From: Roseburia rectibacter
Lineage (GTDB): Bacteria; Bacillota; Clostridia; Lachnospirales; Lachnospiraceae
Direction: 5' to 3'
Length of the DNA stretch: 64,000 bases
Assembly: GCF_014287515.2 (NCBI RefSeq)
Contig: NZ_CP092473.1
Location: forward strand, 422,501 to 486,500
Part shown: in pieces, positions 1 to 64,000 of the stretch
Layout of the letters: every line of letters begins with the position of its first letter
Position numbering within the stretch: the first letter of the stretch is position 1
The notes under the pieces: generated by a model
The model's database searches: none
Told to the model about the DNA's origin: nothing
The model's input: the letters and a program-made list of their open reading frames with translations, nothing else
Translations under genes and position numbers: made by a program

Positions 1-441
1 GGAATTGCGAGAGCGCTGATCATGAACCCGAAACTGATCATTGCAGATGAGTGTATCTCTGCGCTGGACGTTTCCATTCAGGCACAGGTTGTAAACCTGA
101 TGAAGGATATCCAGCAGGAGACCGGAACTGCTTATCTGTTTATCGCACATGACCTTTCCATGGTCAAATATATTTCGGATCGCATCGGGGTACTTCATCT
201 GGGACATCTTTTAGAGACCGGAACAACGGAGGAAATCTTTGAGAATCCAATCCACCCATATACGAAGAGCCTTCTTTCTGCGATACCTGCACCGAATCCG
301 GTCGTGGAAAAGAATCGTGTGGCATTGAGCTACGATTACAAGACTTCCGGCATTGATTACAATAAAGGAACGGATCATCTGGTGTCCGGGACACATTATG
401 TGAAATGTACGGATGAAGAATTTAAGAAATGGACAGAATAA
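1..441 (+). CDS. Oligopeptide/dipeptide ABC transporter ATPase, C-terminal part (OppF/DppF type)
   Basis: The gene begins upstream of the window, so only its last 146 codons are seen. The piece holds the end of the ABC signature region, a Walker B motif (LIIADECISALD), the D-loop and the H-loop (LFIAHDLSMV). The C-terminal segment reads HPYTKSLLSAIP, which is characteristic of the oligopeptide/dipeptide ATPase C-terminal domain. It would power import of peptides through OppBC-like permeases from the cytoplasmic face. A hairpin terminator follows directly, so this is the last gene of its operon. OppF and DppF cannot be told apart from this end alone. Confidence 0.9.
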   Translation, partial: GIARALIMNPKLIIADECISALDVSIQAQVVNLMKDIQQETGTAYLFIAHDLSMVKYISDRIGVLHLGHLLETGTTEEIFENPIHPYTKSLLSAIPAPNPVVEKNRVALSYDYKTSGIDYNKGTDHLVSGTHYVKCTDEEFKKWTE

Positions 442-448
442 TATAATA

Positions 449-495
449 GGAAACCATCACAAACCGGGAGCCGGGGTGTGGTGGTTTCCTTTTTT
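449..495 (+). terminator. Rho-independent terminator of the peptide ABC operon
   Basis: The arms GGAAACCATCAC and GTGGTGGTTTCC form a stem with a GC-rich loop and are followed by a run of T residues. It lies 8 nt after the ABC ATPase stop codon. Confidence 0.85.
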
Positions 496-577
496 GGTAA
501 AAGTGCTGAATTTTTTGGGGATGGGAGTACTGAATATTATGTGAAAAATAGAATATAAAATTTAAACCGAAACCTTA

Positions 578-606
578 TTGACTTTGAAAATGGATTTTGG
601 TATATA
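578..606 (+). promoter_or_regulatory. Sigma-A-type promoter for the chemoreceptor gene
   Basis: TTGACT and TATATA are separated by exactly 17 nt, 46 nt upstream of the chemoreceptor start codon. A housekeeping-type promoter for a chemotaxis gene is notable because the flagellin gene in this window uses a sigma-28-type one. Confidence 0.7.
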
Positions 607-651
607 AGAGTAAAAATTCAAAAAATTCAAAGAGAAAGGAAATAACAATCT

Positions 652-2373
652 ATGTTGTCACAAAAGAGTACAATGAAAAACAAATTGGAAAATATGCGTT
701 TGAAGGAAAGGATAAACTATGGCTACAGAAAAGTCATTATTATGATGTTGATTTCGGGGCTGTTTTCTATCGTGGTCATAGGTGTGTTATTTGCTAATAT
801 GTTACATTATATAGATGATGTCAATGCTGCGGATCAGGCGGTAAAAATCTGCAGGATCAATGTGAATGCGTCAGCGAGAAATATCAGGGAAATGGCATTA
901 AATAATGATACATCTGCTTATGACAGTTATGAGCAGACTGTAAAAAAGCAGCTTACAGAAGTGGATTCGCAGCTGGAAATATTAAAGAAAACCAAAGTCT
1001 TACCGGATGAGGAATATAATGAGTATGCATCTGCTCTTTCTGATTGGGGAAACATTGGTTATTCGATTATAGAAGAAATTAAAAATGGCGAAAAAGAGAA
1101 AGCGATTGATGAAATTTTTAATAGTTGTACACCTGCATTAAATAAACTTGTGGAAATTGCCATAAGATTAGATGAGATCACAGATGAAGTAAGTGAGCAG
1201 TCTGCAAGAACTACAATTATTTTTGCTGTTGCAGGAATTGTGTGTATTATTATCTGTCTGGTTTATGCATGCACACTGGCTAAGGTAACAAGTAAAAAGG
1301 TACTTGAAACAATTCTGGATCCGTTACGTGCAGTGGAAGACGTTGCAAAGGAACTGACAGAAGGAAATTTACACAGTACGCTGGAATATCATTCGGAGGA
1401 TGAGATTGGAAGACTGGCGCACAGTATGCGCAAATCAATTCGTATTTTGGGAACTTATGTAGATGATATTGATCGTGCAATGAAACTGTTCTCAGAAGGA
1501 AATTTTGATGTTCAGCCGGAAGTAGAGTGGAAGGGAGATTTTGTCGGTATTTTAAATTCTTTCATGTCATTTGAGAAGAGTATGGCAGAAACGATCAAAG
1601 GAATTAAAAATGTTTCGAGTGAGGTTTCAAGTGCAGCAGACCAGGTGGCATCAAGTTCCAATGATCTTGCAGATGGAGCTACGAATCAGGCAGCGGTTGT
1701 AGAAGAACTGACGGCTACAGTTGCCGGAGTTTCTGAACAGGTAGAAAAAAATTCACAATCTGCAAAAGCAATCAGTGGAAGAGTGGATGAACTTGGAAAT
1801 GCCATTTCAGACAGCAATGGTAAGATGCATGAAATGGTTGCTTCTATGCATGAGATTAATGAGGCATCAAAAGAGATTGATAAGATTATTGCAACAATTA
1901 ATGAAATTGCTTCCCAGACAAATCTGCTGGCGTTGAATGCTTCTATTGAAGCGGCAAGGGCCGGAGAGGCAGGAAAAGGATTTGCAGTTGTAGCGAATCA
2001 GGTAAATTTATTAGCTGAACAGAGTGCCCAGGCGGCAAAAGAATCAGCATCACTGATCGAAACATCTGTGAATGCGGTAGAAAAAGGTATGATAATTGCG
2101 GAAGAGACTGCGGCACAGCTGGAGGAGGTAGCAGAGAACTCTAAGCAGATTACGGAAGAAGTTACACATATTGCGGATACATTAGAGACACAGACAACAG
2201 AAATCCAGCAGATCAATGAGGGAATTGAGCAGATCAATGATGTTGTGCAGACAAATTCTGCAACATCTGAGGAGTGTGCGGCTGCCAGTCAGGAGATGAG
2301 CAGTGAGGCAGAGAGTCTGCAGGGAATGATCCAGAAATTTAAAGTTCCGGAAATTGAAAATTTAACAGAATAA
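652..2373 (+). CDS. Methyl-accepting chemotaxis protein
   Basis: A 573-residue chemoreceptor that senses extracellular ligands and controls the CheA kinase. A basic N-terminus precedes TM1 (about residues 27-48). A helical, probably four-helix-bundle, sensor domain spans about 49-184, and TM2 lies at about 186-210. A HAMP linker follows, then a long coiled-coil signalling domain. The hairpin tip near residues 417-445 carries the conserved [16 protein letters not shown] motif. The start is set by AGAAAGGA 11 nt upstream. The gene has its own promoter and terminator, so it is monocistronic. The ligand cannot be read from the sequence. Confidence 0.95.
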   Translation: MLSQKSTMKNKLENMRLKERINYGYRKVIIMMLISGLFSIVVIGVLFANMLHYIDDVNAADQAVKICRINVNASARNIREMALNNDTSAYDSYEQTVKKQLTEVDSQLEILKKTKVLPDEEYNEYASALSDWGNIGYSIIEEIKNGEKEKAIDEIFNSCTPALNKLVEIAIRLDEITDEVSEQSARTTIIFAVAGIVCIIICLVYACTLAKVTSKKVLETILDPLRAVEDVAKELTEGNLHSTLEYHSEDEIGRLAHSMRKSIRILGTYVDDIDRAMKLFSEGNFDVQPEVEWKGDFVGILNSFMSFEKSMAETIKGIKNVSSEVSSAADQVASSSNDLADGATNQAAVVEELTATVAGVSEQVEKNSQSAKAISGRVDELGNAISDSNGKMHEMVASMHEINEASKEIDKIIATINEIASQTNLLALNASIEAARAGEAGKGFAVVANQVNLLAEQSAQAAKESASLIETSVNAVEKGMIIAEETAAQLEEVAENSKQITEEVTHIADTLETQTTEIQQINEGIEQINDVVQTNSATSEECAAASQEMSSEAESLQGMIQKFKVPEIENLTE

Positions 2374-2436
2374 AAATATCAGACATAAAATGGAGTGCAC
2401 TTTATTTGTAAAAAATGAGTGGTATAAACGGTAGAC

Positions 2437-2470
2437 AAGATCCGTGGCTTATGCTGCGGATCTTTTTTTT
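2437..2470 (+). terminator. Rho-independent terminator after the chemoreceptor
   Basis: AAGATCCG and CGGATCTT form an 8-bp stem around a 12-nt loop, followed by eight T residues. Confidence 0.9.
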
Positions 2471-2475
2471 GTTTA

Positions 2476-2505
2476 TTGCATGAAAGAGACAATCTATAGT
2501 ATGAT
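2476..2505 (+). promoter_or_regulatory. Probable sigma-A promoter for the AGCS transporter gene
   Basis: TTGCAT and TATGAT are separated by 18 nt, just after the preceding terminator and about 40 nt before the AGCS start codon. Confidence 0.5.
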
Positions 2506-2543
2506 AGAGAAAGTACAAACTAAGGATGGAAAAGGTATATACT

Positions 2544-3926
2544 ATGATAGTCTCGGTTATTGAAAAGGTCTACGCATTTTTATGGGGAGATCTGATTACG
2601 ATCCCTTTGCCGCAGGAAAGCAGCATAGGTATTTCTTTACTTGTAATTCTTCTGATTCCGACAGGAATCTATTTTACGATCCGCACAAGATTTTTGCCGG
2701 TCAGGCTTTTCCCGGATATGATAAAAGCACTTATGGCAAAAAAGGAAAATAAGGACAGTCTTTCCACATTCCAGACGCTGATCGTATCGACGGCTACCAG
2801 AGTCGGCATGGGAAATCTGGTAGGCGTTGTAGCGGCAATCTCAGCAGGCGGTGCCGGTGCTGTGTTCTGGATGTGGGTGACAGCGCTGATCGGTTCCTCG
2901 ACCGCATTTGTGGAGGGGACGCTCGCACAGTTACACAAGGAGAAAGATCCTTTGTATGGCGGATATCGCGGAGGTCCCGCATATTATATCCATCATTTCT
3001 GTGAAGAAAAATTAAAAAAGAAGAAAAAGCATGTGCTGATCGCGGTACTTTTTGCAATTTCAGGACTGATCTGTTGGTGCGGCATCAGCCAGGTTATCAG
3101 TAACTCCGTGGCATCATCCTTTGAAAATGCATTTGGCATTCCGCCACTCTACACAACAATCGTACTGGTTGCGATTGCGGCGGTGATCGTCCTTCGGAAA
3201 AATGCGACGGTAAAAGTGCTTGACGTGGTCGTGCCGGTTATGGCGGTCTGCTATTTTGTAATTACAATATTTATTATCCTGAAAAATATTGGTAGCATTC
3301 CGGCGGTTTTTGGTCGGATTTTTGAGGAAGCGTTTGGACTCAGGCAGGCAGTCTCCGGCGGCTTCGGCGCTGTCCTTATGAATGGCGTAAAAAGGGGATT
3401 GTTTTCAAATGAAGCCGGTTCCGGCTCTGCACCATGTGCTGCCGCAGCAGCCGAATGTGAGACGCCGGTCAGCGCCGGACTGACACAGGCACTTGGTGTA
3501 TTTATTGATACGATCGTGATCTGCAGCTGTACTGCAATGATCATGCTTACAGCACCGGAAAATGTCGTGGCGGGAAAAGAGGGCATGGATCTGCTTCAAT
3601 CGGCAATGCGCTATCATCTGGGTGAATTTGGCGTGATATTCATCGCCGTGACACTGTTTTTATTCAGTTTTTCCACATTCTTAGGTATTCTGTTTTATGC
3701 CAGAAGCAATGTTGCTTATCTGTTTGGTGACAAATGGATCTGGCAGACATTGTATAAGATACTTGCCTTGGTTATGCTTTTTATTGGAGGAATTGCAGCA
3801 TATACTTTTGTATGGGATCTTGGCGATGTAGGAATCGGACTGATGACCATTTTTAATACAGGAATCCTGTATCTGCTTGGCGGACAGGCACTTGCGGCAT
3901 TAAAAGAATTTGAATCCTCAAAATAA
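2544..3926 (+). CDS. Sodium:alanine/glycine symporter family (AGCS) transporter
   Basis: A 460-residue membrane protein with about ten hydrophobic helices that imports small neutral amino acids with sodium or protons. Two family hallmarks are visible: TRVGMGNLVGV early in the protein, and the segment GVKRGLFSNEAGSGSAP near residue 285. An ATG lies 18 nt further upstream but has no spaced Shine-Dalgarno; GGAAAAGG sits 8 nt before the chosen start. It is followed after 66 nt by a second sodium-coupled amino-acid transporter of a different family, suggesting a paired uptake locus. Confidence 0.93.
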   Translation: MIVSVIEKVYAFLWGDLITIPLPQESSIGISLLVILLIPTGIYFTIRTRFLPVRLFPDMIKALMAKKENKDSLSTFQTLIVSTATRVGMGNLVGVVAAISAGGAGAVFWMWVTALIGSSTAFVEGTLAQLHKEKDPLYGGYRGGPAYYIHHFCEEKLKKKKKHVLIAVLFAISGLICWCGISQVISNSVASSFENAFGIPPLYTTIVLVAIAAVIVLRKNATVKVLDVVVPVMAVCYFVITIFIILKNIGSIPAVFGRIFEEAFGLRQAVSGGFGAVLMNGVKRGLFSNEAGSGSAPCAAAAAECETPVSAGLTQALGVFIDTIVICSCTAMIMLTAPENVVAGKEGMDLLQSAMRYHLGEFGVIFIAVTLFLFSFSTFLGILFYARSNVAYLFGDKWIWQTLYKILALVMLFIGGIAAYTFVWDLGDVGIGLMTIFNTGILYLLGGQALAALKEFESSK

Positions 3927-3992
3927 TAAATGTATCATATCATTTAAAATCCACCTTAATAACAATAAAAAACCAGAAATGGAGTAAAAAAT

Positions 3993-5348
3993 ATGAAAAG
4001 AGAATCCTTCAAATCCCGCCTGGGCTTTCTACTCGTGAGCGCCGGATGCGCTATTGGAATTGGAAACGTCTGGCGATTCCCCTATGTGGCTGGACAAAAC
4101 GGCGGTGGCATCTTCGTCCTGTTTTACCTGATCTTTTTAATAGCAATGGGACTTCCGGTGCTCACCATGGAACTTGCCGTGGGGCGCGCCAGCAGAAAAA
4201 GCGCAGTGTTAGGTTATAAAGCACTTGAAAAAGAAGGCAGTAAGTGGCATATTCACGGCTGGATCGCAATGTTTGGCTGCTATATGCTGATGATGTATTA
4301 CACGACAGTCTCTGGCTGGATGGTATCTTATTTTTTCAAATTTTTAAAAGGTGAATTTCTGACCGGAATGACAGCGGATGACACGGCAGCAGCATTTGGA
4401 AATCTTCTTGCAGATCCCTTGCAGATGGCATTCTGGATGATCCTTACGGTAGTACTCGGATTTTTTGTGTGCAGCAGGGGATTGCAGAATGGACTGGAAA
4501 AAATAAGCAAGTTTATGATGAGTGCATTGTTAATTTTGATCGTTGTTCTTGCGGTGCATAGTATCACATTGCAGGGGGCAGCTGAGGGTGTGAAATTTTA
4601 TCTTGTACCGGATCTGGATACAGTTGCAGAGACAGGACTTAAAAATGTGATCACAGCGGCTATGAACCAGGCATTTTTCACCTTAAGTCTTGGTGTTGCG
4701 GCAATGGAGATCTTTGGAAGTTATATGGGAAAAGAACATTCACTTGCCGGTGAGGGAGCACAGATCTGTGGACTTGACACTTTTGTTGCGATCATGTCAG
4801 GACTGATCATTTTCCCGGCATGCTTCAGCTATGGTGTGGAAGTGGATGCCGGTCCCAGCCTGATCTTTATCACGCTTCCAAATGTATTTGTCAATATGGC
4901 GGGTGGACGTATCTGGGGATGTCTGTTTTTCCTGTTTATGACGTTTGCCAGCTTTTCAACAGTCATGGCGGTATTTGAAAACATCATGTCATTTTGTATG
5001 GACATGTTTCAATGGAGCAGAAAGAAAGCTGCGTTCATCAACGCAGTGATCATTTTAATCGCAAGTATTCCGTGCGTATTAGGCTATAATGTGTGGAGCA
5101 GCCTGCATCTGATAGGCAGCCGCAATGTACTTGACAGTGAGGATTTTATTGTCAGCAATCTGCTTTTGCCGATCGGTTCACTGATCTATCTGCTGTTTAG
5201 CGTAACGAAGTGGGGATGGGGATTTGACAAATATATCGACGAAGCAAACACGGGAGAGGGACTTAAGATCCCCAAAAAATTAAAACCGTATTTTCAGTTT
5301 ATATTGCCGCTGCTGATTCTGTTTATCCTGATTCAGGGGCTTGTGTAA
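3993..5348 (+). CDS. Neurotransmitter:sodium symporter (NSS/SNF) family transporter
   Basis: A 451-residue, roughly 11-12-helix LeuT-fold transporter for sodium-dependent amino-acid uptake. The first helix has the family signature GIGNVWRFPYVAGQNGGG (residues about 22-39), which carries substrate- and sodium-binding positions. The rest keeps NSS spacing, including the TM6-TM8 region. The length is typical of bacterial members such as LeuT and TnaT. It starts after AATGGAG and probably shares a transcript with the AGCS gene. The substrate is not predictable; bacterial relatives handle leucine, tryptophan or tyrosine. Confidence 0.93.
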   Translation: MKRESFKSRLGFLLVSAGCAIGIGNVWRFPYVAGQNGGGIFVLFYLIFLIAMGLPVLTMELAVGRASRKSAVLGYKALEKEGSKWHIHGWIAMFGCYMLMMYYTTVSGWMVSYFFKFLKGEFLTGMTADDTAAAFGNLLADPLQMAFWMILTVVLGFFVCSRGLQNGLEKISKFMMSALLILIVVLAVHSITLQGAAEGVKFYLVPDLDTVAETGLKNVITAAMNQAFFTLSLGVAAMEIFGSYMGKEHSLAGEGAQICGLDTFVAIMSGLIIFPACFSYGVEVDAGPSLIFITLPNVFVNMAGGRIWGCLFFLFMTFASFSTVMAVFENIMSFCMDMFQWSRKKAAFINAVIILIASIPCVLGYNVWSSLHLIGSRNVLDSEDFIVSNLLLPIGSLIYLLFSVTKWGWGFDKYIDEANTGEGLKIPKKLKPYFQFILPLLILFILIQGLV

Positions 5349-5369
5349 AAAAGGAAAGCAATTAAGAGA

Positions 5370-5414
5370 AAAATAGTGAAAGAATAGTGAAAAATAGTGT
5401 AAAAATAGTGTAAA
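5370..5414 (+). repeat. Four helically phased AATAGTG repeats
   Basis: AATAGTG begins at 5372, 5383, 5393 and 5404, spacings of 11, 10 and 11 bp, which is one DNA turn. The block lies between the NSS gene and the promoter of the Fic gene, about 30 bp upstream of its -10 box. Same-face repeats suit a multimeric regulator, but the A-tracts could also simply bend the DNA. Confidence 0.7.
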
Positions 5415-5439
5415 TTTAATGGAATAAATTACGGAAATC

Positions 5440-5448
5440 TGGTATAAT
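5440..5448 (+). promoter_or_regulatory. Extended -10 promoter of the Fic gene
   Basis: TGGTATAAT is a perfect extended -10 (TG, one base, TATAAT). No good -35 lies 16-18 nt upstream, so activity may depend on the extended element or on a protein bound to the phased repeats. It is 24 nt before the start codon. Confidence 0.65.
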
Positions 5449-5471
5449 AGAATGATGCAGGAGGGAGCAAA

Positions 5472-6572
5472 ATGATCCATGTTACACTTACGAACAATAT
5501 TCTAAAGAGGATATCACAGATTGATAAAAATAAATTCTCAATGGGCAATGTTCATATACCGAGTATTACCGCAAATAAGTTAAGAAAAAATTCCAAGAAG
5601 AAAAGTTCCTATGCATCCAATAAAATAGAGGGAAATCCGCTCACAGAGGGACAGGCAGATGCCGCAATCGAAAGTGATCCGCACAGACATTTCTTAAAGC
5701 CGGAGCAGGAAGTAAGGAATTACTTCATGGCATTGTGTCTTTTAGAAAAGAAGGTAAAAGATAAAGTCCCGTTTTCTAAGGAATTGATTCTGGAGATTCA
5801 GGCGTTAGTGGAAAAAGGAGCATCTAAGGAAAAAATTGGGCTGAGGGGAGCCATGCCGCCGGGATTTTTGTTTGCAGTGTATGATTCGGAGACGGGAAAT
5901 GCCGATTATATACCGCCGGAATATATTGATATCCCAGAACTTTTGGATGAATTGGTCAATTATGTGAATACAACAGACGATCATCCGCTGATCGTTGCTG
6001 CAGTTGTCCATTATCAACTGGTGACGATCCATCCGTTCGAAGACGGAAACGGAAGAACGGCAAGACTGATGTCCGGGTATATATTAGACCTGAATGGATA
6101 TGGGTTTTATGGGATCGGTTCTTTAGAAGAGTATTTTGCATATGATGCCGAAGAGTATTACCGATCCTTGCAGATGGGACTTCCGGCACTGTATTATTCC
6201 GGGAGGGATAATCCGCCGCATCCGGAGATATGGGTAGATTATTTCCTGCGCATGATGGAATTATATTCCGCGAAAGTATGCGAGTTGTCCAGGGAATCCA
6301 GTGAGGAGGATCTGCTTGTCGGATTGTCTTATCTGAATGCGAAGGAGAAAGAGCTGTTGGTATTTCTGATAAAAAAACATTTGTATGAATTTGCGCCGAT
6401 TGATGTCAGCAAGTTGGTGGGAGTGACCAGTAAAACGATCATAAACAGGTGTGCAAAACTCTCGGCAAATGGTTTTTTAGTGCCGGTGATCGTGAAGGAG
6501 AGAATACGCTCATACAGACTGAGCGATTTTACGAGAATGAATGAGAAAAAGATATTAAATCAGTTAAAATAG
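5472..6572 (+). CDS. Fic family protein (class II, with N-terminal inhibitory helix)
   Basis: A 366-residue Fic protein, expected to transfer AMP from ATP to a target hydroxyl. The active-site motif HPFEDGNGRTAR (residues 187-198) is complete. Upstream, residues 49-54 read SNKIEG, matching the S/T-x-x-x-E-G/N inhibitory motif; the glutamate normally blocks the ATP site. An intact inhibitory helix in the same chain marks class II and implies self-restrained activity rather than a toxin with separate antitoxin. The C-terminus (about 290-366) looks like a winged helix with an IDVSKLVGVTSKTI segment, usual for this group. The start is set by GGAGGGAGC 4-9 nt upstream. The target is unknown. Confidence 0.93.
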   Translation: MIHVTLTNNILKRISQIDKNKFSMGNVHIPSITANKLRKNSKKKSSYASNKIEGNPLTEGQADAAIESDPHRHFLKPEQEVRNYFMALCLLEKKVKDKVPFSKELILEIQALVEKGASKEKIGLRGAMPPGFLFAVYDSETGNADYIPPEYIDIPELLDELVNYVNTTDDHPLIVAAVVHYQLVTIHPFEDGNGRTARLMSGYILDLNGYGFYGIGSLEEYFAYDAEEYYRSLQMGLPALYYSGRDNPPHPEIWVDYFLRMMELYSAKVCELSRESSEEDLLVGLSYLNAKEKELLVFLIKKHLYEFAPIDVSKLVGVTSKTIINRCAKLSANGFLVPVIVKERIRSYRLSDFTRMNEKKILNQLK

Positions 6573-6580
6573 CTATTATG

Positions 6581-6647
6581 ATATGGAGATTTGTGCCCCG
6601 GCACAAACTGGATATGTGCAAAAAACAGCGCAGGAATGGGGATTAAA
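6581..6647 (+). repeat. Dispersed leader element, copy A (3' part)
   Basis: It contains hairpin 2 (TTGTGCC-CCG-GCACAA), then TGTGC-AAAAAACA-GCGCA, then GGAATGGGGATTA directly before the ATG of the DUF4317 remnant. The hairpin 1 segment seen in copies B-E is missing. Related copies lie at 18819, 31563, 35541 and 41120. Confidence 0.75.
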
Positions 6648-6956
6648 ATGATCAATCGCGACGACATGCTAGAACTCACCAGACGAATGACGCCCGCACG
6701 GGCATCCATAGACCGGATCGCAGGCGCATATTTTGATGAAGAGGGATATGTGGATGGAACATTCAATACGCATTTCTTAAAATTGTCTGCATCCGAAAGA
6801 GCCAAAAACTTAGAACTTGCAAAGACGGTGCTGATCTCAAAAACCAATGAACAGATAAAAGAATACAGGATTCCGGACGAAAAAAGAAAGCCGGGGAGTA
6901 TCTGGCAATTATTTGAGGGAATCAAAGAGACCGGATTTTTGTATCCTGCATTTAAG
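6648..6956 (+). pseudogene. DUF4317 family protein, N-terminal remnant
   Basis: The first ~103 codons (MINRDDMLELTRRMTPAR..., then DGTFNTHFLKL and KPGSIWQLFEG) match the N-terminus of DUF4317 proteins, which are about 400 residues long in Lachnospiraceae. Similarity stops near 6950 and the frame runs into unrelated sequence until a stop at 7106. The gene is therefore truncated by a deletion or insertion. A good leader (repeat copy A) still sits in front of it. The function of DUF4317 is unknown. Confidence 0.75.
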
Positions 6957-6974
6957 GATCACAGCACAGATTGG

Positions 6975-7127
6975 TCAAGCAGCCATAGCACCATTGATAC
7001 AGTCTGCCTTTGTCTTGGCTTCTCTGAAGATGTTTTGAGACTTCTCGTTCTCCAGAATGTCCAGCATGTCTTCCTGACATTTGAAAATCTTCATGATCTC
7101 CTCTAAAGTATCCTGTAATTCGTTCAT
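6975..7127 (-). CDS. Small hypothetical protein (50 aa)
   Basis: Starts at 7127 behind GAAAGGA at a good distance and runs 50 codons, beginning MNELQDTLEEIM. It is acidic, helical and contains two Cys residues. No family was recognised. It is wedged between the DUF4317 and RhuM remnants, so it may be a surviving cargo gene or itself a fragment of a lost mobile element. Confidence 0.35.
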   Translation of the reverse strand: MNELQDTLEEIMKIFKCQEDMLDILENEKSQNIFREAKTKADCINGAMAA

Positions 7128-7205
7128 ATAACATCCGTCCTTTCTCCATAATGGTTTTCTGTAATTCCTTCACCGTAAGAAGCCATCTTCCTTTTAATTC
7201 ATTCA

Positions 7206-7407
7206 GCCCGTGCCAGCGAACGCAGAATATGGCAACAGATAACTGATATCTTTGCAGAGTGCAGCATTGATTATGATAGAGATTCTGATACTGCATATCA
7301 TTTTTATGCCACCATACAGAATAAATTCCACTATGCCATTACCGGTAAGACTGCGGCTGAAATTGTGTATAATCAGGCAGACCACACCAAGGAGAATATG
7401 GGCTTGC
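7206..7407 (+). pseudogene. RhuM family protein fragment
   Basis: An open stretch without a start codon encodes about 67 residues, with ARASERRIWQQITDIF followed by YHFYATIQNKFHYAITGKTA and AAEIVYNQAD. This is the conserved C-terminal core of RhuM (virulence-associated, often on genomic islands). The N-terminal half and the end are missing. The frame then hits a stop at 7433 after crossing into the next remnant. Confidence 0.75.
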
Positions 7408-7408
7408 G

Positions 7409-7756
7409 GGAACTGAAATTGAAGGAAAAACCATAGGAATTATTGGCTGTGGACAGATTGGGTTCAAGACAGCAAAACTGTTTCTGGCATTTGGTGCCAA
7501 GGTACTTGCATATGCGCGTCATGAACGAGAGAAAGTAAAAGAACTTGGAATTAAATATGTCGATTTGGATACATTGCTGTCAGAAAGTGACATTATCTCT
7601 GTGCATACTCCGGCAAATGCAGAGACCAATGGATTAATCAGTGCGGAGAAAATTGCTAAGATGAAGCCATCAGCAATATTAATCAACTGTGCAAGAGGTC
7701 CGATTGTAGATAATCAGGCTCTCGCAAAAGCACTTAATGAGGATAAGCTTGCAGGT
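7409..7756 (+). pseudogene. D-isomer 2-hydroxyacid dehydrogenase fragment (NAD-binding domain)
   Basis: About 116 codons of the Rossmann domain are readable: GKTIGIIGCGQIG (dinucleotide-binding GxGxxG), then SDIISVHTPANAET, MKPSAILINCARG and DNQALAKALNEDKLAG. The catalytic N-terminal part and the C-terminal His region are gone. At about 7756 the frame passes directly into MATE sequence, making a chimeric reading frame. It is paralogous to, but clearly diverged from, the intact dehydrogenase at 10267. Confidence 0.8.
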
Positions 7757-8178
7757 ATCATACGTGCCGATGGAAGTCCTAAAAGTATAGTTTGATTGGT
7801 ATGTTGATAGGCTGCATCGCAAACATTATCCTTGATCCGATATTTATCTTTGTTTTTCACTGGGGATAAAAGGTGCTGCATGGGCTACTAACATAGGACA
7901 GATTTTAACGTTCATCATCTATTTTGTATATATTTGGAAATTTAAGAGTGTTAAGCTCCACAAAGAGAGTTTTGCTTTGTCGTCAAAAATCCTGAAGAAA
8001 ATTGTGGGACTTTCTACTGGTGCACAGCCCATCTGGGACTATAATTACGGCAGTAATCGTTGCTGCTTTCTGTGTTTTTCAATTCGCACCTATGAGCATT
8101 GTCCGCCTGTTTGGAACCGAATCTGATTTGTACAGTATTGAAGGCTGTGCTAATCTGATTTATAATGTGTTGCAATAA
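7757..8178 (+). pseudogene. MATE family efflux transporter remnant
   Basis: Starting with IRADGSPK (a conserved mid-protein MATE motif), the MATE sequence continues across several frames. LIGMLIGCIANIILDPIFIF lies in one frame, KGAAWATNIGQILTFIIYF in another after a frameshift near 7866. A third frame gives AAFCVFQFAPMSIVRLFGT, after a deletion near 8020-8050. Both ends are missing. At least two frameshifts and one internal deletion make it non-functional. Confidence 0.8.
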
Positions 8179-8215
8179 TAGCAAAATGTAATATAAGTAA
8201 TTGTTTAGCAGGTTT

Positions 8216-8674
8216 CTATAGCCGTAATCCTTTAATATCTTTAATACGTGATAAGATCGTATTGCAGCTGCAGCTGATAACGCCGGGAAGTGTATCAATG
8301 ACTGTGTGCAGGAAGCGTTCCATTTCATCACTTGATGAGGCAACGGCATGTACATGCAGTTTGTCTCTTCCTGTGACACGGTAAATCTGCGTGACGGTAT
8401 CATTATTATGTAATATATCTGTCACCTGCGACAGATGGTCTGGTTTTGTCTCAATTTCAAAATAGCATGAAACAGCACCGCTGATCTTTTGAGGGTTTAT
8501 TATAGTTGTATATTCTTCAATTATGCCTTTTTTCTCCAGAGCCTGAATCCGGGCTTTTATTGCCACTCTGGAAATACCGGTTTCTTTACCGATATCAGAG
8601 TAAGAAATACGTGCATTTTCTATAAGCAACTGGATGATCTTCTGATCCAGTTCATCTAAACCGTTCAGGTACAT
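8216..8674 (-). CDS. Lrp/AsnC family transcriptional regulator
   Basis: A 152-residue regulator with an N-terminal winged helix-turn-helix (LDELDQKIIQLLIENARISY, then IGKETGISRVAIKARIQALE) and a C-terminal RAM/ligand-binding domain (about residues 70-148). The family usually senses amino acids and binds DNA as octamers. The start at 8674 has AGGAGGG 8 nt upstream. It is divergent from a MATE transporter and a 2-hydroxyacid dehydrogenase. By position it probably controls them, with a 2-oxo/2-hydroxy acid or amino acid as signal (inference). Confidence 0.93.
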   Translation of the reverse strand: MYLNGLDELDQKIIQLLIENARISYSDIGKETGISRVAIKARIQALEKKGIIEEYTTIINPQKISGAVSCYFEIETKPDHLSQVTDILHNNDTVTQIYRVTGRDKLHVHAVASSSDEMERFLHTVIDTLPGVISCSCNTILSRIKDIKGLRL

Positions 8675-8761
8675 AAGTGTCCCTCCTGTAAAATAATATC
8701 CTTCGGATAGTAATTTTTCTTAAATATCATATCATTTATGTTACTGAAAGTAAACGTTGGC

Positions 8762-8790
8762 TTGACTTGGCAGCTGTAAATACATATAAT
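8762..8790 (+). promoter_or_regulatory. Sigma-A promoter for the MATE/dehydrogenase genes
   Basis: TTGACT and TATAAT are separated by 17 nt, 101 nt before the MATE start. Just downstream, near 8790-8809, lies the imperfect palindrome AATTATTTCGTAACGTAATT, a reasonable site for the divergent Lrp-type regulator (inference). Confidence 0.65.
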
Positions 8791-8890
8791 TATTTCGTAA
8801 CGTAATTTAAAACTTGCGTTTTGAATGCATGGAATAAATTCTGGCGAAGGAGAATAAGTGAAATTATAAAGGCTGTGGAGGAATATGATA

Positions 8891-10234
8891 ATGTCAAAAG
8901 ATGAATATTTGATCACAGATACGCCTCTTAAAGCGTTGACGGTTTTTGCAATGCCAATGATTTTGGGCAGCTTTTTTCAACAAATATACAATATGGCTGA
9001 CTCTATCATCGTCGGTCAATTTGTTGGCTCTTCTGCACTTGCAGCTGTCGGGGCCTGCGCAGCGCTGACCAATGTTTTCATTTGTGTGGCACTGGGGGCA
9101 GGTGTCGGTGCCGGTGTGCTCGTAAGCCGCTATTTCGGTGCCAGGGAGTATGGAAAAATGAAGACCATCGTGTCAACGTCCTTGTTTAGCTTCTTAATTC
9201 TAAGCATAGTCCTTGGTGTTTTTGGCTTTTGCTTTTCCCACTCGATGATGAGGGTATTACAAACCCCTGGCGATATACTGAATGATGCAGTGTTATATCT
9301 GCGGGTCTATTTTGTGGGCTTTCCGTTTCTGTTTATGTATAACATTCTTTCCAACATGTTCACTTCAATTGGTGAATCAAAAATCCCACTGGGACTTCTG
9401 GTATTCTCGTCAATCTTAAATATTTTTATGGATCTTTGGATGGTGGCCGGACTTGGGCTCGGGGTGTTTGGGGCAGCCCTTGCGACTCTTATAGCACAGG
9501 GGATTTCTGCGGTGTTTTCACTTTTTCTTTTCCTTAGCCGGATGCGTCGATATAAAAGTCGATTTGATTGGTTTGACAGGAAGGAGTTATATTCCATGCT
9601 TCAAATTGCTGTACCTTCGGTTCTTCAGCAATCTACAGTGTCTATCGGTATGATGATCGTACAGGCTGTTGTAAACCCTTTCGGTACACAGGCACTTGCG
9701 GGGTATGCGGCGACGATGCGGGTAGAGAATGTTTTTTCATTGATTTTTGTATCCATTGGCAATGCGGTTTCCCCATATGTTTCCCAGAATCTTGGTGCAA
9801 AGAAAATTGAACGGATCAAAAAAGGATATCACGCTGCACTGGTGTTAGATGTATGTTTTGCAGTTCTTGCTTTTATAGTCATTGAAACCTTGCATACTCA
9901 GATTTCCTCGCTATTCCTTGGTAAAGATGGAACTGCCCTGGCTTATCAAGTATCCGAGGGTTATATGAGATGGCTCGGTTACTTCTTCATCTTTATGGGA
10001 ATCAAAATGGCAACTGATGGGGTTCTTCGTGGCATTGGAATCATGCGCCCGTTCCTTATTGCAAATATGGTAAACCTGGCGATACGCCTGTCGGTTGCTT
10101 TGATTTGCGCACCGCGTTTTGGCATTGCATTTGTCTGGCTTGCTGTACCGGCTGGTTGGTTTGCAAACTTTTTAATATCCTATATGGCTCTTCGGAGATC
10201 ATGGCCGACTGATAAAGAAGTGCAATCCCGATAG
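8891..10234 (+). CDS. MATE family efflux transporter
   Basis: A 447-residue, 12-helix multidrug/metabolite exporter of the DinF/NorM superfamily, intact from end to end. The N-terminal repeat shows MPMILGSFFQQIYNMADSII followed by VGQFVG, and the mid-protein repeat begins near AVPSVLQQSTVSIG. GGAGG lies 9 nt before the chosen ATG; an ATG 6 nt earlier is too close to it. The downstream dehydrogenase follows by 32 nt, so export may concern a 2-hydroxy or 2-oxo acid rather than a drug. This is inference from context. Confidence 0.93.
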   Translation: MSKDEYLITDTPLKALTVFAMPMILGSFFQQIYNMADSIIVGQFVGSSALAAVGACAALTNVFICVALGAGVGAGVLVSRYFGAREYGKMKTIVSTSLFSFLILSIVLGVFGFCFSHSMMRVLQTPGDILNDAVLYLRVYFVGFPFLFMYNILSNMFTSIGESKIPLGLLVFSSILNIFMDLWMVAGLGLGVFGAALATLIAQGISAVFSLFLFLSRMRRYKSRFDWFDRKELYSMLQIAVPSVLQQSTVSIGMMIVQAVVNPFGTQALAGYAATMRVENVFSLIFVSIGNAVSPYVSQNLGAKKIERIKKGYHAALVLDVCFAVLAFIVIETLHTQISSLFLGKDGTALAYQVSEGYMRWLGYFFIFMGIKMATDGVLRGIGIMRPFLIANMVNLAIRLSVALICAPRFGIAFVWLAVPAGWFANFLISYMALRRSWPTDKEVQSR

Positions 10235-10266
10235 ACTAAAGTAATTCAAAAGGAGGAATTTATAGT

Positions 10267-11223
10267 ATGAACGATAAATGTGTGGTATTGAATGCAAAGA
10301 AAATGAATTTTGATGGGAAACTGGATTTTTCCGTTTTATCTTCTGATGTTACAGTATATGATGATACAACAGAACAGCAGCTGTCAGAGCGTATTCAGGG
10401 TGCAGATGTCATTGTAACAAAGGAGATGCCTGTAAGTGCAGAAATGATACAGAAATTCCCGGAATCTGTTAAACTGATCTGCGAGGCAGGTACAGGATAT
10501 AATAATATTGATCTTGAAGCAGCACGGAAGAAGGGGATTACAGTCTGCAATATCCCGGCATACAGCACAGAACGTGTGGCACATACTGCGATCATGATGA
10601 TATTGAATCTGAGTTCTGCAATGCAGGCACAGATGAAAATGCTGGCATGCGGAAATCATGACAATTTCACCAGAAATCTTCAGGTTCCGCATGTTGAGGT
10701 AAATGGAAAAACACTTGGTGTTATAGGTGCAGGACACATTGGCAGGAAGGTTATCCAGATCGCACAGGCTTTGGATATGAACATACTTGTATATACCAGG
10801 ACACCGAGAGCGGATGAGAAGGGGATCCGCTATGTATCGCTTGAGGAATTACTCGAGAATAGTGATTATGTTTCCATGCACTGTCCATTGACGGAAAGTA
10901 CAAAACATATGATAAACAAAGAGTCTTTAGCACTTATGAAGCCCTCAGCGTTTATCATTAATACTTCAAGAGGTGCACTTATTGATGAGGCTGCTCTTAT
11001 AGAAGCATTGGAAAATGGTACGATTGCAGGAGCCGGACTTGATGTTCAGGAAACTGAACCACCTGAAGAAACCAACCCTCTTTATACTATGGATCAAGTC
11101 CTTTTGACGCCACATATGGGATGGAAAGGACTTGAGACAAGACAGCGGTTGGTTTCTATTCTGGCGGATAATATAAAGCAGTTTATGGAAGGGAATCCGA
11201 TCAATGTTGTATCAGGTATATAG
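10267..11223 (+). CDS. D-isomer-specific 2-hydroxyacid dehydrogenase
   Basis: A 318-residue NAD-dependent dehydrogenase interconverting 2-oxo and D-2-hydroxy acids. The catalytic domain is split around the Rossmann domain. Visible motifs are GVIGAGHIG (about residues 151-159), INTSRGALIDEAAL, the catalytic Glu region DVQETEPPE and the catalytic His in LTPHMGWKG. The length is normal. AGGAGG precedes the start. It follows the MATE gene closely and probably shares its transcript. D-lactate, hydroxypyruvate/glycerate and similar substrates are all possible. Confidence 0.92.
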   Translation: MNDKCVVLNAKKMNFDGKLDFSVLSSDVTVYDDTTEQQLSERIQGADVIVTKEMPVSAEMIQKFPESVKLICEAGTGYNNIDLEAARKKGITVCNIPAYSTERVAHTAIMMILNLSSAMQAQMKMLACGNHDNFTRNLQVPHVEVNGKTLGVIGAGHIGRKVIQIAQALDMNILVYTRTPRADEKGIRYVSLEELLENSDYVSMHCPLTESTKHMINKESLALMKPSAFIINTSRGALIDEAALIEALENGTIAGAGLDVQETEPPEETNPLYTMDQVLLTPHMGWKGLETRQRLVSILADNIKQFMEGNPINVVSGI

Positions 11224-11402
11224 CATCTGGCAGCAAAGTGATGATATAACTTCCGGGTTTGCAGAGTGAAAAAAATATAATTACAATCAATAAGTCAGTG
11301 CTTTGATATCTTCTTCCGATACAGCAGGAACAACATAAACAATAGAATTACTGGAAAAATAGAAATCGGAATTTACAGAACTACAAAGAAAGGATACATA
11401 TT

Positions 11403-11741
11403 ATGGAAGGAAGATTAATAGCATTTGTTATTTGGGTAATAATCGGCGTATTATTTATTGTAATGGGCATTTATGATTTTAATTCCAAGAAAGCAAAACC
11501 TTTCGGTTTTTGGGCAAATGCTGAGGTAGCGCCCATAGAAGATGTGAAAGGCTATAATCGTGCTTTGGGCATATTGTGGTGCGTGTATGGTGTTTTGTTT
11601 ACGTTAATTGGATTGCCTTTATTAGATGGGCAGAATTCGGGTTTGATTATTATACCTATATTGGGTGCAATGCTTATTAGTATTGCGGCTATGGTAGCGT
11701 ATGTAGTAGGTATTGAACCCAAATACCGCAAAAAGAAATAA
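11403..11741 (+). CDS. DUF3784-like small membrane protein
   Basis: A 112-residue protein with three hydrophobic segments (about residues 7-25, 55-75 and 80-102) and a basic tail. The layout and the segment KPFGFWANAE-VAPIEDVKGYN resemble DUF3784 family proteins common in Clostridia; their function is unknown. The start follows AGAAAGGA. The 180 bp between the dehydrogenase and this gene show no clear promoter. It sits at the edge of the degraded mobile-element remnant. Confidence 0.7.
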   Translation: MEGRLIAFVIWVIIGVLFIVMGIYDFNSKKAKPFGFWANAEVAPIEDVKGYNRALGILWCVYGVLFTLIGLPLLDGQNSGLIIIPILGAMLISIAAMVAYVVGIEPKYRKKK

Positions 11742-11923
11742 ATGGAAACTTCAAGTTTGCCGAAATGACTACAGACAGGAAACTTGATATTTTTACAAGA
11801 AAGATATCAATATATATCCCATAATTCCCATAAATTTATGGAATTAAAATTTTATGATACTTATAAGACAGTTCCGATTTTCTTTCGGATTTCTCCTATT
11901 AGTGAGACAATAATTATTTTTAC

Positions 11924-11976
11924 ACAAACCAGCTTATTCGTGGTAGAATAAAACCACAGATAAGCTGGTTGTTTGT
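11924..11976 (+). repeat. Long inverted repeat ahead of the serine recombinase remnant
   Basis: ACAAACCAGCTTAT (11924-11937) pairs with ATAAGCTGGTTGTTTGT (11960-11976), with a second inner stem GTGGT/ACCAC. It ends in a T-rich stretch 5 nt before the recombinase ribosome binding site. It could be a terminator insulating the recombinase or part of the element end. The preceding stretch 11742-11923 holds only AT-rich sequence with a near-palindrome centred at about 11834. Confidence 0.6.
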
Positions 11977-11993
11977 TTTGAAAGGAGAATCTT

Positions 11994-12345
11994 ATGAAAA
12001 CCAAACAACCGGAACTAAACAAAATCACTGCGCTCTAAGAGAGATTATCCCGTGATGATGAGCAAAGTGGTGACAGCAACAGTATCATAAACCAGAAGAA
12101 AATGCTGGAGAAATATGCAACCGAACATGGATTTACCAACCTGCGTCATTATACAGATGATGGCTGGTCGGGAACCAATTTCGACAGACCGGACTGGAAA
12201 CGTATGCTTGTGGATATTTGCCCCATTCCTTAATATTATGAATGAGTGGTATGTAAGAGATACCAGCCGGAAAATCAAATCCGTACTTTATAATAAGGGG
12301 ATGGACGGAAAGCATCTGACAAGCAACGCAATATACGGGTACAAG
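11994..12345 (+). pseudogene. Large serine recombinase, degraded
   Basis: Starts with a good AAAGGAG site and MKTKQPELNKITAL, then a stop (TAA) where the family has the catalytic-region Tyr codon before ERLSRDDEQSGDS. The same frame continues with NQKKMLEKYATEHGF and DGWSGTNFDRPDWKRM. After a deletion near 12215-12225 another frame gives FAPFLNIMNEWYVRDTSRKI and KGMDGKHLTSNAIYGYKKD, conserved further along in these proteins. The recombinase/zinc-ribbon C-terminus is missing. It belongs to the Tn5397/TndX-like class of recombinases that move conjugative elements. Confidence 0.85.
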
Positions 12346-12351
12346 AAAGAC

Positions 12352-12488
12352 CTTCCTATTATCTTGCAAAGCAGGGACTTGGAACCTGCCGGGGAAGCTG
12401 TGACATGAACAGACCATATATGGCGACAGCGTTGAAAGCGTTTAAGCTGGATGGAAAATATGACGGAATGCAGACCTTTTTCTGATAC
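12352..12488 (+). other. Unidentified mobile-element debris
   Basis: Between the recombinase and the DUF4143 remnants one frame reads SYYLAKQGLGTCRGSCDMNR then PYMATALKAFKLDGKYDG to a stop at 12484. It has no start with a ribosome binding site other than an internal ATG at 12404. It looks like part of an element-borne protein but no family was recognised. Confidence 0.3.
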
Positions 12489-12645
12489 AGAAATGAAAGT
12501 TTACAAAGACAGATAAATATTGATTATGAAGAGGATCTTCGGGCAAATAAAAATCTTGGAATTTATAAAGGTGCATTATTTGAAAATTTTATAGCAGAAG
12601 CATTTGTAAAACAGGGGTTTGGTCTGTATTATTATAAAAAGTCAT
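12489..12645 (+). pseudogene. DUF4143-type ATPase C-terminal fragment
   Basis: About 50 codons read INIDYEEDLRANKNLGIYKG and ALFENFIAEAFVKQGFGLYY, a match to the DUF4143 domain at the C-terminus of AAA ATPases of the AAA_14/DUF4143 group. The ATPase part is absent and the downstream end degenerates before 12690. There is no start codon. Confidence 0.7.
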
Positions 12646-12691
12646 TTTGGTGTGCTAAGATAGAAAAAATAAAAAAGAAAGTGAATGGGAA

Positions 12692-13903
12692 ATGGAATTA
12701 GACATTATTGGTTTGCTTGGTGCATGCTCTTATGCACTCGACTGTGTCGAAGCGGAACTGACCCATGTTGCGACAAAACATGGAAAAAGAGTTGCATATA
12801 TGAGCGTATGTACCGCACAAAAAATGGGAATTACAGGAGATGCCCTGCAGGATCTTGCGGCATGTTCGCTGTTGCATGACAATGCGCTGACGCAGTATAT
12901 TCATGAGGAATTTCACAATGACTTTACAAAAAATAATACGGAAAATATAACGTCAAAGCAGCTTGGCATCCACTGCATTTACGGGGAAGAAAACTTAAAA
13001 ATGTACCCGTTTCTGACGGATGTGAAAAATGTGATTTTATATCACCATGAAAATGCCGATGGAAGCGGACCATTTGGAAAAAAGTGGGAAGAGATCCCTC
13101 TTTTTGCAAGGATCATTCATCTGTGTGATATTTTAGATGCGTTCTGCCGGACGCCGGTATTTGATGATGCCGTGTGGCAGCGCGCAAAAGATTATCTTTT
13201 GAAAAATAAAGGGACAAAATTTGATGATGCATGTGTGGATGTTTTTTTGGACGTTTTTGGGGAAGAACATTTTTTAAGCCTTGGAGATGCAGATTTAGAA
13301 GAGCGGCTGTGGAATATTGTACCAAGGAAAAAACGGGATTTAAGCGGTGAAATGTGCAAAAATTTTGCCAATCTGTTTGCAAAGATCATTGACTATAAAT
13401 CCGAATTTACAAGCCGTCATTCACTTGGTGTTGCGGAAAATGCAGCCAGATTATCCACATATCTCGGTGATGACGAGGAGACGGTGCTAAAAATGTATCT
13501 GGCAGGTGCACTGCACGATATCGGAAAAGTTGCAATCGGAAATGATATCTTAGAAAAACCGGGACGCCTGACGGACGAAGAGTTTTCCAAAATGAAAAAT
13601 CATGCGGGATACACATATCTGATCTTATCACAGGCGGAAGGAATGGAGGATATCCGCGATTGGGCGGCGCTCCACCATGAAAAACTCGATGGTACCGGGT
13701 ATCCGTTCGGAAAAACAGGTGCTGAGTTAAACCGGCAGGAACGCATCATGGCGTGCATTGATATCTATCAGGCACTGACAGAGAGCAGACCATATAAAGC
13801 CGGAATGACGCATGATGAGGCATGTGCGATACTGGAAAATATGGTACAGAAAGGATGGATTGACGGCGGGATCACGGAACAGATCAAAAAATGTTTTGCG
13901 TAA
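12692..13903 (+). CDS. Tandem HD-GYP domain protein (putative cyclic-di-GMP phosphodiesterase)
   Basis: A 403-residue soluble protein. The C-terminal half (about residues 225-400) is a full HD-GYP domain: HSLGVAENAARLS, HDIGK, then HHEKLDGTGYP and RIMACIDIYQALTE. The N-terminal half (about 20-160) repeats the fold in degraded form: LLHDN instead of HDIGK, and HHENADGSGPFG instead of HHE-DGTGYP, followed by RIIHLCDILDA. This suggests one catalytic and one regulatory or lost domain. There is no membrane or receiver domain. The MFS gene follows by 12 nt. Activity on c-di-GMP is inferred from the family. Confidence 0.88.
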   Translation: MELDIIGLLGACSYALDCVEAELTHVATKHGKRVAYMSVCTAQKMGITGDALQDLAACSLLHDNALTQYIHEEFHNDFTKNNTENITSKQLGIHCIYGEENLKMYPFLTDVKNVILYHHENADGSGPFGKKWEEIPLFARIIHLCDILDAFCRTPVFDDAVWQRAKDYLLKNKGTKFDDACVDVFLDVFGEEHFLSLGDADLEERLWNIVPRKKRDLSGEMCKNFANLFAKIIDYKSEFTSRHSLGVAENAARLSTYLGDDEETVLKMYLAGALHDIGKVAIGNDILEKPGRLTDEEFSKMKNHAGYTYLILSQAEGMEDIRDWAALHHEKLDGTGYPFGKTGAELNRQERIMACIDIYQALTESRPYKAGMTHDEACAILENMVQKGWIDGGITEQIKKCFA

Positions 13904-13915
13904 GAGAAAGAGATT

Positions 13916-15103
13916 ATGAAGTTTGATTATAAAAAAACAACGTATGCCTGCTTTATCGGTTATATCGTGCAGGCGATCGTAAACAGTTTTGTACCGCTTT
14001 TATTTGTGACATTTCAGAAAAGTTATCAGATACCGCTGACACAGATCACACTGCTGATCACGATCAACTTTGTGATCCAGTTGTTAGTTGATCTGCTCTC
14101 AGCAGGATTTATAGATAGGATCGGTTATCGTGCATCGGTGATTATTGCACATATCTGTGCCGCTGTGGGACTGATACTGTTAACGGTTTTGCCGGAGGTA
14201 CTGCCGGATCATTTTGCTGGAATTTTATGTGCAGTCGTAGTGTATGCGGTTGGAGGCGGACTGATCGAAGTTTTGATCAGCCCGATCGTTGAGGCTTGTC
14301 CGACCGACAATAAAGAGGCGGCAATGAGCCTGCTCCACTCGTTTTACTGCTGGGGCTGCACGGGTGTAGTCCTGCTGTCTACCATATTTTTTGCGGCTTT
14401 TGGCACTCGGAACTGGAAAATCCTTACTTTATTATGGACGATCATTCCGATCGCAAATATGATCCTTTTTACGAAAGTACCGATTTATAGCCTTCACGAG
14501 GAGGGCGAGACTGGTATGACTATGAAGGAACTATTCCGGGAAAAGGTATTCTGGATGCTGATGGTCATGATGGTCTGCTCCGGTGCCGCAGAACAGGCAG
14601 TCAGCCAGTGGGCATCCACCTTTGCGGAGCAGGGACTTGGTATCACAAAGACAGTCGGAGACTTGGTCGGTCCGATGTCATTTTCCATCCTGATGGGAAC
14701 ATCCCGTCTGATCTATGGAAAATATGGTGAAAAATTAAATCTCGACCGTTTCATGAAGTTGAGCTGTGCGCTCTGCATCCTTTCCTATCTTTGCATTTCC
14801 CTGATCCCGGTTCCAATGTTGGAACTTGTAGGCTGCGGGATCTGTGGATTTTCCGTTGGAATCCTTTGGCCGGGTACGTTCAGCAAAGCATCCGCTGCAT
14901 TAAAACGCGGTGGAACTGTTATGTTTGCCCTGCTCGCCCTCGCCGGGGACTTGGGCTGTTCCGGCGGACCGACTCTGGTTGGATTTGTGTCGAGCGCATT
15001 TGAAAATAACTTAAGAATTGGAATATTTGCGGGCATCCTGTTTCCGGTGGTATTGCTGCTGGGGTTGGTGTTTGCGGGCAAAAAGGGAGAGAAACAGAAA
15101 TAA
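13916..15103 (+). CDS. Major facilitator superfamily transporter
   Basis: A 395-residue protein with about 12 transmembrane helices. Features seen are DRIGYRASVIIA after TM2-TM3 (MFS A-like motif) and PTDNKEAAMSLLHSFYCWG in TM5, reminiscent of the FucP/sugar branch. It starts 12 nt after the HD-GYP stop with AGAGAAAGAG as a weak ribosome binding site, so the two genes are probably co-transcribed. The substrate is unknown. Confidence 0.88.
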   Translation: MKFDYKKTTYACFIGYIVQAIVNSFVPLLFVTFQKSYQIPLTQITLLITINFVIQLLVDLLSAGFIDRIGYRASVIIAHICAAVGLILLTVLPEVLPDHFAGILCAVVVYAVGGGLIEVLISPIVEACPTDNKEAAMSLLHSFYCWGCTGVVLLSTIFFAAFGTRNWKILTLLWTIIPIANMILFTKVPIYSLHEEGETGMTMKELFREKVFWMLMVMMVCSGAAEQAVSQWASTFAEQGLGITKTVGDLVGPMSFSILMGTSRLIYGKYGEKLNLDRFMKLSCALCILSYLCISLIPVPMLELVGCGICGFSVGILWPGTFSKASAALKRGGTVMFALLALAGDLGCSGGPTLVGFVSSAFENNLRIGIFAGILFPVVLLLGLVFAGKKGEKQK

Positions 15104-15228
15104 TAAATAAAATTTTTTACATGATTTACCAAACATGTTGTACTTACAACAGATTTTTTCTCTAAACTGTGTATACTATAAACCGTAACTATGGATTTAC
15201 ACAGCAAACCACAGAGGTGAACCCAACA

Positions 15229-15561
15229 ATGTCAACATTAAAAAACCTGCCCACCGAAAAAGCCCAGCCCTTAGATCACCTGATTGATATCCGCGAGCAC
15301 CAGGTAGTCAGCATGTCACTCTCAAACAGTGATCATGTGTGCATGACAATGCTTGCATTTGCAGACGGTGAGGATGTCCGGGAAGAAGAATATCCCGGAG
15401 ATACCATGTATGTGCTGTTAGACGGTGAAGCATATATATACACGAAAGATCAGAACTATCCGCTGCAAAAAGGTGAAACGCTCATGATTCCGGAAGGCAT
15501 TTCACATGGCGTGAAGGGAAACGGGGCATTTAAAATCATGCAGATTACCGTAACCGGTTAG
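15229..15561 (+). CDS. Cupin domain protein (first of pair)
   Basis: A 110-residue single-domain cupin. The chosen ATG follows AGAGGTGA; an ATG 60 nt upstream lacks a site. Cupin motif 1 is altered: there is no HxH, only FADGEDVREEEYPGDTMYVLLDGE. Motif 2 keeps PLQKGETLMIPEGISHGV with one His. Metal binding is therefore uncertain. A TATACT -10-like box lies at 15172-15177. The next gene is a paralogue. Confidence 0.85.
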   Translation: MSTLKNLPTEKAQPLDHLIDIREHQVVSMSLSNSDHVCMTMLAFADGEDVREEEYPGDTMYVLLDGEAYIYTKDQNYPLQKGETLMIPEGISHGVKGNGAFKIMQITVTG

Positions 15562-15654
15562 GTATATGGGATATCTGTAAAATACAGATTTATAATGGTT
15601 TCAGTTTATTTTACGGACGGTAAGAATTTTTATAGCAGAGAAGAGGAAAAAATC

Positions 15655-15990
15655 ATGGGAGAAAAATTAATCAAAAACGTAGAGCACAGAAAAGCATTTT
15701 GTCTGAAAGATCTTGTAGACTATGAAGCAGGAAAAGTAGCAAGCATGACACTTGCACAGCAGCCGGGTGTAGGCATGACAGTATTTGCATTTGATGCAGG
15801 TGAGGGTATCAGTGCACACGCAGCAGGCGGGGATGCGATGGTTCAGATCTTAGAGGGTAAAGCAGAGATCACGATCGACGGAGTGCCAAATATCGTAAAA
15901 GAAGGCGAGTCCATTATTATGCCAAAAGGTATTTCCCATGCGCTTAAGGCTGTGACACGTTTTAAAATGCTTCTTACAGTGGCTTTTTAG
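15655..15990 (+). CDS. Cupin domain protein (second of pair)
   Basis: A 111-residue cupin related to the preceding one: FDAGEGISAHAAGGDAMVQI lies at motif 1 and VKEGESIIMPKGISHAL at motif 2. This copy keeps one His in motif 1 and one in motif 2. The start is chosen by AGAAGAGG 9 nt upstream. Cupins of this size in gut Firmicutes are usually uncharacterised small-molecule-binding proteins. A terminator follows at 16091. Confidence 0.85.
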   Translation: MGEKLIKNVEHRKAFCLKDLVDYEAGKVASMTLAQQPGVGMTVFAFDAGEGISAHAAGGDAMVQILEGKAEITIDGVPNIVKEGESIIMPKGISHALKAVTRFKMLLTVAF

Positions 15991-16090
15991 TGATTGTCAG
16001 GCAGCGCATTTAAAAAATCAGGAAAAATAAGACAGATGAACCGCCGCAGCAGGATATACTTATCTGGCCGGCGGAAAACAAAGATATGAA

Positions 16091-16126
16091 AAACCGTGCG
16101 GATTAAAATTACCGCACGGTTTTTTG
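16091..16126 (+). terminator. Rho-independent terminator between cupin and chemoreceptor
   Basis: AAACCGTGCGG and CCGCACGGTTT form an 11-bp stem followed by T residues. It has A residues on the other side, so it can serve both the cupin transcript and the convergent chemoreceptor gene. Confidence 0.9.
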
Positions 16127-16162
16127 GGATTAAATATTAATTTGTATATAGTTCATACGGAT

Positions 16163-17944
16163 TTACAGTTTAAACTGTTTCATATCTGCAGAGAGCTTTG
16201 AAATATCATCAGCCAAAGCGGACACAAGCTCGGAAGATTGCCGAACAGCGGCATCCAGTTCCGTTGCCATAGCAGAAGTCTCTTCTGTGGAGGATGCATT
16301 GTCGGTTGCAAGCTGTGTCAAGGTATCGATACTCTCTGTGACAAGCTCACGCTGAGAATTGACATTCTGGATCTTTCCGGTAATGGTCTGGATGGACGCC
16401 ATACAGGAATCAAGAGCACCTTTTAAGTCTTCAAACATCTGCTGTGTACTTTCAAGAGCTGCAACCTGTTCGTCGGAAGCCTCACTCATTTTCTTCATCA
16501 GTTCCATGGACTTTTCAGAATTCTGGCTCAGCTCACTGATGATGTTGTTGATTTCGCTGACAGTCTGTGCTGACTGGGTAGCAAGTCCGCCGATCTCCTC
16601 GGCGACAACTGCGAATCCACGTCCGGCTTCACCGGCTCTTGCTGCCTCAATGGAAGCGTTTAAAGAAAGCAGGTTGGTCTGGGATGCGATTTCGCTGATT
16701 AAGGTAGCTGCCTGACTGATCTTGTTGACAGAATCATTGGTCTGTGCTGTCTGGTTGTACATGGAATCAATATCAGTCTTGGTTGTAGAATTGACATCAA
16801 TCAGTCTGTGTAAAGTTTCCATGGACTTATTGGAACGATCCTGCATCAGCTGTGCATTCTGATCAAGAGATTCCATTTCTGAGGAAGTATCTGCGATGCC
16901 ATCGGCAATTTCAGCAATATTTTCAGAGGCACTTGAAGTTGATGCTGCCTGAGAGTTACTGTTTTGGGCAATTTCATTGATTGCAGCCGAAACGTTCTGG
17001 ATAGATTCGTTCATGCTGTCGAAATTCTTTTTGAAATCCGAAACGGCAGACTGTAAATGAGAGGAAACCCCGTCAATGTTAGAGATAAGTCCAACGACTT
17101 CCTGCTGTGCAAGATCAAGCGCACCGGCTGTTTTACCAAGCTCATTTTTACTTGAAACACTGACTCCGGTAGTCAGATCTCCGGTTGACATTCTGTTTGC
17201 AAAATTCTGAATTTCAATCAAAGGTTTGCAGATGGTATTACCGAAAATACGGGATGCAATGAATGCGGCAACTGCAATAACCAGAGCGATGATGATCAGG
17301 ACTGTGATCATAGTCTGATATTTTTCGTGAACTTCATTTTTTGCAATATCCATTTCGGCATCCATATCGTCTACATAGTTACCGGTGGAAACAACCCAGT
17401 TCCATGGAGTAAAAATCTGAGAGTATGCAATCTTTGGGGCAACAGTAACACCGTCTGCTTTGGTAAAGTAAAACTCGTTGAAGCCGCCGCCGTCGGAACC
17501 GGTAGAAACTTTCATGATCTCCTGAATGATCTTGATACCATTCTGGTCAGTTAGATCATAACGGTTATTTCCCTCCTGTTCGGTTAAAATCGGATGCATA
17601 ACGAGGTTGTAGTCGGTGTCATCAATCCAGAAATATCCGCTTCCATCATCTCTGTAACGCATGTTGCGGACGATTTCTACTGCTTCTTTTTTTGCTTCAT
17701 CTTCGGTCAGACCACCGTTTTGGAATTTGTCATATTCTGCCTGTAAAATGGCGATGACAGACTGTACCTGACTTTTGATCTCGGTATTGTACCCGTCTAA
17801 CATGGCATTTTCATAGTTCTTATTTGCCATGGAGGTCATGGTGCTGATATTTGCGATAGAAATACTACCGATGACTACAGCAGATACGAGGACGAACAGA
17901 AGACACATTATTGTCAGTGAATTTTTAACACTTTTGCTTTTCAT
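16163..17944 (-). CDS. Methyl-accepting chemotaxis protein with Cache sensor domain
   Basis: A 593-residue chemoreceptor: TM1 at about residues 9-31, an extracellular sCache-type domain with [15 protein letters not shown] and DYNLVMHP, and TM2 at about 205-227. A HAMP domain and the signalling helical hairpin follow, with [16 protein letters not shown] at the tip. Single-Cache receptors usually bind small organic acids or amino acids. The start at 17944 has GGAAAGGGAG upstream; an in-frame ATG 57 nt earlier lacks a site. It stands alone with its own promoter. Confidence 0.95.
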
Positions 17945-17972
17945 GGATATCAAGCTCCCTTTCCTAAGATTA

Positions 17973-18001
17973 ATTACACTTATTTTACTATTTTTTGACA
18001 A
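17973..18001 (-). promoter_or_regulatory. Sigma-A-type promoter for the Cache chemoreceptor
   Basis: On the minus strand TTGTCA and TGTAAT are separated by 17 nt, about 29 nt before the start codon. No sigma-28 consensus was found in this leader. Confidence 0.55.
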
Positions 18002-18123
18002 AAAATGGTAGACATAAATTGCAAAAAATATGGTACTTTAGAAGCAAAATTATGAGAAATGGAGAAAAAGTGTAAAAAAAAGAAACACGAATATAAAATA
18101 AATCGTGTTTCCGTTTTGAAGAG

Positions 18124-18209
18124 CGGAGACGGAGGGATTCGAACCCTCGTGCCCCGGAGGGCTAACGCATTTCGAGTGCGCCCCGTTATGACCACTTCGA
18201 TACGTCTCC
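18124..18209 (-). tRNA. tRNA-Ser (anticodon CGA)
   Basis: An 86-nt class II tRNA on the minus strand. The acceptor arms GGAGACG and CGTCTCC pair, the T-loop reads GGTTCGAATCC and the anticodon loop is CTCGAAA within a GCGCA/TGCGT stem. A long variable arm (GCCCTCCGGGGC) is present, as expected for serine. CCA is not encoded. Confidence 0.95.
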
Positions 18210-18419
18210 AGATATGTTTTTGCAAATACTTGATTAGTATATCATATTTTGCATGATTTGCAAGAGAAAAGTGGTTGTTGTAAATATGGGGCGTATATGC
18301 TAGTATGTTAAGAGTTTCATAGAGAAGATAATTGGTGCCGGTCGTTTTTGAAATAGAATGTGTGCAGAGTGGGTAGTTTATTGCCAAAAGCATGTGGCTG
18401 TATGCAAAAGATGCCGTAT

Positions 18420-18620
18420 TTTTAAATCAGGAACAGGCCGGTTAAAAGGGAAACAGGTGTGATTCCTGTACGATCTCGTCACTGTGATTAGGGAGTGCAG
18501 ATTCTAAAGATAAGTCACTGATGTTTTTTGCATTTTTGTGCAATGCGTTGGGAAGGCGGAATCTGTGTGATGATCTTTCAGCCAGGAAACCTGCCAGTTG
18601 TCTGGTACAGGGAAATGATT
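18420..18620 (+). promoter_or_regulatory. Cobalamin (adenosylcobalamin) riboswitch
   Basis: The conserved parts appear in order: GGTTAAAAGGGAA then GTGATTCCTGT, TCGTCACTGTGA, AGTCACTG, GTTGGGAAGGCGG, and the B12 box GCCAGGAAACCTGCC (18581-18595). A terminator at 18743 follows, so control is probably by premature termination when cobalamin is present. The regulated genes are the chelatase lipoprotein and ABC uptake system starting at 18863. The stretch 18210-18419 between the tRNA and the riboswitch shows nothing clear. Confidence 0.92.
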
Positions 18621-18661
18621 TTCCCGGATCACGAGTAATTGGTCGTACCGTATAAACAGAG

Positions 18662-18726
18662 TGTTCGCAGAGCGTACATTCTATTATTCATGACAACAGA
18701 ATGTCCGCAAAAGCGTACATTTTATT
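18662..18726 (+). repeat. Duplicated 24-bp unit in the riboswitch expression platform
   Basis: TGTTCGCAGAGCGTACATTC (18662-18681, continuing TATT) recurs as TGTCCGCAAAAGCGTACATT (18702-18721, continuing TTATT), 40 bp apart. ACATTCT (18676-18682) can also pair with AGAATGT (18698-18704). The block sits between the aptamer and the terminator and may form alternative pairings. Confidence 0.6.
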
Positions 18727-18742
18727 GTATGTGCAGACTTAT

Positions 18743-18776
18743 TACTCCGCCGTATCATAAGGCGGAGTGTTTCTTT
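18743..18776 (+). terminator. Riboswitch-controlled terminator
   Basis: ACTCCGCC and GGCGGAGT form an 8-bp stem around a short loop, followed by GTTTCTTT. It lies 87 nt before the chelatase start. Confidence 0.8.
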
Positions 18777-18818
18777 GTATGGGAAAATACTGTGAGCTAT
18801 GAACAATACATTATATAA

Positions 18819-18862
18819 GATTAGTGTGAAAAACACATTTTCACACAGGAATGGAGAGTATT
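18819..18862 (+). repeat. Dispersed leader element, short copy E
   Basis: GATTAGTGTGAAAAACAC pairs into ATTTTCACAC (hairpin 1), followed directly by AGGAATGGAGAG and the start codon. The second and third hairpins of the full element are absent. It supplies the ribosome binding site for the chelatase gene. Confidence 0.65.
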
Positions 18863-20521
18863 ATGAAGAAAAGAACCATTGCGTTACTTACTACATTAGC
18901 ACTTGCCACAGGCATGGTCGCAGGATGCGGAAGTAACAACACAGCAGCAGACACAGCAACAGACACAGTTAAGACTTCTGAGGCAGCTTCAGAGAAAACA
19001 GAAGCAACAGAAACAGTAGAGAGCACAGAAGTTGACGATCAGGCAGCCGCTGATCATGTCGCAGAACTGATCGATGCGATTTATGTTCAGACAAGAAATG
19101 ACAATACAGATGCACAGTGTGCAGAAGCAAAAGAGGCATGGGATGCCCTGACAGATGCACAGAAAGAGTTAGTTTCCGGTGAAAATGCAGATTCTGATTA
19201 TTTCGGAAGAGATACAGGAGATGCCACAAAGGATGATCCTTTAAATGAGGATAATATCGGAGAGAACGAACTTTTAGTAGTAAGTTTTGGTACATCTTTC
19301 AATGACAGCCGTGCAGAAGATATCGGCGGAATTGAAAAAGCACTCGAAGCAGCATATCCGGACTGGTCTGTAAGAAGAGCCTTTACAGCACAGATCATCA
19401 TCAACCATGTTCAGGCAAGAGATGATGAGAAGATTGACAATGTGGATCAGGCATTAGAGAGAGCAGTTGATAACGGAGTAAAAAATCTTGTTGTCCAGCC
19501 GACACATCTGATGCATGGTGCAGAGTATGACGAGCTTGTAGAAGCACTTGATAATTATAAAGACAAATTTGAGACAGTAACCGTTGCAGAGCCATTACTT
19601 GGCGAAGTTGGATCAGATGCCACCGTGATCAATGAGGACAAGGCAAAAGTTGCAGAGGCGATCACAGCAGAGGCTGTAAAGACAGCAGGTTATGATTCCC
19701 TGGATGCTGCAAAAGAGGATGGTACAGCATTCGTATTTATGGGACATGGTACTTCCCATTCTGCAAAAGTAAGCTACAGCCAGATGGCAGCCCAGATGGA
19801 AGCGCTTTCCTATGATAATGTATTTATCGGAACTGTTGAGGGTGAGCCGGAAGATACATCCTGCGAAAATGTGATCGAGGCAGTAAAAGAAGCAGGTTAT
19901 ACAAAAGTTGTTTTAAGACCGCTTATGGTTGTTGCAGGAGATCATGCGAACAACGATATGGCAGGAGATGATGAGGATTCCTGGAAGAGCCAGTTTACAG
20001 CAAGCGGATATTTTGACAGCATTGATACACAGATTTCAGGACTTGGAAGAATCGACGCGATCGAGCAGATTTATGTAGATCATACAAAAGACGCAATCGA
20101 TTCTTTAGGAGCACTTGAGTCAACATCCACCACAGAGAGTACCGTTGGTACTCTCGAGGATGGAACTTACACAGCAAAGTTTGATACCGACAGCAGTATG
20201 TTCCATGTAAATGAAGCAGACGAGGGACGTGGAATACTTACTGTACAGGATGGAACAATGACGATCCATATCAGCCTTGTATCAAAGAAGATCGTAAACC
20301 TTTTCGTTGGAACAGCAGACGATGCACAGAAAGATGGCGCTGCTATTTTAGAGCCTACAACTGACACTGTGAAATACAGTGATGGAACCAGTGAGGAAGT
20401 ATACGGTTTTGATGTGCCGGTAGAAGCATTAGATGAAGAGTTTGATCTTGCAATCCTCGGCACAAAAGGCGAGTGGTACGATCATAAGGTAAGTGTTTCT
20501 GATCCACAGAAAGCAGATTAA
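18863..20521 (+). CDS. cbiK: Exported lipoprotein sirohydrochlorin cobaltochelatase (CbiK type) with C-terminal extra domain
   Basis: A 552-residue protein. Residues 1-22 form a lipoprotein signal peptide ending in lipobox VAGC, so it should be anchored outside the membrane. A linker rich in Thr/Glu follows, then a CbiK chelatase domain (about 135-420) with LLVVSFGTSFNDSRAED, the catalytic His region QPTHLMHGAEYDE and MGHGTSH. CbiK inserts cobalt into sirohydrochlorin; the usual enzyme is cytoplasmic and about 260 residues. The C-terminal 120 residues (from DGTYTAKF) resemble the N-terminal domain of the next gene's protein. It heads an operon under a cobalamin riboswitch. An exported form suggests metal or tetrapyrrole capture at the surface (inference). 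Confidence 0.88.
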   Translation: MKKRTIALLTTLALATGMVAGCGSNNTAADTATDTVKTSEAASEKTEATETVESTEVDDQAAADHVAELIDAIYVQTRNDNTDAQCAEAKEAWDALTDAQKELVSGENADSDYFGRDTGDATKDDPLNEDNIGENELLVVSFGTSFNDSRAEDIGGIEKALEAAYPDWSVRRAFTAQIIINHVQARDDEKIDNVDQALERAVDNGVKNLVVQPTHLMHGAEYDELVEALDNYKDKFETVTVAEPLLGEVGSDATVINEDKAKVAEAITAEAVKTAGYDSLDAAKEDGTAFVFMGHGTSHSAKVSYSQMAAQMEALSYDNVFIGTVEGEPEDTSCENVIEAVKEAGYTKVVLRPLMVVAGDHANNDMAGDDEDSWKSQFTASGYFDSIDTQISGLGRIDAIEQIYVDHTKDAIDSLGALESTSTTESTVGTLEDGTYTAKFDTDSSMFHVNEADEGRGILTVQDGTMTIHISLVSKKIVNLFVGTADDAQKDGAAILEPTTDTVKYSDGTSEEVYGFDVPVEALDEEFDLAILGTKGEWYDHKVSVSDPQKAD

Positions 20522-20573
20522 CTGATCCGGGCTGGTCGGTCAGATACAGACCTGGATATAGATGGAGAGATAT

Positions 20574-22202
20574 ATGAAGAAAAGAAAAGTGACTGCAGTG
20601 CTTTTAGCTGCAATGATGTGCATGCAGATCATTGCAGGATGCGGAACAAAAAATGATGCTGCCCAGACAGAGAGTAGTGTGGCTGCAACGGAAGATGCAC
20701 AGGGAGCAGCAGGGGAAAATACACAGACAGCAGGACAGAATGCTACAGAGGAAAATGCAGGCGGCATGGCAGAGCAGAATGGAGCAGAAGAAAGCATCGC
20801 AGGAAAAGATGCCACAGAGCAGGCAGACAGTACAGAAGTTTCCGTCCCTGAGGATGGCGAATATACAGTGGATGTCACATTAGAGGGCGGCAGTGGAAAA
20901 GCAACCGTGGATTCACAGGCGAAAGTTACTGTAACGGATGGAGTGGCATATGCGACGATCACATGGAGCAGTACGCATTACGATTACATGATCGTGAACG
21001 GGGAGAAATATCTCAATGAAAATGAGGGTGGAAACTCTACATTCACATTTCCAATTGATGGAATCCCATGTGAGATGGATGTGATCGGTGATACGACGGC
21101 AATGAGTACACCGCATGAGATCGATTATACACTGACTTTCCGATTCCCGGAAACGGCTGATTTTACAGACTTAAACTGCAATGGGCGTATGGAGTTATCC
21201 TACGCCGATCAGTTTGAAGTAGAACAATATGGTGCTTATAAGCTGATTACGATCGTGGATAACGGTCGTTTTTTGCTTGTACCAAAAGGTGTGTCTGTAC
21301 CAAAGAATGTGCCGGGGGATGTGACGGTTTTAGAGCAGCCGCTTGAAAATGTATATATGGTATCTAGTGCCGTGATGGACTTAGTCTGTCAGACGGGGGC
21401 GGTTTCCAATCTGAAATATACCGGAACCAAAGAAAAAGACTGGTATGTAAAGACAGCCGCAGATGCCATGGCAGAGGGAAAGCTGATCTATGCCGGAAAA
21501 TACAGTGCACCGGATTACGAACTTTTACTTTCCGGGGGATGTACGTTTGCGATTGAAAATACGATGATCACACATAATCCGGAAGTGAAAGAGAAGTTAG
21601 AAGAACTTGGGATCAAGGTCATGATCGAGCGTTCCAGCTATGAAAAACATCCGCTGGGAAGACTCGAATGGATAAAACTTTTTGGCGTTTTGTTCGGAAG
21701 AGAACAGCAGGCCAAAGAGTTTTTTGATGCGCAGGTGGCGCATATAGAACCAATTTTAGAGAAAGAAAAAACAGGACTTTCCGTGGCATTTTTTGCAGTC
21801 GCATCCGATGGAACCGTCACCGTGCGCAAACCAAACGATTATGTGTCATCAATGATAGAACTTGCGGGCGGCACTTATTCCCTAAACGGCTATGTGGAGG
21901 AGGAAGAAAATGCGCTCTCCACATTGAAAATGCAGATGGAAGATTTTTATGCGGCCGAAAAAGATGCTGACATTCTTATTTATAATGGTACAATAGAAGG
22001 AGAATTGACATCGATTGCTGAACTGGTGCAGAAAAACAGCCTGTTTGCAGATTTTAAAGCCGTAAAATCAGGTCAGGTTTATACGACCGGCAGTAACTTT
22101 TATCAGCAGACGAGTGGAACCTGTGATTTTATCGAGGATCTGAATAAAGTTCTGACTGGAGATACCGATGCAGAGTATCGGTTTTTAAAGAAACTGGATT
22201 GA
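20574..22202 (+). CDS. ABC transporter substrate-binding lipoprotein (BtuF/FecB-like) with N-terminal extra domain
   Basis: A 542-residue lipoprotein (lipobox IAGC, Cys23) starting after TGGAGAG. Residues about 24-90 are a low-complexity Gln/Glu/Ala/Thr linker. Residues about 94-210 form a beta-rich domain beginning DGEYTVDVTLEGGSGKATV and containing AYATITWSS, related to the C-terminus of the chelatase upstream. Residues about 280-540 are a helical-backbone binding domain of the cobalamin/haem/siderophore type (KLIYAGKYSAPDYELLLSGG, RLEWIKLFGVLFG). It delivers its ligand to the permease downstream. The riboswitch points to a cobalamin-related or cobalt ligand; haem or iron remains possible. 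Confidence 0.88.
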   Translation: MKKRKVTAVLLAAMMCMQIIAGCGTKNDAAQTESSVAATEDAQGAAGENTQTAGQNATEENAGGMAEQNGAEESIAGKDATEQADSTEVSVPEDGEYTVDVTLEGGSGKATVDSQAKVTVTDGVAYATITWSSTHYDYMIVNGEKYLNENEGGNSTFTFPIDGIPCEMDVIGDTTAMSTPHEIDYTLTFRFPETADFTDLNCNGRMELSYADQFEVEQYGAYKLITIVDNGRFLLVPKGVSVPKNVPGDVTVLEQPLENVYMVSSAVMDLVCQTGAVSNLKYTGTKEKDWYVKTAADAMAEGKLIYAGKYSAPDYELLLSGGCTFAIENTMITHNPEVKEKLEELGIKVMIERSSYEKHPLGRLEWIKLFGVLFGREQQAKEFFDAQVAHIEPILEKEKTGLSVAFFAVASDGTVTVRKPNDYVSSMIELAGGTYSLNGYVEEEENALSTLKMQMEDFYAAEKDADILIYNGTIEGELTSIAELVQKNSLFADFKAVKSGQVYTTGSNFYQQTSGTCDFIEDLNKVLTGDTDAEYRFLKKLD

Positions 22203-22298
22203 TATTATGCCGCAAAGGAAATGGTGTCATAAAAGATAATGACTGGCAGATTGTACCAGGCTGAAGGTAGTTTTGTGGCTTTGGGAGAAAATTAGATC

Positions 22299-23303
22299 AT
22301 GAAGAGAAGATATATTATTTCGTTTGTTATTGCATTTATCCTGTTGATGGCACTTTTTGTATGGAATGTTGCAGCAGGAAGTGTTGACATATCCACATCA
22401 GACCTGTTTGCAATCTTTGCAGGAAGTGGAAAAGATGAGACATTTTCGCAGATCGTGTGGAAAATCAGGCTGCCACGTATACTTGCTGCGATCCTGCTTG
22501 GAGGTGCTTTGTCGGTATCGGGATTTTTACTTCAGAGTTTTTTCCAGAATCCGATCGCAGGACCGTATGTGCTTGGAATTTCATCCGGTGCAAAGCTTGT
22601 AGTGGCACTTACCATGATTTTTCTGCTGGAAAAAGGGATCATGATCAGCTCCTTTGGCATGGTGGCGGCTGCATTTGTGGGTTCCATGCTCGCAATGGGA
22701 TTTGTGCTGCTTATTTCGTTTCGTGTATCAAAAATGTCTCTGCTTGTAGTCTGCGGAATCATGATCGGTTATATCTGTTCTGCCATCACGGATTTCTGTG
22801 TTACGTTTGCGAGTGATTCGAATATCGTTAACCTTCACAACTGGTCAATGGGTAGTTTCTCCGGCATGACATGGGAAAATATAAAGATGATCGTCGTGAT
22901 CGTTGGTGCAGCGGTTCTTGTGACATTTTGTCTGGCAAAACCGATCGGGGCATACCAGATGGGGGAGGCTTATGCCAGAAATATAGGTGTCAATGTAAAG
23001 GCGCTCCGGGTTACGATGATCCTTTTGTCGAGCCTGCTGTCTGCCTGTGTGACTGCGTTTGCAGGGCCGATCTCCTTTGTCGGGATCGCGGTGCCGCATC
23101 TGGTAAGGATGGCTACAAAGACAGCAAGACCGATTATTTTAATACCGGGGTGCTTTCTGTGCGGCGCAGTCGTGACACTTTTCTGTGATGGAATCGCAAG
23201 GACTGTGTTTGCACCGACAGAGATCAGCATCAGTTCTGTCACAGCGCTGTTTTTAGTTCCGGTTGTAATTGCGGCAATGTTGAGAAAACAGGAGGGGAGG
23301 TAG
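22299..23303 (+). CDS. FecCD/BtuC-type ABC transporter permease
   Basis: A 334-residue membrane protein with about ten helices. Family motifs are RLPRILAAILLGGALSVSG near residue 55, LQSFFQNPIAGPYVLGISSG, and GPISFVGIAVPHLVR near residue 255, which contacts the ATPase. It forms the homodimeric channel for cobalamin, haem or siderophore import. It follows the binding-protein gene by 96 nt and precedes the ATPase by 5 nt. Confidence 0.94.
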   Translation: MKRRYIISFVIAFILLMALFVWNVAAGSVDISTSDLFAIFAGSGKDETFSQIVWKIRLPRILAAILLGGALSVSGFLLQSFFQNPIAGPYVLGISSGAKLVVALTMIFLLEKGIMISSFGMVAAAFVGSMLAMGFVLLISFRVSKMSLLVVCGIMIGYICSAITDFCVTFASDSNIVNLHNWSMGSFSGMTWENIKMIVVIVGAAVLVTFCLAKPIGAYQMGEAYARNIGVNVKALRVTMILLSSLLSACVTAFAGPISFVGIAVPHLVRMATKTARPIILIPGCFLCGAVVTLFCDGIARTVFAPTEISISSVTALFLVPVVIAAMLRKQEGR

Positions 23304-23308
23304 CGCAT

Positions 23309-24487
23309 ATGCAGGAAATCCGTACAGAGCATCTGACCGTCGGCTATGAGAAAAAGCCGCTGATCGGGGATGTGAATCTTTCTGTCCGGCCGGGAGAGAT
23401 ACTGACGTTGATCGGTCCGAATGGCTCTGGAAAATCCACAATTTTAAAAACGATCACCAAACAGCTAAAGAAACTGGACGGAACGGTGTTTTTGGGTGAA
23501 AACTCCATGGATGAGTTAAAAGACAGCCAGATTTCAAAACGGCTGTCCATGGTAATGACGGAACGGCTTCGCACGGAACTGATGAGTGGCAGGGAAGTAG
23601 TGGCTTCCGGGCGTTATCCCTACACGGGGCGATTTGGTATCCTCTCAAAAGAAGACTGGGTAAAAGTGGATGAGGCGATCGCACTCGTCCATGCGAAAGA
23701 GGTGCAGGATCAGGATTTTATGAAGATCAGTGACGGACAGCGCCAGCGTCTGATGCTTGCGCGTGCGATCTGCCAGGATACGAAGATACTGATCTTAGAC
23801 GAGCCGACTTCTTATCTGGATATGGGGTTTAAGATGGATATTCTTACAAATATCCGTATGCTTGCAAGAGATAAAAAGATGGCAGTCATCATGTCGCTGC
23901 ATGAACTTGATCTTGCGCAGAAGGTTTCCGATACGATCGCCTGTGTCAGAGGTGACCGCATCGACCGTGTCGGCACGCCGGAAGAAATTTTTGCCGGGAC
24001 TTATGTGCAGGAGTTGTACGGAGTATCAGACAGAAGTTTTGATCCGGTAACAGGGCAGATCTTTTTGTGTGCGGGATATGAAAATGCAGAAGGTTTCCGG
24101 GAGCATAGTGCCGATAGCTGCCAGAACAAAGATTTTTGCAGTGACGATAAGATTTTAAATCCGGTCAGCCCGCAGGTGTTTGTGATCGGAGGTGCAGGCA
24201 GCGGAATCCCGGTATACAACAGACTGTGGCGCGAAGCTGTTCCGTTTGCGGCAGGAATCCTGCAGGAAAATGATGTAGAGTACAATGCAGCAGTGGCTTT
24301 AGCATCGGAAGTCGTGTCGGAAAAGGCATTTTTCCCGATTGGAATGGAAAAAGTGCAGGCAGCAAAACAGCTGATCGATCATTGCAAGACCTGCATCTGC
24401 ACAGTGGAAGAGTTTGGACCGTTCAATGAGGCAAACAGGGAGCTGGCAGAGTATGCAAGGGGGATGGGGAAAATACATAACATGTGA
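23309..24487 (+). CDS. ABC transporter ATPase with C-terminal extension (cobalamin/haem/iron type)
   Basis: A 392-residue protein. Residues 1-255 are a standard FecE/BtuD-like ATPase: Walker A GPNGSGKST (about 36-44), signature ISDGQRQRLMLARA, Walker B ILILDEPTSYLD, H-loop MSLHELD. The last 105 residues are an additional domain starting VFVIGGAGSGIPVYNRLWRE and containing a Cys-rich turn KTCICTVEEFGPF. ATPases of this family normally end near residue 260. The start lies 5 nt after the permease stop behind GGAGGGGAGG. The extension may regulate transport or bind a nucleotide (inference). Confidence 0.92.
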   Translation: MQEIRTEHLTVGYEKKPLIGDVNLSVRPGEILTLIGPNGSGKSTILKTITKQLKKLDGTVFLGENSMDELKDSQISKRLSMVMTERLRTELMSGREVVASGRYPYTGRFGILSKEDWVKVDEAIALVHAKEVQDQDFMKISDGQRQRLMLARAICQDTKILILDEPTSYLDMGFKMDILTNIRMLARDKKMAVIMSLHELDLAQKVSDTIACVRGDRIDRVGTPEEIFAGTYVQELYGVSDRSFDPVTGQIFLCAGYENAEGFREHSADSCQNKDFCSDDKILNPVSPQVFVIGGAGSGIPVYNRLWREAVPFAAGILQENDVEYNAAVALASEVVSEKAFFPIGMEKVQAAKQLIDHCKTCICTVEEFGPFNEANRELAEYARGMGKIHNM

Positions 24488-24570
24488 GAACATGAGCCAA
24501 AAATCAGCCAATAAGAAAGAACATCGCAAAAAAGTTTGAATTATGTGTAGTATGGAAATAATAGAATTAT

Positions 24571-24623
24571 ACTTCAAAGTAAAATGAAACTATTTGAAGT
24601 GACTTTGAAGTTGACTTTGAAGT
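24571..24623 (+). promoter_or_regulatory. Operator-like repeats upstream of the AlbA_2/helicase pair
   Basis: ACTTCAAAGT (24571-24580), ACTTTGAAGT (24602-24611) and ACTTTGAAGT (24614-24623), with a half site TTTGAAGT at 24593-24600. Each decamer is a near-perfect inverted repeat (ACTT-2-AAGT); the last two are 12 bp apart. Sixty bp separate them from the start codon. They suit an autoregulator, possibly the winged-helix-bearing protein encoded next. Confidence 0.65.
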
Positions 24624-24682
24624 ATGATTGAAATAAAATATAAAGCATATTAAAACTGTGTATAAAACCGGGGTGATAAGCG

Positions 24683-26125
24683 ATGTATTTGGAAGAGATT
24701 GTAGAAAACGTCGAGTTGGAAAGTGATAAATGTGAATGTAAGAGCAGGTTGAATCGGGAAGATGTTGTGGGATGGCTGAAAAGCATTGCCGGATTTTCAA
24801 ATGCTTCCGGAGGAGATTTTTATATCGGAGTCGAAGATAAAACAAATAAGCTGATAGGTTTTAACAGAAAAGAAGCTGACAATGAACGGAATTATTTTAA
24901 TAATCAAGTGAACGAACATCTGTCACCGAGACCACAGATGAAAGTATCTTTTGTGCGTTATGAGGCAAACGGAAATGAACGATTTATTATACATGTGTAT
25001 ATACCGGAATCAGTTGTAAAGCCGGTCATTTTAAAGTATAAAAATATTCCGTCCATTTTTATGAGACGGGACGGATTTACAAATGGTGCAACCTACGAAG
25101 AGATTATAGAAATGAGTGTTAAAAGCAGGAACACACAGTTTGATCTTCTTTTGTCGGATAAAAAATACGAAGCAGAAAATTATAAGACGCTTCAGGAATT
25201 TTATGCATTGCATAATAATGGAAAAGAATTATCGGAAAAAGCTTTAATGTCGATGGGGTTTTATAATGAAAATGGGCTGCTTGTCAATGGTGCAGTGCTT
25301 TTTGGAGATGACTATCAGGGAAAAAAAACAGAGGTTGTATGTTCTGTGTTCTCAGGGTTTAATAAGGGAAGTGAGCGGATTGTTACAGTCAACCGTTTCC
25401 ATGGAAATATAATTGCAGATATTAATTACATGATAGAATTTGTGGAACAGAGAATGAATCATTCCATGATAAAACTGGATAATACAAGAAAAAATATAGA
25501 TGCATATCCAAAACGTGCATTGTTTGAAGGTGTGATCAATGCGGTTGCACATCGTGATTACTTTTTAGACGGAACACAGATTCAGATGGATATGTTTAAG
25601 GACAGATTGGAAATTTCTTCCCCAGGAGGTTTTTACATAGGTGAAAAAATTGGGAAAACGTATGATTTATCCGGAATCATTTCGAAAAGGAGAAATGAAT
25701 TAATAACGTCTGTATTGGTAAACTGCAATGTTATGGAGGCAGCAGGGACAGGATTTGAGAAAATTATGGAAGAATATCAGAATGTCGATGAAACACATCG
25801 GCCATATATATATTCTTCATCAGATCATTTTACACTGGTGCTTCCGGATCTGACATATTCAGATGGAGTGGAAGACAGTGGTGTACCGAATATACTTTTT
25901 GCACCAGTACCAAATGGAACGGTCTATGATGAAAAGGTGTTATCATTTTGTTATTATCAGGCACGCAAGGTTTCCGAGATTGTATCGTATCTGGGAGTAA
26001 GTGATTCTACTTATTTCAGAAAACAGGTGTTGGAAAATCTGGTAGAAAATCAGTATCTGGAAAAAAATAAAGTTTCAAGGGCATCTTATTTTAAGACTAA
26101 TCCGGAAATGGTAAGAATTCAATAA
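24683..26125 (+). CDS. AlbA_2 (Schlafen-like) domain, ATP-binding regulator-type protein
   Basis: A 480-residue cytoplasmic protein. The N-terminal AlbA_2/Schlafen-type nucleic-acid-binding domain spans about residues 8-130 (CECKSRLNREDVVGWLKSIA, FSNASGGDFYIGVEDK). The middle carries a GHKL-like segment, FEGVINAVAHRDYFLDGTQI followed by LEISSPGG, usual for the COG2865 group. The last ~80 residues look like a winged helix (KVSEIVSYLGVSDSTYFRKQ). Family members are called transcriptional regulators, but Schlafen-type domains also occur in RNA-cleaving and anti-phage proteins. GGGGTGATAAGCG precedes the start. The helicase gene follows by 13 nt, so the two are almost certainly one operon. Confidence 0.88.
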   Translation: MYLEEIVENVELESDKCECKSRLNREDVVGWLKSIAGFSNASGGDFYIGVEDKTNKLIGFNRKEADNERNYFNNQVNEHLSPRPQMKVSFVRYEANGNERFIIHVYIPESVVKPVILKYKNIPSIFMRRDGFTNGATYEEIIEMSVKSRNTQFDLLLSDKKYEAENYKTLQEFYALHNNGKELSEKALMSMGFYNENGLLVNGAVLFGDDYQGKKTEVVCSVFSGFNKGSERIVTVNRFHGNIIADINYMIEFVEQRMNHSMIKLDNTRKNIDAYPKRALFEGVINAVAHRDYFLDGTQIQMDMFKDRLEISSPGGFYIGEKIGKTYDLSGIISKRRNELITSVLVNCNVMEAAGTGFEKIMEEYQNVDETHRPYIYSSSDHFTLVLPDLTYSDGVEDSGVPNILFAPVPNGTVYDEKVLSFCYYQARKVSEIVSYLGVSDSTYFRKQVLENLVENQYLEKNKVSRASYFKTNPEMVRIQ

Positions 26126-26138
26126 AAGTGTAGATTAT

Positions 26139-29100
26139 ATGAACAGTATATGCAGGGATATCTTCAAAGCCATTCATGAAGGAAAATGGCTGAAAATTGA
26201 ATATCTGAACAAAGAAGGCAAACATACAAACTACTGGATCGGAATCCGGGATTTAGATCCACGTAACCGGACACTAAAAGTAGAAGGACTTCATCTGAAC
26301 AGGTGCACGATTGAAGAATACGATAAAATTTATATTGATGCTATCCTGTCTACCGAGGTTATAGAAGGTTCTTATTGTCCGGAAAACAAACAGCTGACCG
26401 AAGACATTGCACTGCATCCGGAGCGTTATCAGAACCTTTTTGCAAACACGGCTAATTTAAAAATACTAAGTTATCTGGAAATGTGCAGCAAACTGGATGC
26501 CACGCCGTATACCACAGATTATGAGCTGGTGCATTATATAGATGGCGACCGGGTGCGTGACGGAGAGTACCAGTTGTCGGAGGAGCAGTTTAAGGAAATT
26601 GTGACGAACTTTCAGTGGAGGATGAGCCGGGAGGATAAACAGGGAAAGACACTCCATATAAAGAAGCTGGCGCTTAATATTTTAAGTATCCATACGAAAA
26701 AGGGTTTGTATGTACTTGCATACCGGAATCTGAATCTTGATGTGAGAAATAAAGCGTTTAAACCGGATGAGGATATCACGGTCTGCACGCAGTTTACCAT
26801 AGGAGGAACACAGGAAAGTATCCGGAGATATTTAGATGCGGATGAATATGAACTGCTGTCCGATTTTGAAACAAATCTTGAAAAAATAAAAGATGCTATC
26901 GCAGAAAAAAGCAGAACAAAATCGGTTGTGGATGATATGCCCTATGTCATTGGACTTGGTATGGACTGTGTACTGAACCTGCATGAGGAATATAAGGCAA
27001 TCCTTGATATGTACGAAAAAGAACAGATTACTTTTCCAATCCGTGCTTTTTTCGGAGATCTTTTAGAGCGGCCGCGAAGAACGAAAGCGTATCCGATCGC
27101 TCTGTTAAATCGCAATATCAATCTTGACCAGCTTCTTGCCATCAATAATGCCATGAAATATCCGCTTGCCTATATTCAGGGACCGCCGGGAACCGGCAAG
27201 ACAAATACAATCTTAAATACGATCGTAACGGCGTTTTTTAATAATATGACGGTGTTGTTTGCATCCTACAATAATGTTCCCATAGACAACGTATTTGAAA
27301 AATTAAGTTCCCTGACCTATAAAGGAAAACGAATCGCATTTCCGGTATTACGCCTTGGAAACCAGGATAAGGTAAAAGAATGCATCCGCTATATTAATCA
27401 GCTTCGGAGAGAAGTGCAGGGAATTAAAGTGTTTTCGTCTACGTTAGACCGGCGGAAGGGTGACAGGATCGACCGTGCAAAACAGCTTTCCGGCAGATTA
27501 AAGGAGTATGAGGAAATCTTAGATCTGACAGAACGTAAAGAGACGCTGACACAGGTAATGGAATATCAGGAGCGGATGAAAAATGTCGCAACACTCTTTC
27601 ATTTTCATGCAGATCTTCAGGGACGCCAGCTTCGGAATCTGGATGAAAAAATCAAAAAGATCGGTGAGATATCCGAGCAGGATGCGATGGTGCTCCTAGA
27701 CCGTAATGAGGAAGAGTTTTATCAGTATCTATTTTATATGTCAGCAAAATACATTAAGGAGCTGGAAAGTAACAGATTTGGGGATCTGCGGGAAATTCTG
27801 GATGATGATGACGATCCGAATGAGCAGGCGGTGGCATTTAACAAGTATCTGCAGAAATCAGAGAACGTGAAAAAATTGCAGAAGGTATTTCCGATCATGA
27901 TAACGACCTGCATTTCCGCCCATAAATTAGGGGAACCGGAACCACTGTTTGACATGACGATCATGGATGAGGCAAGCCAGTGCAATGTAGCAATTTCGTT
28001 AGTGCCCATTATCCGTGGCGAAAAACTGATGCTGGTGGGAGATCCGCAGCAGTTAAAGCCTGTGATCTTATTAGATGAGCTTACTAACCGCAGGCTGCGC
28101 AGAAAATACCATGTCGCAGATGAATATGATTACCGCGAAAATTCTATTTATAAGACTTATCTTGCCTGTGATGCGGTCAGTGATGAGATTTTGCTGCGCA
28201 ATCATTACCGTTGTAATGAAAAAATTATCGACTTTAACAATAAAAAATATTATAACTCAAAGCTGCAGGTGCATTCTGACAGCAGGGAAAAACAGCCGCT
28301 TGTCTATGTAAATGTGGCTGGAGGTCAAAGTGACATCAAAAATACCTCACCCGCAGAAGTGGAAGAGATTATGCATTATGCAGCGGAAAATCAGGATAAA
28401 AGCATTGCTGTCATTACACCGTTTGTAAATCAGAGGATGTTGATTGAGCAGGGGATCAGAGAAAATGGATTTGAACATGTTGTGTGTGGGACGGTACATG
28501 CGTTTCAGGGAGATGAGAAGGACGTAGTGCTGTTTTCTACAGCACTCAGTGACCGGACCGGGAAAGGCACTTATGACTGGCTTAAAAATAATAAAGAGCT
28601 GATCAATGTCGCAACTTCGCGGGCGAAAGACAAGCTGATCCTTTTAGCAGACGAAAAGGAATTAGAACGTCTTCATCAGGGAAATGAGGATGATGACCTA
28701 TACGAGCTGGTGCAATATGTGAAAACGAACGGTGAATCAAAGATCACGGAAAAACATGTCAGTTCGAGGGCACTTGGAATACAGCCGTTTTCCACAGAGA
28801 CAGAAACTGCATTTTTAAAGAATCTGACACATGCGCTGGAAAATATCTGGCTCACCAGAAACAGATACACGATTCACAAAGAGGTCGCCATATCACAGGT
28901 GTTTAAGGAAAATGTCACTTACGATAACCTGTTTTATATGGGAAGATTTGATTTTGTTGTCTACGAAAAAAGAGGAAAACAGGAGATGCCTGTTTTTGCG
29001 ATCGAACTTGACGGCAAGGAGCATTTTGAGGATGAGGTGGTGCGGGAGAGGGACAGACAGAAAAATGAAATCTGCAAAGCACACCATATGCAGATCATCC

Positions 29101-29177
29101 GCGTGGAAAATTCCTATGCGAGACGTTATCACTATATCAAAGAGATATTAAACGAATATTTTGCGAAGGCGAGATAA
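26139..29177 (+). CDS. WYL-like / SF1 helicase / DUF2726-type nuclease fusion protein
   Basis: A 1012-residue multidomain protein. Residues 1-80 resemble a WYL-type beta-barrel (IHEGKWLKIEYLNKEGKHTN, then IYIDAILSTEVIEG). Residues about 330-875 are a UPF1/DNA2-like superfamily 1 helicase: Walker A GPPGTGKT (348-355), motif II MDEASQC (about 608), motif III LVGDPQQLKPV, and C-terminal TVHAFQGDEKDVV and NVATSRAKDKL. Residues about 885-1008 have a restriction-endonuclease-like segment (GRFDFVVY, FAIELDGKEHF, RERDRQKNEICKAHHMQIIR) of the DUF2726/Vsr-like type. Sensor, motor and nuclease in one chain next to an AlbA_2 protein resembles defence-system design. No named system was recognised. Confidence 0.88.
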   Translation: MNSICRDIFKAIHEGKWLKIEYLNKEGKHTNYWIGIRDLDPRNRTLKVEGLHLNRCTIEEYDKIYIDAILSTEVIEGSYCPENKQLTEDIALHPERYQNLFANTANLKILSYLEMCSKLDATPYTTDYELVHYIDGDRVRDGEYQLSEEQFKEIVTNFQWRMSREDKQGKTLHIKKLALNILSIHTKKGLYVLAYRNLNLDVRNKAFKPDEDITVCTQFTIGGTQESIRRYLDADEYELLSDFETNLEKIKDAIAEKSRTKSVVDDMPYVIGLGMDCVLNLHEEYKAILDMYEKEQITFPIRAFFGDLLERPRRTKAYPIALLNRNINLDQLLAINNAMKYPLAYIQGPPGTGKTNTILNTIVTAFFNNMTVLFASYNNVPIDNVFEKLSSLTYKGKRIAFPVLRLGNQDKVKECIRYINQLRREVQGIKVFSSTLDRRKGDRIDRAKQLSGRLKEYEEILDLTERKETLTQVMEYQERMKNVATLFHFHADLQGRQLRNLDEKIKKIGEISEQDAMVLLDRNEEEFYQYLFYMSAKYIKELESNRFGDLREILDDDDDPNEQAVAFNKYLQKSENVKKLQKVFPIMITTCISAHKLGEPEPLFDMTIMDEASQCNVAISLVPIIRGEKLMLVGDPQQLKPVILLDELTNRRLRRKYHVADEYDYRENSIYKTYLACDAVSDEILLRNHYRCNEKIIDFNNKKYYNSKLQVHSDSREKQPLVYVNVAGGQSDIKNTSPAEVEEIMHYAAENQDKSIAVITPFVNQRMLIEQGIRENGFEHVVCGTVHAFQGDEKDVVLFSTALSDRTGKGTYDWLKNNKELINVATSRAKDKLILLADEKELERLHQGNEDDDLYELVQYVKTNGESKITEKHVSSRALGIQPFSTETETAFLKNLTHALENIWLTRNRYTIHKEVAISQVFKENVTYDNLFYMGRFDFVVYEKRGKQEMPVFAIELDGKEHFEDEVVRERDRQKNEICKAHHMQIIRVENSYARRYHYIKEILNEYFAKAR

Positions 29178-29253
29178 AAGTTTCCAAACATCCGGAAAAA
29201 AGTGGTATGATGTCTTTAGAAATCATCCAGCACAAAGGAGAAAATGAAACAAT

Positions 29254-29958
29254 ATGGAGAAAAAGAGCCGGGAATTGTTAGCACCGCATGTAGAAGAAGA
29301 ATTGATGGACTATATTTTACATACGCCGGTAAAAATAGGTGAGAAGCTGCCAAATGAATTTGAGCTGGCAGAACTGTTTGGTGTTGGGCGGAGTACGGTA
29401 CGTGAAACTGTAAAAAGCCTGGTTTCCAAAGGAGTGCTTGAAGTCCGCCGGGGGTCCGGAACCTATGTGATCGGGACAAACCGATTAGAGGATGATCCGC
29501 TTGGGCTTTCAAAGTTTACGGATAAATTTGAACTGGCGCTTGACCTTTGCAATGTGCGTCTGATGTTAGAGCCGGAGATTGCAATGTTAGCAAGCGAAAA
29601 TGCCACGGACAAGGAAAAAGCAGAGTTAAAACGTCTGTGTGATGAGGTGGAAACACTTTATCTTGCAGGAGAGAACCACCTTCAGAAGGATGTGGAATTT
29701 CATACCTGCATTGCGCGCTGCAGCAAAAATAAAGTGATCGAAAAACTTGTGCCGATCATCCAGTCAGCGGTCATTACATTCGTGAATCTGACACACCGCC
29801 AGTTAAAAGAGGAGACGATCGATACGCACCGTGCGATCACGGATGCAATTTTAAGAGGGGACAGTGCAGGGGCAAAATATGCTATGATCATGCACCTTAA
29901 TTATAATCGTCAGATGATTTTGAAAAAACAGGAAGAGGCGTTGAAAAAAGAGAATTAG
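29254..29958 (+). CDS. FadR/GntR family transcriptional regulator (FCD domain)
   Basis: A 234-residue regulator. The N-terminal winged helix-turn-helix is IGEKLPNEFELAELFGVGRS then TVRETVKSLVSKGVLEVRRG. The C-terminal all-helical FCD ligand domain (about residues 85-225) has metal/ligand His residues in DVEFHTCIAR, ETIDTHRAI and IMHLNYNR. The family responds to sugar acids, lactate and similar small acids. The GntP permease and sugar-acid dehydratase downstream, and the paired inverted repeats around their promoter, make these its likely targets. A terminator separates it from them. Confidence 0.94.
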   Translation: MEKKSRELLAPHVEEELMDYILHTPVKIGEKLPNEFELAELFGVGRSTVRETVKSLVSKGVLEVRRGSGTYVIGTNRLEDDPLGLSKFTDKFELALDLCNVRLMLEPEIAMLASENATDKEKAELKRLCDEVETLYLAGENHLQKDVEFHTCIARCSKNKVIEKLVPIIQSAVITFVNLTHRQLKEETIDTHRAITDAILRGDSAGAKYAMIMHLNYNRQMILKKQEEALKKEN

Positions 29959-30027
29959 ATGCAAAGACGTCCTATGATCATCCACCAGGTGCTGATAATA
30001 TAAGGCAATATCGGAAAAATACACAAA

Positions 30028-30066
30028 AAACAAGGCTGTTTTTAAGAGAAAAGCCTTGTTTTTTTG
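30028..30066 (+). terminator. Rho-independent terminator after the FadR-type regulator
   Basis: AACAAGGCT and AAGCCTTGTT form the stem, followed by seven T residues. Confidence 0.9.
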
Positions 30067-30093
30067 TCTAAAAAAGAGGTTTTAAAGAACTAG

Positions 30094-30157
30094 ACATCAG
30101 ATGTATTGACAAAAAATGCCCTGTAAAATAGAATAAACACAACGAAACATCAGACGT
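30094..30157 (+). promoter_or_regulatory. gntP promoter flanked by two inverted-repeat operators
   Basis: The promoter is TTGACA (30106-30111), 17 nt, TAGAAT (30129-30134). ACATCAGATGT (30094-30104) touches the -35 and ACATCAGACGT (30147-30157) lies just past the expected start site, centres 53 bp apart (about five turns). The arms ACATC/GATGT are a perfect 5-bp inverted repeat in the first copy. The arrangement suits looping repression by the FadR-type regulator encoded just upstream (inference). Confidence 0.75.
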
Positions 30158-30185
30158 CATACGAAAGCTGATAAGGAGGTATATC

Positions 30186-31541
30186 ATGGGTAACGTCGCA
30201 GAATTAGATACCACAAGACTGGTTATCGCAGCAATTATCGGACTGGCATTGTTGTTAGTTCTGATTATCAAATTTAAGGTTCATGCCATGCTTTCCATTT
30301 TAATCGGTGCGATTGCAATCGGACTGATCGCAGGAATGCCATTTGAAGAGATCGTAACAGCGGTCGATGATGGTATAGGAAACACGCTAAAAGGAATCGC
30401 TCTTTTGGTAGGACTAGGTTCCATGTTTGGTGCGATATTGGAAGCATCGGGTGGAGCACAGACGCTGGCAGTTACAATGGTAAAGAAATTTGGAGATGAG
30501 AAGGCTGCATGGGCGCTTGGAATCACCGGTCTTGTTATTTCCATCCCGGTATTTTTTGATGCAGGACTTATCATTTTAATTCCGCTGGCATTTTCTCTTG
30601 CCAAAAGAACAAAGAAATCATCCCTGTTTTATGCAATCCCGCTTTTAGCAGGACTTGCCGTGGGACATGCATTCATTCCGCCGACACCGGGACCGGTTTT
30701 AGTTGCTACCATGTTAAACGTGGAACTTGGCTGGGTTATTTTAGTCGGTGTATGCTGTGGATTTTTTGCGATGATCGTTGCAGGTCCGGTCTGGGGAGCA
30801 ATCTGTGGGAAGAAATTTTATGTTCCGGTTCCGGAGCAGATCGCAAATCAGGAAGATATTGATGAATCCAAACTTCCGAGTTTTGCATCCGTTGTTACCA
30901 TTATCATGATTCCTCTGGTACTTATCATATTAAAATCCGTTGCAGGAGTGGTACCGGCATTAGCAGGTGTACAGCCGCTGTTTAACTTTTTAGGACAGCC
31001 GTTTGCAGCACTCCTGATTGCAACATTAGCAGCAATGTTTATCCTTGGAACCAGACATGGTTATTCTATGGCAGAATTAGAGAAGATCCTCACAAAATCA
31101 TTAGAGCCGACAGGACTGATCCTTCTTGTGACAGCATGCGGCGGTGTGCTTCGTTACATTTTACAGTATTCCGGTTTAGGTGAGATCATTGGTAATGCAG
31201 TCGCATCCGTAAATCTGCCGATCGTTGTTGTAGCATTTTTAGTTGCAGCACTTGTCAGAATCTGTGTAGGTTCTGCAACCGTAGCAATGACCATGGCAGC
31301 AGGAATCGTAGCAGCAATGCCAGAGATTGCATCCTTATCACCGATGTATCTTGCATGTGTGGTTGCAGCCGTTGCTGGTGGTGCGACAGTCTGCTCACAC
31401 TTTAATGATTCCGGATTCTGGCTGGTAAGATCATTGATCGGACTTGATGAGAAAACTACTTTAAAAACATGGACAATCATGGAGACATTAGTTGGTGGAA
31501 CCGGATTTATCGTAGCACTTATTATTTCTTTCTTTGTATAG
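30186..31541 (+). CDS. GntP family gluconate/sugar-acid:H+ symporter
   Basis: A 451-residue permease with about 12-14 helices. It matches GntP proteins throughout, for example GSMFGAILEASGGAQTLA, FDAGLIILIPLAFSLAKRT, PPTPGPVLVATML and NDSGFWLVRSLIGLDE. It imports gluconate or related aldonates. TAAGGAGGT is a near-perfect ribosome binding site. The next gene encodes an IlvD/Edd-family dehydratase 146 nt downstream, with repeat copy B in between. Confidence 0.93.
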   Translation: MGNVAELDTTRLVIAAIIGLALLLVLIIKFKVHAMLSILIGAIAIGLIAGMPFEEIVTAVDDGIGNTLKGIALLVGLGSMFGAILEASGGAQTLAVTMVKKFGDEKAAWALGITGLVISIPVFFDAGLIILIPLAFSLAKRTKKSSLFYAIPLLAGLAVGHAFIPPTPGPVLVATMLNVELGWVILVGVCCGFFAMIVAGPVWGAICGKKFYVPVPEQIANQEDIDESKLPSFASVVTIIMIPLVLIILKSVAGVVPALAGVQPLFNFLGQPFAALLIATLAAMFILGTRHGYSMAELEKILTKSLEPTGLILLVTACGGVLRYILQYSGLGEIIGNAVASVNLPIVVVAFLVAALVRICVGSATVAMTMAAGIVAAMPEIASLSPMYLACVVAAVAGGATVCSHFNDSGFWLVRSLIGLDEKTTLKTWTIMETLVGGTGFIVALIISFFV

Positions 31542-31562
31542 AAGAAATGTGAAAAATAAACT

Positions 31563-31686
31563 TAAGATGCGCGAATGTAGCGCAGAAAATAGGGTTAGTG
31601 TGAAAAATACATTTTTCACATGTAGAATTTGTGCTTATGCACAAACCTGAGATGCGATGGACGGCAGCGCAGGAATGGAGATTAAT
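31563..31686 (+). repeat. Dispersed leader element, longest copy B
   Basis: In order it holds TGCGC-GAATGTA-GCGCA, hairpin 1 (AGTGTGAAAAATACATTTTT followed by CACA), hairpin 2 (TTTGTGCTTATGCACAAAC), then GAGATGCGATGG to CAGCGCAGGAATGGAGATTA directly before the dehydratase ATG. It lies inside the gntP-dehydratase unit and supplies the ribosome binding site. Confidence 0.8.
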
Positions 31687-33474
31687 ATGGAATTAAGAAG
31701 TCAGAAAGTAAGAGAACTTGCACCGGAGATGGATCCGCTCCGCATGGGTATGGGATGGAAAGAGGAGGAGCTTTCCAAACCGCAGATCATCATAGAGAGC
31801 ACTTATGGAAACAGTCATCCGGGTTCAAGTCATTTAAATATTTTTGTGGAAGAAGCAGTAAAAGGTGTTGACGAAAACGGCGGAAAAGCAGCGCGTTATT
31901 ATGCGACAGATATGTGTGATGGCATGTCACAGGGACATGATGGAATCAATTATTCCTTAGCACACCGAGATGCGATTACCAACCTTGTGGAAGCACAGGC
32001 GAACGCAACAACTTTTGACGGCGGAGTGTTTATCGCAAGCTGTGATAAAGCAATGCCGGCGATGCTTATGAGTATCGGTCGTTTAAAAGAAATGAGTGCG
32101 ATCGTTGTGACCGGCGGAGTTATGGAAGCAACCGTTGTAAAACCGGAATATGTAGAAAATGATCCGGGCTGCAAGATCAATGAGCTTTTAACTTTAGAGC
32201 AGATCGGAAAATTCAGCGCACAGTATGAGCGTGGTGAGATTCCGGAAGAACAGCTTCGTTATTACAAGCACAATGCATGTCCGAGCTGTGGCGCATGTTC
32301 CTTTATGGGAACTGCTTCAACGATGCAGGTTATGGCGGAGGCACTCGGACTGATGCTTCCGGGAACAGCGCTGATGCCGGCGACTGCACCGGAGTTAAAG
32401 CAGGCTGCTTATGATGCGGGAAAACAGTTGATGAAATTAGTCGAGATGGGCATTGCTGCAAAAGATATCGTTACGATGGAAAGCCTTGAGAATGCGATCA
32501 TGGTACATGCAGCGATTTCAGGTTCTACCAATGCGGTTATGCACATTCCGGCAATCGCTCACGAATTTGGTTTTGAGATTGATGCAGATACATTTGACAG
32601 AATGCACCGCGGTGCGCATTATCTGTTGAACATCCGCCCGGCAGGAGACTGGCCGGCACAGTATTTTTACTATGCAGGCGGTGTGCCAAGAGTTATGGAA
32701 GAGATCAAGAGCATGCTGCATCTTGATGTGATGACAGTGACCGGAAAGACACTTGGCGAAAACTTAGAAGAGTTAAAGAAAAACGGTTTTTACGAACACT
32801 GTGATGCAATTTTAAAAGAAAAATCAGCACTGATCGGAAAAGAAATCAAACGTACCGATATCATCGCAGACTTTGACCATGCGATCGGTACGGATGGAAG
32901 TATTGCGATTCTGCGCGGCAACCTTGCACCGGAGGGAGCAGTCATCAAACACACTGCCTGTCCGAAAGAAATGTTCCATGCAAGATTAAATGCAAAACCT
33001 TATGACAGTGAGGAAGAAGCGATCGATGCGATCTTAAAGGGTAAAGTAGTTCCGGGGGATGCTGTATTTATCCGTTACGAGGGACCGAGAGGCAGCGGTA
33101 TGCCGGAGATGTTCTACACCGGCGAGGCAATCTGTTCTGACCCGAAACTTGCAGCCAGCGTTGCACTGATCACAGACGGACGTTTTTCCGGCGCATCCAG
33201 AGGACCGGTCGTAGGACATGTATCTCCGGAGGCAGCAGCCGGCGGCCCGATCGCATTTGTGGAAGAGGGAGATCTCATTGAACTTGATGTTGCAAACCGC
33301 CGTCTTGCGATCGTAGGTGTGAAAGGTGAGGAAAAGACGGAGGAAGAAATAGCACAGATTTTAGAGGAGCGGAAAAAGAACTGGAAAGGATTTACCAGCA
33401 AATATAAACGTGGTCTGTTAAAACTGTATGCACAGCACGCGACCAGTGCGATGAAGGGTGCTTATATGGACTAA
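31687..33474 (+). CDS. IlvD/Edd family dehydratase (dihydroxy-acid or sugar-acid dehydratase)
   Basis: A 595-residue Fe-S dehydratase. Cluster-ligand cysteines are seen in TDMCDGMSQGHDG, FIASCDKAMPAML and CPSCGACSFMGTAS. The C-terminal barrel has VALITDGRFSGASRGPVVGH. The start is the ATG after GGAATGGAG. IlvD makes 2-keto acids for branched-chain amino acids; relatives dehydrate gluconate, xylonate or similar. There is no ilv gene nearby and the partner is GntP under a FadR-type regulator, so a sugar-acid dehydratase yielding a 2-keto-3-deoxy acid is more likely (inference). Confidence 0.9.
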   Translation: MELRSQKVRELAPEMDPLRMGMGWKEEELSKPQIIIESTYGNSHPGSSHLNIFVEEAVKGVDENGGKAARYYATDMCDGMSQGHDGINYSLAHRDAITNLVEAQANATTFDGGVFIASCDKAMPAMLMSIGRLKEMSAIVVTGGVMEATVVKPEYVENDPGCKINELLTLEQIGKFSAQYERGEIPEEQLRYYKHNACPSCGACSFMGTASTMQVMAEALGLMLPGTALMPATAPELKQAAYDAGKQLMKLVEMGIAAKDIVTMESLENAIMVHAAISGSTNAVMHIPAIAHEFGFEIDADTFDRMHRGAHYLLNIRPAGDWPAQYFYYAGGVPRVMEEIKSMLHLDVMTVTGKTLGENLEELKKNGFYEHCDAILKEKSALIGKEIKRTDIIADFDHAIGTDGSIAILRGNLAPEGAVIKHTACPKEMFHARLNAKPYDSEEEAIDAILKGKVVPGDAVFIRYEGPRGSGMPEMFYTGEAICSDPKLAASVALITDGRFSGASRGPVVGHVSPEAAAGGPIAFVEEGDLIELDVANRRLAIVGVKGEEKTEEEIAQILEERKKNWKGFTSKYKRGLLKLYAQHATSAMKGAYMD

Positions 33475-33488
33475 AAAGTATAACTTTT

Positions 33489-33529
33489 ACAGAGCGGTAT
33501 TGTACTTGTACGATATCCGCTCTGTTTTT
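33489..33529 (+). terminator. Rho-independent terminator after the dehydratase
   Basis: ACAGAGCGGTAT and ATATCCGCTCTGT form the stem, followed by TTTTTC. Confidence 0.9.
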
Positions 33530-33566
33530 CTATTTATATATCAACTAATGGTTGACGCACAAAAAG

Positions 33567-33614
33567 GAATAACAACTAGTACATGCTTGAAATAACAACT
33601 ATTAGTTTTATAAT
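33567..33614 (+). promoter_or_regulatory. Promoter with direct repeats for the HTH-kinase/nagBA operon
   Basis: TTGAAA (33587-33592), 16 nt, TATAAT (33609-33614). AATAACAACTA occurs twice, at about 33568 and 33592, one copy ahead of the -35 and one inside the spacer. Just upstream is TCAAC-5-GTTGA (33541-33555). The repeats are good candidates for binding by the HTH domain of the next protein. Confidence 0.65.
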
Positions 33615-33646
33615 GAAATTAGAAAAAACGAAATGGGGGATGCGAA

Positions 33647-34795
33647 ATGTTTGATATCATGACAATGGCGGAGAACATTAAAACATACCGGAACAAAAGG
33701 GGAATAAACCAGTATGAATTTGCAGAAAAATTAGGGATCAGCCCGCAGGCAGTATCGAAGTGGGAGTGCGGGCAGTCCTGTCCGAGTATCGAGAATCTCT
33801 GTGTAATTTCAGAGATTTTAGATGTATCCATTGATACACTGATCGGAGAGAGCAGTGAAGGCGAAAAGATGATGATCGGAATTGACGGGGGAGGAACAAA
33901 AACCGAGTTTGTCTTATTTTCTGAGAGTGGACGGATCTTAAACCGGATCGTATTAGACGGCTGCAATCCGAATACGGTAGGAATGGAGGAGGCAATGAAC
34001 ATCCTGCAGCTTGGCATTGATACGCTCATGAAGATCAAAGGGAAGATCAGCGGAATCTTTGTGGGTGCTGCAGGATTAGATTCCGGAAACAATACATCAA
34101 AGATCAAAAAGATGTTAAAAGAAAAATATCCGAAAGTAAAAATCCAGTGCGAAAATGACATCTATAACGTCATTGCCTGTGGAAAAAATCTTGACCGGTG
34201 TGTGGCTGCAATCAGCGGAACCGGAATGATCATTTACGCAAACCAGAATGGAAATTTAAAGCATTTTGGCGGGCGCGGCTATCTGCTTGATAAAGGCGGC
34301 AGCGGCTACCACATCGGACGGGATGCGATCTGTGCAGCGCAGGATGCAAGGGACGGGATCGGAGAACATACGATACTGACGGATCTTGTTGAGGAAAAAT
34401 TAGGGAATACGGTATGGGAGAGCATCCAGGACATCTACAGTAAAAACCAGTCCTATATTGCTTCGTTTACGCCGTGCGTATTTCTGGCATATGAAAATGG
34501 GGATAAAATCGCCGAGCAGATTTTAAAGAACAATGCAGCATGTTTAGCGGAACTTATCAATTTTGCCGTGGATCATTATGATATCGGAAAATATGTGGTT
34601 GCATCCGGCGGAATTTTAAAACAGAAACCGGCATTCCGGGAAATGCTAAAAGAGATGCTGCATCCGGATATTGAATTAGACGTTCCGGACTATCCGCCGG
34701 TATATGGCGCATGTATCATGTGCTGCCTGTTATGTGGGGTTGATACAAAGCCGGTAAAAGAACGTTTTATGATGTCATATGATTCATACCAGTAG
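33647..34795 (+). CDS. HTH domain fused to BadF/BcrA-type sugar kinase (N-acetylglucosamine kinase-like)
   Basis: A 382-residue fusion. Residues 5-65 are an XRE-type helix-turn-helix (ENIKTYRNKRGINQYEFAEK, LGISPQAVSKWECG). Residues about 74-370 are a BadF/BadG/BcrA ATPase fold: phosphate-1 motif IGIDGGGTKTEFVLF, phosphate-2 region AAISGTGMIIYA and GGRGYLLDKGGSGYHIGRDA. Related kinases phosphorylate N-acetylglucosamine. It is followed after 19 nt by nagB and then nagA. It may be both a GlcNAc kinase and a sugar-responsive repressor of this operon, analogous in idea to ROK repressors but from another family (inference). Confidence 0.9.
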   Translation: MFDIMTMAENIKTYRNKRGINQYEFAEKLGISPQAVSKWECGQSCPSIENLCVISEILDVSIDTLIGESSEGEKMMIGIDGGGTKTEFVLFSESGRILNRIVLDGCNPNTVGMEEAMNILQLGIDTLMKIKGKISGIFVGAAGLDSGNNTSKIKKMLKEKYPKVKIQCENDIYNVIACGKNLDRCVAAISGTGMIIYANQNGNLKHFGGRGYLLDKGGSGYHIGRDAICAAQDARDGIGEHTILTDLVEEKLGNTVWESIQDIYSKNQSYIASFTPCVFLAYENGDKIAEQILKNNAACLAELINFAVDHYDIGKYVVASGGILKQKPAFREMLKEMLHPDIELDVPDYPPVYGACIMCCLLCGVDTKPVKERFMMSYDSYQ

Positions 34796-34814
34796 GGAGA
34801 GGGAGGAAAATAAC

Positions 34815-35540
34815 ATGAGAATTATTAAAGTGAAAAACTATGATGAGGTTTCTGTAAAGACAGCAAATTTGATTTTAGGACAGGTAAATTTAAAACCGGA
34901 TGCGGTTTTAGGACTTGCTACCGGCGGTTCACCGGTAGGTGCATATCAAAAAATCGTGGAAGCATACAATAGGGGGGAAGTTGATTTTTCACAGATCACA
35001 ACGATCAATCTCGATGAGTACAGAGGAATCAAAAGAAACCACGAACAGAGCTACTGGAGTTTTATGCAGGAAAATCTGTTTAAACATGTAAATGTAAGGG
35101 AAGACCACATTTTCATTCCAAACGGAGAAAATCTTAACAGTGAGGAAGTCTGCAGGGAATATGACAAGATCATCGAAATTGCCGGTGGTATTGATATGCA
35201 GCTTCTTGGAATTGGCCTGGACGGACATATCGGTTTTAACGAACCGGCGGATCATTTTGAAAAAAATACACACTGTGTGGAACTGACGGAGAGCACGATC
35301 GAGGCAAACAAGAGATTTTTTGAGAGTAAGGATGAAGTTCCGCGTCAGGCATATACCATGGGCATCCTGCCAATCGTACAGGCAAAGAAAGTCATCATGA
35401 TCGCAAATGGGAAAAATAAGGCGGATATCATCAAAAAAGCATTTACCGGACCGGTCACACCGGAAGTCCCGGCATCCATTCTGCAGATGCATCCGGATTT
35501 CACACTGATCGCAGATGAAGAAGCGCTTACTGAGATCTAA
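34815..35540 (+). CDS. nagB: Glucosamine-6-phosphate deaminase
   Basis: A 241-residue enzyme converting glucosamine-6-phosphate to fructose-6-phosphate and ammonia. Visible motifs are GLATGGSPVGAYQ (phosphate binding), TINLDEYRG with the catalytic Asp, and GIGLDGHIGFNEP with the catalytic His. The length is normal. The chosen start (MRIIKVKN) follows GGGAGG 10 nt upstream. It lies between the kinase fusion and nagA, completing GlcNAc catabolism. Confidence 0.96.
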   Translation: MRIIKVKNYDEVSVKTANLILGQVNLKPDAVLGLATGGSPVGAYQKIVEAYNRGEVDFSQITTINLDEYRGIKRNHEQSYWSFMQENLFKHVNVREDHIFIPNGENLNSEEVCREYDKIIEIAGGIDMQLLGIGLDGHIGFNEPADHFEKNTHCVELTESTIEANKRFFESKDEVPRQAYTMGILPIVQAKKVIMIANGKNKADIIKKAFTGPVTPEVPASILQMHPDFTLIADEEALTEI

Positions 35541-35640
35541 AAGAAGCGGCGGAATGGAGATTAGTGTGAAAAATACATTTTTCACATGCAAGATTTAACT
35601 TGTGATGCGCTTAAAAGCAGCGCAGGAATGGAGATTAATT
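35541..35640 (+). repeat. Dispersed leader element, copy C
   Basis: GGAATGGAGATTAGTGTGAA leads into hairpin 1 (TGTGAAAAATACATTTTTCA). Hairpin 2 is eroded to AGATTTAACTTG. Hairpin 3 (ATGCGCTTAAAAGCAGCGCA) is followed by GGAATGGAGATTA and the nagA start. The copy begins right after the nagB stop, so it separates two genes of one pathway. Confidence 0.8.
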
Positions 35641-36783
35641 ATGATCATCAAAAATGCAATGGTTTATACATCAGACCACAGGTTTGAAAAGAAGGATATC
35701 AGAATTAAAGACGAGCGCATTGCAGAGATTGCAGAGCATGGTGCACTGGAAGCCACAGAGGAGGATGTGGTTGATGGAGCGGAAATGTATGCAATACCGG
35801 GACTTGTGGATATCCATTTCCATGGAGCGGTAGGTTATGATTTTTGTCAGGCATCGAAAGAGGAATTGTTAAAAATAGCGGAGTATGAAGCAAAAAACGG
35901 TGTTCTTGCAATCTGTCCGGCAACCATGTCTTATAATGAAGAAATTTTAGGACATATCATGGATAAGGCAGCGGACTATCAGGAAGATACGGGAGCAGAT
36001 TTAGTCGGCATCAATATGGAAGGACCATTTATCAATATAAAAAAAGCCGGTGCACAGAACCCGGAATACATCATGCCGGCGGATAAAGAAATGTTTCTGC
36101 GTCTGCAGGAAAGAAGCGGCGGACTGATCAGGCTGGTAGACATCGCACCGGAGGGAGAGGGCGCCATGGAATTTATTGAGCAGTGCCATGACAAAGTAAA
36201 AATCTCCATTGCACATACCTGTTGTGATTATGATACGGCGTGTAAGGCATTAAAAAAAGGTGCAAGCCACATGACACACCTCTATAATGCCATGCCTGGA
36301 ATCAATCACAGGGAACCGGGACCAGTCATAGCGGCACTTGAGGCGGGGGCAGAGGTGGAGCTGATCGCAGACGGCATCCATATCCATCCGGCGATGGTGA
36401 GAACCACATTCCGCATCTTCGGGGCAGATAAAGTGATACTGATTTCTGACAGCATGGAAGCAACAGGACTTTTAGACGGAGATTACCAGCTTGGTGGACA
36501 GGATGTGACCGTAAAAGGGAAAAAAGCAGTCCTGACAAAAGATCCGGGTGTCATTGCGGGCAGTGTCACAAATCTGTTTGACTGCATGAAAAACTGTGTG
36601 CAGAACATGGGAATCCCACTTGAAGTGGCAGTGTTAGCGGCAACGGAAAATCCGGCAGGAGCCATTGGTGTGGAGGAAGATTATGGTAAGATCGCAGTTG
36701 GCAATTATGGAAATGTGCTGTTGCTGGATCAGAAATTAAACATCAGAAATATCATTCAAAAAGGTAGAATAATGTCAATATAA
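35641..36783 (+). CDS. nagA: N-acetylglucosamine-6-phosphate deacetylase
   Basis: A 380-residue amidohydrolase making glucosamine-6-phosphate and acetate. Metal and substrate motifs are in order: VDIHFHGAVGYDF, GINMEGPFIN, ISIAHTCCDYDTA, MTHLYNAMPGINHREPG, LIADGIHIHP and LISDSMEATGL with the catalytic Asp. The start is the ATG behind the repeat-borne GGAATGGAG; a frame extension 39 nt upstream lies inside the repeat. It works with NagB and the HTH-kinase. Confidence 0.96.
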   Translation: MIIKNAMVYTSDHRFEKKDIRIKDERIAEIAEHGALEATEEDVVDGAEMYAIPGLVDIHFHGAVGYDFCQASKEELLKIAEYEAKNGVLAICPATMSYNEEILGHIMDKAADYQEDTGADLVGINMEGPFINIKKAGAQNPEYIMPADKEMFLRLQERSGGLIRLVDIAPEGEGAMEFIEQCHDKVKISIAHTCCDYDTACKALKKGASHMTHLYNAMPGINHREPGPVIAALEAGAEVELIADGIHIHPAMVRTTFRIFGADKVILISDSMEATGLLDGDYQLGGQDVTVKGKKAVLTKDPGVIAGSVTNLFDCMKNCVQNMGIPLEVAVLAATENPAGAIGVEEDYGKIAVGNYGNVLLLDQKLNIRNIIQKGRIMSI

Positions 36784-36857
36784 AGAATATAAATATGGTA
36801 AAAAGTGCATGATTTTTACATTTTTTTAGTAATTTTTCGTGATATTCGGGCAGAGTC

Positions 36858-36915
36858 TTGAACTTGCAGATATTTAATAGTATAATCACTTAAGCTAAAA
36901 AAATTTTAAGTGATT
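36858..36915 (+). promoter_or_regulatory. pgi promoter and leader hairpin
   Basis: TTGAAC (36858-36863), 17 nt, TATAAT (36881-36886). Starting at the -10 and covering the expected transcript start is AATCACTTAA, pairing with TTAAGTGATT (36906-36915). The inverted repeat could be an operator or a 5' stabilising stem. Confidence 0.7.
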
Positions 36916-36988
36916 AAAAATTTATTTACAGATGAAAATGCGTGTTTTTATGGAAAGCACATTTTCTCTGAAAAACAAGGAGGACATT

Positions 36989-38569
36989 ATGATTACCTGG
37001 AACAACTTAGATACCCTTGATTCTTATAAGGAACTTTCAAAGGCTTCCCGTGTAAACCTTGCAGAAGTAATGTCAGGCGAGAACGGTGCAGAGCGTGTAA
37101 AAAATTACAGCATTCCTATGGCGGAGGGCTTTTCTTACAATTATGCAGCAAAAGCTGTTGATGATGACGTGCTTGATGCACTCGTAAAACTTGCAAAAGA
37201 GGCACAGCTTGCAGAGAAGTTTAAGGCTCTCTACAATGGAGAAGTTGTAAATACCGGTGAAAAACGTCTGGTACTTCATCATATGACACGTGGACAGCTC
37301 GGTGATGCTGTAAACGCTGATGGCGTGGACAAACGTGCTTTTTATGTAGAGCAGCAGAACAGAATCGCTGATTTTGCAAACAAAGTACATGCAGGTGAGA
37401 TCACCAATGCAGCAGGTGAGAAGTTTACAACAGTTGTTCAGATCGGTATCGGTGGCAGTGACCTCGGTCCTCGCGCAATGTATCTTGCATTAGAAAACTG
37501 GGCAAAGAAAAATAATACTTTTAAAATGGAAGCAAAATTCATCAGCAATGTTGATCCGGATGATGCAGCAGCAGTTTTAAATTCCATCGATGTGGCTCAT
37601 TCTATCTTCGTACTGGTTTCTAAATCAGGTACCACACTTGAAACACTGACAAATGAATCTTTTGTAAAAGACGCATTAAAGAAAGCAGGACTTGATGCTT
37701 CGAAACACATGATCGCAGTTACCAGTGAGACATCTCCACTGGCAAAGAGCGATGATTATCTGGCAGCTTTCTTTATGGATGATTATATCGGCGGACGTTT
37801 CTCTTCCACATCTGCAGTCGGCGGTGCTGTTTTATCACTTGCATTCGGACCGGAAGTATTTGCACAGTTCTTAGAGGGTGCAGCCGCTGAGGATAAACTT
37901 TCTGCAAATGAAGACGTATTAAAGAACCCGGAGATGCTCGATGCTTTGATCGGTGTATATGAGCGTAACGTATTAGGTTATCCTTGCACCGCAGTATTGC
38001 CATATTCCCAGGCATTAAACCGTTTCCCGGCACATTTACAGCAGCTTGACATGGAGTCAAACGGTAAATCTGTAAACCGTTTCGGTGAACCTGTAAACTA
38101 TCCGACAGGTCCGGTAATCTTTGGTGAGCCGGGAACCAACGGACAGCATTCTTTCTATCAGTTATTACATCAGGGAACAGATATTGTTCCGTTACAGTTT
38201 GTTGGATTTAAAAATAACCAGATCGGAACTGATGTTGTGATCCAGGACAGCACAAGCCAGCAGAAACTCTGTGCAAACGTTGCAGCACAGATCGTTGCAT
38301 TTGCATGTGGTAAATCTGATGAAAACCGCAACAAGAATTTTGAGGGCGGACGTCCATCCAGTATCATCATTGGTGATCAGGTAAATCCTGGTTCCCTCGG
38401 TGCATTATTGGCACATTTTGAGAACAAGATCATGTTCCAGGGATTCTTATGGAATGTAAACAGCTTCGACCAGGAAGGTGTTCAGCTTGGTAAAGTCCTT
38501 GCAAAACGTGTTCTTGCACATGAGACAGACGGTGCACTGAAAGTATTTAGTGATCTGCTGAATATCTAG
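36989..38569 (+). CDS. pgi: Glucose-6-phosphate isomerase
   Basis: A 526-residue glycolytic enzyme interconverting glucose-6-phosphate and fructose-6-phosphate. The motifs GIGGSDLGPRAMYLALE, VSKSGTTLETLTNE, GGRFSSTSAVGG and GALLAHFENKIMFQGFLWN are complete. The start MITWNN follows AAGGAGG; an upstream in-frame ATG is not preceded by a site. It is a single gene with its own promoter and a repeat-plus-terminator tail. Confidence 0.96.
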   Translation: MITWNNLDTLDSYKELSKASRVNLAEVMSGENGAERVKNYSIPMAEGFSYNYAAKAVDDDVLDALVKLAKEAQLAEKFKALYNGEVVNTGEKRLVLHHMTRGQLGDAVNADGVDKRAFYVEQQNRIADFANKVHAGEITNAAGEKFTTVVQIGIGGSDLGPRAMYLALENWAKKNNTFKMEAKFISNVDPDDAAAVLNSIDVAHSIFVLVSKSGTTLETLTNESFVKDALKKAGLDASKHMIAVTSETSPLAKSDDYLAAFFMDDYIGGRFSSTSAVGGAVLSLAFGPEVFAQFLEGAAAEDKLSANEDVLKNPEMLDALIGVYERNVLGYPCTAVLPYSQALNRFPAHLQQLDMESNGKSVNRFGEPVNYPTGPVIFGEPGTNGQHSFYQLLHQGTDIVPLQFVGFKNNQIGTDVVIQDSTSQQKLCANVAAQIVAFACGKSDENRNKNFEGGRPSSIIIGDQVNPGSLGALLAHFENKIMFQGFLWNVNSFDQEGVQLGKVLAKRVLAHETDGALKVFSDLLNI

Positions 38570-38595
38570 TAGATACGGATGATGGTGTAAACTTG

Positions 38596-38697
38596 GGATT
38601 CTATGTAATTTAGGATTACATGTAATTTAGGCTTACATATAATTTGGGATTACATGTAATTTGAGATTACATGTAATTTGAGATTACATGCAGTTTG
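38596..38697 (+). repeat. Six tandem 17-bp repeats with palindromic core
   Basis: Units start at 38596, 38613, 38630, 38647, 38664 and 38681, consensus GGATTACATGTAATTTG. Three units (2, 4 and 5) contain the perfect palindrome ATTACATGTAAT; the outer and third units carry one to three changes. The array lies 27 nt after the pgi stop and before its terminator, so it is transcribed as 3' UTR. Confidence 0.9.
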
Positions 38698-38724
38698 TCA
38701 GTGAATACAATTTCAGATGAAGTA

Positions 38725-38780
38725 AAAATGCTCTTTTCTAAGCAGGCGGGTAAATGTCTCTCAGAAGAGGGCATTTTTTG
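38725..38780 (+). terminator. Rho-independent terminator of pgi
   Basis: AAAATGCTCTTTTCT pairs with AGAAGAGGGCATTTTTT across a 23-nt loop. Confidence 0.8.
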
Positions 38781-38819
38781 TGTTGTGGGATTTTTTATAA
38801 TGCGCAAAGCAATCAGGCA

Positions 38820-38848
38820 TTGAATTGTTCCAATCCAGCAATTATAAT
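38820..38848 (+). promoter_or_regulatory. Sigma-A promoter for the RsmH paralogue
   Basis: TTGAAT, 17 nt, TATAAT, about 97 nt before the start codon. Confidence 0.65.
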
Positions 38849-38944
38849 GAAAGACATTAGTTGCTGATGGAAAAGGATGGTTTTGAGATCATCATAAGAA
38901 ATATTTTTTTGAAACCATGATTTGGAAACAGAAAGGACAGACAT

Positions 38945-39997
38945 ATGGAACAGGAACAGCAGACACCGCACAAGAGGCGTGTACGTTACAAGGGAAAATA
39001 CCCCAAGAAGTTTGAAGAGAAATATAAAGAACTTCAGCCGGAAAAATATCAGGATACGATCGAACATGTCATCAAAAAGGGAAATACGCCGGCAGGAATG
39101 CATATTTCCATTATGGTGCAGGAAATCCTTGATACCTTAAAGATCCAGCCGGGCGAGACCGGTTTTGATGCTACGTTAGGATATGGAGGGCATACAAAAG
39201 CAATGCTTGCCTGTCTGAACGGACAGGGGCATATCTATGCAACCGATGTTGACCCGGAGGAGTCCGCCAAGACGAAAAAGAGACTGGAAGAACTCGGGTA
39301 CGGAGAGGATATCCTGACGATCCGGCTGCAGAATTTCTGTACGATCGATGAGATCGCAAAAGAAGTCGGCGGTTTTGATTTCATTTTAGCGGATCTGGGT
39401 GTATCTTCCATGCAGATCGACAATCCAAAGCGTGGATTTTCATTTAAGGTGGATGGCCCACTTGACCTGCGCTTAAATCAGGAAGCAGGAATCAGCGCGG
39501 CAGAACGTCTTGATACCATCACAAGGGAGGAACTTGCCGGAATGCTCTATGAAAATTCCGATGAACCTTACTGTGAGGAGCTTGCGAAGGCGATCACCGA
39601 CGAGATACGAAAAGGCAACCGGATCGACACGACGACAAAATTGCGCGAAGTGATTGAAAAAACACTGGATTTTCTGCCGGAAAAAGAAAAAAAAGACACG
39701 ATCAAAAAGACCTGTCAGCGTACATTTCAGGCACTCCGCATCGATGTGAACCGTGAGTTTGAGGTCTTATATGAATTCATGGAAAAACTGCCAGACGCCT
39801 TAAAACCAGGTGGACGTGTGGCGATCCTCACGTTTCATTCCGGGGAGGATAAACTGGTCAAAAAAGCATTAAAAGAAGGCTATCGGGCAGGAATTTATGC
39901 AGATTATTCAAAAGATGTTGTAAGACCGAGTGCACAGGAATGTGCACAGAATGGAAGAGCGCGGTCTACGAAGATGCGCTGGGCAGTCCGGGCATAG
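38945..39997 (+). CDS. RsmH-like 16S rRNA (cytosine-N4) methyltransferase, orphan copy
   Basis: A 350-residue SAM-dependent methyltransferase of the MraW/RsmH family. SAM-binding and family motifs are FDATLGYGGHTKAML, YATDVDPEE, FDFILADLGVSSMQIDNP, RGFSFKVDGPLDLRLN and RTFQALRIDVNREFE. The first ~40 residues are a basic extension absent from standard RsmH. True rsmH normally heads the mraZ-rsmH-ftsL division cluster; none of those genes is here. It may therefore be a second, diverged paralogue. Whether it acts on C1402 is unknown. Confidence 0.88.
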   Translation: MEQEQQTPHKRRVRYKGKYPKKFEEKYKELQPEKYQDTIEHVIKKGNTPAGMHISIMVQEILDTLKIQPGETGFDATLGYGGHTKAMLACLNGQGHIYATDVDPEESAKTKKRLEELGYGEDILTIRLQNFCTIDEIAKEVGGFDFILADLGVSSMQIDNPKRGFSFKVDGPLDLRLNQEAGISAAERLDTITREELAGMLYENSDEPYCEELAKAITDEIRKGNRIDTTTKLREVIEKTLDFLPEKEKKDTIKKTCQRTFQALRIDVNREFEVLYEFMEKLPDALKPGGRVAILTFHSGEDKLVKKALKEGYRAGIYADYSKDVVRPSAQECAQNGRARSTKMRWAVRA

Positions 39998-40087
39998 AAG
40001 ATTTATTGGTGCTGATATGGTATCATGGATTGAAATAAAAAATGAATGCTCAGATCATGTCAATTACAAACTGGCATGGTTGAAAAA

Positions 40088-40127
40088 GAAAAAACTGGAT
40101 GTTTTCGCGCATCCAGTTTTTTCTTAT
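40088..40127 (+). terminator. Rho-independent terminator after the RsmH paralogue
   Basis: AAAAAACTGGATG and CATCCAGTTTTTTC form a 13-bp stem with a 7-nt loop. The A-rich 5' arm allows function in both directions. Confidence 0.9.
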
Positions 40128-40228
40128 ACTTCATAACATCAGGATCCGGAAAAAAATTGATACAGAGTAACTGTTTGAAAAACTGCGCAGAAATCAAACT
40201 GGTTGTCTGAAAAAGGAGAAAGTTAGTT

Positions 40229-41119
40229 ATGAGTAATATAAATAATACAAAAGAGCAGTATGAATTAAATCGTGAACTGGCACAGATGTTAAAGGGTGGT
40301 GTCATCATGGATGTCACAAATGCCGGGCAGGCAAAGATCGCAGAGGCGGCAGGAGCATGTGCGGTTATGGCATTAGAGCGGATCCCGGCGGATATCAGAG
40401 CAGCGGGCGGCGTGGCAAGAATGAGTGATCCGAAGCTGATCAAAGAGATCCAGGGTGCAGTTTCCATTCCGGTTATGGCAAAATGCCGAATCGGTCATTT
40501 TGCGGAGGCACAGATCTTACAGGCATTAGAAATCGACTACATCGACGAGAGTGAAGTGCTTTCTCCGGCAGATGATGTTTACCACATTGACAAGACAAAA
40601 TTTCAGGTGCCGTTTGTCTGCGGAGCAAAAAATTTAGGCGAGGCACTCAGAAGAATCGCTGAGGGCGCAGCGATGATCCGTACCAAAGGGGAGCCGGGAA
40701 CCGGTGATGTGGTTCAGGCGGTACATCATATGAGACTGATCAACTCCGAGATCGCGGCAGTTGCGGCAAAGCGTGAGGATGAACTTTTTGAGGCGGCAAA
40801 ACAGCTTCAGGTTCCATATGATCTTGTAAAATATGTGCATGACCACAAAAAACTTCCGGTTGTAAACTTTGCGGCAGGCGGTGTGGCAACTCCGGCAGAT
40901 GCAGCATTGATGATGCAGCTTGGTGCCGAGGGCGTATTTGTAGGTTCGGGTATTTTTAAATCCGGCAATCCGGCAAAACGTGCAGCAGCAATCGTACAGG
41001 CAGTGACCAATTACAATGATGCAAAACTGATTGCAGAGTTATCTGAAGATTTAGGAGAAGCGATGGTTGGCATCAACGAGGATGAGATACAGCTGCTTAT
41101 GGCAGAGCGTGGGAAATAA
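40229..41119 (+). CDS. pdxS: Pyridoxal 5'-phosphate synthase subunit PdxS
   Basis: A 296-residue TIM-barrel synthase that makes PLP from ribose-5-phosphate, glyceraldehyde-3-phosphate and ammonia. Key lysines lie in [13 protein letters not shown] and [31 protein letters not shown] and FVGSGIFKS bind phosphate. The length and sequence are typical. AAAAGGAGAAAG precedes the start. PdxT, its glutaminase partner, is the next gene. Confidence 0.97.
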
Positions 41120-41229
41120 ATTGCTCAGAAATGGAGATAAGTGTGAAAAATAAGATTTTTCACACGCAGGATTTATGCTTACGCACAAACTTGAGATGCG
41201 CAAAAAACAGCGCAAGAATGGAGATTATC
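41120..41229 (+). repeat. Dispersed leader element, copy D
   Basis: GAAATGGAGATAAGTGTGAA leads into hairpin 1 (TGTGAAAAATAAGATTTTTCACA), then hairpin 2 (TTATGCTTACGCACAAAC), then hairpin 3 (ATGCGCAAAAAACAGCGCA) and AGAATGGAGATTATC before the pdxT ATG. It fills the whole gap between pdxS and pdxT. Confidence 0.8.
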
Positions 41230-41832
41230 ATGTCAGAAAAAGTATCAATCGGAATCCTTGCGGTGCAGGGCGCATTTGCGGAGCATCAGGCGATGCTTGA
41301 CGGGCTTGGTGCGGATACATTCCTGATCCGTCAGAAAAAGGATTTGGAAGAGGCTGTGCAGAATGGCAGACTGCAGGGGATCGTGCTTCCCGGAGGTGAA
41401 AGCACGGTACAGGGAAAACTGCTTAGAGACCTTGGCATGTCTGACCAGTTAAAAGAACTGATCGAAGCGGGTACACCGGTGCTTGCGACCTGCGCAGGGC
41501 TGATCCTTTTAGCAGAGCGTGTTTCCAACGATGACAGAGCGTATTTAAAAACCCTGCCGGTAAGCGTGAAACGCAACGCCTATGGTAGACAGCTCGGAAG
41601 CTTTGTCACGGATGCTGAGATCACACACGTTGGAACCTACCGGATGAATTTTATCCGTGCACCATACATTGATGAAATTTTAGATCCGCAGGTAGAGACA
41701 TTGGCGATAGTGGATGGCGATACGGTAGCAGTCCGCTACAAAAACCAGCTTGCGCTCAGTTTTCACCCGGAAGTGAGTGAAGATGCAAGGGTGCACGCGT
41801 ATTTCTTAAATGAAATCGTGCAGGGTGTATAA
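41230..41832 (+). CDS. pdxT: Pyridoxal 5'-phosphate synthase glutaminase subunit PdxT
   Basis: A 200-residue class I glutaminase giving ammonia to PdxS. Motifs: GILAVQGAFAEH, LPGGESTVQGKLL, the nucleophile Cys in VLATCAGLILLAERV, and the His-Glu pair in LSFHPEVSED. The start MSEKVS is placed after the repeat-borne AGAATGGAG; longer frames run through the repeat. Confidence 0.96.
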   Translation: MSEKVSIGILAVQGAFAEHQAMLDGLGADTFLIRQKKDLEEAVQNGRLQGIVLPGGESTVQGKLLRDLGMSDQLKELIEAGTPVLATCAGLILLAERVSNDDRAYLKTLPVSVKRNAYGRQLGSFVTDAEITHVGTYRMNFIRAPYIDEILDPQVETLAIVDGDTVAVRYKNQLALSFHPEVSEDARVHAYFLNEIVQGV

Positions 41833-42174
41833 GAAAGAAAAAATTGGCGAAGTGAACGGAAAATGAAAGAGATTCATCCATTTTTACCGAAGTCTAATGG
41901 AGATTTAGAAGAGAATGGGCGAAAGCGTTATAAGGGATGAAGCCAATAGCCCACGAAAATGAAAAAATCAGGGCGAAAACAGGAGAACAGAAGATGGTTT
42001 CGCCCGAAAAGACTGTGAAAATGTTAAAAAGAAAGAAGAAATGGGCGAAAGGGACTTGAACAAAGGAACTTTCGCCCATTATATATTGAGGATAATATCG
42101 GTGTAGAAATGGTAATTAGTGTGAAAGCGTTTTTTCATGAAAAACCACCGAAAGAAAGGAGAAAAAATGAACTG
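41833..42174 (+). other. Gene-free interval with GGGCGAAA inverted repeats
   Basis: GGGCGAAA occurs at 41917, 41971 and 42043, and its complement TTTCGCCC at 41998 and 42070. Two hairpins result: 41971-42005 (8-bp stem) and 42041-42079 (11-bp perfect stem ATGGGCGAAAG/CTTTCGCCCAT with a 17-nt loop). No T-run follows either, so these are not typical terminators. A short fragment of the dispersed leader element (ATTAGTGTGAAA) lies at 42104-42137. Confidence 0.7.
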
Positions 42175-42927
42175 ATGAGCAGCCTTCCCGTCCCGAAGGC
42201 GGTTGCAAAGATGGCGATCCCGAGTGTGATCAGCAGTCTGGTAACAGTTGTATACAACATGGCGGATACTTTTTTCGCCGGACAGACCGGCGATCCGCTG
42301 CAGGTGGCGGCAGTCAGCCTGACAAACCCGATCTTTATACTGTTTATGGCATTTGCCAACATGTTTGGAATGGGCGGCAGTGCGGCTGCATCCATGGCGA
42401 TGGGAGAGAAAAATGAAAAAAGAATGAAACAGGTATCCGCGTTTGTGACATATGCATCCCTGGTCGTCGGTGTAGCACTTGCAGTCATTTTAATGGTATT
42501 TATGACGCCAGTTTTAAATATGTTCGGAGCAAACGAGCAGACGTTTCTCTATGCAAAAGGATACACTTTTCACATTGCATACGGGGCGCCGTTTATCATC
42601 TGGTCGGCAGCGGCAAGCTTTGTTGTGCGCGCGGAGGGTGTAAGTAAGGAGGCAATGATCGGCAGTATGATCGGCACCGTCGCCAATATCGTGTCAGATC
42701 CGGTGTTGATCAGCGGTATGGGAATGGGAGCTGCGGGAGCCGCAGTTGCGACGACAATCGGAAATATTTTGGCAAGCATCTATTACCTGTGGTATTTTTT
42801 AAAGAAAAGTAAATATTTTTCCATTTCCATCCAATATTTTACCTGCAAAGACGGCATTTTGAGCGGAGTGTGTGACCAGCAACATATTGTCGGCTGTTTT
42901 ATGGATGAGAATCAGAAGATGGATTGA
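42175..42927 (+). pseudogene. MATE efflux transporter, N-terminal half only
   Basis: About 235 residues match the first six helices of a MATE transporter (VPKAVAKMAIPSVISSLVTV, YNMADTFFAGQTGDP, GAAGAAVATTIGNILASIYY). After KDGILSGVC the sequence leaves the family and stops 17 codons later. A complete protein would have about 450 residues, so the second half has been deleted. The start follows AAGGAG. No second half is found in the following 200 bp. Confidence 0.8.
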
Positions 42928-43120
42928 AAGACGGTAAGATCGGGCGTATAATAAAGGTGAACGAGCAATTTTGAAACCGACAGTTATGAAAATTAGTAGG
43001 ATGAATTTCGTATTTGTCGCATATTATCTCAACTGTAAAAATTGGCATATTGAATTGCAGATTTGCCGTATGATGAATCTTGGGTATAAAAGACCTATGG
43101 GGATGGAGGGGAGGAGCGTT

Positions 43121-43606
43121 ATGATCGGTGGCGTGGATGGATACAAATGGAATATCACAGATTTCTATGATAATAATTTAAATCAGCGGAATAATGTTAA
43201 TAATAAAGATGAACTGGGACAGAAAGGCGCAGTCGATAAATCTAAGACCACAGAGTGCCAGACCTGTAAAAACCGCAAATATGTTGATGGCTCTAACGAA
43301 GCGAATGTTTCCTTTAAAAATGCTGCGCATATTTCACCGGAAGCGGCATCTTCTGCTGTCCGGGCACATGAGGGGCAGCATGTTTCCAATGCGTATCACA
43401 AAGCTGCCACGCAAAACGGCGAAGTGGTATCTGCATCCGTCAGAGTCCAGACATCGGTCTGCCCGGAATGTGGCCGTTCTTATATTTCCGGTGGTGTGAC
43501 GGACACACAGATCAGATATTATAATGAGTCGAATCCATACCAGCAGGATTTAAAACAGACAGACGGAATTAAACTGCGTGGGGCAAACGTGGACGAGATT
43601 GGCTAG
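43121..43606 (+). CDS. Small HExxH protein with two CxxC pairs (SprA-like putative metalloprotease)
   Basis: A 161-residue protein starting after GGAGGGGAGGAG. An HEGQH motif (residues 83-87, in VRAHEGQHVSNAYHKAA) has the zinc-metallopeptidase pattern. One CxxC pair precedes it (ECQTCKNRKY, about 47-50) and another follows (SVCPECGRSY, about 112-115). The organisation resembles the SprA-related family, whose function is not settled. There is no signal peptide or membrane segment. The Cys pairs could form a zinc ribbon or redox site. Confidence 0.7.
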   Translation: MIGGVDGYKWNITDFYDNNLNQRNNVNNKDELGQKGAVDKSKTTECQTCKNRKYVDGSNEANVSFKNAAHISPEAASSAVRAHEGQHVSNAYHKAATQNGEVVSASVRVQTSVCPECGRSYISGGVTDTQIRYYNESNPYQQDLKQTDGIKLRGANVDEIG

Positions 43607-43658
43607 ATTTTTCGTACGAAAGCCCCGGCTTGAAAACAATATAAGAATGGAGAATTTT

Positions 43659-44633
43659 ATGTGTACAGCAGCAACTTACCTGACGAAAGACTTTTATTTT
43701 GGAAGAACATTAGATTATGAATTTTCTTATGGCGAGGAAATCGCGGTGACACCGCGGAATTATCCATTTCATTTCCGTCACACGGAAAATCTGGAAAAAC
43801 ATTATGCGATCATTGGCATGGCGCACATGGCAGGAGATTATCCGCTTTATTATGATGCGGTGAACGAAAAAGGCGTCGGCATGGCGGGACTTAATTTTGT
43901 CGGCAATGCATATTATCATAAGGAAGAAAGCGGTAAAAAAAATGTGGCATCCTTTGAATTTATTCCATGGGTGCTTGCGCAGTGCGCAACGTTAGATGAG
44001 GTGCGGGAGCTGATTGCAGATTTAAATATTGTGGATACGCCGTTCAGTGAAAATCTGCCGTCCGGCATGCTACACTGGATCATCTCAGATAAGAGTGGAT
44101 CGATTACAGTAGAATCCATGAAAGACGGACTGCATATCCATGAAAATCCGGTTGGTGTCCTGACAAACAATCCGCCATTTGAGCAGCAGATGTTTATGCT
44201 GAATAATTACATGGGACTGTCACCAAAACAGCCGGAAAATCATTTTACGGATAAACTGGATCTGAATATGTACAGTCGTGGCATGGGAGCATTAGGACTG
44301 CCGGGTGATCTTTCATCAGCTTCCCGTTTTGCGAGAGTCGCGTTTACAAAAATGAACGCAGTTTCTGACGATTCCGAGGAGGAGAGTGTGGCACAGTTTT
44401 TCCATATCTTAGGATCTGTCGACCAGCAGAGAGGCTGCTGCGAGGTATCCGATGGAAAATATGAGATCACGATCTACACCTCCTGCTGTAATGCAAGCCG
44501 TGGAATTTATTACTACACCACATATTCCAACAGCCAGATCACGGCGGTGGACATGCACAGAGAAGATCTTGACGGAAGTGTTCCGGTGCATTATCCAATG
44601 CTCACAAAACAACAGATCCTGTGGCAGAATTAA
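43659..44633 (+). CDS. Choloylglycine hydrolase family protein (probable bile salt hydrolase)
   Basis: A 324-residue N-terminal nucleophile hydrolase that cleaves the glycine or taurine amide of conjugated bile acids. The second codon is TGT, giving the Cys nucleophile after Met removal. Active-site residues appear in FGRTLDYEF (Arg, Asp), NEKGVGMAGLNF, VLTNNPPFEQQ (Asn) and GLPGDLSSASRFAR (Arg). The GLPGD-S-SRF motif favours bile salt over penicillin V as substrate. The start follows AATGGAG. It converges with a LysR gene and their stop codons overlap. Confidence 0.9.
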   Translation: MCTAATYLTKDFYFGRTLDYEFSYGEEIAVTPRNYPFHFRHTENLEKHYAIIGMAHMAGDYPLYYDAVNEKGVGMAGLNFVGNAYYHKEESGKKNVASFEFIPWVLAQCATLDEVRELIADLNIVDTPFSENLPSGMLHWIISDKSGSITVESMKDGLHIHENPVGVLTNNPPFEQQMFMLNNYMGLSPKQPENHFTDKLDLNMYSRGMGALGLPGDLSSASRFARVAFTKMNAVSDDSEEESVAQFFHILGSVDQQRGCCEVSDGKYEITIYTSCCNASRGIYYYTTYSNSQITAVDMHREDLDGSVPVHYPMLTKQQILWQN

Positions 44634-45526
44634 TCTGGTATCATAGGATACTTACATTCTTTTAAAACAAATTCACAAAAATTTCTTACGGCAGGCGGCA
44701 TAAACGCCTGCCGGTCATGAATCATATACAGATTACGCTCCCATACAGGCGCACTGATCTGCAGAATCTTCACATCCAGCTTTAATAAAAGATCCATATA
44801 AGGAACGACGGCAATGCCAAAACCCTGTGCAGTGAGTCCCGCAATCACCTCGGCTTCCTCTGTCTCATAGGCAATCTGCGGTACTGCATTGATCTGTGAA
44901 AACAGATGGTCCACAACGGCACGCATACCGGAACCGTGGGAAAAATAAATCTGTGGATAGATGAGCGTTTCCGTCAATGCAACGGACTGTTTTGCTGCCA
45001 GTGGGTGATGGTCTGGAACGATAAGTACCAGATCCTCGTGGGTGATCGGCACAGTGTCTAACGATTCTGTCTCCGGCGGCATGGAACAGAAAATCAGATC
45101 ATAATCCCTTGCCGAGAGACCGTTGACAAGATCGCCGGTCGAGCCGGTATGAAATGTAAAACGCACATCATGCTCAGGATGGGATGCCAGATAACGCGCG
45201 GCAAGCTGCGGAATGAAACTGACACCGAGGGAACGCAGCATGCCAAGCCGGATCAATCCGTCACCGCGTGCGCTCCGCTGCAGGGATGAAACTCCGGAAT
45301 CCAATGTGGCAAGCGTGCGGTTTACGCAGATTAAAAACTCTTCCCCAAAACTTGTGAGTGTAGTATTGCGTCCGCTTTTTTCAAAAAGTGCCACGCCAAG
45401 TTCTGCCTCCAACTGCGAGATCGCATGGCTTAAACTCGGCTGTGTGATACAAAGTTCATGTGCAGCCTTTGTGTAGTGCTGCATTTTTGCTAAAGTTACA
45501 AAATAACGAAGCTGGAATAAGTTCAT
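44630..45526 (-). CDS. LysR family transcriptional regulator
   Basis: A 298-residue regulator with an N-terminal winged helix (NLFQLRYFVTLAKMQHYTKA, TQPSLSHAISQLEAELG) and a periplasmic-binding-protein-like effector domain. The start is chosen behind AAGGAGG. It is divergent from a YczE-type membrane protein, its most likely target, and convergent with the bile salt hydrolase. The last codons overlap: TTAA at 44630-44633 gives the stop of both genes. Confidence 0.94.
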   Translation of the reverse strand: MNLFQLRYFVTLAKMQHYTKAAHELCITQPSLSHAISQLEAELGVALFEKSGRNTTLTSFGEEFLICVNRTLATLDSGVSSLQRSARGDGLIRLGMLRSLGVSFIPQLAARYLASHPEHDVRFTFHTGSTGDLVNGLSARDYDLIFCSMPPETESLDTVPITHEDLVLIVPDHHPLAAKQSVALTETLIYPQIYFSHGSGMRAVVDHLFSQINAVPQIAYETEEAEVIAGLTAQGFGIAVVPYMDLLLKLDVKILQISAPVWERNLYMIHDRQAFMPPAVRNFCEFVLKECKYPMIPD

Positions 45527-45615
45527 GGCAATCCTCCTTGTTTTGCGAAGCAAAATCCGAGCCCAATGGCGAGGAGAGGATTTTCCTTCCTGTTTTGCTC
45601 ATTTTATCACGATTA

Positions 45616-45630
45616 ATAGATACTGTCTAT
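45616..45630. promoter_or_regulatory. Candidate LysR operator
   Basis: ATAGATACTGTCTAT has perfect 5-bp arms around a 5-bp centre and contains the T-N11-A pattern of LysR boxes. It lies in the divergent region between the LysR gene and the YczE-type gene. Confidence 0.55.
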
Positions 45631-45757
45631 CGAACTATAAAAACTATTGATTTGTTAAATGAATTAGAAAGGTGTAAAGTGTTTCTGAAATTTGGGGATG
45701 GCCATAAATGCAGAAGCAGGACTTCTGTAAAAACATCCCCGGGAGGAAATATTTAAA

Positions 45758-46444
45758 ATGAAAGAAACAGAAATACAGAAAGAAAAATCCCGCCGCACGG
45801 TCCGCGGGGAACTTGCACTCATGGTCGCAGTTGCCATCAACAGTCTTGGTGTTGTACTGATGCTGCATTCCGGTGCAGGCATCTCGGCAATATCAAGCGT
45901 GCCGTATGCATTTTCCGAAGTTTTCACACGCGTATCGCTTGGAACCTGGACTTATATATTTCAGGGACTTCTGGTGCTAAGTCTCATGATCCTGCGGAAA
46001 AAATTTGTGCCGCAGTATCTGTTCAGTTTTGTAGTGGGATTTGCATTCAGCGAATTATTGGATGTGCATGAGAGCTGGATCAATGTTTTGCCGCTGACGC
46101 CGGGATATCGTGTAATCTATTTTCTGATCAGTTATATTTTGCTCTGTATTGGAATTGCTTTGTCGAACCGATGCAAACTGCCGATCATACCGACGGATTT
46201 ATTCCCGAGAGAATTGTCGGATATCACATCCGTTACCTATTCTAAGATCAAAGTTGGATTTGATGTTACCTGCCTTGCCGTGACAGCCGGACTGACCTTT
46301 GCATTTTTAGGACATCTTGACGGCCTTGGGATCGGAACTATTTTAGCCGCATTTACTATGGGAAAAGTGATCGGACTGATCGGAAAATGGATGGACAGAC
46401 ATGCCTGCTTTGTATCGTTCATGACACAAAGACAGACAGCCTGA
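45758..46444 (+). CDS. YczE/YyaS/YitT-type integral membrane protein
   Basis: A 228-residue membrane protein with about six helices. The first helix region reads ELALMVAVAINSLGVVLMLH, and later KLPIIPTDLFPRELSDITSV, typical of the YczE group (also labelled DUF6198). Function is unknown; relatives are thought to be transporters. GGGAGGAAA precedes the start. Divergent orientation to a LysR gene with an operator-like repeat suggests regulated expression. Confidence 0.8.
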   Translation: MKETEIQKEKSRRTVRGELALMVAVAINSLGVVLMLHSGAGISAISSVPYAFSEVFTRVSLGTWTYIFQGLLVLSLMILRKKFVPQYLFSFVVGFAFSELLDVHESWINVLPLTPGYRVIYFLISYILLCIGIALSNRCKLPIIPTDLFPRELSDITSVTYSKIKVGFDVTCLAVTAGLTFAFLGHLDGLGIGTILAAFTMGKVIGLIGKWMDRHACFVSFMTQRQTA

Positions 46445-46516
46445 ACTAGTGTAATGTATCATTCACATTTCGTATAATTACTTACCTGAATTTTCATCTG
46501 CTGTGGCAAATGAAAA

Positions 46517-46936
46517 TTACAAATTTTTCTCAAATGCTTCCACTGCCTTTGCATCTAAGATAGAGGTGCAATGTGGGCAGCGGCAGGCATCGATCGCAAT
46601 CTCACTTTTACACATCGGACAGATCTTAGTTGGCTTTTTCTCTTCCGGCGCATCTTCTTTGACCGCTAATTTCGAAGCAGCGGTATTTAACGCTTTCACC
46701 AGTATAAATACAACAAAAGCCATGATCAGGAAATTCATCACAGCAGTCAGAAACTTTCCGTAATTCAATGTGACATCCCCAACAATATTCCAGTGCAGCT
46801 TGTCAAAATTCATGCCACCGAAAATTCCAAGAAACGGGTTGATAATATCCTCGACCAGTGACGACACAATACTTGTAAAAGCACCGCCGATAATAATACC
46901 GACAGCCATGTCCATCCGAATCGAACCCATCCACAT
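46517..46936 (-). CDS. mscL: Large-conductance mechanosensitive channel MscL with C-terminal zinc ribbon, N-terminus short
   Basis: A 139-residue protein. DMAVGIIIGGAFTSIVSSLV is the pore-lining first helix, and FLTAVMNFLIMAFVVFILVK is the second. The C-terminus adds CPMCKSEIAIDACRCPHC, a four-Cys zinc ribbon found in many Firmicute MscL proteins. The N-terminal amphipathic helix (usually about 12-15 residues before DMAVG) is nearly absent: an in-frame TGA stands 12 nt upstream of the only ATG, and no Shine-Dalgarno is close. It may be a slightly truncated or miscarried start. The channel relieves osmotic downshock. Confidence 0.82.
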   Translation of the reverse strand: MWMGSIRMDMAVGIIIGGAFTSIVSSLVEDIINPFLGIFGGMNFDKLHWNIVGDVTLNYGKFLTAVMNFLIMAFVVFILVKALNTAASKLAVKEDAPEEKKPTKICPMCKSEIAIDACRCPHCTSILDAKAVEAFEKNL

Positions 46937-47083
46937 AATTATATCGGCTCAAAATCCCCCCACAAGACTGTTCATAACAAAAAAGTGTGTTATAATCAAA
47001 AACAGGAAATAATTTGAATACAAAAAGAAATAGATAACACAAAAAACAGCAAAAATAGAAGCAAAAAAGAAGGTGTGACACAC

Positions 47084-49135
47084 ATGACAATGCAGGAAGC
47101 GGTCATAAAAAATATTGATACGGATTACTCGTACCAGCTTGCAAAACGGATGGAGCAGTTTCGCTCAAACGAAAAACTCGGTTACCGTCCTGCGGGTTCG
47201 AAGGCAGAATTCCTGACAGGGGAAATGTTAAAGGATGAGATGCAAAAACTTGGACTGTCGGATGTATGTAAAAATGCGGTTACCGTGGATGGCTGGGAGT
47301 TTAAAAATGCGGAGCTTACGTTTGAAACGAAAGAGGGAAAAAGGCATACCGCATTGCTCGGGGCATATCAGACAGATTTTGTAACGGACGGTGAGCAGGC
47401 ATTTTCCCTGATGTATCTTGGAAAGGGAACAGAAGCGGATTATGAAGGGAAAGATGTAACCGGAAAACTGGTGTTAGTGGATATCAACCAGAGAGATGAG
47501 TGGTGGATCAATTATCCGGTTTATCAGGCACATTTAAAAGGTGCGGCGGCAGTGATCGCTGTGCAGTGTGGCGGTTATGGAGAAGTCGATGCGAAGGCAC
47601 TCAACGCACAGGATATCGCCGGACCGGAGGATGCACCGGCATTTTCCATCTCAAGGGAGGATGCTGCATTATTGCGGGAACTGCTGGATGGAGAGAAAGA
47701 AGCAACCGTATGGTTGAAAGCCGACAGCCGGGTAAAACGTGACTGCACGACTTATAACATTTCAGGCTGTATTCCGGGAAAACACCCGGAGCGCATGGTA
47801 TTGTTGTCTGCACACTATGACTCCTATTTCAGTGGATTTCAAGATGATAATACGGCAGTCGCCATGATGTTTGGCATTGCAAAAACGCTGATTGAAAGCG
47901 GATTCAAGCCGAACAACACGATCGTGTTCTGTGCGATGGCGGCAGAGGAATGGGGCGTTGTTGATTCCAACTTTGACTGGTCGACCGGAGCTTACGAGCA
48001 GATTTTTACCGCACATCCGGAATGGGTCGGAAAAGTGATCGCAGATCTGAATTTTGAGCTGCCGGCGCTGGCACACGGCACGCGTGCAAGAATCCGCTGC
48101 TGTTATGAATATGTACATTATATAAAAGAATATTTAGACGGACTTCCGGAACTGACAAAGGCTTATCCTGAGATGACAAGCATGACGGCACCGATCGAAA
48201 CCTGGTCAGATGATTTTTCGATGGCAATCGCAGGAATCCCTTCCATGGTCAATGATTTTACCGGCGGAAGTTTCATGGAAACACATTACCATTCCCAGTT
48301 TGATAATGATGATTTTTATGATGAGGCGGTTTACCGGCTGCACCATGAGCTGTTCACACTGCTGATCTTAGCACTGGATGACACGGCAGTTGTGCCGCTT
48401 GATTTTACACCGGTTTTAGAGCGTGTGATCGCGGGAGACAGCAGGATTGTGACCGCTGCGGAAGAAATATTGTCACAGACAAAGAAAAATCAGATTGGGC
48501 AGGAACAGATTGCCACAGCCGCCAAAAAATTAATTCAGGTAACAGAAGAGGCACAGAAAAAAGAAAAACAGTCTTACGACCAGACTGCCGCAATCAATGC
48601 CCGCTACCACATGCTTCTTGCAAATGGTAATATGGAAGAGGCAGAGCAGCTTTTTGTGGAAAACAGAAGCAGGGAGGCAAAACTGCTTGCAAAGTTTAAG
48701 CAGGAGCAGGATTGTTTTGTCCGTATTGACTGGTATGGAGAGGTATTTTTCCCACACGAGATCCTGTGGAAAAATATTGGCTTGCTGCAGGATACCATAG
48801 ATGCTTTAGAACAGTCTGATGTGGATAAAGCACTGGAAAAAATTTATCAGGTGGATAACAATGCATATGCGTTTATGTTTGATGAATATGTCTACCGCCA
48901 TTTTACGGATTATGTGTTCAACCAGCCGAAGGAGCGTTTAAAATGGGGTTATGGCCGGTTGTTAGAGCATGAGGATCTCTACCATGTGGTAAAATGTCTG
49001 CTGAAGAAAAGAAAAGAGGCGGACACGGACTATCGGGAAGAATTGCATTACCTGAAGGAATGTTATAATAAACAGACCGGACGTTTATTGGGTACGTTAA
49101 AAGAAATCAGTCAGACAATACAGGAAATGTTTTGA
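47084..49135 (+). CDS. M28 family zinc peptidase with PA domain
   Basis: A 683-residue aminopeptidase-like protein without a signal peptide, so probably cytoplasmic. A PA insert (about residues 95-215, VYQAHLKGAAAVIAVQCGG) precedes the catalytic M28 domain: LLSAHYDSYFSGFQDDNTA (His, Asp), MAAEEWG (Glu-Glu), ADLNFE and METHYHSQFDNDD (His). The C-terminal ~240 residues are helical and unlike the core. The start uses AGAAGG 10 nt upstream of an ATG; a GTG 9 nt earlier is possible. Confidence 0.88.
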   Translation: MTMQEAVIKNIDTDYSYQLAKRMEQFRSNEKLGYRPAGSKAEFLTGEMLKDEMQKLGLSDVCKNAVTVDGWEFKNAELTFETKEGKRHTALLGAYQTDFVTDGEQAFSLMYLGKGTEADYEGKDVTGKLVLVDINQRDEWWINYPVYQAHLKGAAAVIAVQCGGYGEVDAKALNAQDIAGPEDAPAFSISREDAALLRELLDGEKEATVWLKADSRVKRDCTTYNISGCIPGKHPERMVLLSAHYDSYFSGFQDDNTAVAMMFGIAKTLIESGFKPNNTIVFCAMAAEEWGVVDSNFDWSTGAYEQIFTAHPEWVGKVIADLNFELPALAHGTRARIRCCYEYVHYIKEYLDGLPELTKAYPEMTSMTAPIETWSDDFSMAIAGIPSMVNDFTGGSFMETHYHSQFDNDDFYDEAVYRLHHELFTLLILALDDTAVVPLDFTPVLERVIAGDSRIVTAAEEILSQTKKNQIGQEQIATAAKKLIQVTEEAQKKEKQSYDQTAAINARYHMLLANGNMEEAEQLFVENRSREAKLLAKFKQEQDCFVRIDWYGEVFFPHEILWKNIGLLQDTIDALEQSDVDKALEKIYQVDNNAYAFMFDEYVYRHFTDYVFNQPKERLKWGYGRLLEHEDLYHVVKCLLKKRKEADTDYREELHYLKECYNKQTGRLLGTLKEISQTIQEMF

Positions 49136-49189
49136 TATAATAAAAGCAATCGCTCAGACAATACAGGAAATGTTTTGATACAATAAAAG
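49111..49189 (+). repeat. 36-bp direct duplication at the peptidase 3' end
   Basis: Copy 1 (49111-49146) and copy 2 (49154-49189) differ at one base and are 43 bp apart. Copy 1 encodes the last residues QTIQEMF and the stop; copy 2 is non-coding and supplies part of the leader of the next gene. It looks like a recent tandem duplication. Confidence 0.9.
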
Positions 49190-49203
49190 GGGATAAGAAA
49201 AAT

Positions 49204-49839
49204 ATGAAATCGGACAAATTATACCGGGTAGAGCGTGAAGATCTGCCAAAATTAGAACAGCTGTTATACCGTTGTTTTGCGCACGATCCACTTTATGAAA
49301 CGCTGATCCCGGATGCCGAAGTAAGAAAACGGCTGATGCCGGAATTATTTCAATGTGATATGGATGAATTTTATGAGACATGTGAGATTTTTGCGGACAG
49401 TAAAGAATTAAACAGTATTCTTGTTGTGTCGGATGAAGCGGAACATATCAATATGTTTCATTTTTTCCTGACGGAGTCGTGGGCGACGATCCATACGGAT
49501 GCATATTTGATCAAAGAAGATCCGACACTTGCAACGTTCCACAATTTTATCAAGGGTGGAGATTACCTGAACTCGAGCTGGACTGATCAGCTGCATCAGA
49601 CACAGAGGCTTCATATCATTTATCTGGCAGTCGATCCGGATATGCAGCATCATGGAATTGCAGCCAAACTGTTAGATGAGACGATCGCATATGCGCAGGA
49701 ACACCACATGATGATCTCATTGGAAACACACAATGAAAAAAATGTTGATTTTTATAAAAATTTTGGATTTCAGGTGTATGGCATTGTGGAGAAGAATTTC
49801 CCATTGAAACAATATTGCCTGATCCGGGAATATCAGTAG
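49204..49839 (+). CDS. GNAT family acetyltransferase
   Basis: A 211-residue protein of the Gcn5-related fold. The acetyl-CoA binding part is IIYLAVDPDMQHHGIAAKLL (about residues 137-156), and the C-terminal motif is NEKNVDFYKNFGFQVYGIV. The start follows AAGGGGATAAG. The substrate is unknown. A terminator follows, separating it from the flagellar genes. Confidence 0.9.
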   Translation: MKSDKLYRVEREDLPKLEQLLYRCFAHDPLYETLIPDAEVRKRLMPELFQCDMDEFYETCEIFADSKELNSILVVSDEAEHINMFHFFLTESWATIHTDAYLIKEDPTLATFHNFIKGGDYLNSSWTDQLHQTQRLHIIYLAVDPDMQHHGIAAKLLDETIAYAQEHHMMISLETHNEKNVDFYKNFGFQVYGIVEKNFPLKQYCLIREYQ

Positions 49840-49841
49840 GA

Positions 49842-49888
49842 AAATGACGGGATACTGCAGAAAGAGTGTTCCGTCATTTCTTTTTTAT
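49842..49888 (+). terminator. Rho-independent terminator before the flagellar operon
   Basis: AAATGACGG and CCGTCATTT form a 9-bp stem with a 20-nt loop, followed by CTTTTTTATT. Confidence 0.85.
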
Positions 49889-49897
49889 TATTTGGAC

Positions 49898-49924
49898 TAA
49901 TGAAAAAAATGATTCGTCCGATAT
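49898..49924 (+). promoter_or_regulatory. Sigma-28-type promoter of the flgM operon
   Basis: TAAT, 15 nt, TCCGATAT, close to the TAAA-N15-GCCGATAA consensus of sigma-28. It lies 43 nt before flgM and has the same -10 box as the flagellin promoter at 61333. Confidence 0.65.
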
Positions 49925-49967
49925 AAAGACTAGAAAGCGAATTTCAAGGAAGAAAGGAGATGCCATT

Positions 49968-50249
49968 ATGCGAGTAGAAGCTTATAATCAGGTGGCACAA
50001 CTTTACAATAGAGAGAAAACGCAGAAAGTGCAGAACACAAAACAGATGAGCACCGGACGCGATGAAGTGCAGATCTCTTCTATGGGACGTGATTACCAGA
50101 TCGCAAAGCAGGCAGTGGCAGATGCTTCGGATATCAGGGAAGATAGAGTCGCACAGCTTAAGGAAAGGTTGGACTCTGGTAATTATAACGTGGATATGAA
50201 TGATTTCGCGAATAAGTTATTAGAAAAGTACAATGCTTTAGTAAAGTAA
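49968..50249 (+). CDS. flgM: Anti-sigma-28 factor FlgM
   Basis: A 93-residue protein. Its N-terminal part is likely disordered, while the C-terminal half has the sigma-binding pattern VQISSMGRDYQIAKQAVAD, REDRVAQLKERLDSGNYNVD and FANKLLEKY. It holds sigma-28 inactive until the hook is complete. AGAAAGGAGA precedes the start. It heads a run of late flagellar genes. Confidence 0.93.
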   Translation: MRVEAYNQVAQLYNREKTQKVQNTKQMSTGRDEVQISSMGRDYQIAKQAVADASDIREDRVAQLKERLDSGNYNVDMNDFANKLLEKYNALVK

Positions 50250-50265
50250 AAGTGAGGATGAATCT

Positions 50266-50778
50266 GTGGCTAGTTTAATGGAAGAGCTTTTGGATGTGCT
50301 GGGTAAAGAAGAGAAGCAGTATCAGGAACTGATCACACTTGCGACTGAAAAAACAGACGCAGTGGTGCAGGGCAATATCGAACATCTTACGGATGTTACG
50401 ACGAGAGAGCAGGATGCTGCGAGCGTGCTTCTTAATCTTTCCAATAAAAGAAACCGTGTCCTGACGGATATGGCGACTGTCCTTGGTCAGAGTCCGGAAG
50501 AGATGACAATCACAAAGATGATCGGATATCTTAACAAGCAGCCAAAAGAACAGGAAGCACTTACCAGACAGCGTGACAGGCTGCTTGAGGCCGGTGCTAA
50601 GATGCAGCAGCTAAACAGACAGAATGAAGCACTTTTAAAACAGGCATTGGAGATGGTGGAATTTGACCTTACCTTGCTAAGAAGCACGCGGCAGGCACCT
50701 GAGACTGCCAACTATGATAAAAACGCTTACAATACGGGCGATATCTTAGGAAGCAGCGGATTCGACGCAAAGCAATAG
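50266..50778 (+). CDS. flgN: FlgN family flagellar export chaperone
   Basis: A 170-residue, almost wholly helical protein starting at GTG after GAGGATG, 16 nt after flgM. The first half (MEELLDVLGKEEKQYQELIT, LATEKTDAVVQGNI) is the FlgN pattern. It should hold the hook-filament junction proteins FlgK and FlgL, encoded directly downstream, before export. Confidence 0.9.
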   Translation: MASLMEELLDVLGKEEKQYQELITLATEKTDAVVQGNIEHLTDVTTREQDAASVLLNLSNKRNRVLTDMATVLGQSPEEMTITKMIGYLNKQPKEQEALTRQRDRLLEAGAKMQQLNRQNEALLKQALEMVEFDLTLLRSTRQAPETANYDKNAYNTGDILGSSGFDAKQ

Positions 50779-50799
50779 TAAAAGCAGGGAGGAACTACC

Positions 50800-52563
50800 A
50801 TGGCAAATGGTTTTGGAAGTATGTTTATCGGCGTAGCCGGTTTACAGAGCAGTCAGAATGCACTTAACGTAACATCAAACAACCTGGCGAACTTAGATAC
50901 AACAGGATATGTGCGTCAGAGCGTTTTGTTTGCAGACCGTGACTATGTCACATTTAATACAACAGCAGCAATCAGCAATCAGCAATCCGGTCTTGGTGTA
51001 ACGATCGGAGATGTTGTCCATTCAAGAGATGTATTCTTAGATCGGTTATACCGTACGGAATCAAGCCGTCAGTCTTTTTATGCATCGACTAGTGAGGCAC
51101 TGACAGAAGTGCAGAACTATTATCAGGAATTAGAGGGACAGGCTTTTCAGGATGCATTAACCGATTTCTGGGGCTCATTTCAGGAGCTATATAAATACCC
51201 GGAGGATAGCGTATATCAGAATCTTGTTGTTCAGAAGGCACAGCTTTTTACCAGCAGATCAAGTGCTGTTTATTCTGGACTGAAGAGTTATCAGTATAAT
51301 ATCAATTCACAGATTTCCGATGACATTGATCAGGTCAATGAACTTGGAAAGACGATCAGTGAACTGAATCTGCAGATCCAGAAGATCGAGGCAGGAAATA
51401 TTGAGACTGCAATGACACTGCGTGATGCGAGAGATTTAGCACTGGATGAGTTAGCAAGTCTCGTTGATATCTCCTATAAAGAAGAAGTAAACGGTGTTGT
51501 GCGCGTCAGCGTGGAGGGCAACGAGTTTGTCAATGAGAACGGCTACTATAAAGTAGAAAAACAGACGGACAAAGCGACAGGATTTGTGACACCATACTGG
51601 TCTCATCTGTCAGATCCGGACAAGGGTGAGTATACCTATCTGTTTAATTTTAACCGTGATATTTCCACGGAAAATAAAAACGATATGGGAGAGATCAAAG
51701 CTCTTGTGCTTGCGAGAGGAGATAAAGTTGCCAATTACAAGGATATTCTTGGAGTGGACGGCAAGACTTATGATGATACGACAGGCATGTCGGTTATGCT
51801 CCGTGCAGAAGCACAGATGGATCAGCTGTTCCATGGAATTGCAACAGCGATCAACGATATTTTATGCCCGAATACGGAAGCATCGAATTATATCACAGGC
51901 CTGACAGGAAATAATTCCGTTACCATGACGGATGCAGATGGCAATACTTATACGGTAACAGCAAATACAAAGATCTTAGATGCAGATAAATGCGCAGTGG
52001 GATCAGATGGGAAACTGCCACCACAGGAGTTATTTACAAGACTTGGAACGGAACGTTATACGGAGGTTTCCTATACAGATCCGGCTTCTGGTGAGACAAA
52101 GACCTATTATTTATACAATGAAGAAGATCCGGCTGATACAACAAAGCAGTACACGATGGGAAGTACAAGTGTGAACAGCGCATTGATCACAGATGAAACA
52201 CTACTTCCACATTTACGGCAGAATGGAGACGTGGACCAGTCCCTGATGGCGACACTTGCAGCAGTGTGGGATAAAGAAAGCCTTACAGTCAATCCGAATG
52301 ACACAAAGGCATACAGCTTTAAGGACTATTATGCAGCTATGATCGGAGAGGTTGCTACCTACGGAAATGTATACAATTCTACTGCAACAAACCTTTCCCA
52401 GACGGTACAGTCAGTTGATAACCAGAGACAGCAGGTAATCGGAGTTTCTTCGGATGAAGAACTGACTTATATGATCAAATACCAGAACGCATACAATGCA
52501 TCCAGCCGTTTTATTAATGTGATTAATGAGATGATCGAGCATCTGATCACACAGCTTGGATAG
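50800..52563 (+). CDS. flgK: Flagellar hook-associated protein FlgK, first paralogue
   Basis: A 587-residue junction protein. The N-terminal D0 segment reads GVAGLQSSQNALNVTSNNLA and NLDTTGYVRQ; the C-terminal D0 reads GVSSDEELTYMIKYQNAYNA and SSRFINVINEMIEHLI. The central part is a typical variable region. GGGAGGAAC precedes the start. A second FlgK-type gene follows after 17 nt. FlgK forms the ring between hook and filament. Confidence 0.93.
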   Translation: MANGFGSMFIGVAGLQSSQNALNVTSNNLANLDTTGYVRQSVLFADRDYVTFNTTAAISNQQSGLGVTIGDVVHSRDVFLDRLYRTESSRQSFYASTSEALTEVQNYYQELEGQAFQDALTDFWGSFQELYKYPEDSVYQNLVVQKAQLFTSRSSAVYSGLKSYQYNINSQISDDIDQVNELGKTISELNLQIQKIEAGNIETAMTLRDARDLALDELASLVDISYKEEVNGVVRVSVEGNEFVNENGYYKVEKQTDKATGFVTPYWSHLSDPDKGEYTYLFNFNRDISTENKNDMGEIKALVLARGDKVANYKDILGVDGKTYDDTTGMSVMLRAEAQMDQLFHGIATAINDILCPNTEASNYITGLTGNNSVTMTDADGNTYTVTANTKILDADKCAVGSDGKLPPQELFTRLGTERYTEVSYTDPASGETKTYYLYNEEDPADTTKQYTMGSTSVNSALITDETLLPHLRQNGDVDQSLMATLAAVWDKESLTVNPNDTKAYSFKDYYAAMIGEVATYGNVYNSTATNLSQTVQSVDNQRQQVIGVSSDEELTYMIKYQNAYNASSRFINVINEMIEHLITQLG

Positions 52564-52580
52564 CAGCATAGGAGGTTAAC

Positions 52581-54422
52581 ATGCCATCAACATTTTTTGG
52601 ATTAACGATTGCATCTTCAGGATTAAGTGCATATCAGGTTGCCTTAAATACGAGTGCAAATAATATATCGAATGTACAGACAAAAGGATACAGCAAACAG
52701 CAGGCAAACCGTGTTGCTTCCGAGTCTATTCGTGCCTATGCAAAATACGGCAGTATGGGAACCGGTGTTACGACCGAGTCCGTAAAACAGCTTCGCAACC
52801 AGTATTATGACAACAAATACTGGTACAACCAGTCATCTGTCGGTTTATATGAGACGAAGCTCAATTACCTGAAGCAGATTGAAAATTATTTTATTGATGA
52901 TGATTCTTCCAAAGGTTTTTCAACAATCTTAAACACGATGTTTAATGACTTAGACACTTTAAAGAACAATGCCGGAGATGTGAATACACGTCAGCAGTTT
53001 ATCGGAAGTGCCCAGAACTTTGCAACATTCTTTAACAGCGTTGCATCCGGTCTGGGAGATATTCAGAATAATGCCAATGAGGAAATCAAGTCCACGGTAC
53101 AGAATATCAATTCCATTGCAGAGAAGATCGCAAGTTTAAACCACCAGATCAACGTCATTGAAATTCAGGGTGGTTATGCGAACGAACTGCGTGACCAGAG
53201 AGCCTTACTGATCGATGAGCTATCCAAGATTGTTCCGACAGAGGCAGAGGAACTTCCGGTACAGAACTCAAACGATCCGGAACTGCCGACAGGAGCTAAT
53301 TACTTTACAGTTAAGATCGGTGGTCAGGTACTGGTAGATACCTACGATTATGAAACATTAAAATGTGTTGCAAGGGAAAATAAAGTAAACCAGTCCGATA
53401 TGGACGGTTTATATGATGTTAAATGGGAGAAAACCGGCAACAGCTTCAAAGCTGGCGCAAGTTCCATGTCAGGTACCTTAAAGGCATTGTTTGATATCCG
53501 TGATGGCAACAACGGAGAGAACTTTACCGGTGAGGCAAGAGTGATCGACAGCAAACATGTGAAAGTAGTCAGTCCTTCCATCACAGATATTGAGGCAATG
53601 ACAGTGCCGGAGAGCGGTACACTCACCATTTACGGAAAAGATTACAATTATACGAATTTTACATTTGAGACGGATGCCAATGGCAAGATCACATCCTATA
53701 CTTTCGAACTTGAGGACGCATTAAGCCAGCAGCAGTCCAATAAGGTAGACGGTATGCAGGCATCCATCGGAAGCTCTGTTGATACCATGGGTGTTCCGTA
53801 TTACATGTCACAGATGAATCAGTTTTTACGTTCTTTCTGTTCTTTATTTAATGATATCATGTTAAAAGGACAGGATTTAGACGGAAATGCAACAGACTAT
53901 TATTCTTTCTTTACCGGTGCAGATCAGGTGACCGGTGAGGAATATGTATTAGGAAAGAGCGATAAGAATCATGGAAACACGACAGACTGCGGCGCAAGCT
54001 CCTATTACAAACTGACAGCATCCAATATCTGTGTATCTTCCATTTGTGTAAAAGATTCTTCCAAACTGGCTGCACAGTATAAGGCAGATACAGAGGAAGG
54101 TGTAGATAAGTATAAACTGGTGGAAGATCTGGCAAAATTAAAGAGTGATACGGTTTTATTCCGTGCAGGAAATGCATCAGGATTCCTGAAATGTATGATT
54201 TCTGATATCTCCATTGATACACAGCAGTCTACGATCTTCAGCAACAATTATACAAATATACAGGCGGCGCTTGAGACACAGAGAATGTCTGTTTCCGGTG
54301 TGGATGAGGATGAGGAAGCACTTGATCTGATCAAGTTCCAGAATGCCTACAATTTATCATCTAAAATGATCTCAGTTATGGCAGAAGTATATGACAAACT
54401 GATCGAGGAAACCGGAGTATAA
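52581..54422 (+). CDS. flgK: Flagellar hook-associated protein FlgK, second paralogue
   Basis: A 613-residue protein with the same plan as its neighbour: N-terminal LTIASSGLSAYQVALNTSAN and NISNVQTKGYSKQQ, C-terminal GVDEDEEALDLIKFQNAYNL and SSKMISVMAEVYDKLIEE. The central region is different, so it is not a simple recent duplicate. AGGAGG precedes the start. Its N-terminal part matches FlgK best; two junction proteins per filament, or a specialised role, are possible. Confidence 0.9.
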   Translation: MPSTFFGLTIASSGLSAYQVALNTSANNISNVQTKGYSKQQANRVASESIRAYAKYGSMGTGVTTESVKQLRNQYYDNKYWYNQSSVGLYETKLNYLKQIENYFIDDDSSKGFSTILNTMFNDLDTLKNNAGDVNTRQQFIGSAQNFATFFNSVASGLGDIQNNANEEIKSTVQNINSIAEKIASLNHQINVIEIQGGYANELRDQRALLIDELSKIVPTEAEELPVQNSNDPELPTGANYFTVKIGGQVLVDTYDYETLKCVARENKVNQSDMDGLYDVKWEKTGNSFKAGASSMSGTLKALFDIRDGNNGENFTGEARVIDSKHVKVVSPSITDIEAMTVPESGTLTIYGKDYNYTNFTFETDANGKITSYTFELEDALSQQQSNKVDGMQASIGSSVDTMGVPYYMSQMNQFLRSFCSLFNDIMLKGQDLDGNATDYYSFFTGADQVTGEEYVLGKSDKNHGNTTDCGASSYYKLTASNICVSSICVKDSSKLAAQYKADTEEGVDKYKLVEDLAKLKSDTVLFRAGNASGFLKCMISDISIDTQQSTIFSNNYTNIQAALETQRMSVSGVDEDEEALDLIKFQNAYNLSSKMISVMAEVYDKLIEETGV

Positions 54423-54449
54423 ACGGATTTATAACAGGAGGAAATGGCA

Positions 54450-56036
54450 ATGCGTATTACAAATAATATCATATTGCATAATACATCCATTAATATCAAT
54501 GGAAATAAAGGAAATGTGGACACACTGAACAATCAGATGACCAGCCAGAAAAAAATACAGCGTCCTTCCGATGACCCGGTAACGGCGATCCGTGCACTCC
54601 GTCTGCGCAGTACCTTAAGCGAGATCGACCAGTACTACGAGAAGAACATTCCAGATGCAGAGTCATGGTTAGATGTAACAGAGACTGCGATCACCAGTAT
54701 GCAGGAAGTAATCAAGACGATCCGTACCCAGTGCGAATACGGTGCCCAGGATTCCCTGACAACAGACAACCGGAAAACAATCCTGACACAGCTGGAAAAA
54801 CTTCGTGACAAAGTATATGCAGAGGGAAATGCAGACTATGCCGGCAGAACAGTATTTACCGGATACCGCACAAATAAAAAGCTGACATTCACGGAAGACG
54901 AACAAAAGACTTCATACGAGATCGACCAGAAGATGTCGTATGCTGATCTGCAGGAACACCGGTATTATGGAAATGATGTTACAGTTCCGGGAAATCAGGC
55001 AGATGTGTTAGATGGCACAAAGATCGCCTCTCCAACCCAGGCTGCTTATAATAGAATCCGTCTTGGTTATGACAGCATTGACAGTCTGGATGTGACAGAT
55101 GCAACAGGAACTACCACGAAAACCTCTGCAAATGGAAGTACAGTAACCATTGATTATAATTATACGGATGCGGCAGGTGCGAAGCAGACTGGAAATATGA
55201 ACGTCACGGTATACGATTCTTATGATAAATGGTTAGAAGCATCCACGAAAACACCAAAATCATATGACATTGCAGATGGTGAGGCAGTGCTGATCCGTAA
55301 TACCGGAGAAATGGTATTCAGCAAAACAGCAGCAGATACACTTTCCACTAATAAAGCATCTCTTGATATTTCCTATACAAAGACCGGATTTACAAATGGT
55401 GAACTTCGTCCGGAATATTATTACAACTGCACAAATATTACAGATACGAACAATAAGTTAAAGTATGAGAAATATGATAAAGATGGCAATCAGATCTATC
55501 AGGATATCGATTATGTAGTGGCAGCAAACCAGACACTTACTGTCAATACAGAGGCATCAAATGTATTTGATCACGGACTCAGCAGGGATGTGGATGAGCT
55601 GATCGATGCGGTACAGCGTTCGCTTGACGCAGAACAGAAAGTGACAGATTTAAATGCCATGAAGAAAATGCAGGAATATTCTTCCGATGACTGTCAGGCA
55701 AAATTAGAAGAGTGGATCGCGGCAGCCGAAAAAGAGCGTGATTATGCAAATGATAATATGCAGAAACTTTATAACAGCTACATCGGAAACTGTGACAAAT
55801 ACCTGAACAAAGTGAATCTTGCATTAACGGATGTCGGAAGTAAAGGACAGAGCCTTGCTCTGACCAAAAACCGTATGTCAAATGAGCAGGAGACTATGGA
55901 AGAGCTGAAGTCTAAGAACGAAGATCGTGAACTCTCTGATATTATTTTGGAATATACAGCGGCATATACTGCTTATCAGTCATCACTGCAGGCAGCATCT
56001 AAGGTGAATCAGGTGACACTGCTCAGCTATCTGTAA
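54450..56036 (+). CDS. flgL: Flagellar hook-associated protein FlgL
   Basis: A 528-residue protein with flagellin-like ends: RITNNIILHNTSINING and QRPSDDPVTAIRALRLRSTL at the N-terminus, ALTKNRMSNEQETMEELKSK and ILEYTAAYTAYQSSLQAASK at the C-terminus. It is longer than the usual ~300-400 residues because of a beta-rich central part with Thr/Asp-rich repeats. AGGAGG lies 8 nt before the chosen ATG; an ATG 6 nt earlier is too close. It is the second hook-filament junction protein. Confidence 0.93.
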   Translation: MRITNNIILHNTSININGNKGNVDTLNNQMTSQKKIQRPSDDPVTAIRALRLRSTLSEIDQYYEKNIPDAESWLDVTETAITSMQEVIKTIRTQCEYGAQDSLTTDNRKTILTQLEKLRDKVYAEGNADYAGRTVFTGYRTNKKLTFTEDEQKTSYEIDQKMSYADLQEHRYYGNDVTVPGNQADVLDGTKIASPTQAAYNRIRLGYDSIDSLDVTDATGTTTKTSANGSTVTIDYNYTDAAGAKQTGNMNVTVYDSYDKWLEASTKTPKSYDIADGEAVLIRNTGEMVFSKTAADTLSTNKASLDISYTKTGFTNGELRPEYYYNCTNITDTNNKLKYEKYDKDGNQIYQDIDYVVAANQTLTVNTEASNVFDHGLSRDVDELIDAVQRSLDAEQKVTDLNAMKKMQEYSSDDCQAKLEEWIAAAEKERDYANDNMQKLYNSYIGNCDKYLNKVNLALTDVGSKGQSLALTKNRMSNEQETMEELKSKNEDRELSDIILEYTAAYTAYQSSLQAASKVNQVTLLSYL

Positions 56037-56117
56037 ATTATATTAACAGCAGAAATAACGGCAATATTCTTAGAATACATGTCGTGACCATACAGATTGC
56101 ATCAGGAGGAAAAGGGA

Positions 56118-56579
56118 ATGAAAGCAAATACAAGGCTTTTTGGGGAGATAGATATTGACGAGGAGAAGATCATTACTTTAGAGAATGGAATGATCGGATT
56201 CCCGGATTTAAGAAAGTTTACCCTGATTTTTGATAAGGAAAAAGAGAGAACACCGTCCTCAATCATGTGGTTTCAGTCCATGGACGAACCGGAAATTGCA
56301 TTTCCGGTCATGCATCCGAATGAGATCAAACCTGATTATGCACCATCGGTAAGCGATGAGATGCTGACGCCACTTGGAGATCTTACAGAGGATAATACCT
56401 ACATACTTGTAACGCTCACAGCAGCGGCGGATAAAAAAGATACGACTGTTAATCTGAAAGCACCGCTGGTGATCAATACAGACACCAGAAAAGGATGCCA
56501 GGTGATCGTCGAGGATGATTATCCGATCAAGTTTAATGTATATGAAGCTGTAAAAGGCAGAAAGAAAGCAGAGGAATAA
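56118..56579 (+). CDS. fliW: Flagellar assembly factor FliW
   Basis: A 153-residue protein (FGEIDIDEEKIITLENGMIG, FPDLRKFTLI; DNTYILVTLTAA, VNLKAPLVINTDTRKGCQVI). It binds free flagellin and, when flagellin is scarce, binds CsrA instead and relieves its repression of flagellin translation. csrA begins 2 nt after its stop, so the partners are translationally coupled. AGGAGG precedes the start MKANTRL. Confidence 0.95.
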   Translation: MKANTRLFGEIDIDEEKIITLENGMIGFPDLRKFTLIFDKEKERTPSSIMWFQSMDEPEIAFPVMHPNEIKPDYAPSVSDEMLTPLGDLTEDNTYILVTLTAAADKKDTTVNLKAPLVINTDTRKGCQVIVEDDYPIKFNVYEAVKGRKKAEE

Positions 56580-56581
56580 AA

Positions 56582-56797
56582 ATGCTGGCATTGACACGAA
56601 AAAAAGGTGAATCTCTGGTGGTAAACAATAACATTGAGATCACAGTGCTTGAAATCCGCGGAGATCAGGTAAAGATCGGCATATCAGCACCCAAAGAAGT
56701 GCCGATATACCGCAAGGAAGTATATCTTCAGATTCAGAATGAAAATAAGGCAGCTCTTAATATCGATGCGATCGCATCTTTAAAGGATCTGCTTTGA
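56582..56797 (+). CDS. csrA: Carbon storage regulator CsrA
   Basis: A 71-residue RNA-binding protein (MLALTRKKGESLVVNNNIEI, GDQVKIGISAPKEVPIYRKE) that recognises GGA motifs near start codons. It is coupled to fliW; its ribosome binding site AGAGGAAT lies in the end of fliW. A likely target is the flagellin leader at 61467-61500. Confidence 0.96.
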   Translation: MLALTRKKGESLVVNNNIEITVLEIRGDQVKIGISAPKEVPIYRKEVYLQIQNENKAALNIDAIASLKDLL

Positions 56798-56800
56798 AAA

Positions 56801-56885
56801 ATACCGGAGCTCATAATTCAGGATGATAGAATGACCGCAGCGCGTGATTTCTATTGATTCAGACAGAAAAATGCGGCTCCGGTAT
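56801..56885 (+). terminator. Long-loop hairpin after csrA (terminator-like)
   Basis: ATACCGGAGC (56801-56810) pairs with GCTCCGGTAT (56876-56885), with an inner CCGCA/TGCGG stem, followed by TAATTTTAT. The weak T-run makes termination partial at best; processing or attenuation between csrA and flaG is possible. Confidence 0.55.
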
Positions 56886-57038
56886 TAATTTTATCTGCGA
56901 AGAAACCGATATAAATTGCAGATTAGGTAAAAGTATGCGCATAGTTTGGAATATAACCGACAGGCGCAGATAGACACAGGGAAGTGCAGATTACAGCGGG
57001 AAGAAGCTGTGAATACCATGGAAACGGAGGTCAGGATC

Positions 57039-57497
57039 ATGGGAGTTCAACGGATACAGGAAACATCGACAGCATCTTACGGCAAATCCGTAGAGGCAGC
57101 TGCAGCAGGAAATAGCAGTGCTGCAGGCAGCGGAAGTGCTACAGGCGGCACAACGCAGACAGTGGAGAACATCACGACTCCATGGAAGGCAGAAAACAAA
57201 AACAGTACGGATACCAAAAACAGTCTGAGTGCCAGAAACGACAAGGATGAGGAGCAGGAAACACTCGTAGGAGCAGGAAATAACACCCAGATCCGGAAAG
57301 CTGTAGAAGAGATCAATAAGAGAGCACACAATTCGGAAGCAGTCTTTGGCATCCACGATGCCACGAACCGCGTTATGATCAAGATCGTGGACAAGGACAC
57401 CAAAGAAGTCTTAAAGGAATATCCGCCGGAGAAAACGCTTGACATGATCGCAAAAGTCTGGGAAGTCGCAGGACTTTTAGTGGACGAGAAAATGTAA
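57039..57497 (+). CDS. flaG: FlaG family flagellar protein
   Basis: A 152-residue protein. The first 95 residues are low-complexity (Ala/Gly/Ser/Thr/Asn), and the conserved FlaG core is at the end: IRKAVEEINKRAHNSEAVFG, NRVMIKIVDKDTKEVLKEYP and MIAKVWEVAGLLVDEKM. FlaG influences filament length. The start is the ATG 8 nt after GGAGG. fliD follows after 72 nt. Confidence 0.88.
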   Translation: MGVQRIQETSTASYGKSVEAAAAGNSSAAGSGSATGGTTQTVENITTPWKAENKNSTDTKNSLSARNDKDEEQETLVGAGNNTQIRKAVEEINKRAHNSEAVFGIHDATNRVMIKIVDKDTKEVLKEYPPEKTLDMIAKVWEVAGLLVDEKM

Positions 57498-57569
57498 ACA
57501 AAGACAGTACAGTCTGTCTGCAGAGTATATAATAACAGATGAAAAGTTTCATCAGATAGGAGTGATAAT

Positions 57570-60311
57570 ATGCCAATCAGAATTACCGGTCTGACATCAG
57601 GTCTTGATACAGAGTCTATCATTTCAGCTCTGGTATCTTCATACAACTATAAGACGAATAAATACAAAAAGGCACAGACAAAATTATCCTGGAAGCAGGA
57701 TGCGTGGAAAACACTGAATACGAAGATTTACAGTCTTTACAGCAGCGTCGGCAGCATGAAATTATCTACCGCATATAATTTAAAATCAACAACTGTTTCC
57801 GATTCTACCAAAGCAACGGTAAAGGCAGGAAATAATGCACCGACCGGAACACAGCAGTTAAATATTCTTAAAGTTGCGCAGGCGGGTTATCTGACCGGAG
57901 CACAGCTTTCAAGCAAGACGACGACATCCACAACACTTGCTGAACTAGGTTATACAGGTGGAGATGCAAAGATCAATCTGACAAAGGGTGATGGTACAAC
58001 AAAAGAGATCACATTAACACAGGGATCAACCGTTGGTGATGTGATTGCATCATTAAAAGATGCCGGTGTCAGTGCAAACTATGATGCAACAAATCATCGT
58101 ATCTTCATTAGCTCAAAGGATACCGGAAAAGATAACGATTTTACCCTGACCGGTGCAAATACAGAAGGTGCGAGAGCACTGTATCAGATGGGACTGGCTG
58201 TTGGTTCGGATGCAACAAATGCAACATATAAGTCTTATACGCAGTACTATGATGCAGATGGTACACAACTAGAACAGAATGTTGTGAAGGCCATCGAGAA
58301 ATATCAGAAGGCGCAGGCATCATATAAGACAGCATCAGGACAGAATGCGAATCTTTCATCTGCATATGGATATGCAGCGGCATATACAGAGATGATGGAT
58401 GCGTTAAAAAACAGTGGTTTATCTGCTGATGATCAGAAGAAACTTAAAACTTTACTTGGCATGAGTGCAACCCAGAGAGTGAATTCTGTGATGGATGCGG
58501 CTGGGAATGTATATACAGAAGCAGGTAAAGATGCAGATGGTAATACGATTTACGCGTATGATAATAATGGAACCAAACAGTATATACAGAAAGTTGTAAC
58601 TTATCAGGGAAGCGATAATCTTACCTATACAGCGAATGATGACGGAACTTATACAGATAAAGATGGTCATGTCTGGACAGCAACCGGTGATAAGGATGAT
58701 GATGGAAATGCAAAATATTCTTATATCTCAGATGATGGCACGACACAGACGATCAGTATCAAAGAAAATGTGGCATATTATAATGCTACAGGTACATCGC
58801 ATAAGATTGGGGATAAGTATACAGATAAAAACGGAGTTGTGTATACACCGAATGATAACGGAACATATGCAGGAACAGATGGAAAAAATTATATATTAGA
58901 CGGAACCACTTTTAAGGAAGTAGATAGTGATAAAAATGTAGTCAGTGGTGGAAAAACAGTTGCTGTGTCAGATTGTACAACAGAAGATATTACAGAGATG
59001 AAATATACACAGGGAACTGCAGCAACAGGTATCGAACGTTCCGCAGATGTACTCAGTAAGATTAGAGAGGATAAGAAGGATACACTTACCGATGAGGTTG
59101 TTTCTAAATTGACATCTAATATTGAGAAAGTCAATGTGTATGAAAGTGCAGAGGATTCACTGGCTGCTGATGATGAATATTCCAGAAAGAATATCATTGA
59201 TTCCATTCAGCAGGCATATCAAACAGGTAAAGCAAGTGATGTTACAAAGGTGACAAACAAATATGCGGAGGTCATTACAAAGAATCAGACGACCATGACC
59301 ACAGCACAGAAAACGATGGATGATAATTCGGTACTTGCAGATCTGGCTGCAATGGATTCAACTTCATCAGACTATACAACAGCATTAACTGCATTTGTAA
59401 AGAAAGTACAGAATTCAAAAGAAATTATGGATCAGAGCTCTCAATATACCAATTCAGGTGCTAAGAAGATTGATGGCTGTGATTCTGAAATTAAATTAAA
59501 CGGTATTACATACACCAGTTCACTGAATACCTACTCTATCAACGGACTTTCCATTACTGCAATGCAGGCAACCGGAGATGGGGATACCAATGCGATTACC
59601 GTCACAACTGCGACCGATACACAGGCAATTTACGATAAGATCAAGAGTTTCCTGACACAGTACAATTCTCTGATCAACGAAATGACATCACTTTACAACG
59701 CAGATACGGCAAAGGGATATGAGCCTTTGACAGATGATGAAAAGAGTGCAATGTCCGATTCAGAAGTTGAGAAGTGGGAAGAAAAAATTAAATCTTCACT
59801 GCTCCGCCGTGATGACAGCCTGGAAAGTGTCATGAATCTGATGACGAATGCCATGAGTCAGCCGGTTACGATTGATGGCAAGAAATATTATCTGTCAAGT
59901 TTTGGAATCAAGACATTAGGTTTCTTGAATGCACCGGAGAACCAGCAGAATGCATATCATATTGACGGTGACGAGGACGATACAGCAACTTCCGGAAACG
60001 AAGATAAGCTGATGGCAATGATCAACTCTGATCCGGATACGGTCGTTTCCTTTATGCAGCAGCTTACGACCAATTTATACGATGCAATTGGAACGAAGAT
60101 GAAATCTTCAACTTTAAGCAGTATTTATAAAGTATACAATGATAAAGAGATGGCTTCTGAATACAGTGATTACACCACCACGATCAAAAAGTGGGAGCAG
60201 AAACTGCAGGATCAGGAGGACGCATATTACAAGAAGTTCTCTGCAATGGAGACAGCATTGTCTAAATTACAGAGCCAGACATCTTCATTATCCAACCTGT
60301 TCGGAGGTTGA
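57570..60311 (+). CDS. fliD: Flagellar filament cap protein FliD with large central insertion
   Basis: A 913-residue protein, well above the usual ~450-700. The N-terminal region (RITGLTSGLDTESIISALVS, KLSWKQDAWKTLNTKIYSLY) and C-terminal region (IKKWEQKLQDQEDAYYKKFS, ALSKLQSQTSSL) are standard. Residues about 310-460 hold repeats of a DGTYTDKDGHVW-like pattern (also DNGTYAGTDGKNY), an Asp/Gly/Tyr-rich insert, followed by a helical segment at about 490-640. The insert would be exposed on the cap. GGAGTGATA precedes the start. Confidence 0.92.
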   Translation: MPIRITGLTSGLDTESIISALVSSYNYKTNKYKKAQTKLSWKQDAWKTLNTKIYSLYSSVGSMKLSTAYNLKSTTVSDSTKATVKAGNNAPTGTQQLNILKVAQAGYLTGAQLSSKTTTSTTLAELGYTGGDAKINLTKGDGTTKEITLTQGSTVGDVIASLKDAGVSANYDATNHRIFISSKDTGKDNDFTLTGANTEGARALYQMGLAVGSDATNATYKSYTQYYDADGTQLEQNVVKAIEKYQKAQASYKTASGQNANLSSAYGYAAAYTEMMDALKNSGLSADDQKKLKTLLGMSATQRVNSVMDAAGNVYTEAGKDADGNTIYAYDNNGTKQYIQKVVTYQGSDNLTYTANDDGTYTDKDGHVWTATGDKDDDGNAKYSYISDDGTTQTISIKENVAYYNATGTSHKIGDKYTDKNGVVYTPNDNGTYAGTDGKNYILDGTTFKEVDSDKNVVSGGKTVAVSDCTTEDITEMKYTQGTAATGIERSADVLSKIREDKKDTLTDEVVSKLTSNIEKVNVYESAEDSLAADDEYSRKNIIDSIQQAYQTGKASDVTKVTNKYAEVITKNQTTMTTAQKTMDDNSVLADLAAMDSTSSDYTTALTAFVKKVQNSKEIMDQSSQYTNSGAKKIDGCDSEIKLNGITYTSSLNTYSINGLSITAMQATGDGDTNAITVTTATDTQAIYDKIKSFLTQYNSLINEMTSLYNADTAKGYEPLTDDEKSAMSDSEVEKWEEKIKSSLLRRDDSLESVMNLMTNAMSQPVTIDGKKYYLSSFGIKTLGFLNAPENQQNAYHIDGDEDDTATSGNEDKLMAMINSDPDTVVSFMQQLTTNLYDAIGTKMKSSTLSSIYKVYNDKEMASEYSDYTTTIKKWEQKLQDQEDAYYKKFSAMETALSKLQSQTSSLSNLFGG

Positions 60312-60424
60312 TAAAAAGAAATATTGGCAAAGATTAAGGGTATCTGTTCTGCCTGAATGCGGGACAGATATTTCTGACATGAATTATAGCTAAAATACAG
60401 AATTACATATGGAGGAAATGATTT

Positions 60425-60805
60425 ATGCTGGCTAACAAGGGATACGCAGCGTATGCAAACAACAAAGTTATGACTGCATCACCGGCAGAATTGACATTGA
60501 TGCTTTATGAAGGTGCGATAAAATTTTCGAATATTGCGGTTGAGGCAATTGAGGCGAAAGATATACAGAAAGCCCATGATAATATTATAAAAGTAGAGCA
60601 CATTATTGAGGAGTTTCAGAGTACGTTGAATCATAAATATCCGGTGGCAAAAGATTTTGATGAGGTATATAATTATCTGATGATGCGCTTACAGGAAGCA
60701 AACATGAAAAAAGATAAGGAAATCATGGAAGAAGTATTGAAACATCTTCGTACCATGCGTGATACCTGGAAACAGGTTATGAAGCTGGCACATACACAGC
60801 AGTAA
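60425..60805 (+). CDS. fliS: Flagellar export chaperone FliS
   Basis: A 126-residue helical protein (AYANNKVMTASPAELTLMLY, EGAIKFSNIAVEAIEAKD) that binds the flagellin C-terminus and prevents early polymerisation. ATGGAGGAAATG is the ribosome binding region. It follows fliD as in most flagellar operons. Confidence 0.95.
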   Translation: MLANKGYAAYANNKVMTASPAELTLMLYEGAIKFSNIAVEAIEAKDIQKAHDNIIKVEHIIEEFQSTLNHKYPVAKDFDEVYNYLMMRLQEANMKKDKEIMEEVLKHLRTMRDTWKQVMKLAHTQQ

Positions 60806-60818
60806 GGATATGGAAAAG

Positions 60819-61298
60819 ATGGAGAAAAACCAATATATTCCGGTTATGATACAGAGCCTGAAAAAAAAGAGTGAGATATTAGATACCATTATGGAATTAA
60901 ATATCAGGCAGAGTGAAGAATTGGAAAATCCTGCATTAGATCCGGATGATTTTGATAAGACAGTAGAGGAAAAGTCAAAGCAGATCGAAAAGCTGGATCT
61001 ATTGGATGATGGTTTTCAGGAACTGTTTGACCGGGTAAAAGATGACTTGAAGAATCATCAGGATCTTTATCGTGATGAAATAGCGCAGATGCAGGATTAT
61101 ATCCGTAAATTAACCAGTAAAAGTGCAACCATACAGGTACAGGAAGCACGCAATAAAGATTTAATGACAAAAAAATTTGCATCTGTACATAAACAGGTCA
61201 GAGAAGTCCGCAAGAGCCAGCGTGTTGTAAATCAGTATTATAAAAATATGATGAAGACAAACTATGGCGAGTCGGTGTTTACGGACAAGAAGAAATAG
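60819..61298 (+). CDS. FliT-like flagellar chaperone / helical protein
   Basis: A 159-residue, highly charged coiled-coil protein directly after fliS, the place of fliT. No strong motif is visible; assignment rests on position, size and helix content. AAGGA lies 10 nt before the chosen ATG; another ATG 9 nt earlier is too close. It may be the FliD chaperone. Confidence 0.7.
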   Translation: MEKNQYIPVMIQSLKKKSEILDTIMELNIRQSEELENPALDPDDFDKTVEEKSKQIEKLDLLDDGFQELFDRVKDDLKNHQDLYRDEIAQMQDYIRKLTSKSATIQVQEARNKDLMTKKFASVHKQVREVRKSQRVVNQYYKNMMKTNYGESVFTDKKK

Positions 61299-61332
61299 AG
61301 ATAGAAAAAAGAAAAAAATTTCTTTTTTACTA

Positions 61333-61359
61333 TAAAGTATCGGGATGAACATCCGATAT
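61333..61359 (+). promoter_or_regulatory. Sigma-28 promoter of the flagellin gene
   Basis: TAAA (61333-61336), 15 nt, TCCGATAT (61352-61359), nearly the consensus. The flagellin start codon is about 150 nt downstream, giving a long leader. Confidence 0.85.
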
Positions 61360-61466
61360 ATAATACAAGTAAACAAAGTGATGATGAACATTACTTGAAA
61401 AAGTTACTTGGCAGTGGAACAGAATGGAGCGTACGGCCGGGATGGAAAGCTGCAAAATTAAGACGA

Positions 61467-61500
61467 TGCGGCATGGAAGCCGCAGTAAATTCAAGGAGGA
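61467..61500 (+). promoter_or_regulatory. Candidate CsrA-binding sites in the flagellin leader
   Basis: TGCGGC-ATGGAA-GCCGCA (61467-61484) is a 6-bp stem whose loop displays GGA, the standard CsrA target. CAAGGAGGA (61492-61500) is a second GGA overlapping the Shine-Dalgarno. This two-site layout is the one known for Bacillus hag. fliW and csrA are 5 kb upstream. Confidence 0.75.
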
Positions 61501-61508
61501 AATGAATT

Positions 61509-62321
61509 ATGGTAGTACAGCACAATCTTACAGCTATGAACGCTAACAGACAGTTAGGTATCACAACAGGAGCTCAGGCAAAATCTTCTGAGAAATTATC
61601 TTCTGGTTACAGAATCAACCGTGCAGGTGATGATGCTGCTGGTTTAACAATTTCTGAGAAAATGAGAAGCCAGATCCGTGGATTAAACAAAGCTTCTGAC
61701 AACGCTCAGGACGGTGTTTCTTTAATCCAGGTTGCTGAGGGTGCATTAAACGAGACTCACTCTATCTTACAGCGTATGAATGAGTTATCTACTCAGGCAG
61801 CAAACGATACTAACACAACTGCTGATAGAACAGCTATCCAGAAAGAGATTGACCAGTTACAGTCTGAGATCACAAGAATCTCTTCTACAACTCAGTTCAA
61901 CACAATGAACTTAATCGATGGAAAATTCACAGGAAAGAACCTTCAGGTTGGTTCTCTTTGCGGACAGACCATCACAGTTTCTATCGACTCTATGTCTGCA
62001 TCTAGCTTAGGAGTAAACTCTCTTAAAGTTTCTAGCTTCTCAGCAGCAGGTGCAGCTATGTGTTCCGTTCAGAAAGCTATCAGCATGGTATCTGAGCAGA
62101 GATCTAAACTTGGTGCTATCCAGAACCGTTTAGAGCACACAATCGCTAACCTTGATAACATCGCTGAGAATACTCAGTCAGCAGAGTCTCGTATCCGTGA
62201 TACAGATATGGCTGAAGAGATGGTTGAGTACAGCAAGAACAACATCCTTGCTCAGGCAGGACAGTCTATGCTTGCTCAGGCTAACCAGTCTACTCAGGGT
62301 GTACTTTCTCTGTTACAGTAA
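61509..62321 (+). CDS. fliC: Flagellin
   Basis: A 270-residue short flagellin made of only the conserved D0/D1 parts: VVQHNLTAMNANRQLG, SSGYRINRAGDDAAGLTISE at the N-terminus and RLEHTIANLDNIAENTQSAE, SRIRDTDMAEEMV at the C-terminus. No D2/D3 variable domain is present. Codons are strongly biased (TTA, TCT, GCT), unlike neighbours, as expected for a very highly expressed gene. AAGGAGG precedes the start. The TLR5-binding segment region is conserved in outline. Confidence 0.97.
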   Translation: MVVQHNLTAMNANRQLGITTGAQAKSSEKLSSGYRINRAGDDAAGLTISEKMRSQIRGLNKASDNAQDGVSLIQVAEGALNETHSILQRMNELSTQAANDTNTTADRTAIQKEIDQLQSEITRISSTTQFNTMNLIDGKFTGKNLQVGSLCGQTITVSIDSMSASSLGVNSLKVSSFSAAGAAMCSVQKAISMVSEQRSKLGAIQNRLEHTIANLDNIAENTQSAESRIRDTDMAEEMVEYSKNNILAQAGQSMLAQANQSTQGVLSLLQ

Positions 62322-62348
62322 TTGTAAGAGACAATCGTACGAACATAA

Positions 62349-62383
62349 TAAAACCGGCAGTTTACTGCCGGTTTTATTTTTTA
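62349..62383 (+). terminator. Rho-independent terminator of flagellin
   Basis: AAAACCGGCAG and CTGCCGGTTTT form an 11-bp stem with a TTTA loop, followed by ATTTTTT. Confidence 0.92.
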
Positions 62384-62426
62384 TATGGAGATAACAGTTG
62401 AACTATGGGTTGATAGGAGAATGGAT

Positions 62427-62723
62427 ATGGAAGAACAGAAACTGACAGAACAGTTAAAAGCGTGTGCCGATCTGTTTTATCAGAACCATGAAAAAGAAGC
62501 ATATCAGATGCTGGCAAATTTACTTGTGGATGTAAGCGGAAAAATGCAGACATTGACAGAATTATTGGCGCAATTACCGGAGAATACCGGAATGACAATG
62601 CAGCAGAAGGTAAGAGATGATCTGCAGGAACTTGTAACATCGTATCAGTATAAAGATGCTCTCGCATTGGCAGATTTATTATATTATGATATCCCGGAAG
62701 AATTAGGACTCTTGGAAGAATAA
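62427..62723 (+). CDS. Small helical hypothetical protein between flagellin and Maf gene
   Basis: A 98-residue acidic, helical protein (MEEQKLTEQLKACADLFYQN; ALALADLLYYDIPEELGLLE). No family was recognised. AGGAG lies 7 nt before the chosen ATG. It is 17 nt upstream of the Maf-type gene and so probably belongs to the flagellin glycosylation unit. Confidence 0.7.
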   Translation: MEEQKLTEQLKACADLFYQNHEKEAYQMLANLLVDVSGKMQTLTELLAQLPENTGMTMQQKVRDDLQELVTSYQYKDALALADLLYYDIPEELGLLEE

Positions 62724-62740
62724 AAACAGGGGGATGGACA

Positions 62741-64000
62741 GTGGAGATACTAGAACGCAATGAACAGGCACTGGAATGTTTGGAGAAAAAGTTTATTTTA
62801 AAGTATCAGTCCGTGAAAGACTGTGATTTTGAACATTGTTTTGTAACAGAAACAATCAATCATCAGAAAATAATATGCCAGGAAAGAGATGGATATAACT
62901 GGCGTTTGAATAGTATATATGAGCCGGAACTGGCAGCGCAGAAATATGCAAAAGGGCATAGTAAATTTAAGGATTATGCCGTGATCTGTGTGTTTGGTCT
63001 GTCGGATGGCAGAGTGGTGCGTGAACTTTGTAAGATGTGTAATGGCACACAGAAGATGATCGTTTACGAGCCGGATCATGAAAATTTTATTTTGGCAATG
63101 AGGGAGTTCCCCTTGGATGACATTATAGAGAAAGAATGGGTCTATCTTGTGGCAGAGGGCATCAATGGGGAACGGCTGCACGGCAAACTGGATGAATGGA
63201 TCGGTTATGAGAACCGAAATCTGGTAACACAATATATTCTGCCAAATTATGATGTTTTATATCTTAAGCAGGGAGAAGAATATATTGAGAAAATGCTTTA
63301 TTGCATAAAGAAGCATGTGTTTAATATGAATACAGAAGTTGCGTTTGGAAAGCAGTTGGCGAATAACTTGTTATATAATCTGCCGTATGTATTGAAGGAG
63401 AGTTCCATCAATAATTTAAAACAGGCGATAAACCAGTATGATATATCAGAAATCCCTGCTATTATCGTCTCGGCGGGGCCATCACTGGATAAAAATATCA
63501 GACAGTTAAAGGAAGTGGGAAACCGTGCCTTTATTATTGCAGTGGATTCGGCATTGAAGGCACTGACAAGAAAGGACATTGATTTTCATATTGGAATCAG
63601 TGTAGATCCGCGAAAGAATCCGGAATTATTTAAGGAGGAACGGATCCGTCAATACCCGATCGTTCTGACTGCAAATTCGATCCCGACGATAGCAAAAGAA
63701 AATAAAAGCCGTCTTTTTTATGAATCTCCGGCAGGATTTGAAGGATTTGAGGAAGTGATAGAAAAACGCTGCGGGGAGAAATTAGGAGAGCTGCATACTG
63801 GTGGCTCTGTAGCGACGGATGCGTTTTCCTTGGCAGAGTTTCTGGGCTTTCAAAAAATCATCCTGATCGGTCAGGATCTGGCATATACCAGGGGAAAAAC
63901 TCATGTCAGTGGATTTGCTGAGAGTGAAGCAAATAAGCGTGATGAGGATCTGCTTATGGAAGTAGAGGGTATGGATGGAAGTATGTTAATGACAGACATA
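62741..64000 (+). CDS. Maf/DUF115 motility accessory protein, partial (flagellin glycosylation)
   Basis: Starts at GTG after AGGGGG and continues past the window end; 420 codons are visible with no stop. The conserved DUF115 part reads IIVSAGPSLDKNIRQL, FIIAVDSALKALTRKDIDFH, GISVDPRKNP and LHTGGSVATDAFSLAEFLGF, followed by IILIGQDLAYTRGKTHVSG. Such proteins attach nonulosonic-acid-type sugars to flagellin in Campylobacter, Helicobacter and some Firmicutes. Its place next to flagellin supports that role here. Confidence 0.9.
   Translation, partial: MEILERNEQALECLEKKFILKYQSVKDCDFEHCFVTETINHQKIICQERDGYNWRLNSIYEPELAAQKYAKGHSKFKDYAVICVFGLSDGRVVRELCKMCNGTQKMIVYEPDHENFILAMREFPLDDIIEKEWVYLVAEGINGERLHGKLDEWIGYENRNLVTQYILPNYDVLYLKQGEEYIEKMLYCIKKHVFNMNTEVAFGKQLANNLLYNLPYVLKESSINNLKQAINQYDISEIPAIIVSAGPSLDKNIRQLKEVGNRAFIIAVDSALKALTRKDIDFHIGISVDPRKNPELFKEERIRQYPIVLTANSIPTIAKENKSRLFYESPAGFEGFEEVIEKRCGEKLGELHTGGSVATDAFSLAEFLGFQKIILIGQDLAYTRGKTHVSGFAESEANKRDEDLLMEVEGMDGSMLMTDI

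What the first reader, a model, noticed from the sequence alone, without database searches (positions are those of the whole stretch)
31563..31686. A dispersed three-hairpin leader element inserted between operon partners and carrying the next gene's ribosome binding site
Copies lie at 6581-6647, 18819-18862 (short), 31563-31686, 35541-35640 and 41120-41229, with a fragment at 42104-42137. The shared order is GTGTGAAAAA-N-TTTTTCACA, then TGTGCTTATGCACA, then TGCGC-N8-GCGCA, then AGGAATGGAGATTA and the start codon. Three copies sit inside functional pairs (gntP/dehydratase, nagB/nagA, pdxS/pdxT). It behaves like an intercistronic mobile repeat that replaced the native ribosome binding site. It could stabilise mRNA or set the expression ratio of partners.
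Basis: seen in the sequence. Interest (0 to 1): 0.78.

Follow-up and report, generated by a model that had tools for sequence, protein, structure and literature searches.

The report
Hairpin element inserted at ribosome-binding sites
Gut bacteria of the Roseburia group carry dozens of copies of a small hairpin DNA element that sits between a gene's ribosome-binding site and its start codon and brings its own replacement ribosome-binding site, so it seems able to spread without silencing the genes it interrupts.

Summary
A covariance model from 20 copies finds five of the six places in the window (E 8e-23 to 1e-4); the sixth, the "fragment", is not significant. The nearest held genome, G001, has 54 copies at 31 bits or more. 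The element is patchy: 26 of 98 relatives, 27 of 200 family genomes.

Anatomy: hairpin 1, hairpin 2, hairpin 3, then a strong Shine-Dalgarno (SD), mostly 6 nt from the start codon. All three hairpins show compensatory changes (46 cells in 21 of 27 pairs). Two sister genomes (~95% identical) give three filled/empty sites at base resolution: insertion lies 2 nt before an ATG. Most copies have a second SD just upstream: 39 of 54, and 85 of 101 in a search that used hairpin 1 alone. That outer SD is less often intact next to divergent copies; the element's own SD is intact in all 59 tested.

So this is a dispersed, most probably mobile, element that splits a ribosome-binding site and supplies a new one; operon partners are only some of its targets. 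What moves it is unknown. Eight literature searches found no description.

The parts
41138..41232 (+). full copy, pdxS/pdxT junction: H1 41141-41165, H2, H3, own SD, pdxT start at 41230
   Evidence: R1 113.9 bits; fold; also present at the same site in G001 (L235)
41127..41137 (+). outer SD, AGAAATGGAGA, left of the pdxT copy
   Evidence: sequence; same in the G001 flank
31595..31689 (+). full copy, gntP/dehydratase junction, start codon at 31687
   Evidence: R1 89 bits; G001 has a copy here too
31566..31594 (+). remnant resembling the hairpin 3/tail part of an older copy, directly upstream of the full copy
   Evidence: sequence; G001 shows GCAGCGCAGGAATGGAGG at this place
35561..35643 (+). 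copy with most of hairpin 2 missing, nagB/nagA junction, nagA start at 35641
   Evidence: R1 73.4 bits; absent from the orthologous site in G001
35541..35560 (+). tail-like sequence ending GCGGCGGAATGGAGA left of the nagA copy (older tail or outer SD)
   Evidence: family D2 of direct repeats
18821..18865 (+). short form: hairpin 1 plus SD only, before a CbiK-domain gene starting at 18863
   Evidence: R1 30.9 bits, E 1e-4; absent in G001, which has AATAAGGAGAGCATTATG
6588..6650 (+). partial copy: hairpins 2 and 3 plus SD, before a DUF4317 gene starting at 6648
   Evidence: 81% identical to 41170-41232 (D8); R1 53.9 bits over 6560-6650
42104..42137 (+). claimed fragment (hairpin-1-like); not confirmed
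   Evidence: overlapping model match 13.6 bits, E 0.57; the sequence is also in G001

Best explanation
It is a small non-autonomous mobile element (about 80-120 nt, plus H1-only short forms of about 45-50 nt). It inserts, in one orientation, into the spacer between a Shine-Dalgarno sequence and a start codon, with the right junction about 2 nt before the ATG. Its right end is a strong SD held mostly 6 nt from the start codon, so after insertion translation of the host gene is expected to start from the element's SD, while the native SD is stranded upstream and erodes. The left arm of hairpin 1 usually puts stop codons in two of three frames, which can terminate an upstream gene that overlaps the site. 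Shown: dispersal, presence/absence at orthologous sites, junction positions, compensatory evolution of the hairpins, conserved inner SD with outer SD less often intact in divergent copies, clustering of copies by genome. Inferred: that it moves by a trans-acting enzyme, that ribosomes use the inner SD, and that the hairpins serve mobility and/or keep the ribosome-binding site clear.
For: Sister genomes G007 and G044: the 12 copies fetched stand for 9 sites; 5 are filled in both, 3 are filled in G007 and cleanly empty in G044, and 1 (G044 C28) has no counterpart found in G007. Empty sites read GGGAGAAAAAAGTATG, GGAGGGAAACTATG and TAACAAAATATG; insertion follows AAA, 2 nt before ATG. Window versus G001: nagA copy and 18.8-kb short copy in the window only, pdxT and dehydratase copies in both, the 6.6-kb partial copy without counterpart. 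fabD: of 30 loci only G001's has an R1 match at the gene start. Outer SD: dG <= -5 in 39 of 54 G001 flanks against 4-15 of 54 in five control windows; 34 of 41 against 7-12 of 41 in other genomes. Search that ignored the tail (hairpin 1 pattern only): of 101 non-palindromic matches, 85 have an SD just upstream (control 14), and 78 have an SD plus start within 160 nt in the element's direction against 10 in reverse. Outer SD in 21 of 25 long copies at 85 bits or more but 9 of 17 below (rho -0.46, p 0.002); own SD in 42 of 42 long and 17 of 17 short copies. Own SD core ends exactly 6 nt from the start in 45 of the 59 copies where a core was found; native genes 5 of 41. Compensation: 46 double-changed cells, 21 of 27 pairs, 0 of 500 shuffles. 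Copies cluster by genome: 24 changes against 38.1 shuffled, 0 of 200.
Against: No transposase, excision product or movement was observed; presence/absence could in principle be loss. [quoted passage not shown] Left/right triplets match more than permuted in G001 (0.60 vs 0.51, p 0.005) but not in G059 or G007/G044, so a target duplication is unproven. 15 of 54 G001 flanks lack a good outer SD. The 18.8-kb short copy does not fit: the native GGAGAG appears on its right, not its left. At adk, G016 (31 bits) and weakly G012 (27 bits) also match at the G001 site, which could be an old shared insertion or repeated targeting. Palindromes TTAG...CTAA, which look like another repeat, also have an upstream SD in 10 of 20 cases (control 1) without a direction towards starts (8 against 8). 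R1 contains the tail and start codon, so start-codon counts from R1 hits are partly by construction; one search is the test free of this.
Confidence: 0.82

Rival explanations
1. Cis-regulatory RNA: a shared leader that controls a regulon by binding a protein, metabolite or small RNA.
For: Strong covariation in all hairpins; on the sense strand of the gene, right at the ribosome-binding site.
Against: Downstream proteins in G001 have no common theme by inspection; Pfam on eight of them gives acyl transferase, HPr, lactate/malate dehydrogenase, ketopantoate hydroxymethyltransferase, adenylate kinase, ArgJ, DnaA, Phe-tRNA synthetase (the element before the last is a weak match, 27 bits). fabD has it only in G001 of 30 loci. 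No Rfam match. The SD is not more hidden than in native genes: openness 0.636 against 0.572, p 0.17.
Confidence: 0.1
2. Insertion is only directed to ATG-like (or loosely chosen) sites, and the link with real ribosome-binding sites is made by selection: mainly copies before true start codons survive, because the element supplies an SD.
For: The G007 C28 copy sits before a non-start ATG without a proper SD. Six of 62 G001 copies have no ORF of 50 codons or more at the end, though one of these was interrupted by an insertion sequence.
Against: Harmless sites far from genes should then be common, and copies upstream of an intact native SD as well; both are the minority.
Confidence: 0.3
3. Derivative of IS200/IS605 or of the REP/RAYT system, moved as single-stranded DNA by a Y1 transposase that recognises the hairpins.
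For: Hairpins near both ends, one orientation, insertion after a short motif, tandem copies inserted at the tail of another copy (L120).
Against: Y1_Tnp (PF01797) was not found in G059, G041, G044, G007, G012 and G047, all with 10 or more copies, and is present in genomes without R1 matches such as G004.
Confidence: 0.1
4. Leader-peptide module: the outer SD drives a short ORF from the GTG/TTG in hairpin 1 that runs through the element.
For: Outer SD to GTG spacing is plausible; that frame is open to the start codon in 26 of 38 G001 copies and 63 of 100 others, more than the other frames (10 and 6; 47 and 23).
Against: No phase constraint relative to the gene (11/12/15 and 26/30/44); hairpin 1 length varies by single bases; the outer SD is less often intact in divergent copies.
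Confidence: 0.07

Closest known systems
BOX elements of Streptococcus pneumoniae (passages of PMC3049150 seen)
   Same: Small modular interspersed repeats with predicted RNA hairpins, an optional middle module, clusters and nested insertions, judged parasitic
   Different: Per that paper BOX has terminal inverted repeats and target-site duplications; I saw nothing there tying it to SD-start spacers. Sequence relation was not tested directly
REP/REPIN sequences with RAYT Y1 transposases (search listing only; rest recalled)
   Same: High-copy extragenic palindromes, non-autonomous, lineage-specific amplification
   Different: No Y1 transposase found in several copy-rich genomes; oriented with the gene and fixed at the start codon
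TAACTGA direct repeats of marine Beggiatoaceae (passages of PMC4679880 seen)
   Same: 169 repeat sets in one genome, mostly just upstream of start codons of genes without a functional pattern
   Different: Tandem heptamers that overlap the expected ribosome-binding site and mostly lack an SD, whereas this element has three hairpins and brings a strong SD
MITEs (recalled; review PMC10969869 in search listing only)
   Same: Short, non-autonomous, dispersed, hairpin-rich
   Different: Ends are not inverted repeats of each other; left end is hairpin 1, right end is an SD; duplication of the target not established

Membership tests
REP/REPIN-RAYT or IS200/IS605 derivative | Y1 transposase (PF01797) present in carrier genomes | tested here: not met
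   0 matches in G059, G041, G044, G007, G012, G047, all with 10 or more copies; these assemblies are drafts of 40 to 280 contigs
REP/REPIN-RAYT or IS200/IS605 derivative | hairpins near the element ends | tested here: met
   covariation of H1, H2, H3
MITE of a DDE transposase | terminal inverted repeats | tested here: not met
   by inspection, ends read GTGTG/GAGTG at the left and SD-AAA/TTA at the right in aligned copies
MITE of a DDE transposase | target-site duplication | tested here: inconclusive
   triplet match p 0.005 in 30 G001 copies, no signal in 15 G059 and 9 G007/G044 copies; p 0.089 with a looser measure in 34 G001 copies
Retroelement / group II intron derivative | reverse transcriptase in carrier genomes | tested here: not met
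   PF00078 not found in G059, G041, G044, G024, G047 among 15 genomes searched; present in G001 (12), G005, G055, G007, G012
Known Rfam RNA (riboswitch, leader, sRNA) | match at the gathering score | tested here: not met
   window scan and 41100-41260 at relaxed threshold; best sub-threshold E 1.8
Small interspersed non-autonomous mobile repeat (general kind) | many copies, presence/absence at orthologous sites in close relatives | tested here: met
Small interspersed non-autonomous mobile repeat (general kind) | movement observed | not testable with these tools
   needs time-resolved or experimental data

The most novel reading that the evidence does not exclude
A class of mobile element whose integration is directed to translation-start DNA (SD-spacer-ATG) and which carries stop codons plus a portable ribosome-binding site, so that insertion is transparent to protein synthesis: the translational counterpart of the way introns and inteins hide from their host genes. 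The targeting might be coupled to the initiation region itself (mRNA, R-loop or ribosome).
Probability: 0.4. Interest if true: 0.88.

Novelty: new variant of a known kind. Interest (0 to 1): 0.78.

Why it matters
Insertions in a ribosome-binding site normally damage a gene. This element is found exactly there, also in front of genes that are usually essential (dnaA at 43 bits, adk at 88, fabD at 120 in G001), and replaces the signal it breaks. If it works as inferred it offers a natural, recurring experiment in swapping ribosome-binding sites in common gut bacteria, and it poses a sharp question: what recognises an SD-to-ATG spacer. It also suggests care with start codons and 5' leaders in Lachnospiraceae, since several mechanical ORF calls in the window begin inside the element (31657, 35602, 41131).

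Tried and rejected
Leader-peptide coding: rejected as main explanation. Y1 transposase and reverse transcriptase as movers: not found in several copy-rich genomes. Sequestered or unusually open SD: no significant difference from native genes although the leader is more structured, mean -34.5 against -24.8 kcal/mol. Target-site duplication: inconclusive. Carriage by phages or plasmids: no match with one copy as query, and no exact pattern match in viral contigs. The apparent tail-only copy at G001 3064888 (L280) proved to be an element interrupted by an insertion sequence, not a copy inside a gene. Palindromes TTAG...CTAA (20 of 121 matches) were counted apart.

Limits of the counts. The 62 G001 copies include matches as weak as E 0.045; the pheS copy is one of them. 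In one search the start finder sometimes took the ATG inside the SD region as the gene start; its counts are rough. Counts are capped by the tool at 42, 22 and 150 scored candidates a genome. The alignment was fitted to the model, which favours its structure. In alignments A1, A2 and A4 the number of further pair types did not exceed shuffles (84, 252 and 357 of 500). Native controls are ORFs of 150 codons or more whose start was chosen by the best SD.

Full report
What was asked.

Is it there. Yes. Twenty copies (window and relatives) were aligned and made into a covariance model, R1. In the window it finds five of the six places: 41138-41232, 31595-31689, 35561-35643, 6560-6650 and, more weakly, 18821-18865 (E 1e-4). 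The sixth (42104-42137) is not supported (E 0.57). Folding one G001 copy (L010) gives the three hairpins with the SD unpaired apart from a weak pairing that includes the AUG; the pdxT copy does so in its centroid, with extra long-range pairs in its minimum-energy fold; a stretch with tandem copies (L120) folds differently. The full architecture is present only at 31595 and 41138.

Where else. The window's own genome is not held. The nearest genome, G001, shares 28% of sampled 31-mers. Its single contig is 4,493,348 bases, which I recall as Roseburia intestinalis L1-82; no call names it. G036, of the same genus, has 3,592,125 bases, the size given for Roseburia hominis A2-183 in an abstract seen in a search listing (PMC4645204), and two G060 contigs have the lengths of named Roseburia sp. 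contigs. R1 finds 84 matches in G001 and 59 in G059 at E <= 1. I fetched the best 62 of G001 (27 bits or more) with flanks; 54 of these reach 31 bits. In a sample of 98 relatives, 26 have a match at E <= 0.01, 25 of them in the genus. A second model, R2, from other Lachnospiraceae finds 27 of 200 family genomes at E <= 0.001, one of them G001.

Structure is selected. On 64 copies from the window and G001, 94.1% of pair cells are standard pairs, 21 of 27 pairs have a change on both sides, 46 cells are doubly changed; no shuffle of 500 reached these. The alignment was fitted to the model. Independent alignments of other types agree in part: 11 doubly changed cells in A2 and 11 in A4, 0 of 500 shuffles each, while the number of pairs with a double change was reached in 59 and 12 of 500. 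Between species hairpin 1 alternates GTGTG/CACAC, GATTG/CAATC, GAGTG/CACTC and GGTTG/CAACC. G-U pairs occur in all three helices, which suits RNA, but a role as single-stranded DNA is not excluded.

Position. In G001, 56 of 62 copies are followed by an ORF of at least 50 codons starting at or near the model's end, 52 of them exactly there; 27 of 62 have a same-strand upstream ORF ending within 60 nt. In other genomes 41 of 41 copies fetched end at or near the start codon of such an ORF. Because R1 includes tail and start codon, the fair test is the hairpin-1-only pattern: of 101 non-palindromic matches with enough flank, 78 have an SD and the start of an ORF within 160 nt downstream in the element's direction, 10 in the reverse direction. 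So the element is tied to starts and to one orientation.

Two SDs. Immediately left of the element lies a second SD. In G001 39 of 54 left flanks pair with the anti-SD at -5 kcal/mol or better, against 4 to 15 of 54 in five windows further upstream; the GGAG/GAGG core peaks 4-5 nt before the model start. In other genomes it is 34 of 41 against 7-12, and in the hairpin-1-only set 85 of 101 against 14. The 20 palindromic matches (TTAG...CTAA) also show it, 10 against 1, but without direction: a start in 8 forward and 8 reverse. The outer SD is found in 21 of 25 long copies of 85 bits or more but in 9 of 17 below (rho -0.46, p 0.002); in short copies there is no such trend (p 0.89). The element's own SD passes the threshold in 42 of 42 long and 17 of 17 short copies. 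The own SD core ends exactly 6 nt before the start codon in 45 of the 59 G001 copies in which a core was found; in 41 native genes of a G001 region the spacing is spread from 2 to 18 nt with 5 at 6. Joining the flanks of 71 copies gives what looks like an ordinary ribosome-binding site, with A directly left of the junction in 94%.

Filled and empty sites. Window against G001: the nagA copy and the 18.8-kb short copy are absent from G001, the pdxT and dehydratase copies are shared, the 6.6-kb partial copy has no counterpart. At fabD only G001 of 30 loci has an R1 match at the gene start; at adk G001 has one (88 bits), and G016 (31 bits) and weakly G012 (27 bits) do too, out of 30 loci. Best are the sisters G007 and G044, 93-96% identical over these loci. 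Twelve copies fetched represent nine sites: five are filled in both, three are filled in G007 and empty in G044, and one G044 copy has no counterpart found in G007, which is 84% complete. The junctions are base-exact: fabZ (FabA-like domain) reads GGAGGGAAACTATG when empty and GAAGGGAAA | element | GTATG when filled. In all three the insertion follows AAA and lies 2 nt before an ATG. At two of the three the upstream ORF runs through the empty site, and the element supplies its new stop codon; in 39 of 54 G001 copies two of the three frames have a stop in the first 15 nt of hairpin 1. One of these two (G007 C28) is not a gene start: the ATG is out of frame with alanine racemase, which starts downstream, and there is no proper SD. 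This counts against strict SD-targeting and for a DNA motif (A-rich, then ATG) with a strong preference for starts.

Amplification. On a tree of 74 copies the genome labels need 24 changes (least possible 22), shuffled 38.1, as low in 0 of 200; few columns, many open forks, and the rows are best matches of each genome. Copies also sit in tandem, one at the tail of another (L120), and a loose pattern finds an older tail directly before 9 of 62 G001 copies. This is what repeated insertion at a self-regenerated site would give.

What moves it. Unknown. Y1 transposases were found in 22 of 62 genus genomes but not in copy-rich G059, G041, G044, G007, G012, G047. Reverse transcriptases were not found in G059, G041, G044, G024 and G047 among 15 genomes tested. 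No match in phage or plasmid records with one copy as query, none for exact patterns in viral contigs. A 3-base target duplication is hinted at in G001 only.

What it does. Inferred: after insertion the gene is translated from the element's SD. The leader is more stable than native leaders (-34.5 against -24.8 kcal/mol) yet the SD is no less open (0.636 against 0.572, p 0.17; 34 copies, 45 controls). A regulatory role is possible but the downstream genes are diverse, and a conserved leader peptide is not supported, although the frame from the hairpin 1 GTG is open more often than the other two.

Literature. Eight answered full-text searches in the open-access library showed no description of such an element in their listings; subscription papers are not held. 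Passages were read in PMC3049150 (BOX, RUP, SPRITE), PMC4679880 (TAACTGA repeats), PMC8040213 (structured RNAs of human microbiomes: 'Roseburia' and 'Lachnospir' do not occur in its main text) and PMC12306157 (REP survey: likewise). Supplementary tables were not read, so a bare entry there cannot be excluded.

Verdict. A real, abundant, structured, most probably mobile repeat of Lachnospiraceae that splits ribosome-binding sites and provides a new one. General kind known (small interspersed repeats); placement and content appear new as far as these searches reach.

Noticed in passing
38573-38718: Tandem copies of a 17-nt unit (AATTTAGGATTACATGT-like, spacing 17) upstream of the gene at 38945 (D1).
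   Followed up: no
49098-49183: 43-nt direct repeat, 91% identical, across the end of the ORF 47075-49135 and the following gap (D17).
   Followed up: no
18419-18612: Cobalamin riboswitch upstream of the CbiK-domain gene whose start carries the short element; the tRNA at 18124-18209 is on the other strand.
   Followed up: partly
41850-42100: Region with repeated GGCGAAAG / CTTTCGCCC motifs between pdxT and a MatE gene; G001 holds about 300 extra bases here.
   Followed up: no
5439-6644: A Fic-domain gene and its surroundings are missing from the aligned G001 region.
   Followed up: no
L053, L082, L090, L121, L127, L144, L151: Perfect palindromes TTAGTGTGAAAA...TTTTCACACTAA, several beside a similar stretch containing CGCCCTCAAAATTCT, in uncultured Clostridium/Clostridia genomes; probably another repeat family. 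Half of such palindromes have an SD upstream, so kinship is open.
   Followed up: partly
L280 (G001 3064888): A copy of the element interrupted in its SD by an insertion sequence that is also present near 237678, 294462 and 300000.
   Followed up: partly
L340, L341: adk of G016 and G047 has a differently sequenced hairpin leader with SD at the place where G001 adk carries the element; R1 recognises the G016 one.
   Followed up: partly
L103: A contig labelled Muribaculaceae carries the Lachnospiraceae-type element; likely a binning error.
   Followed up: no
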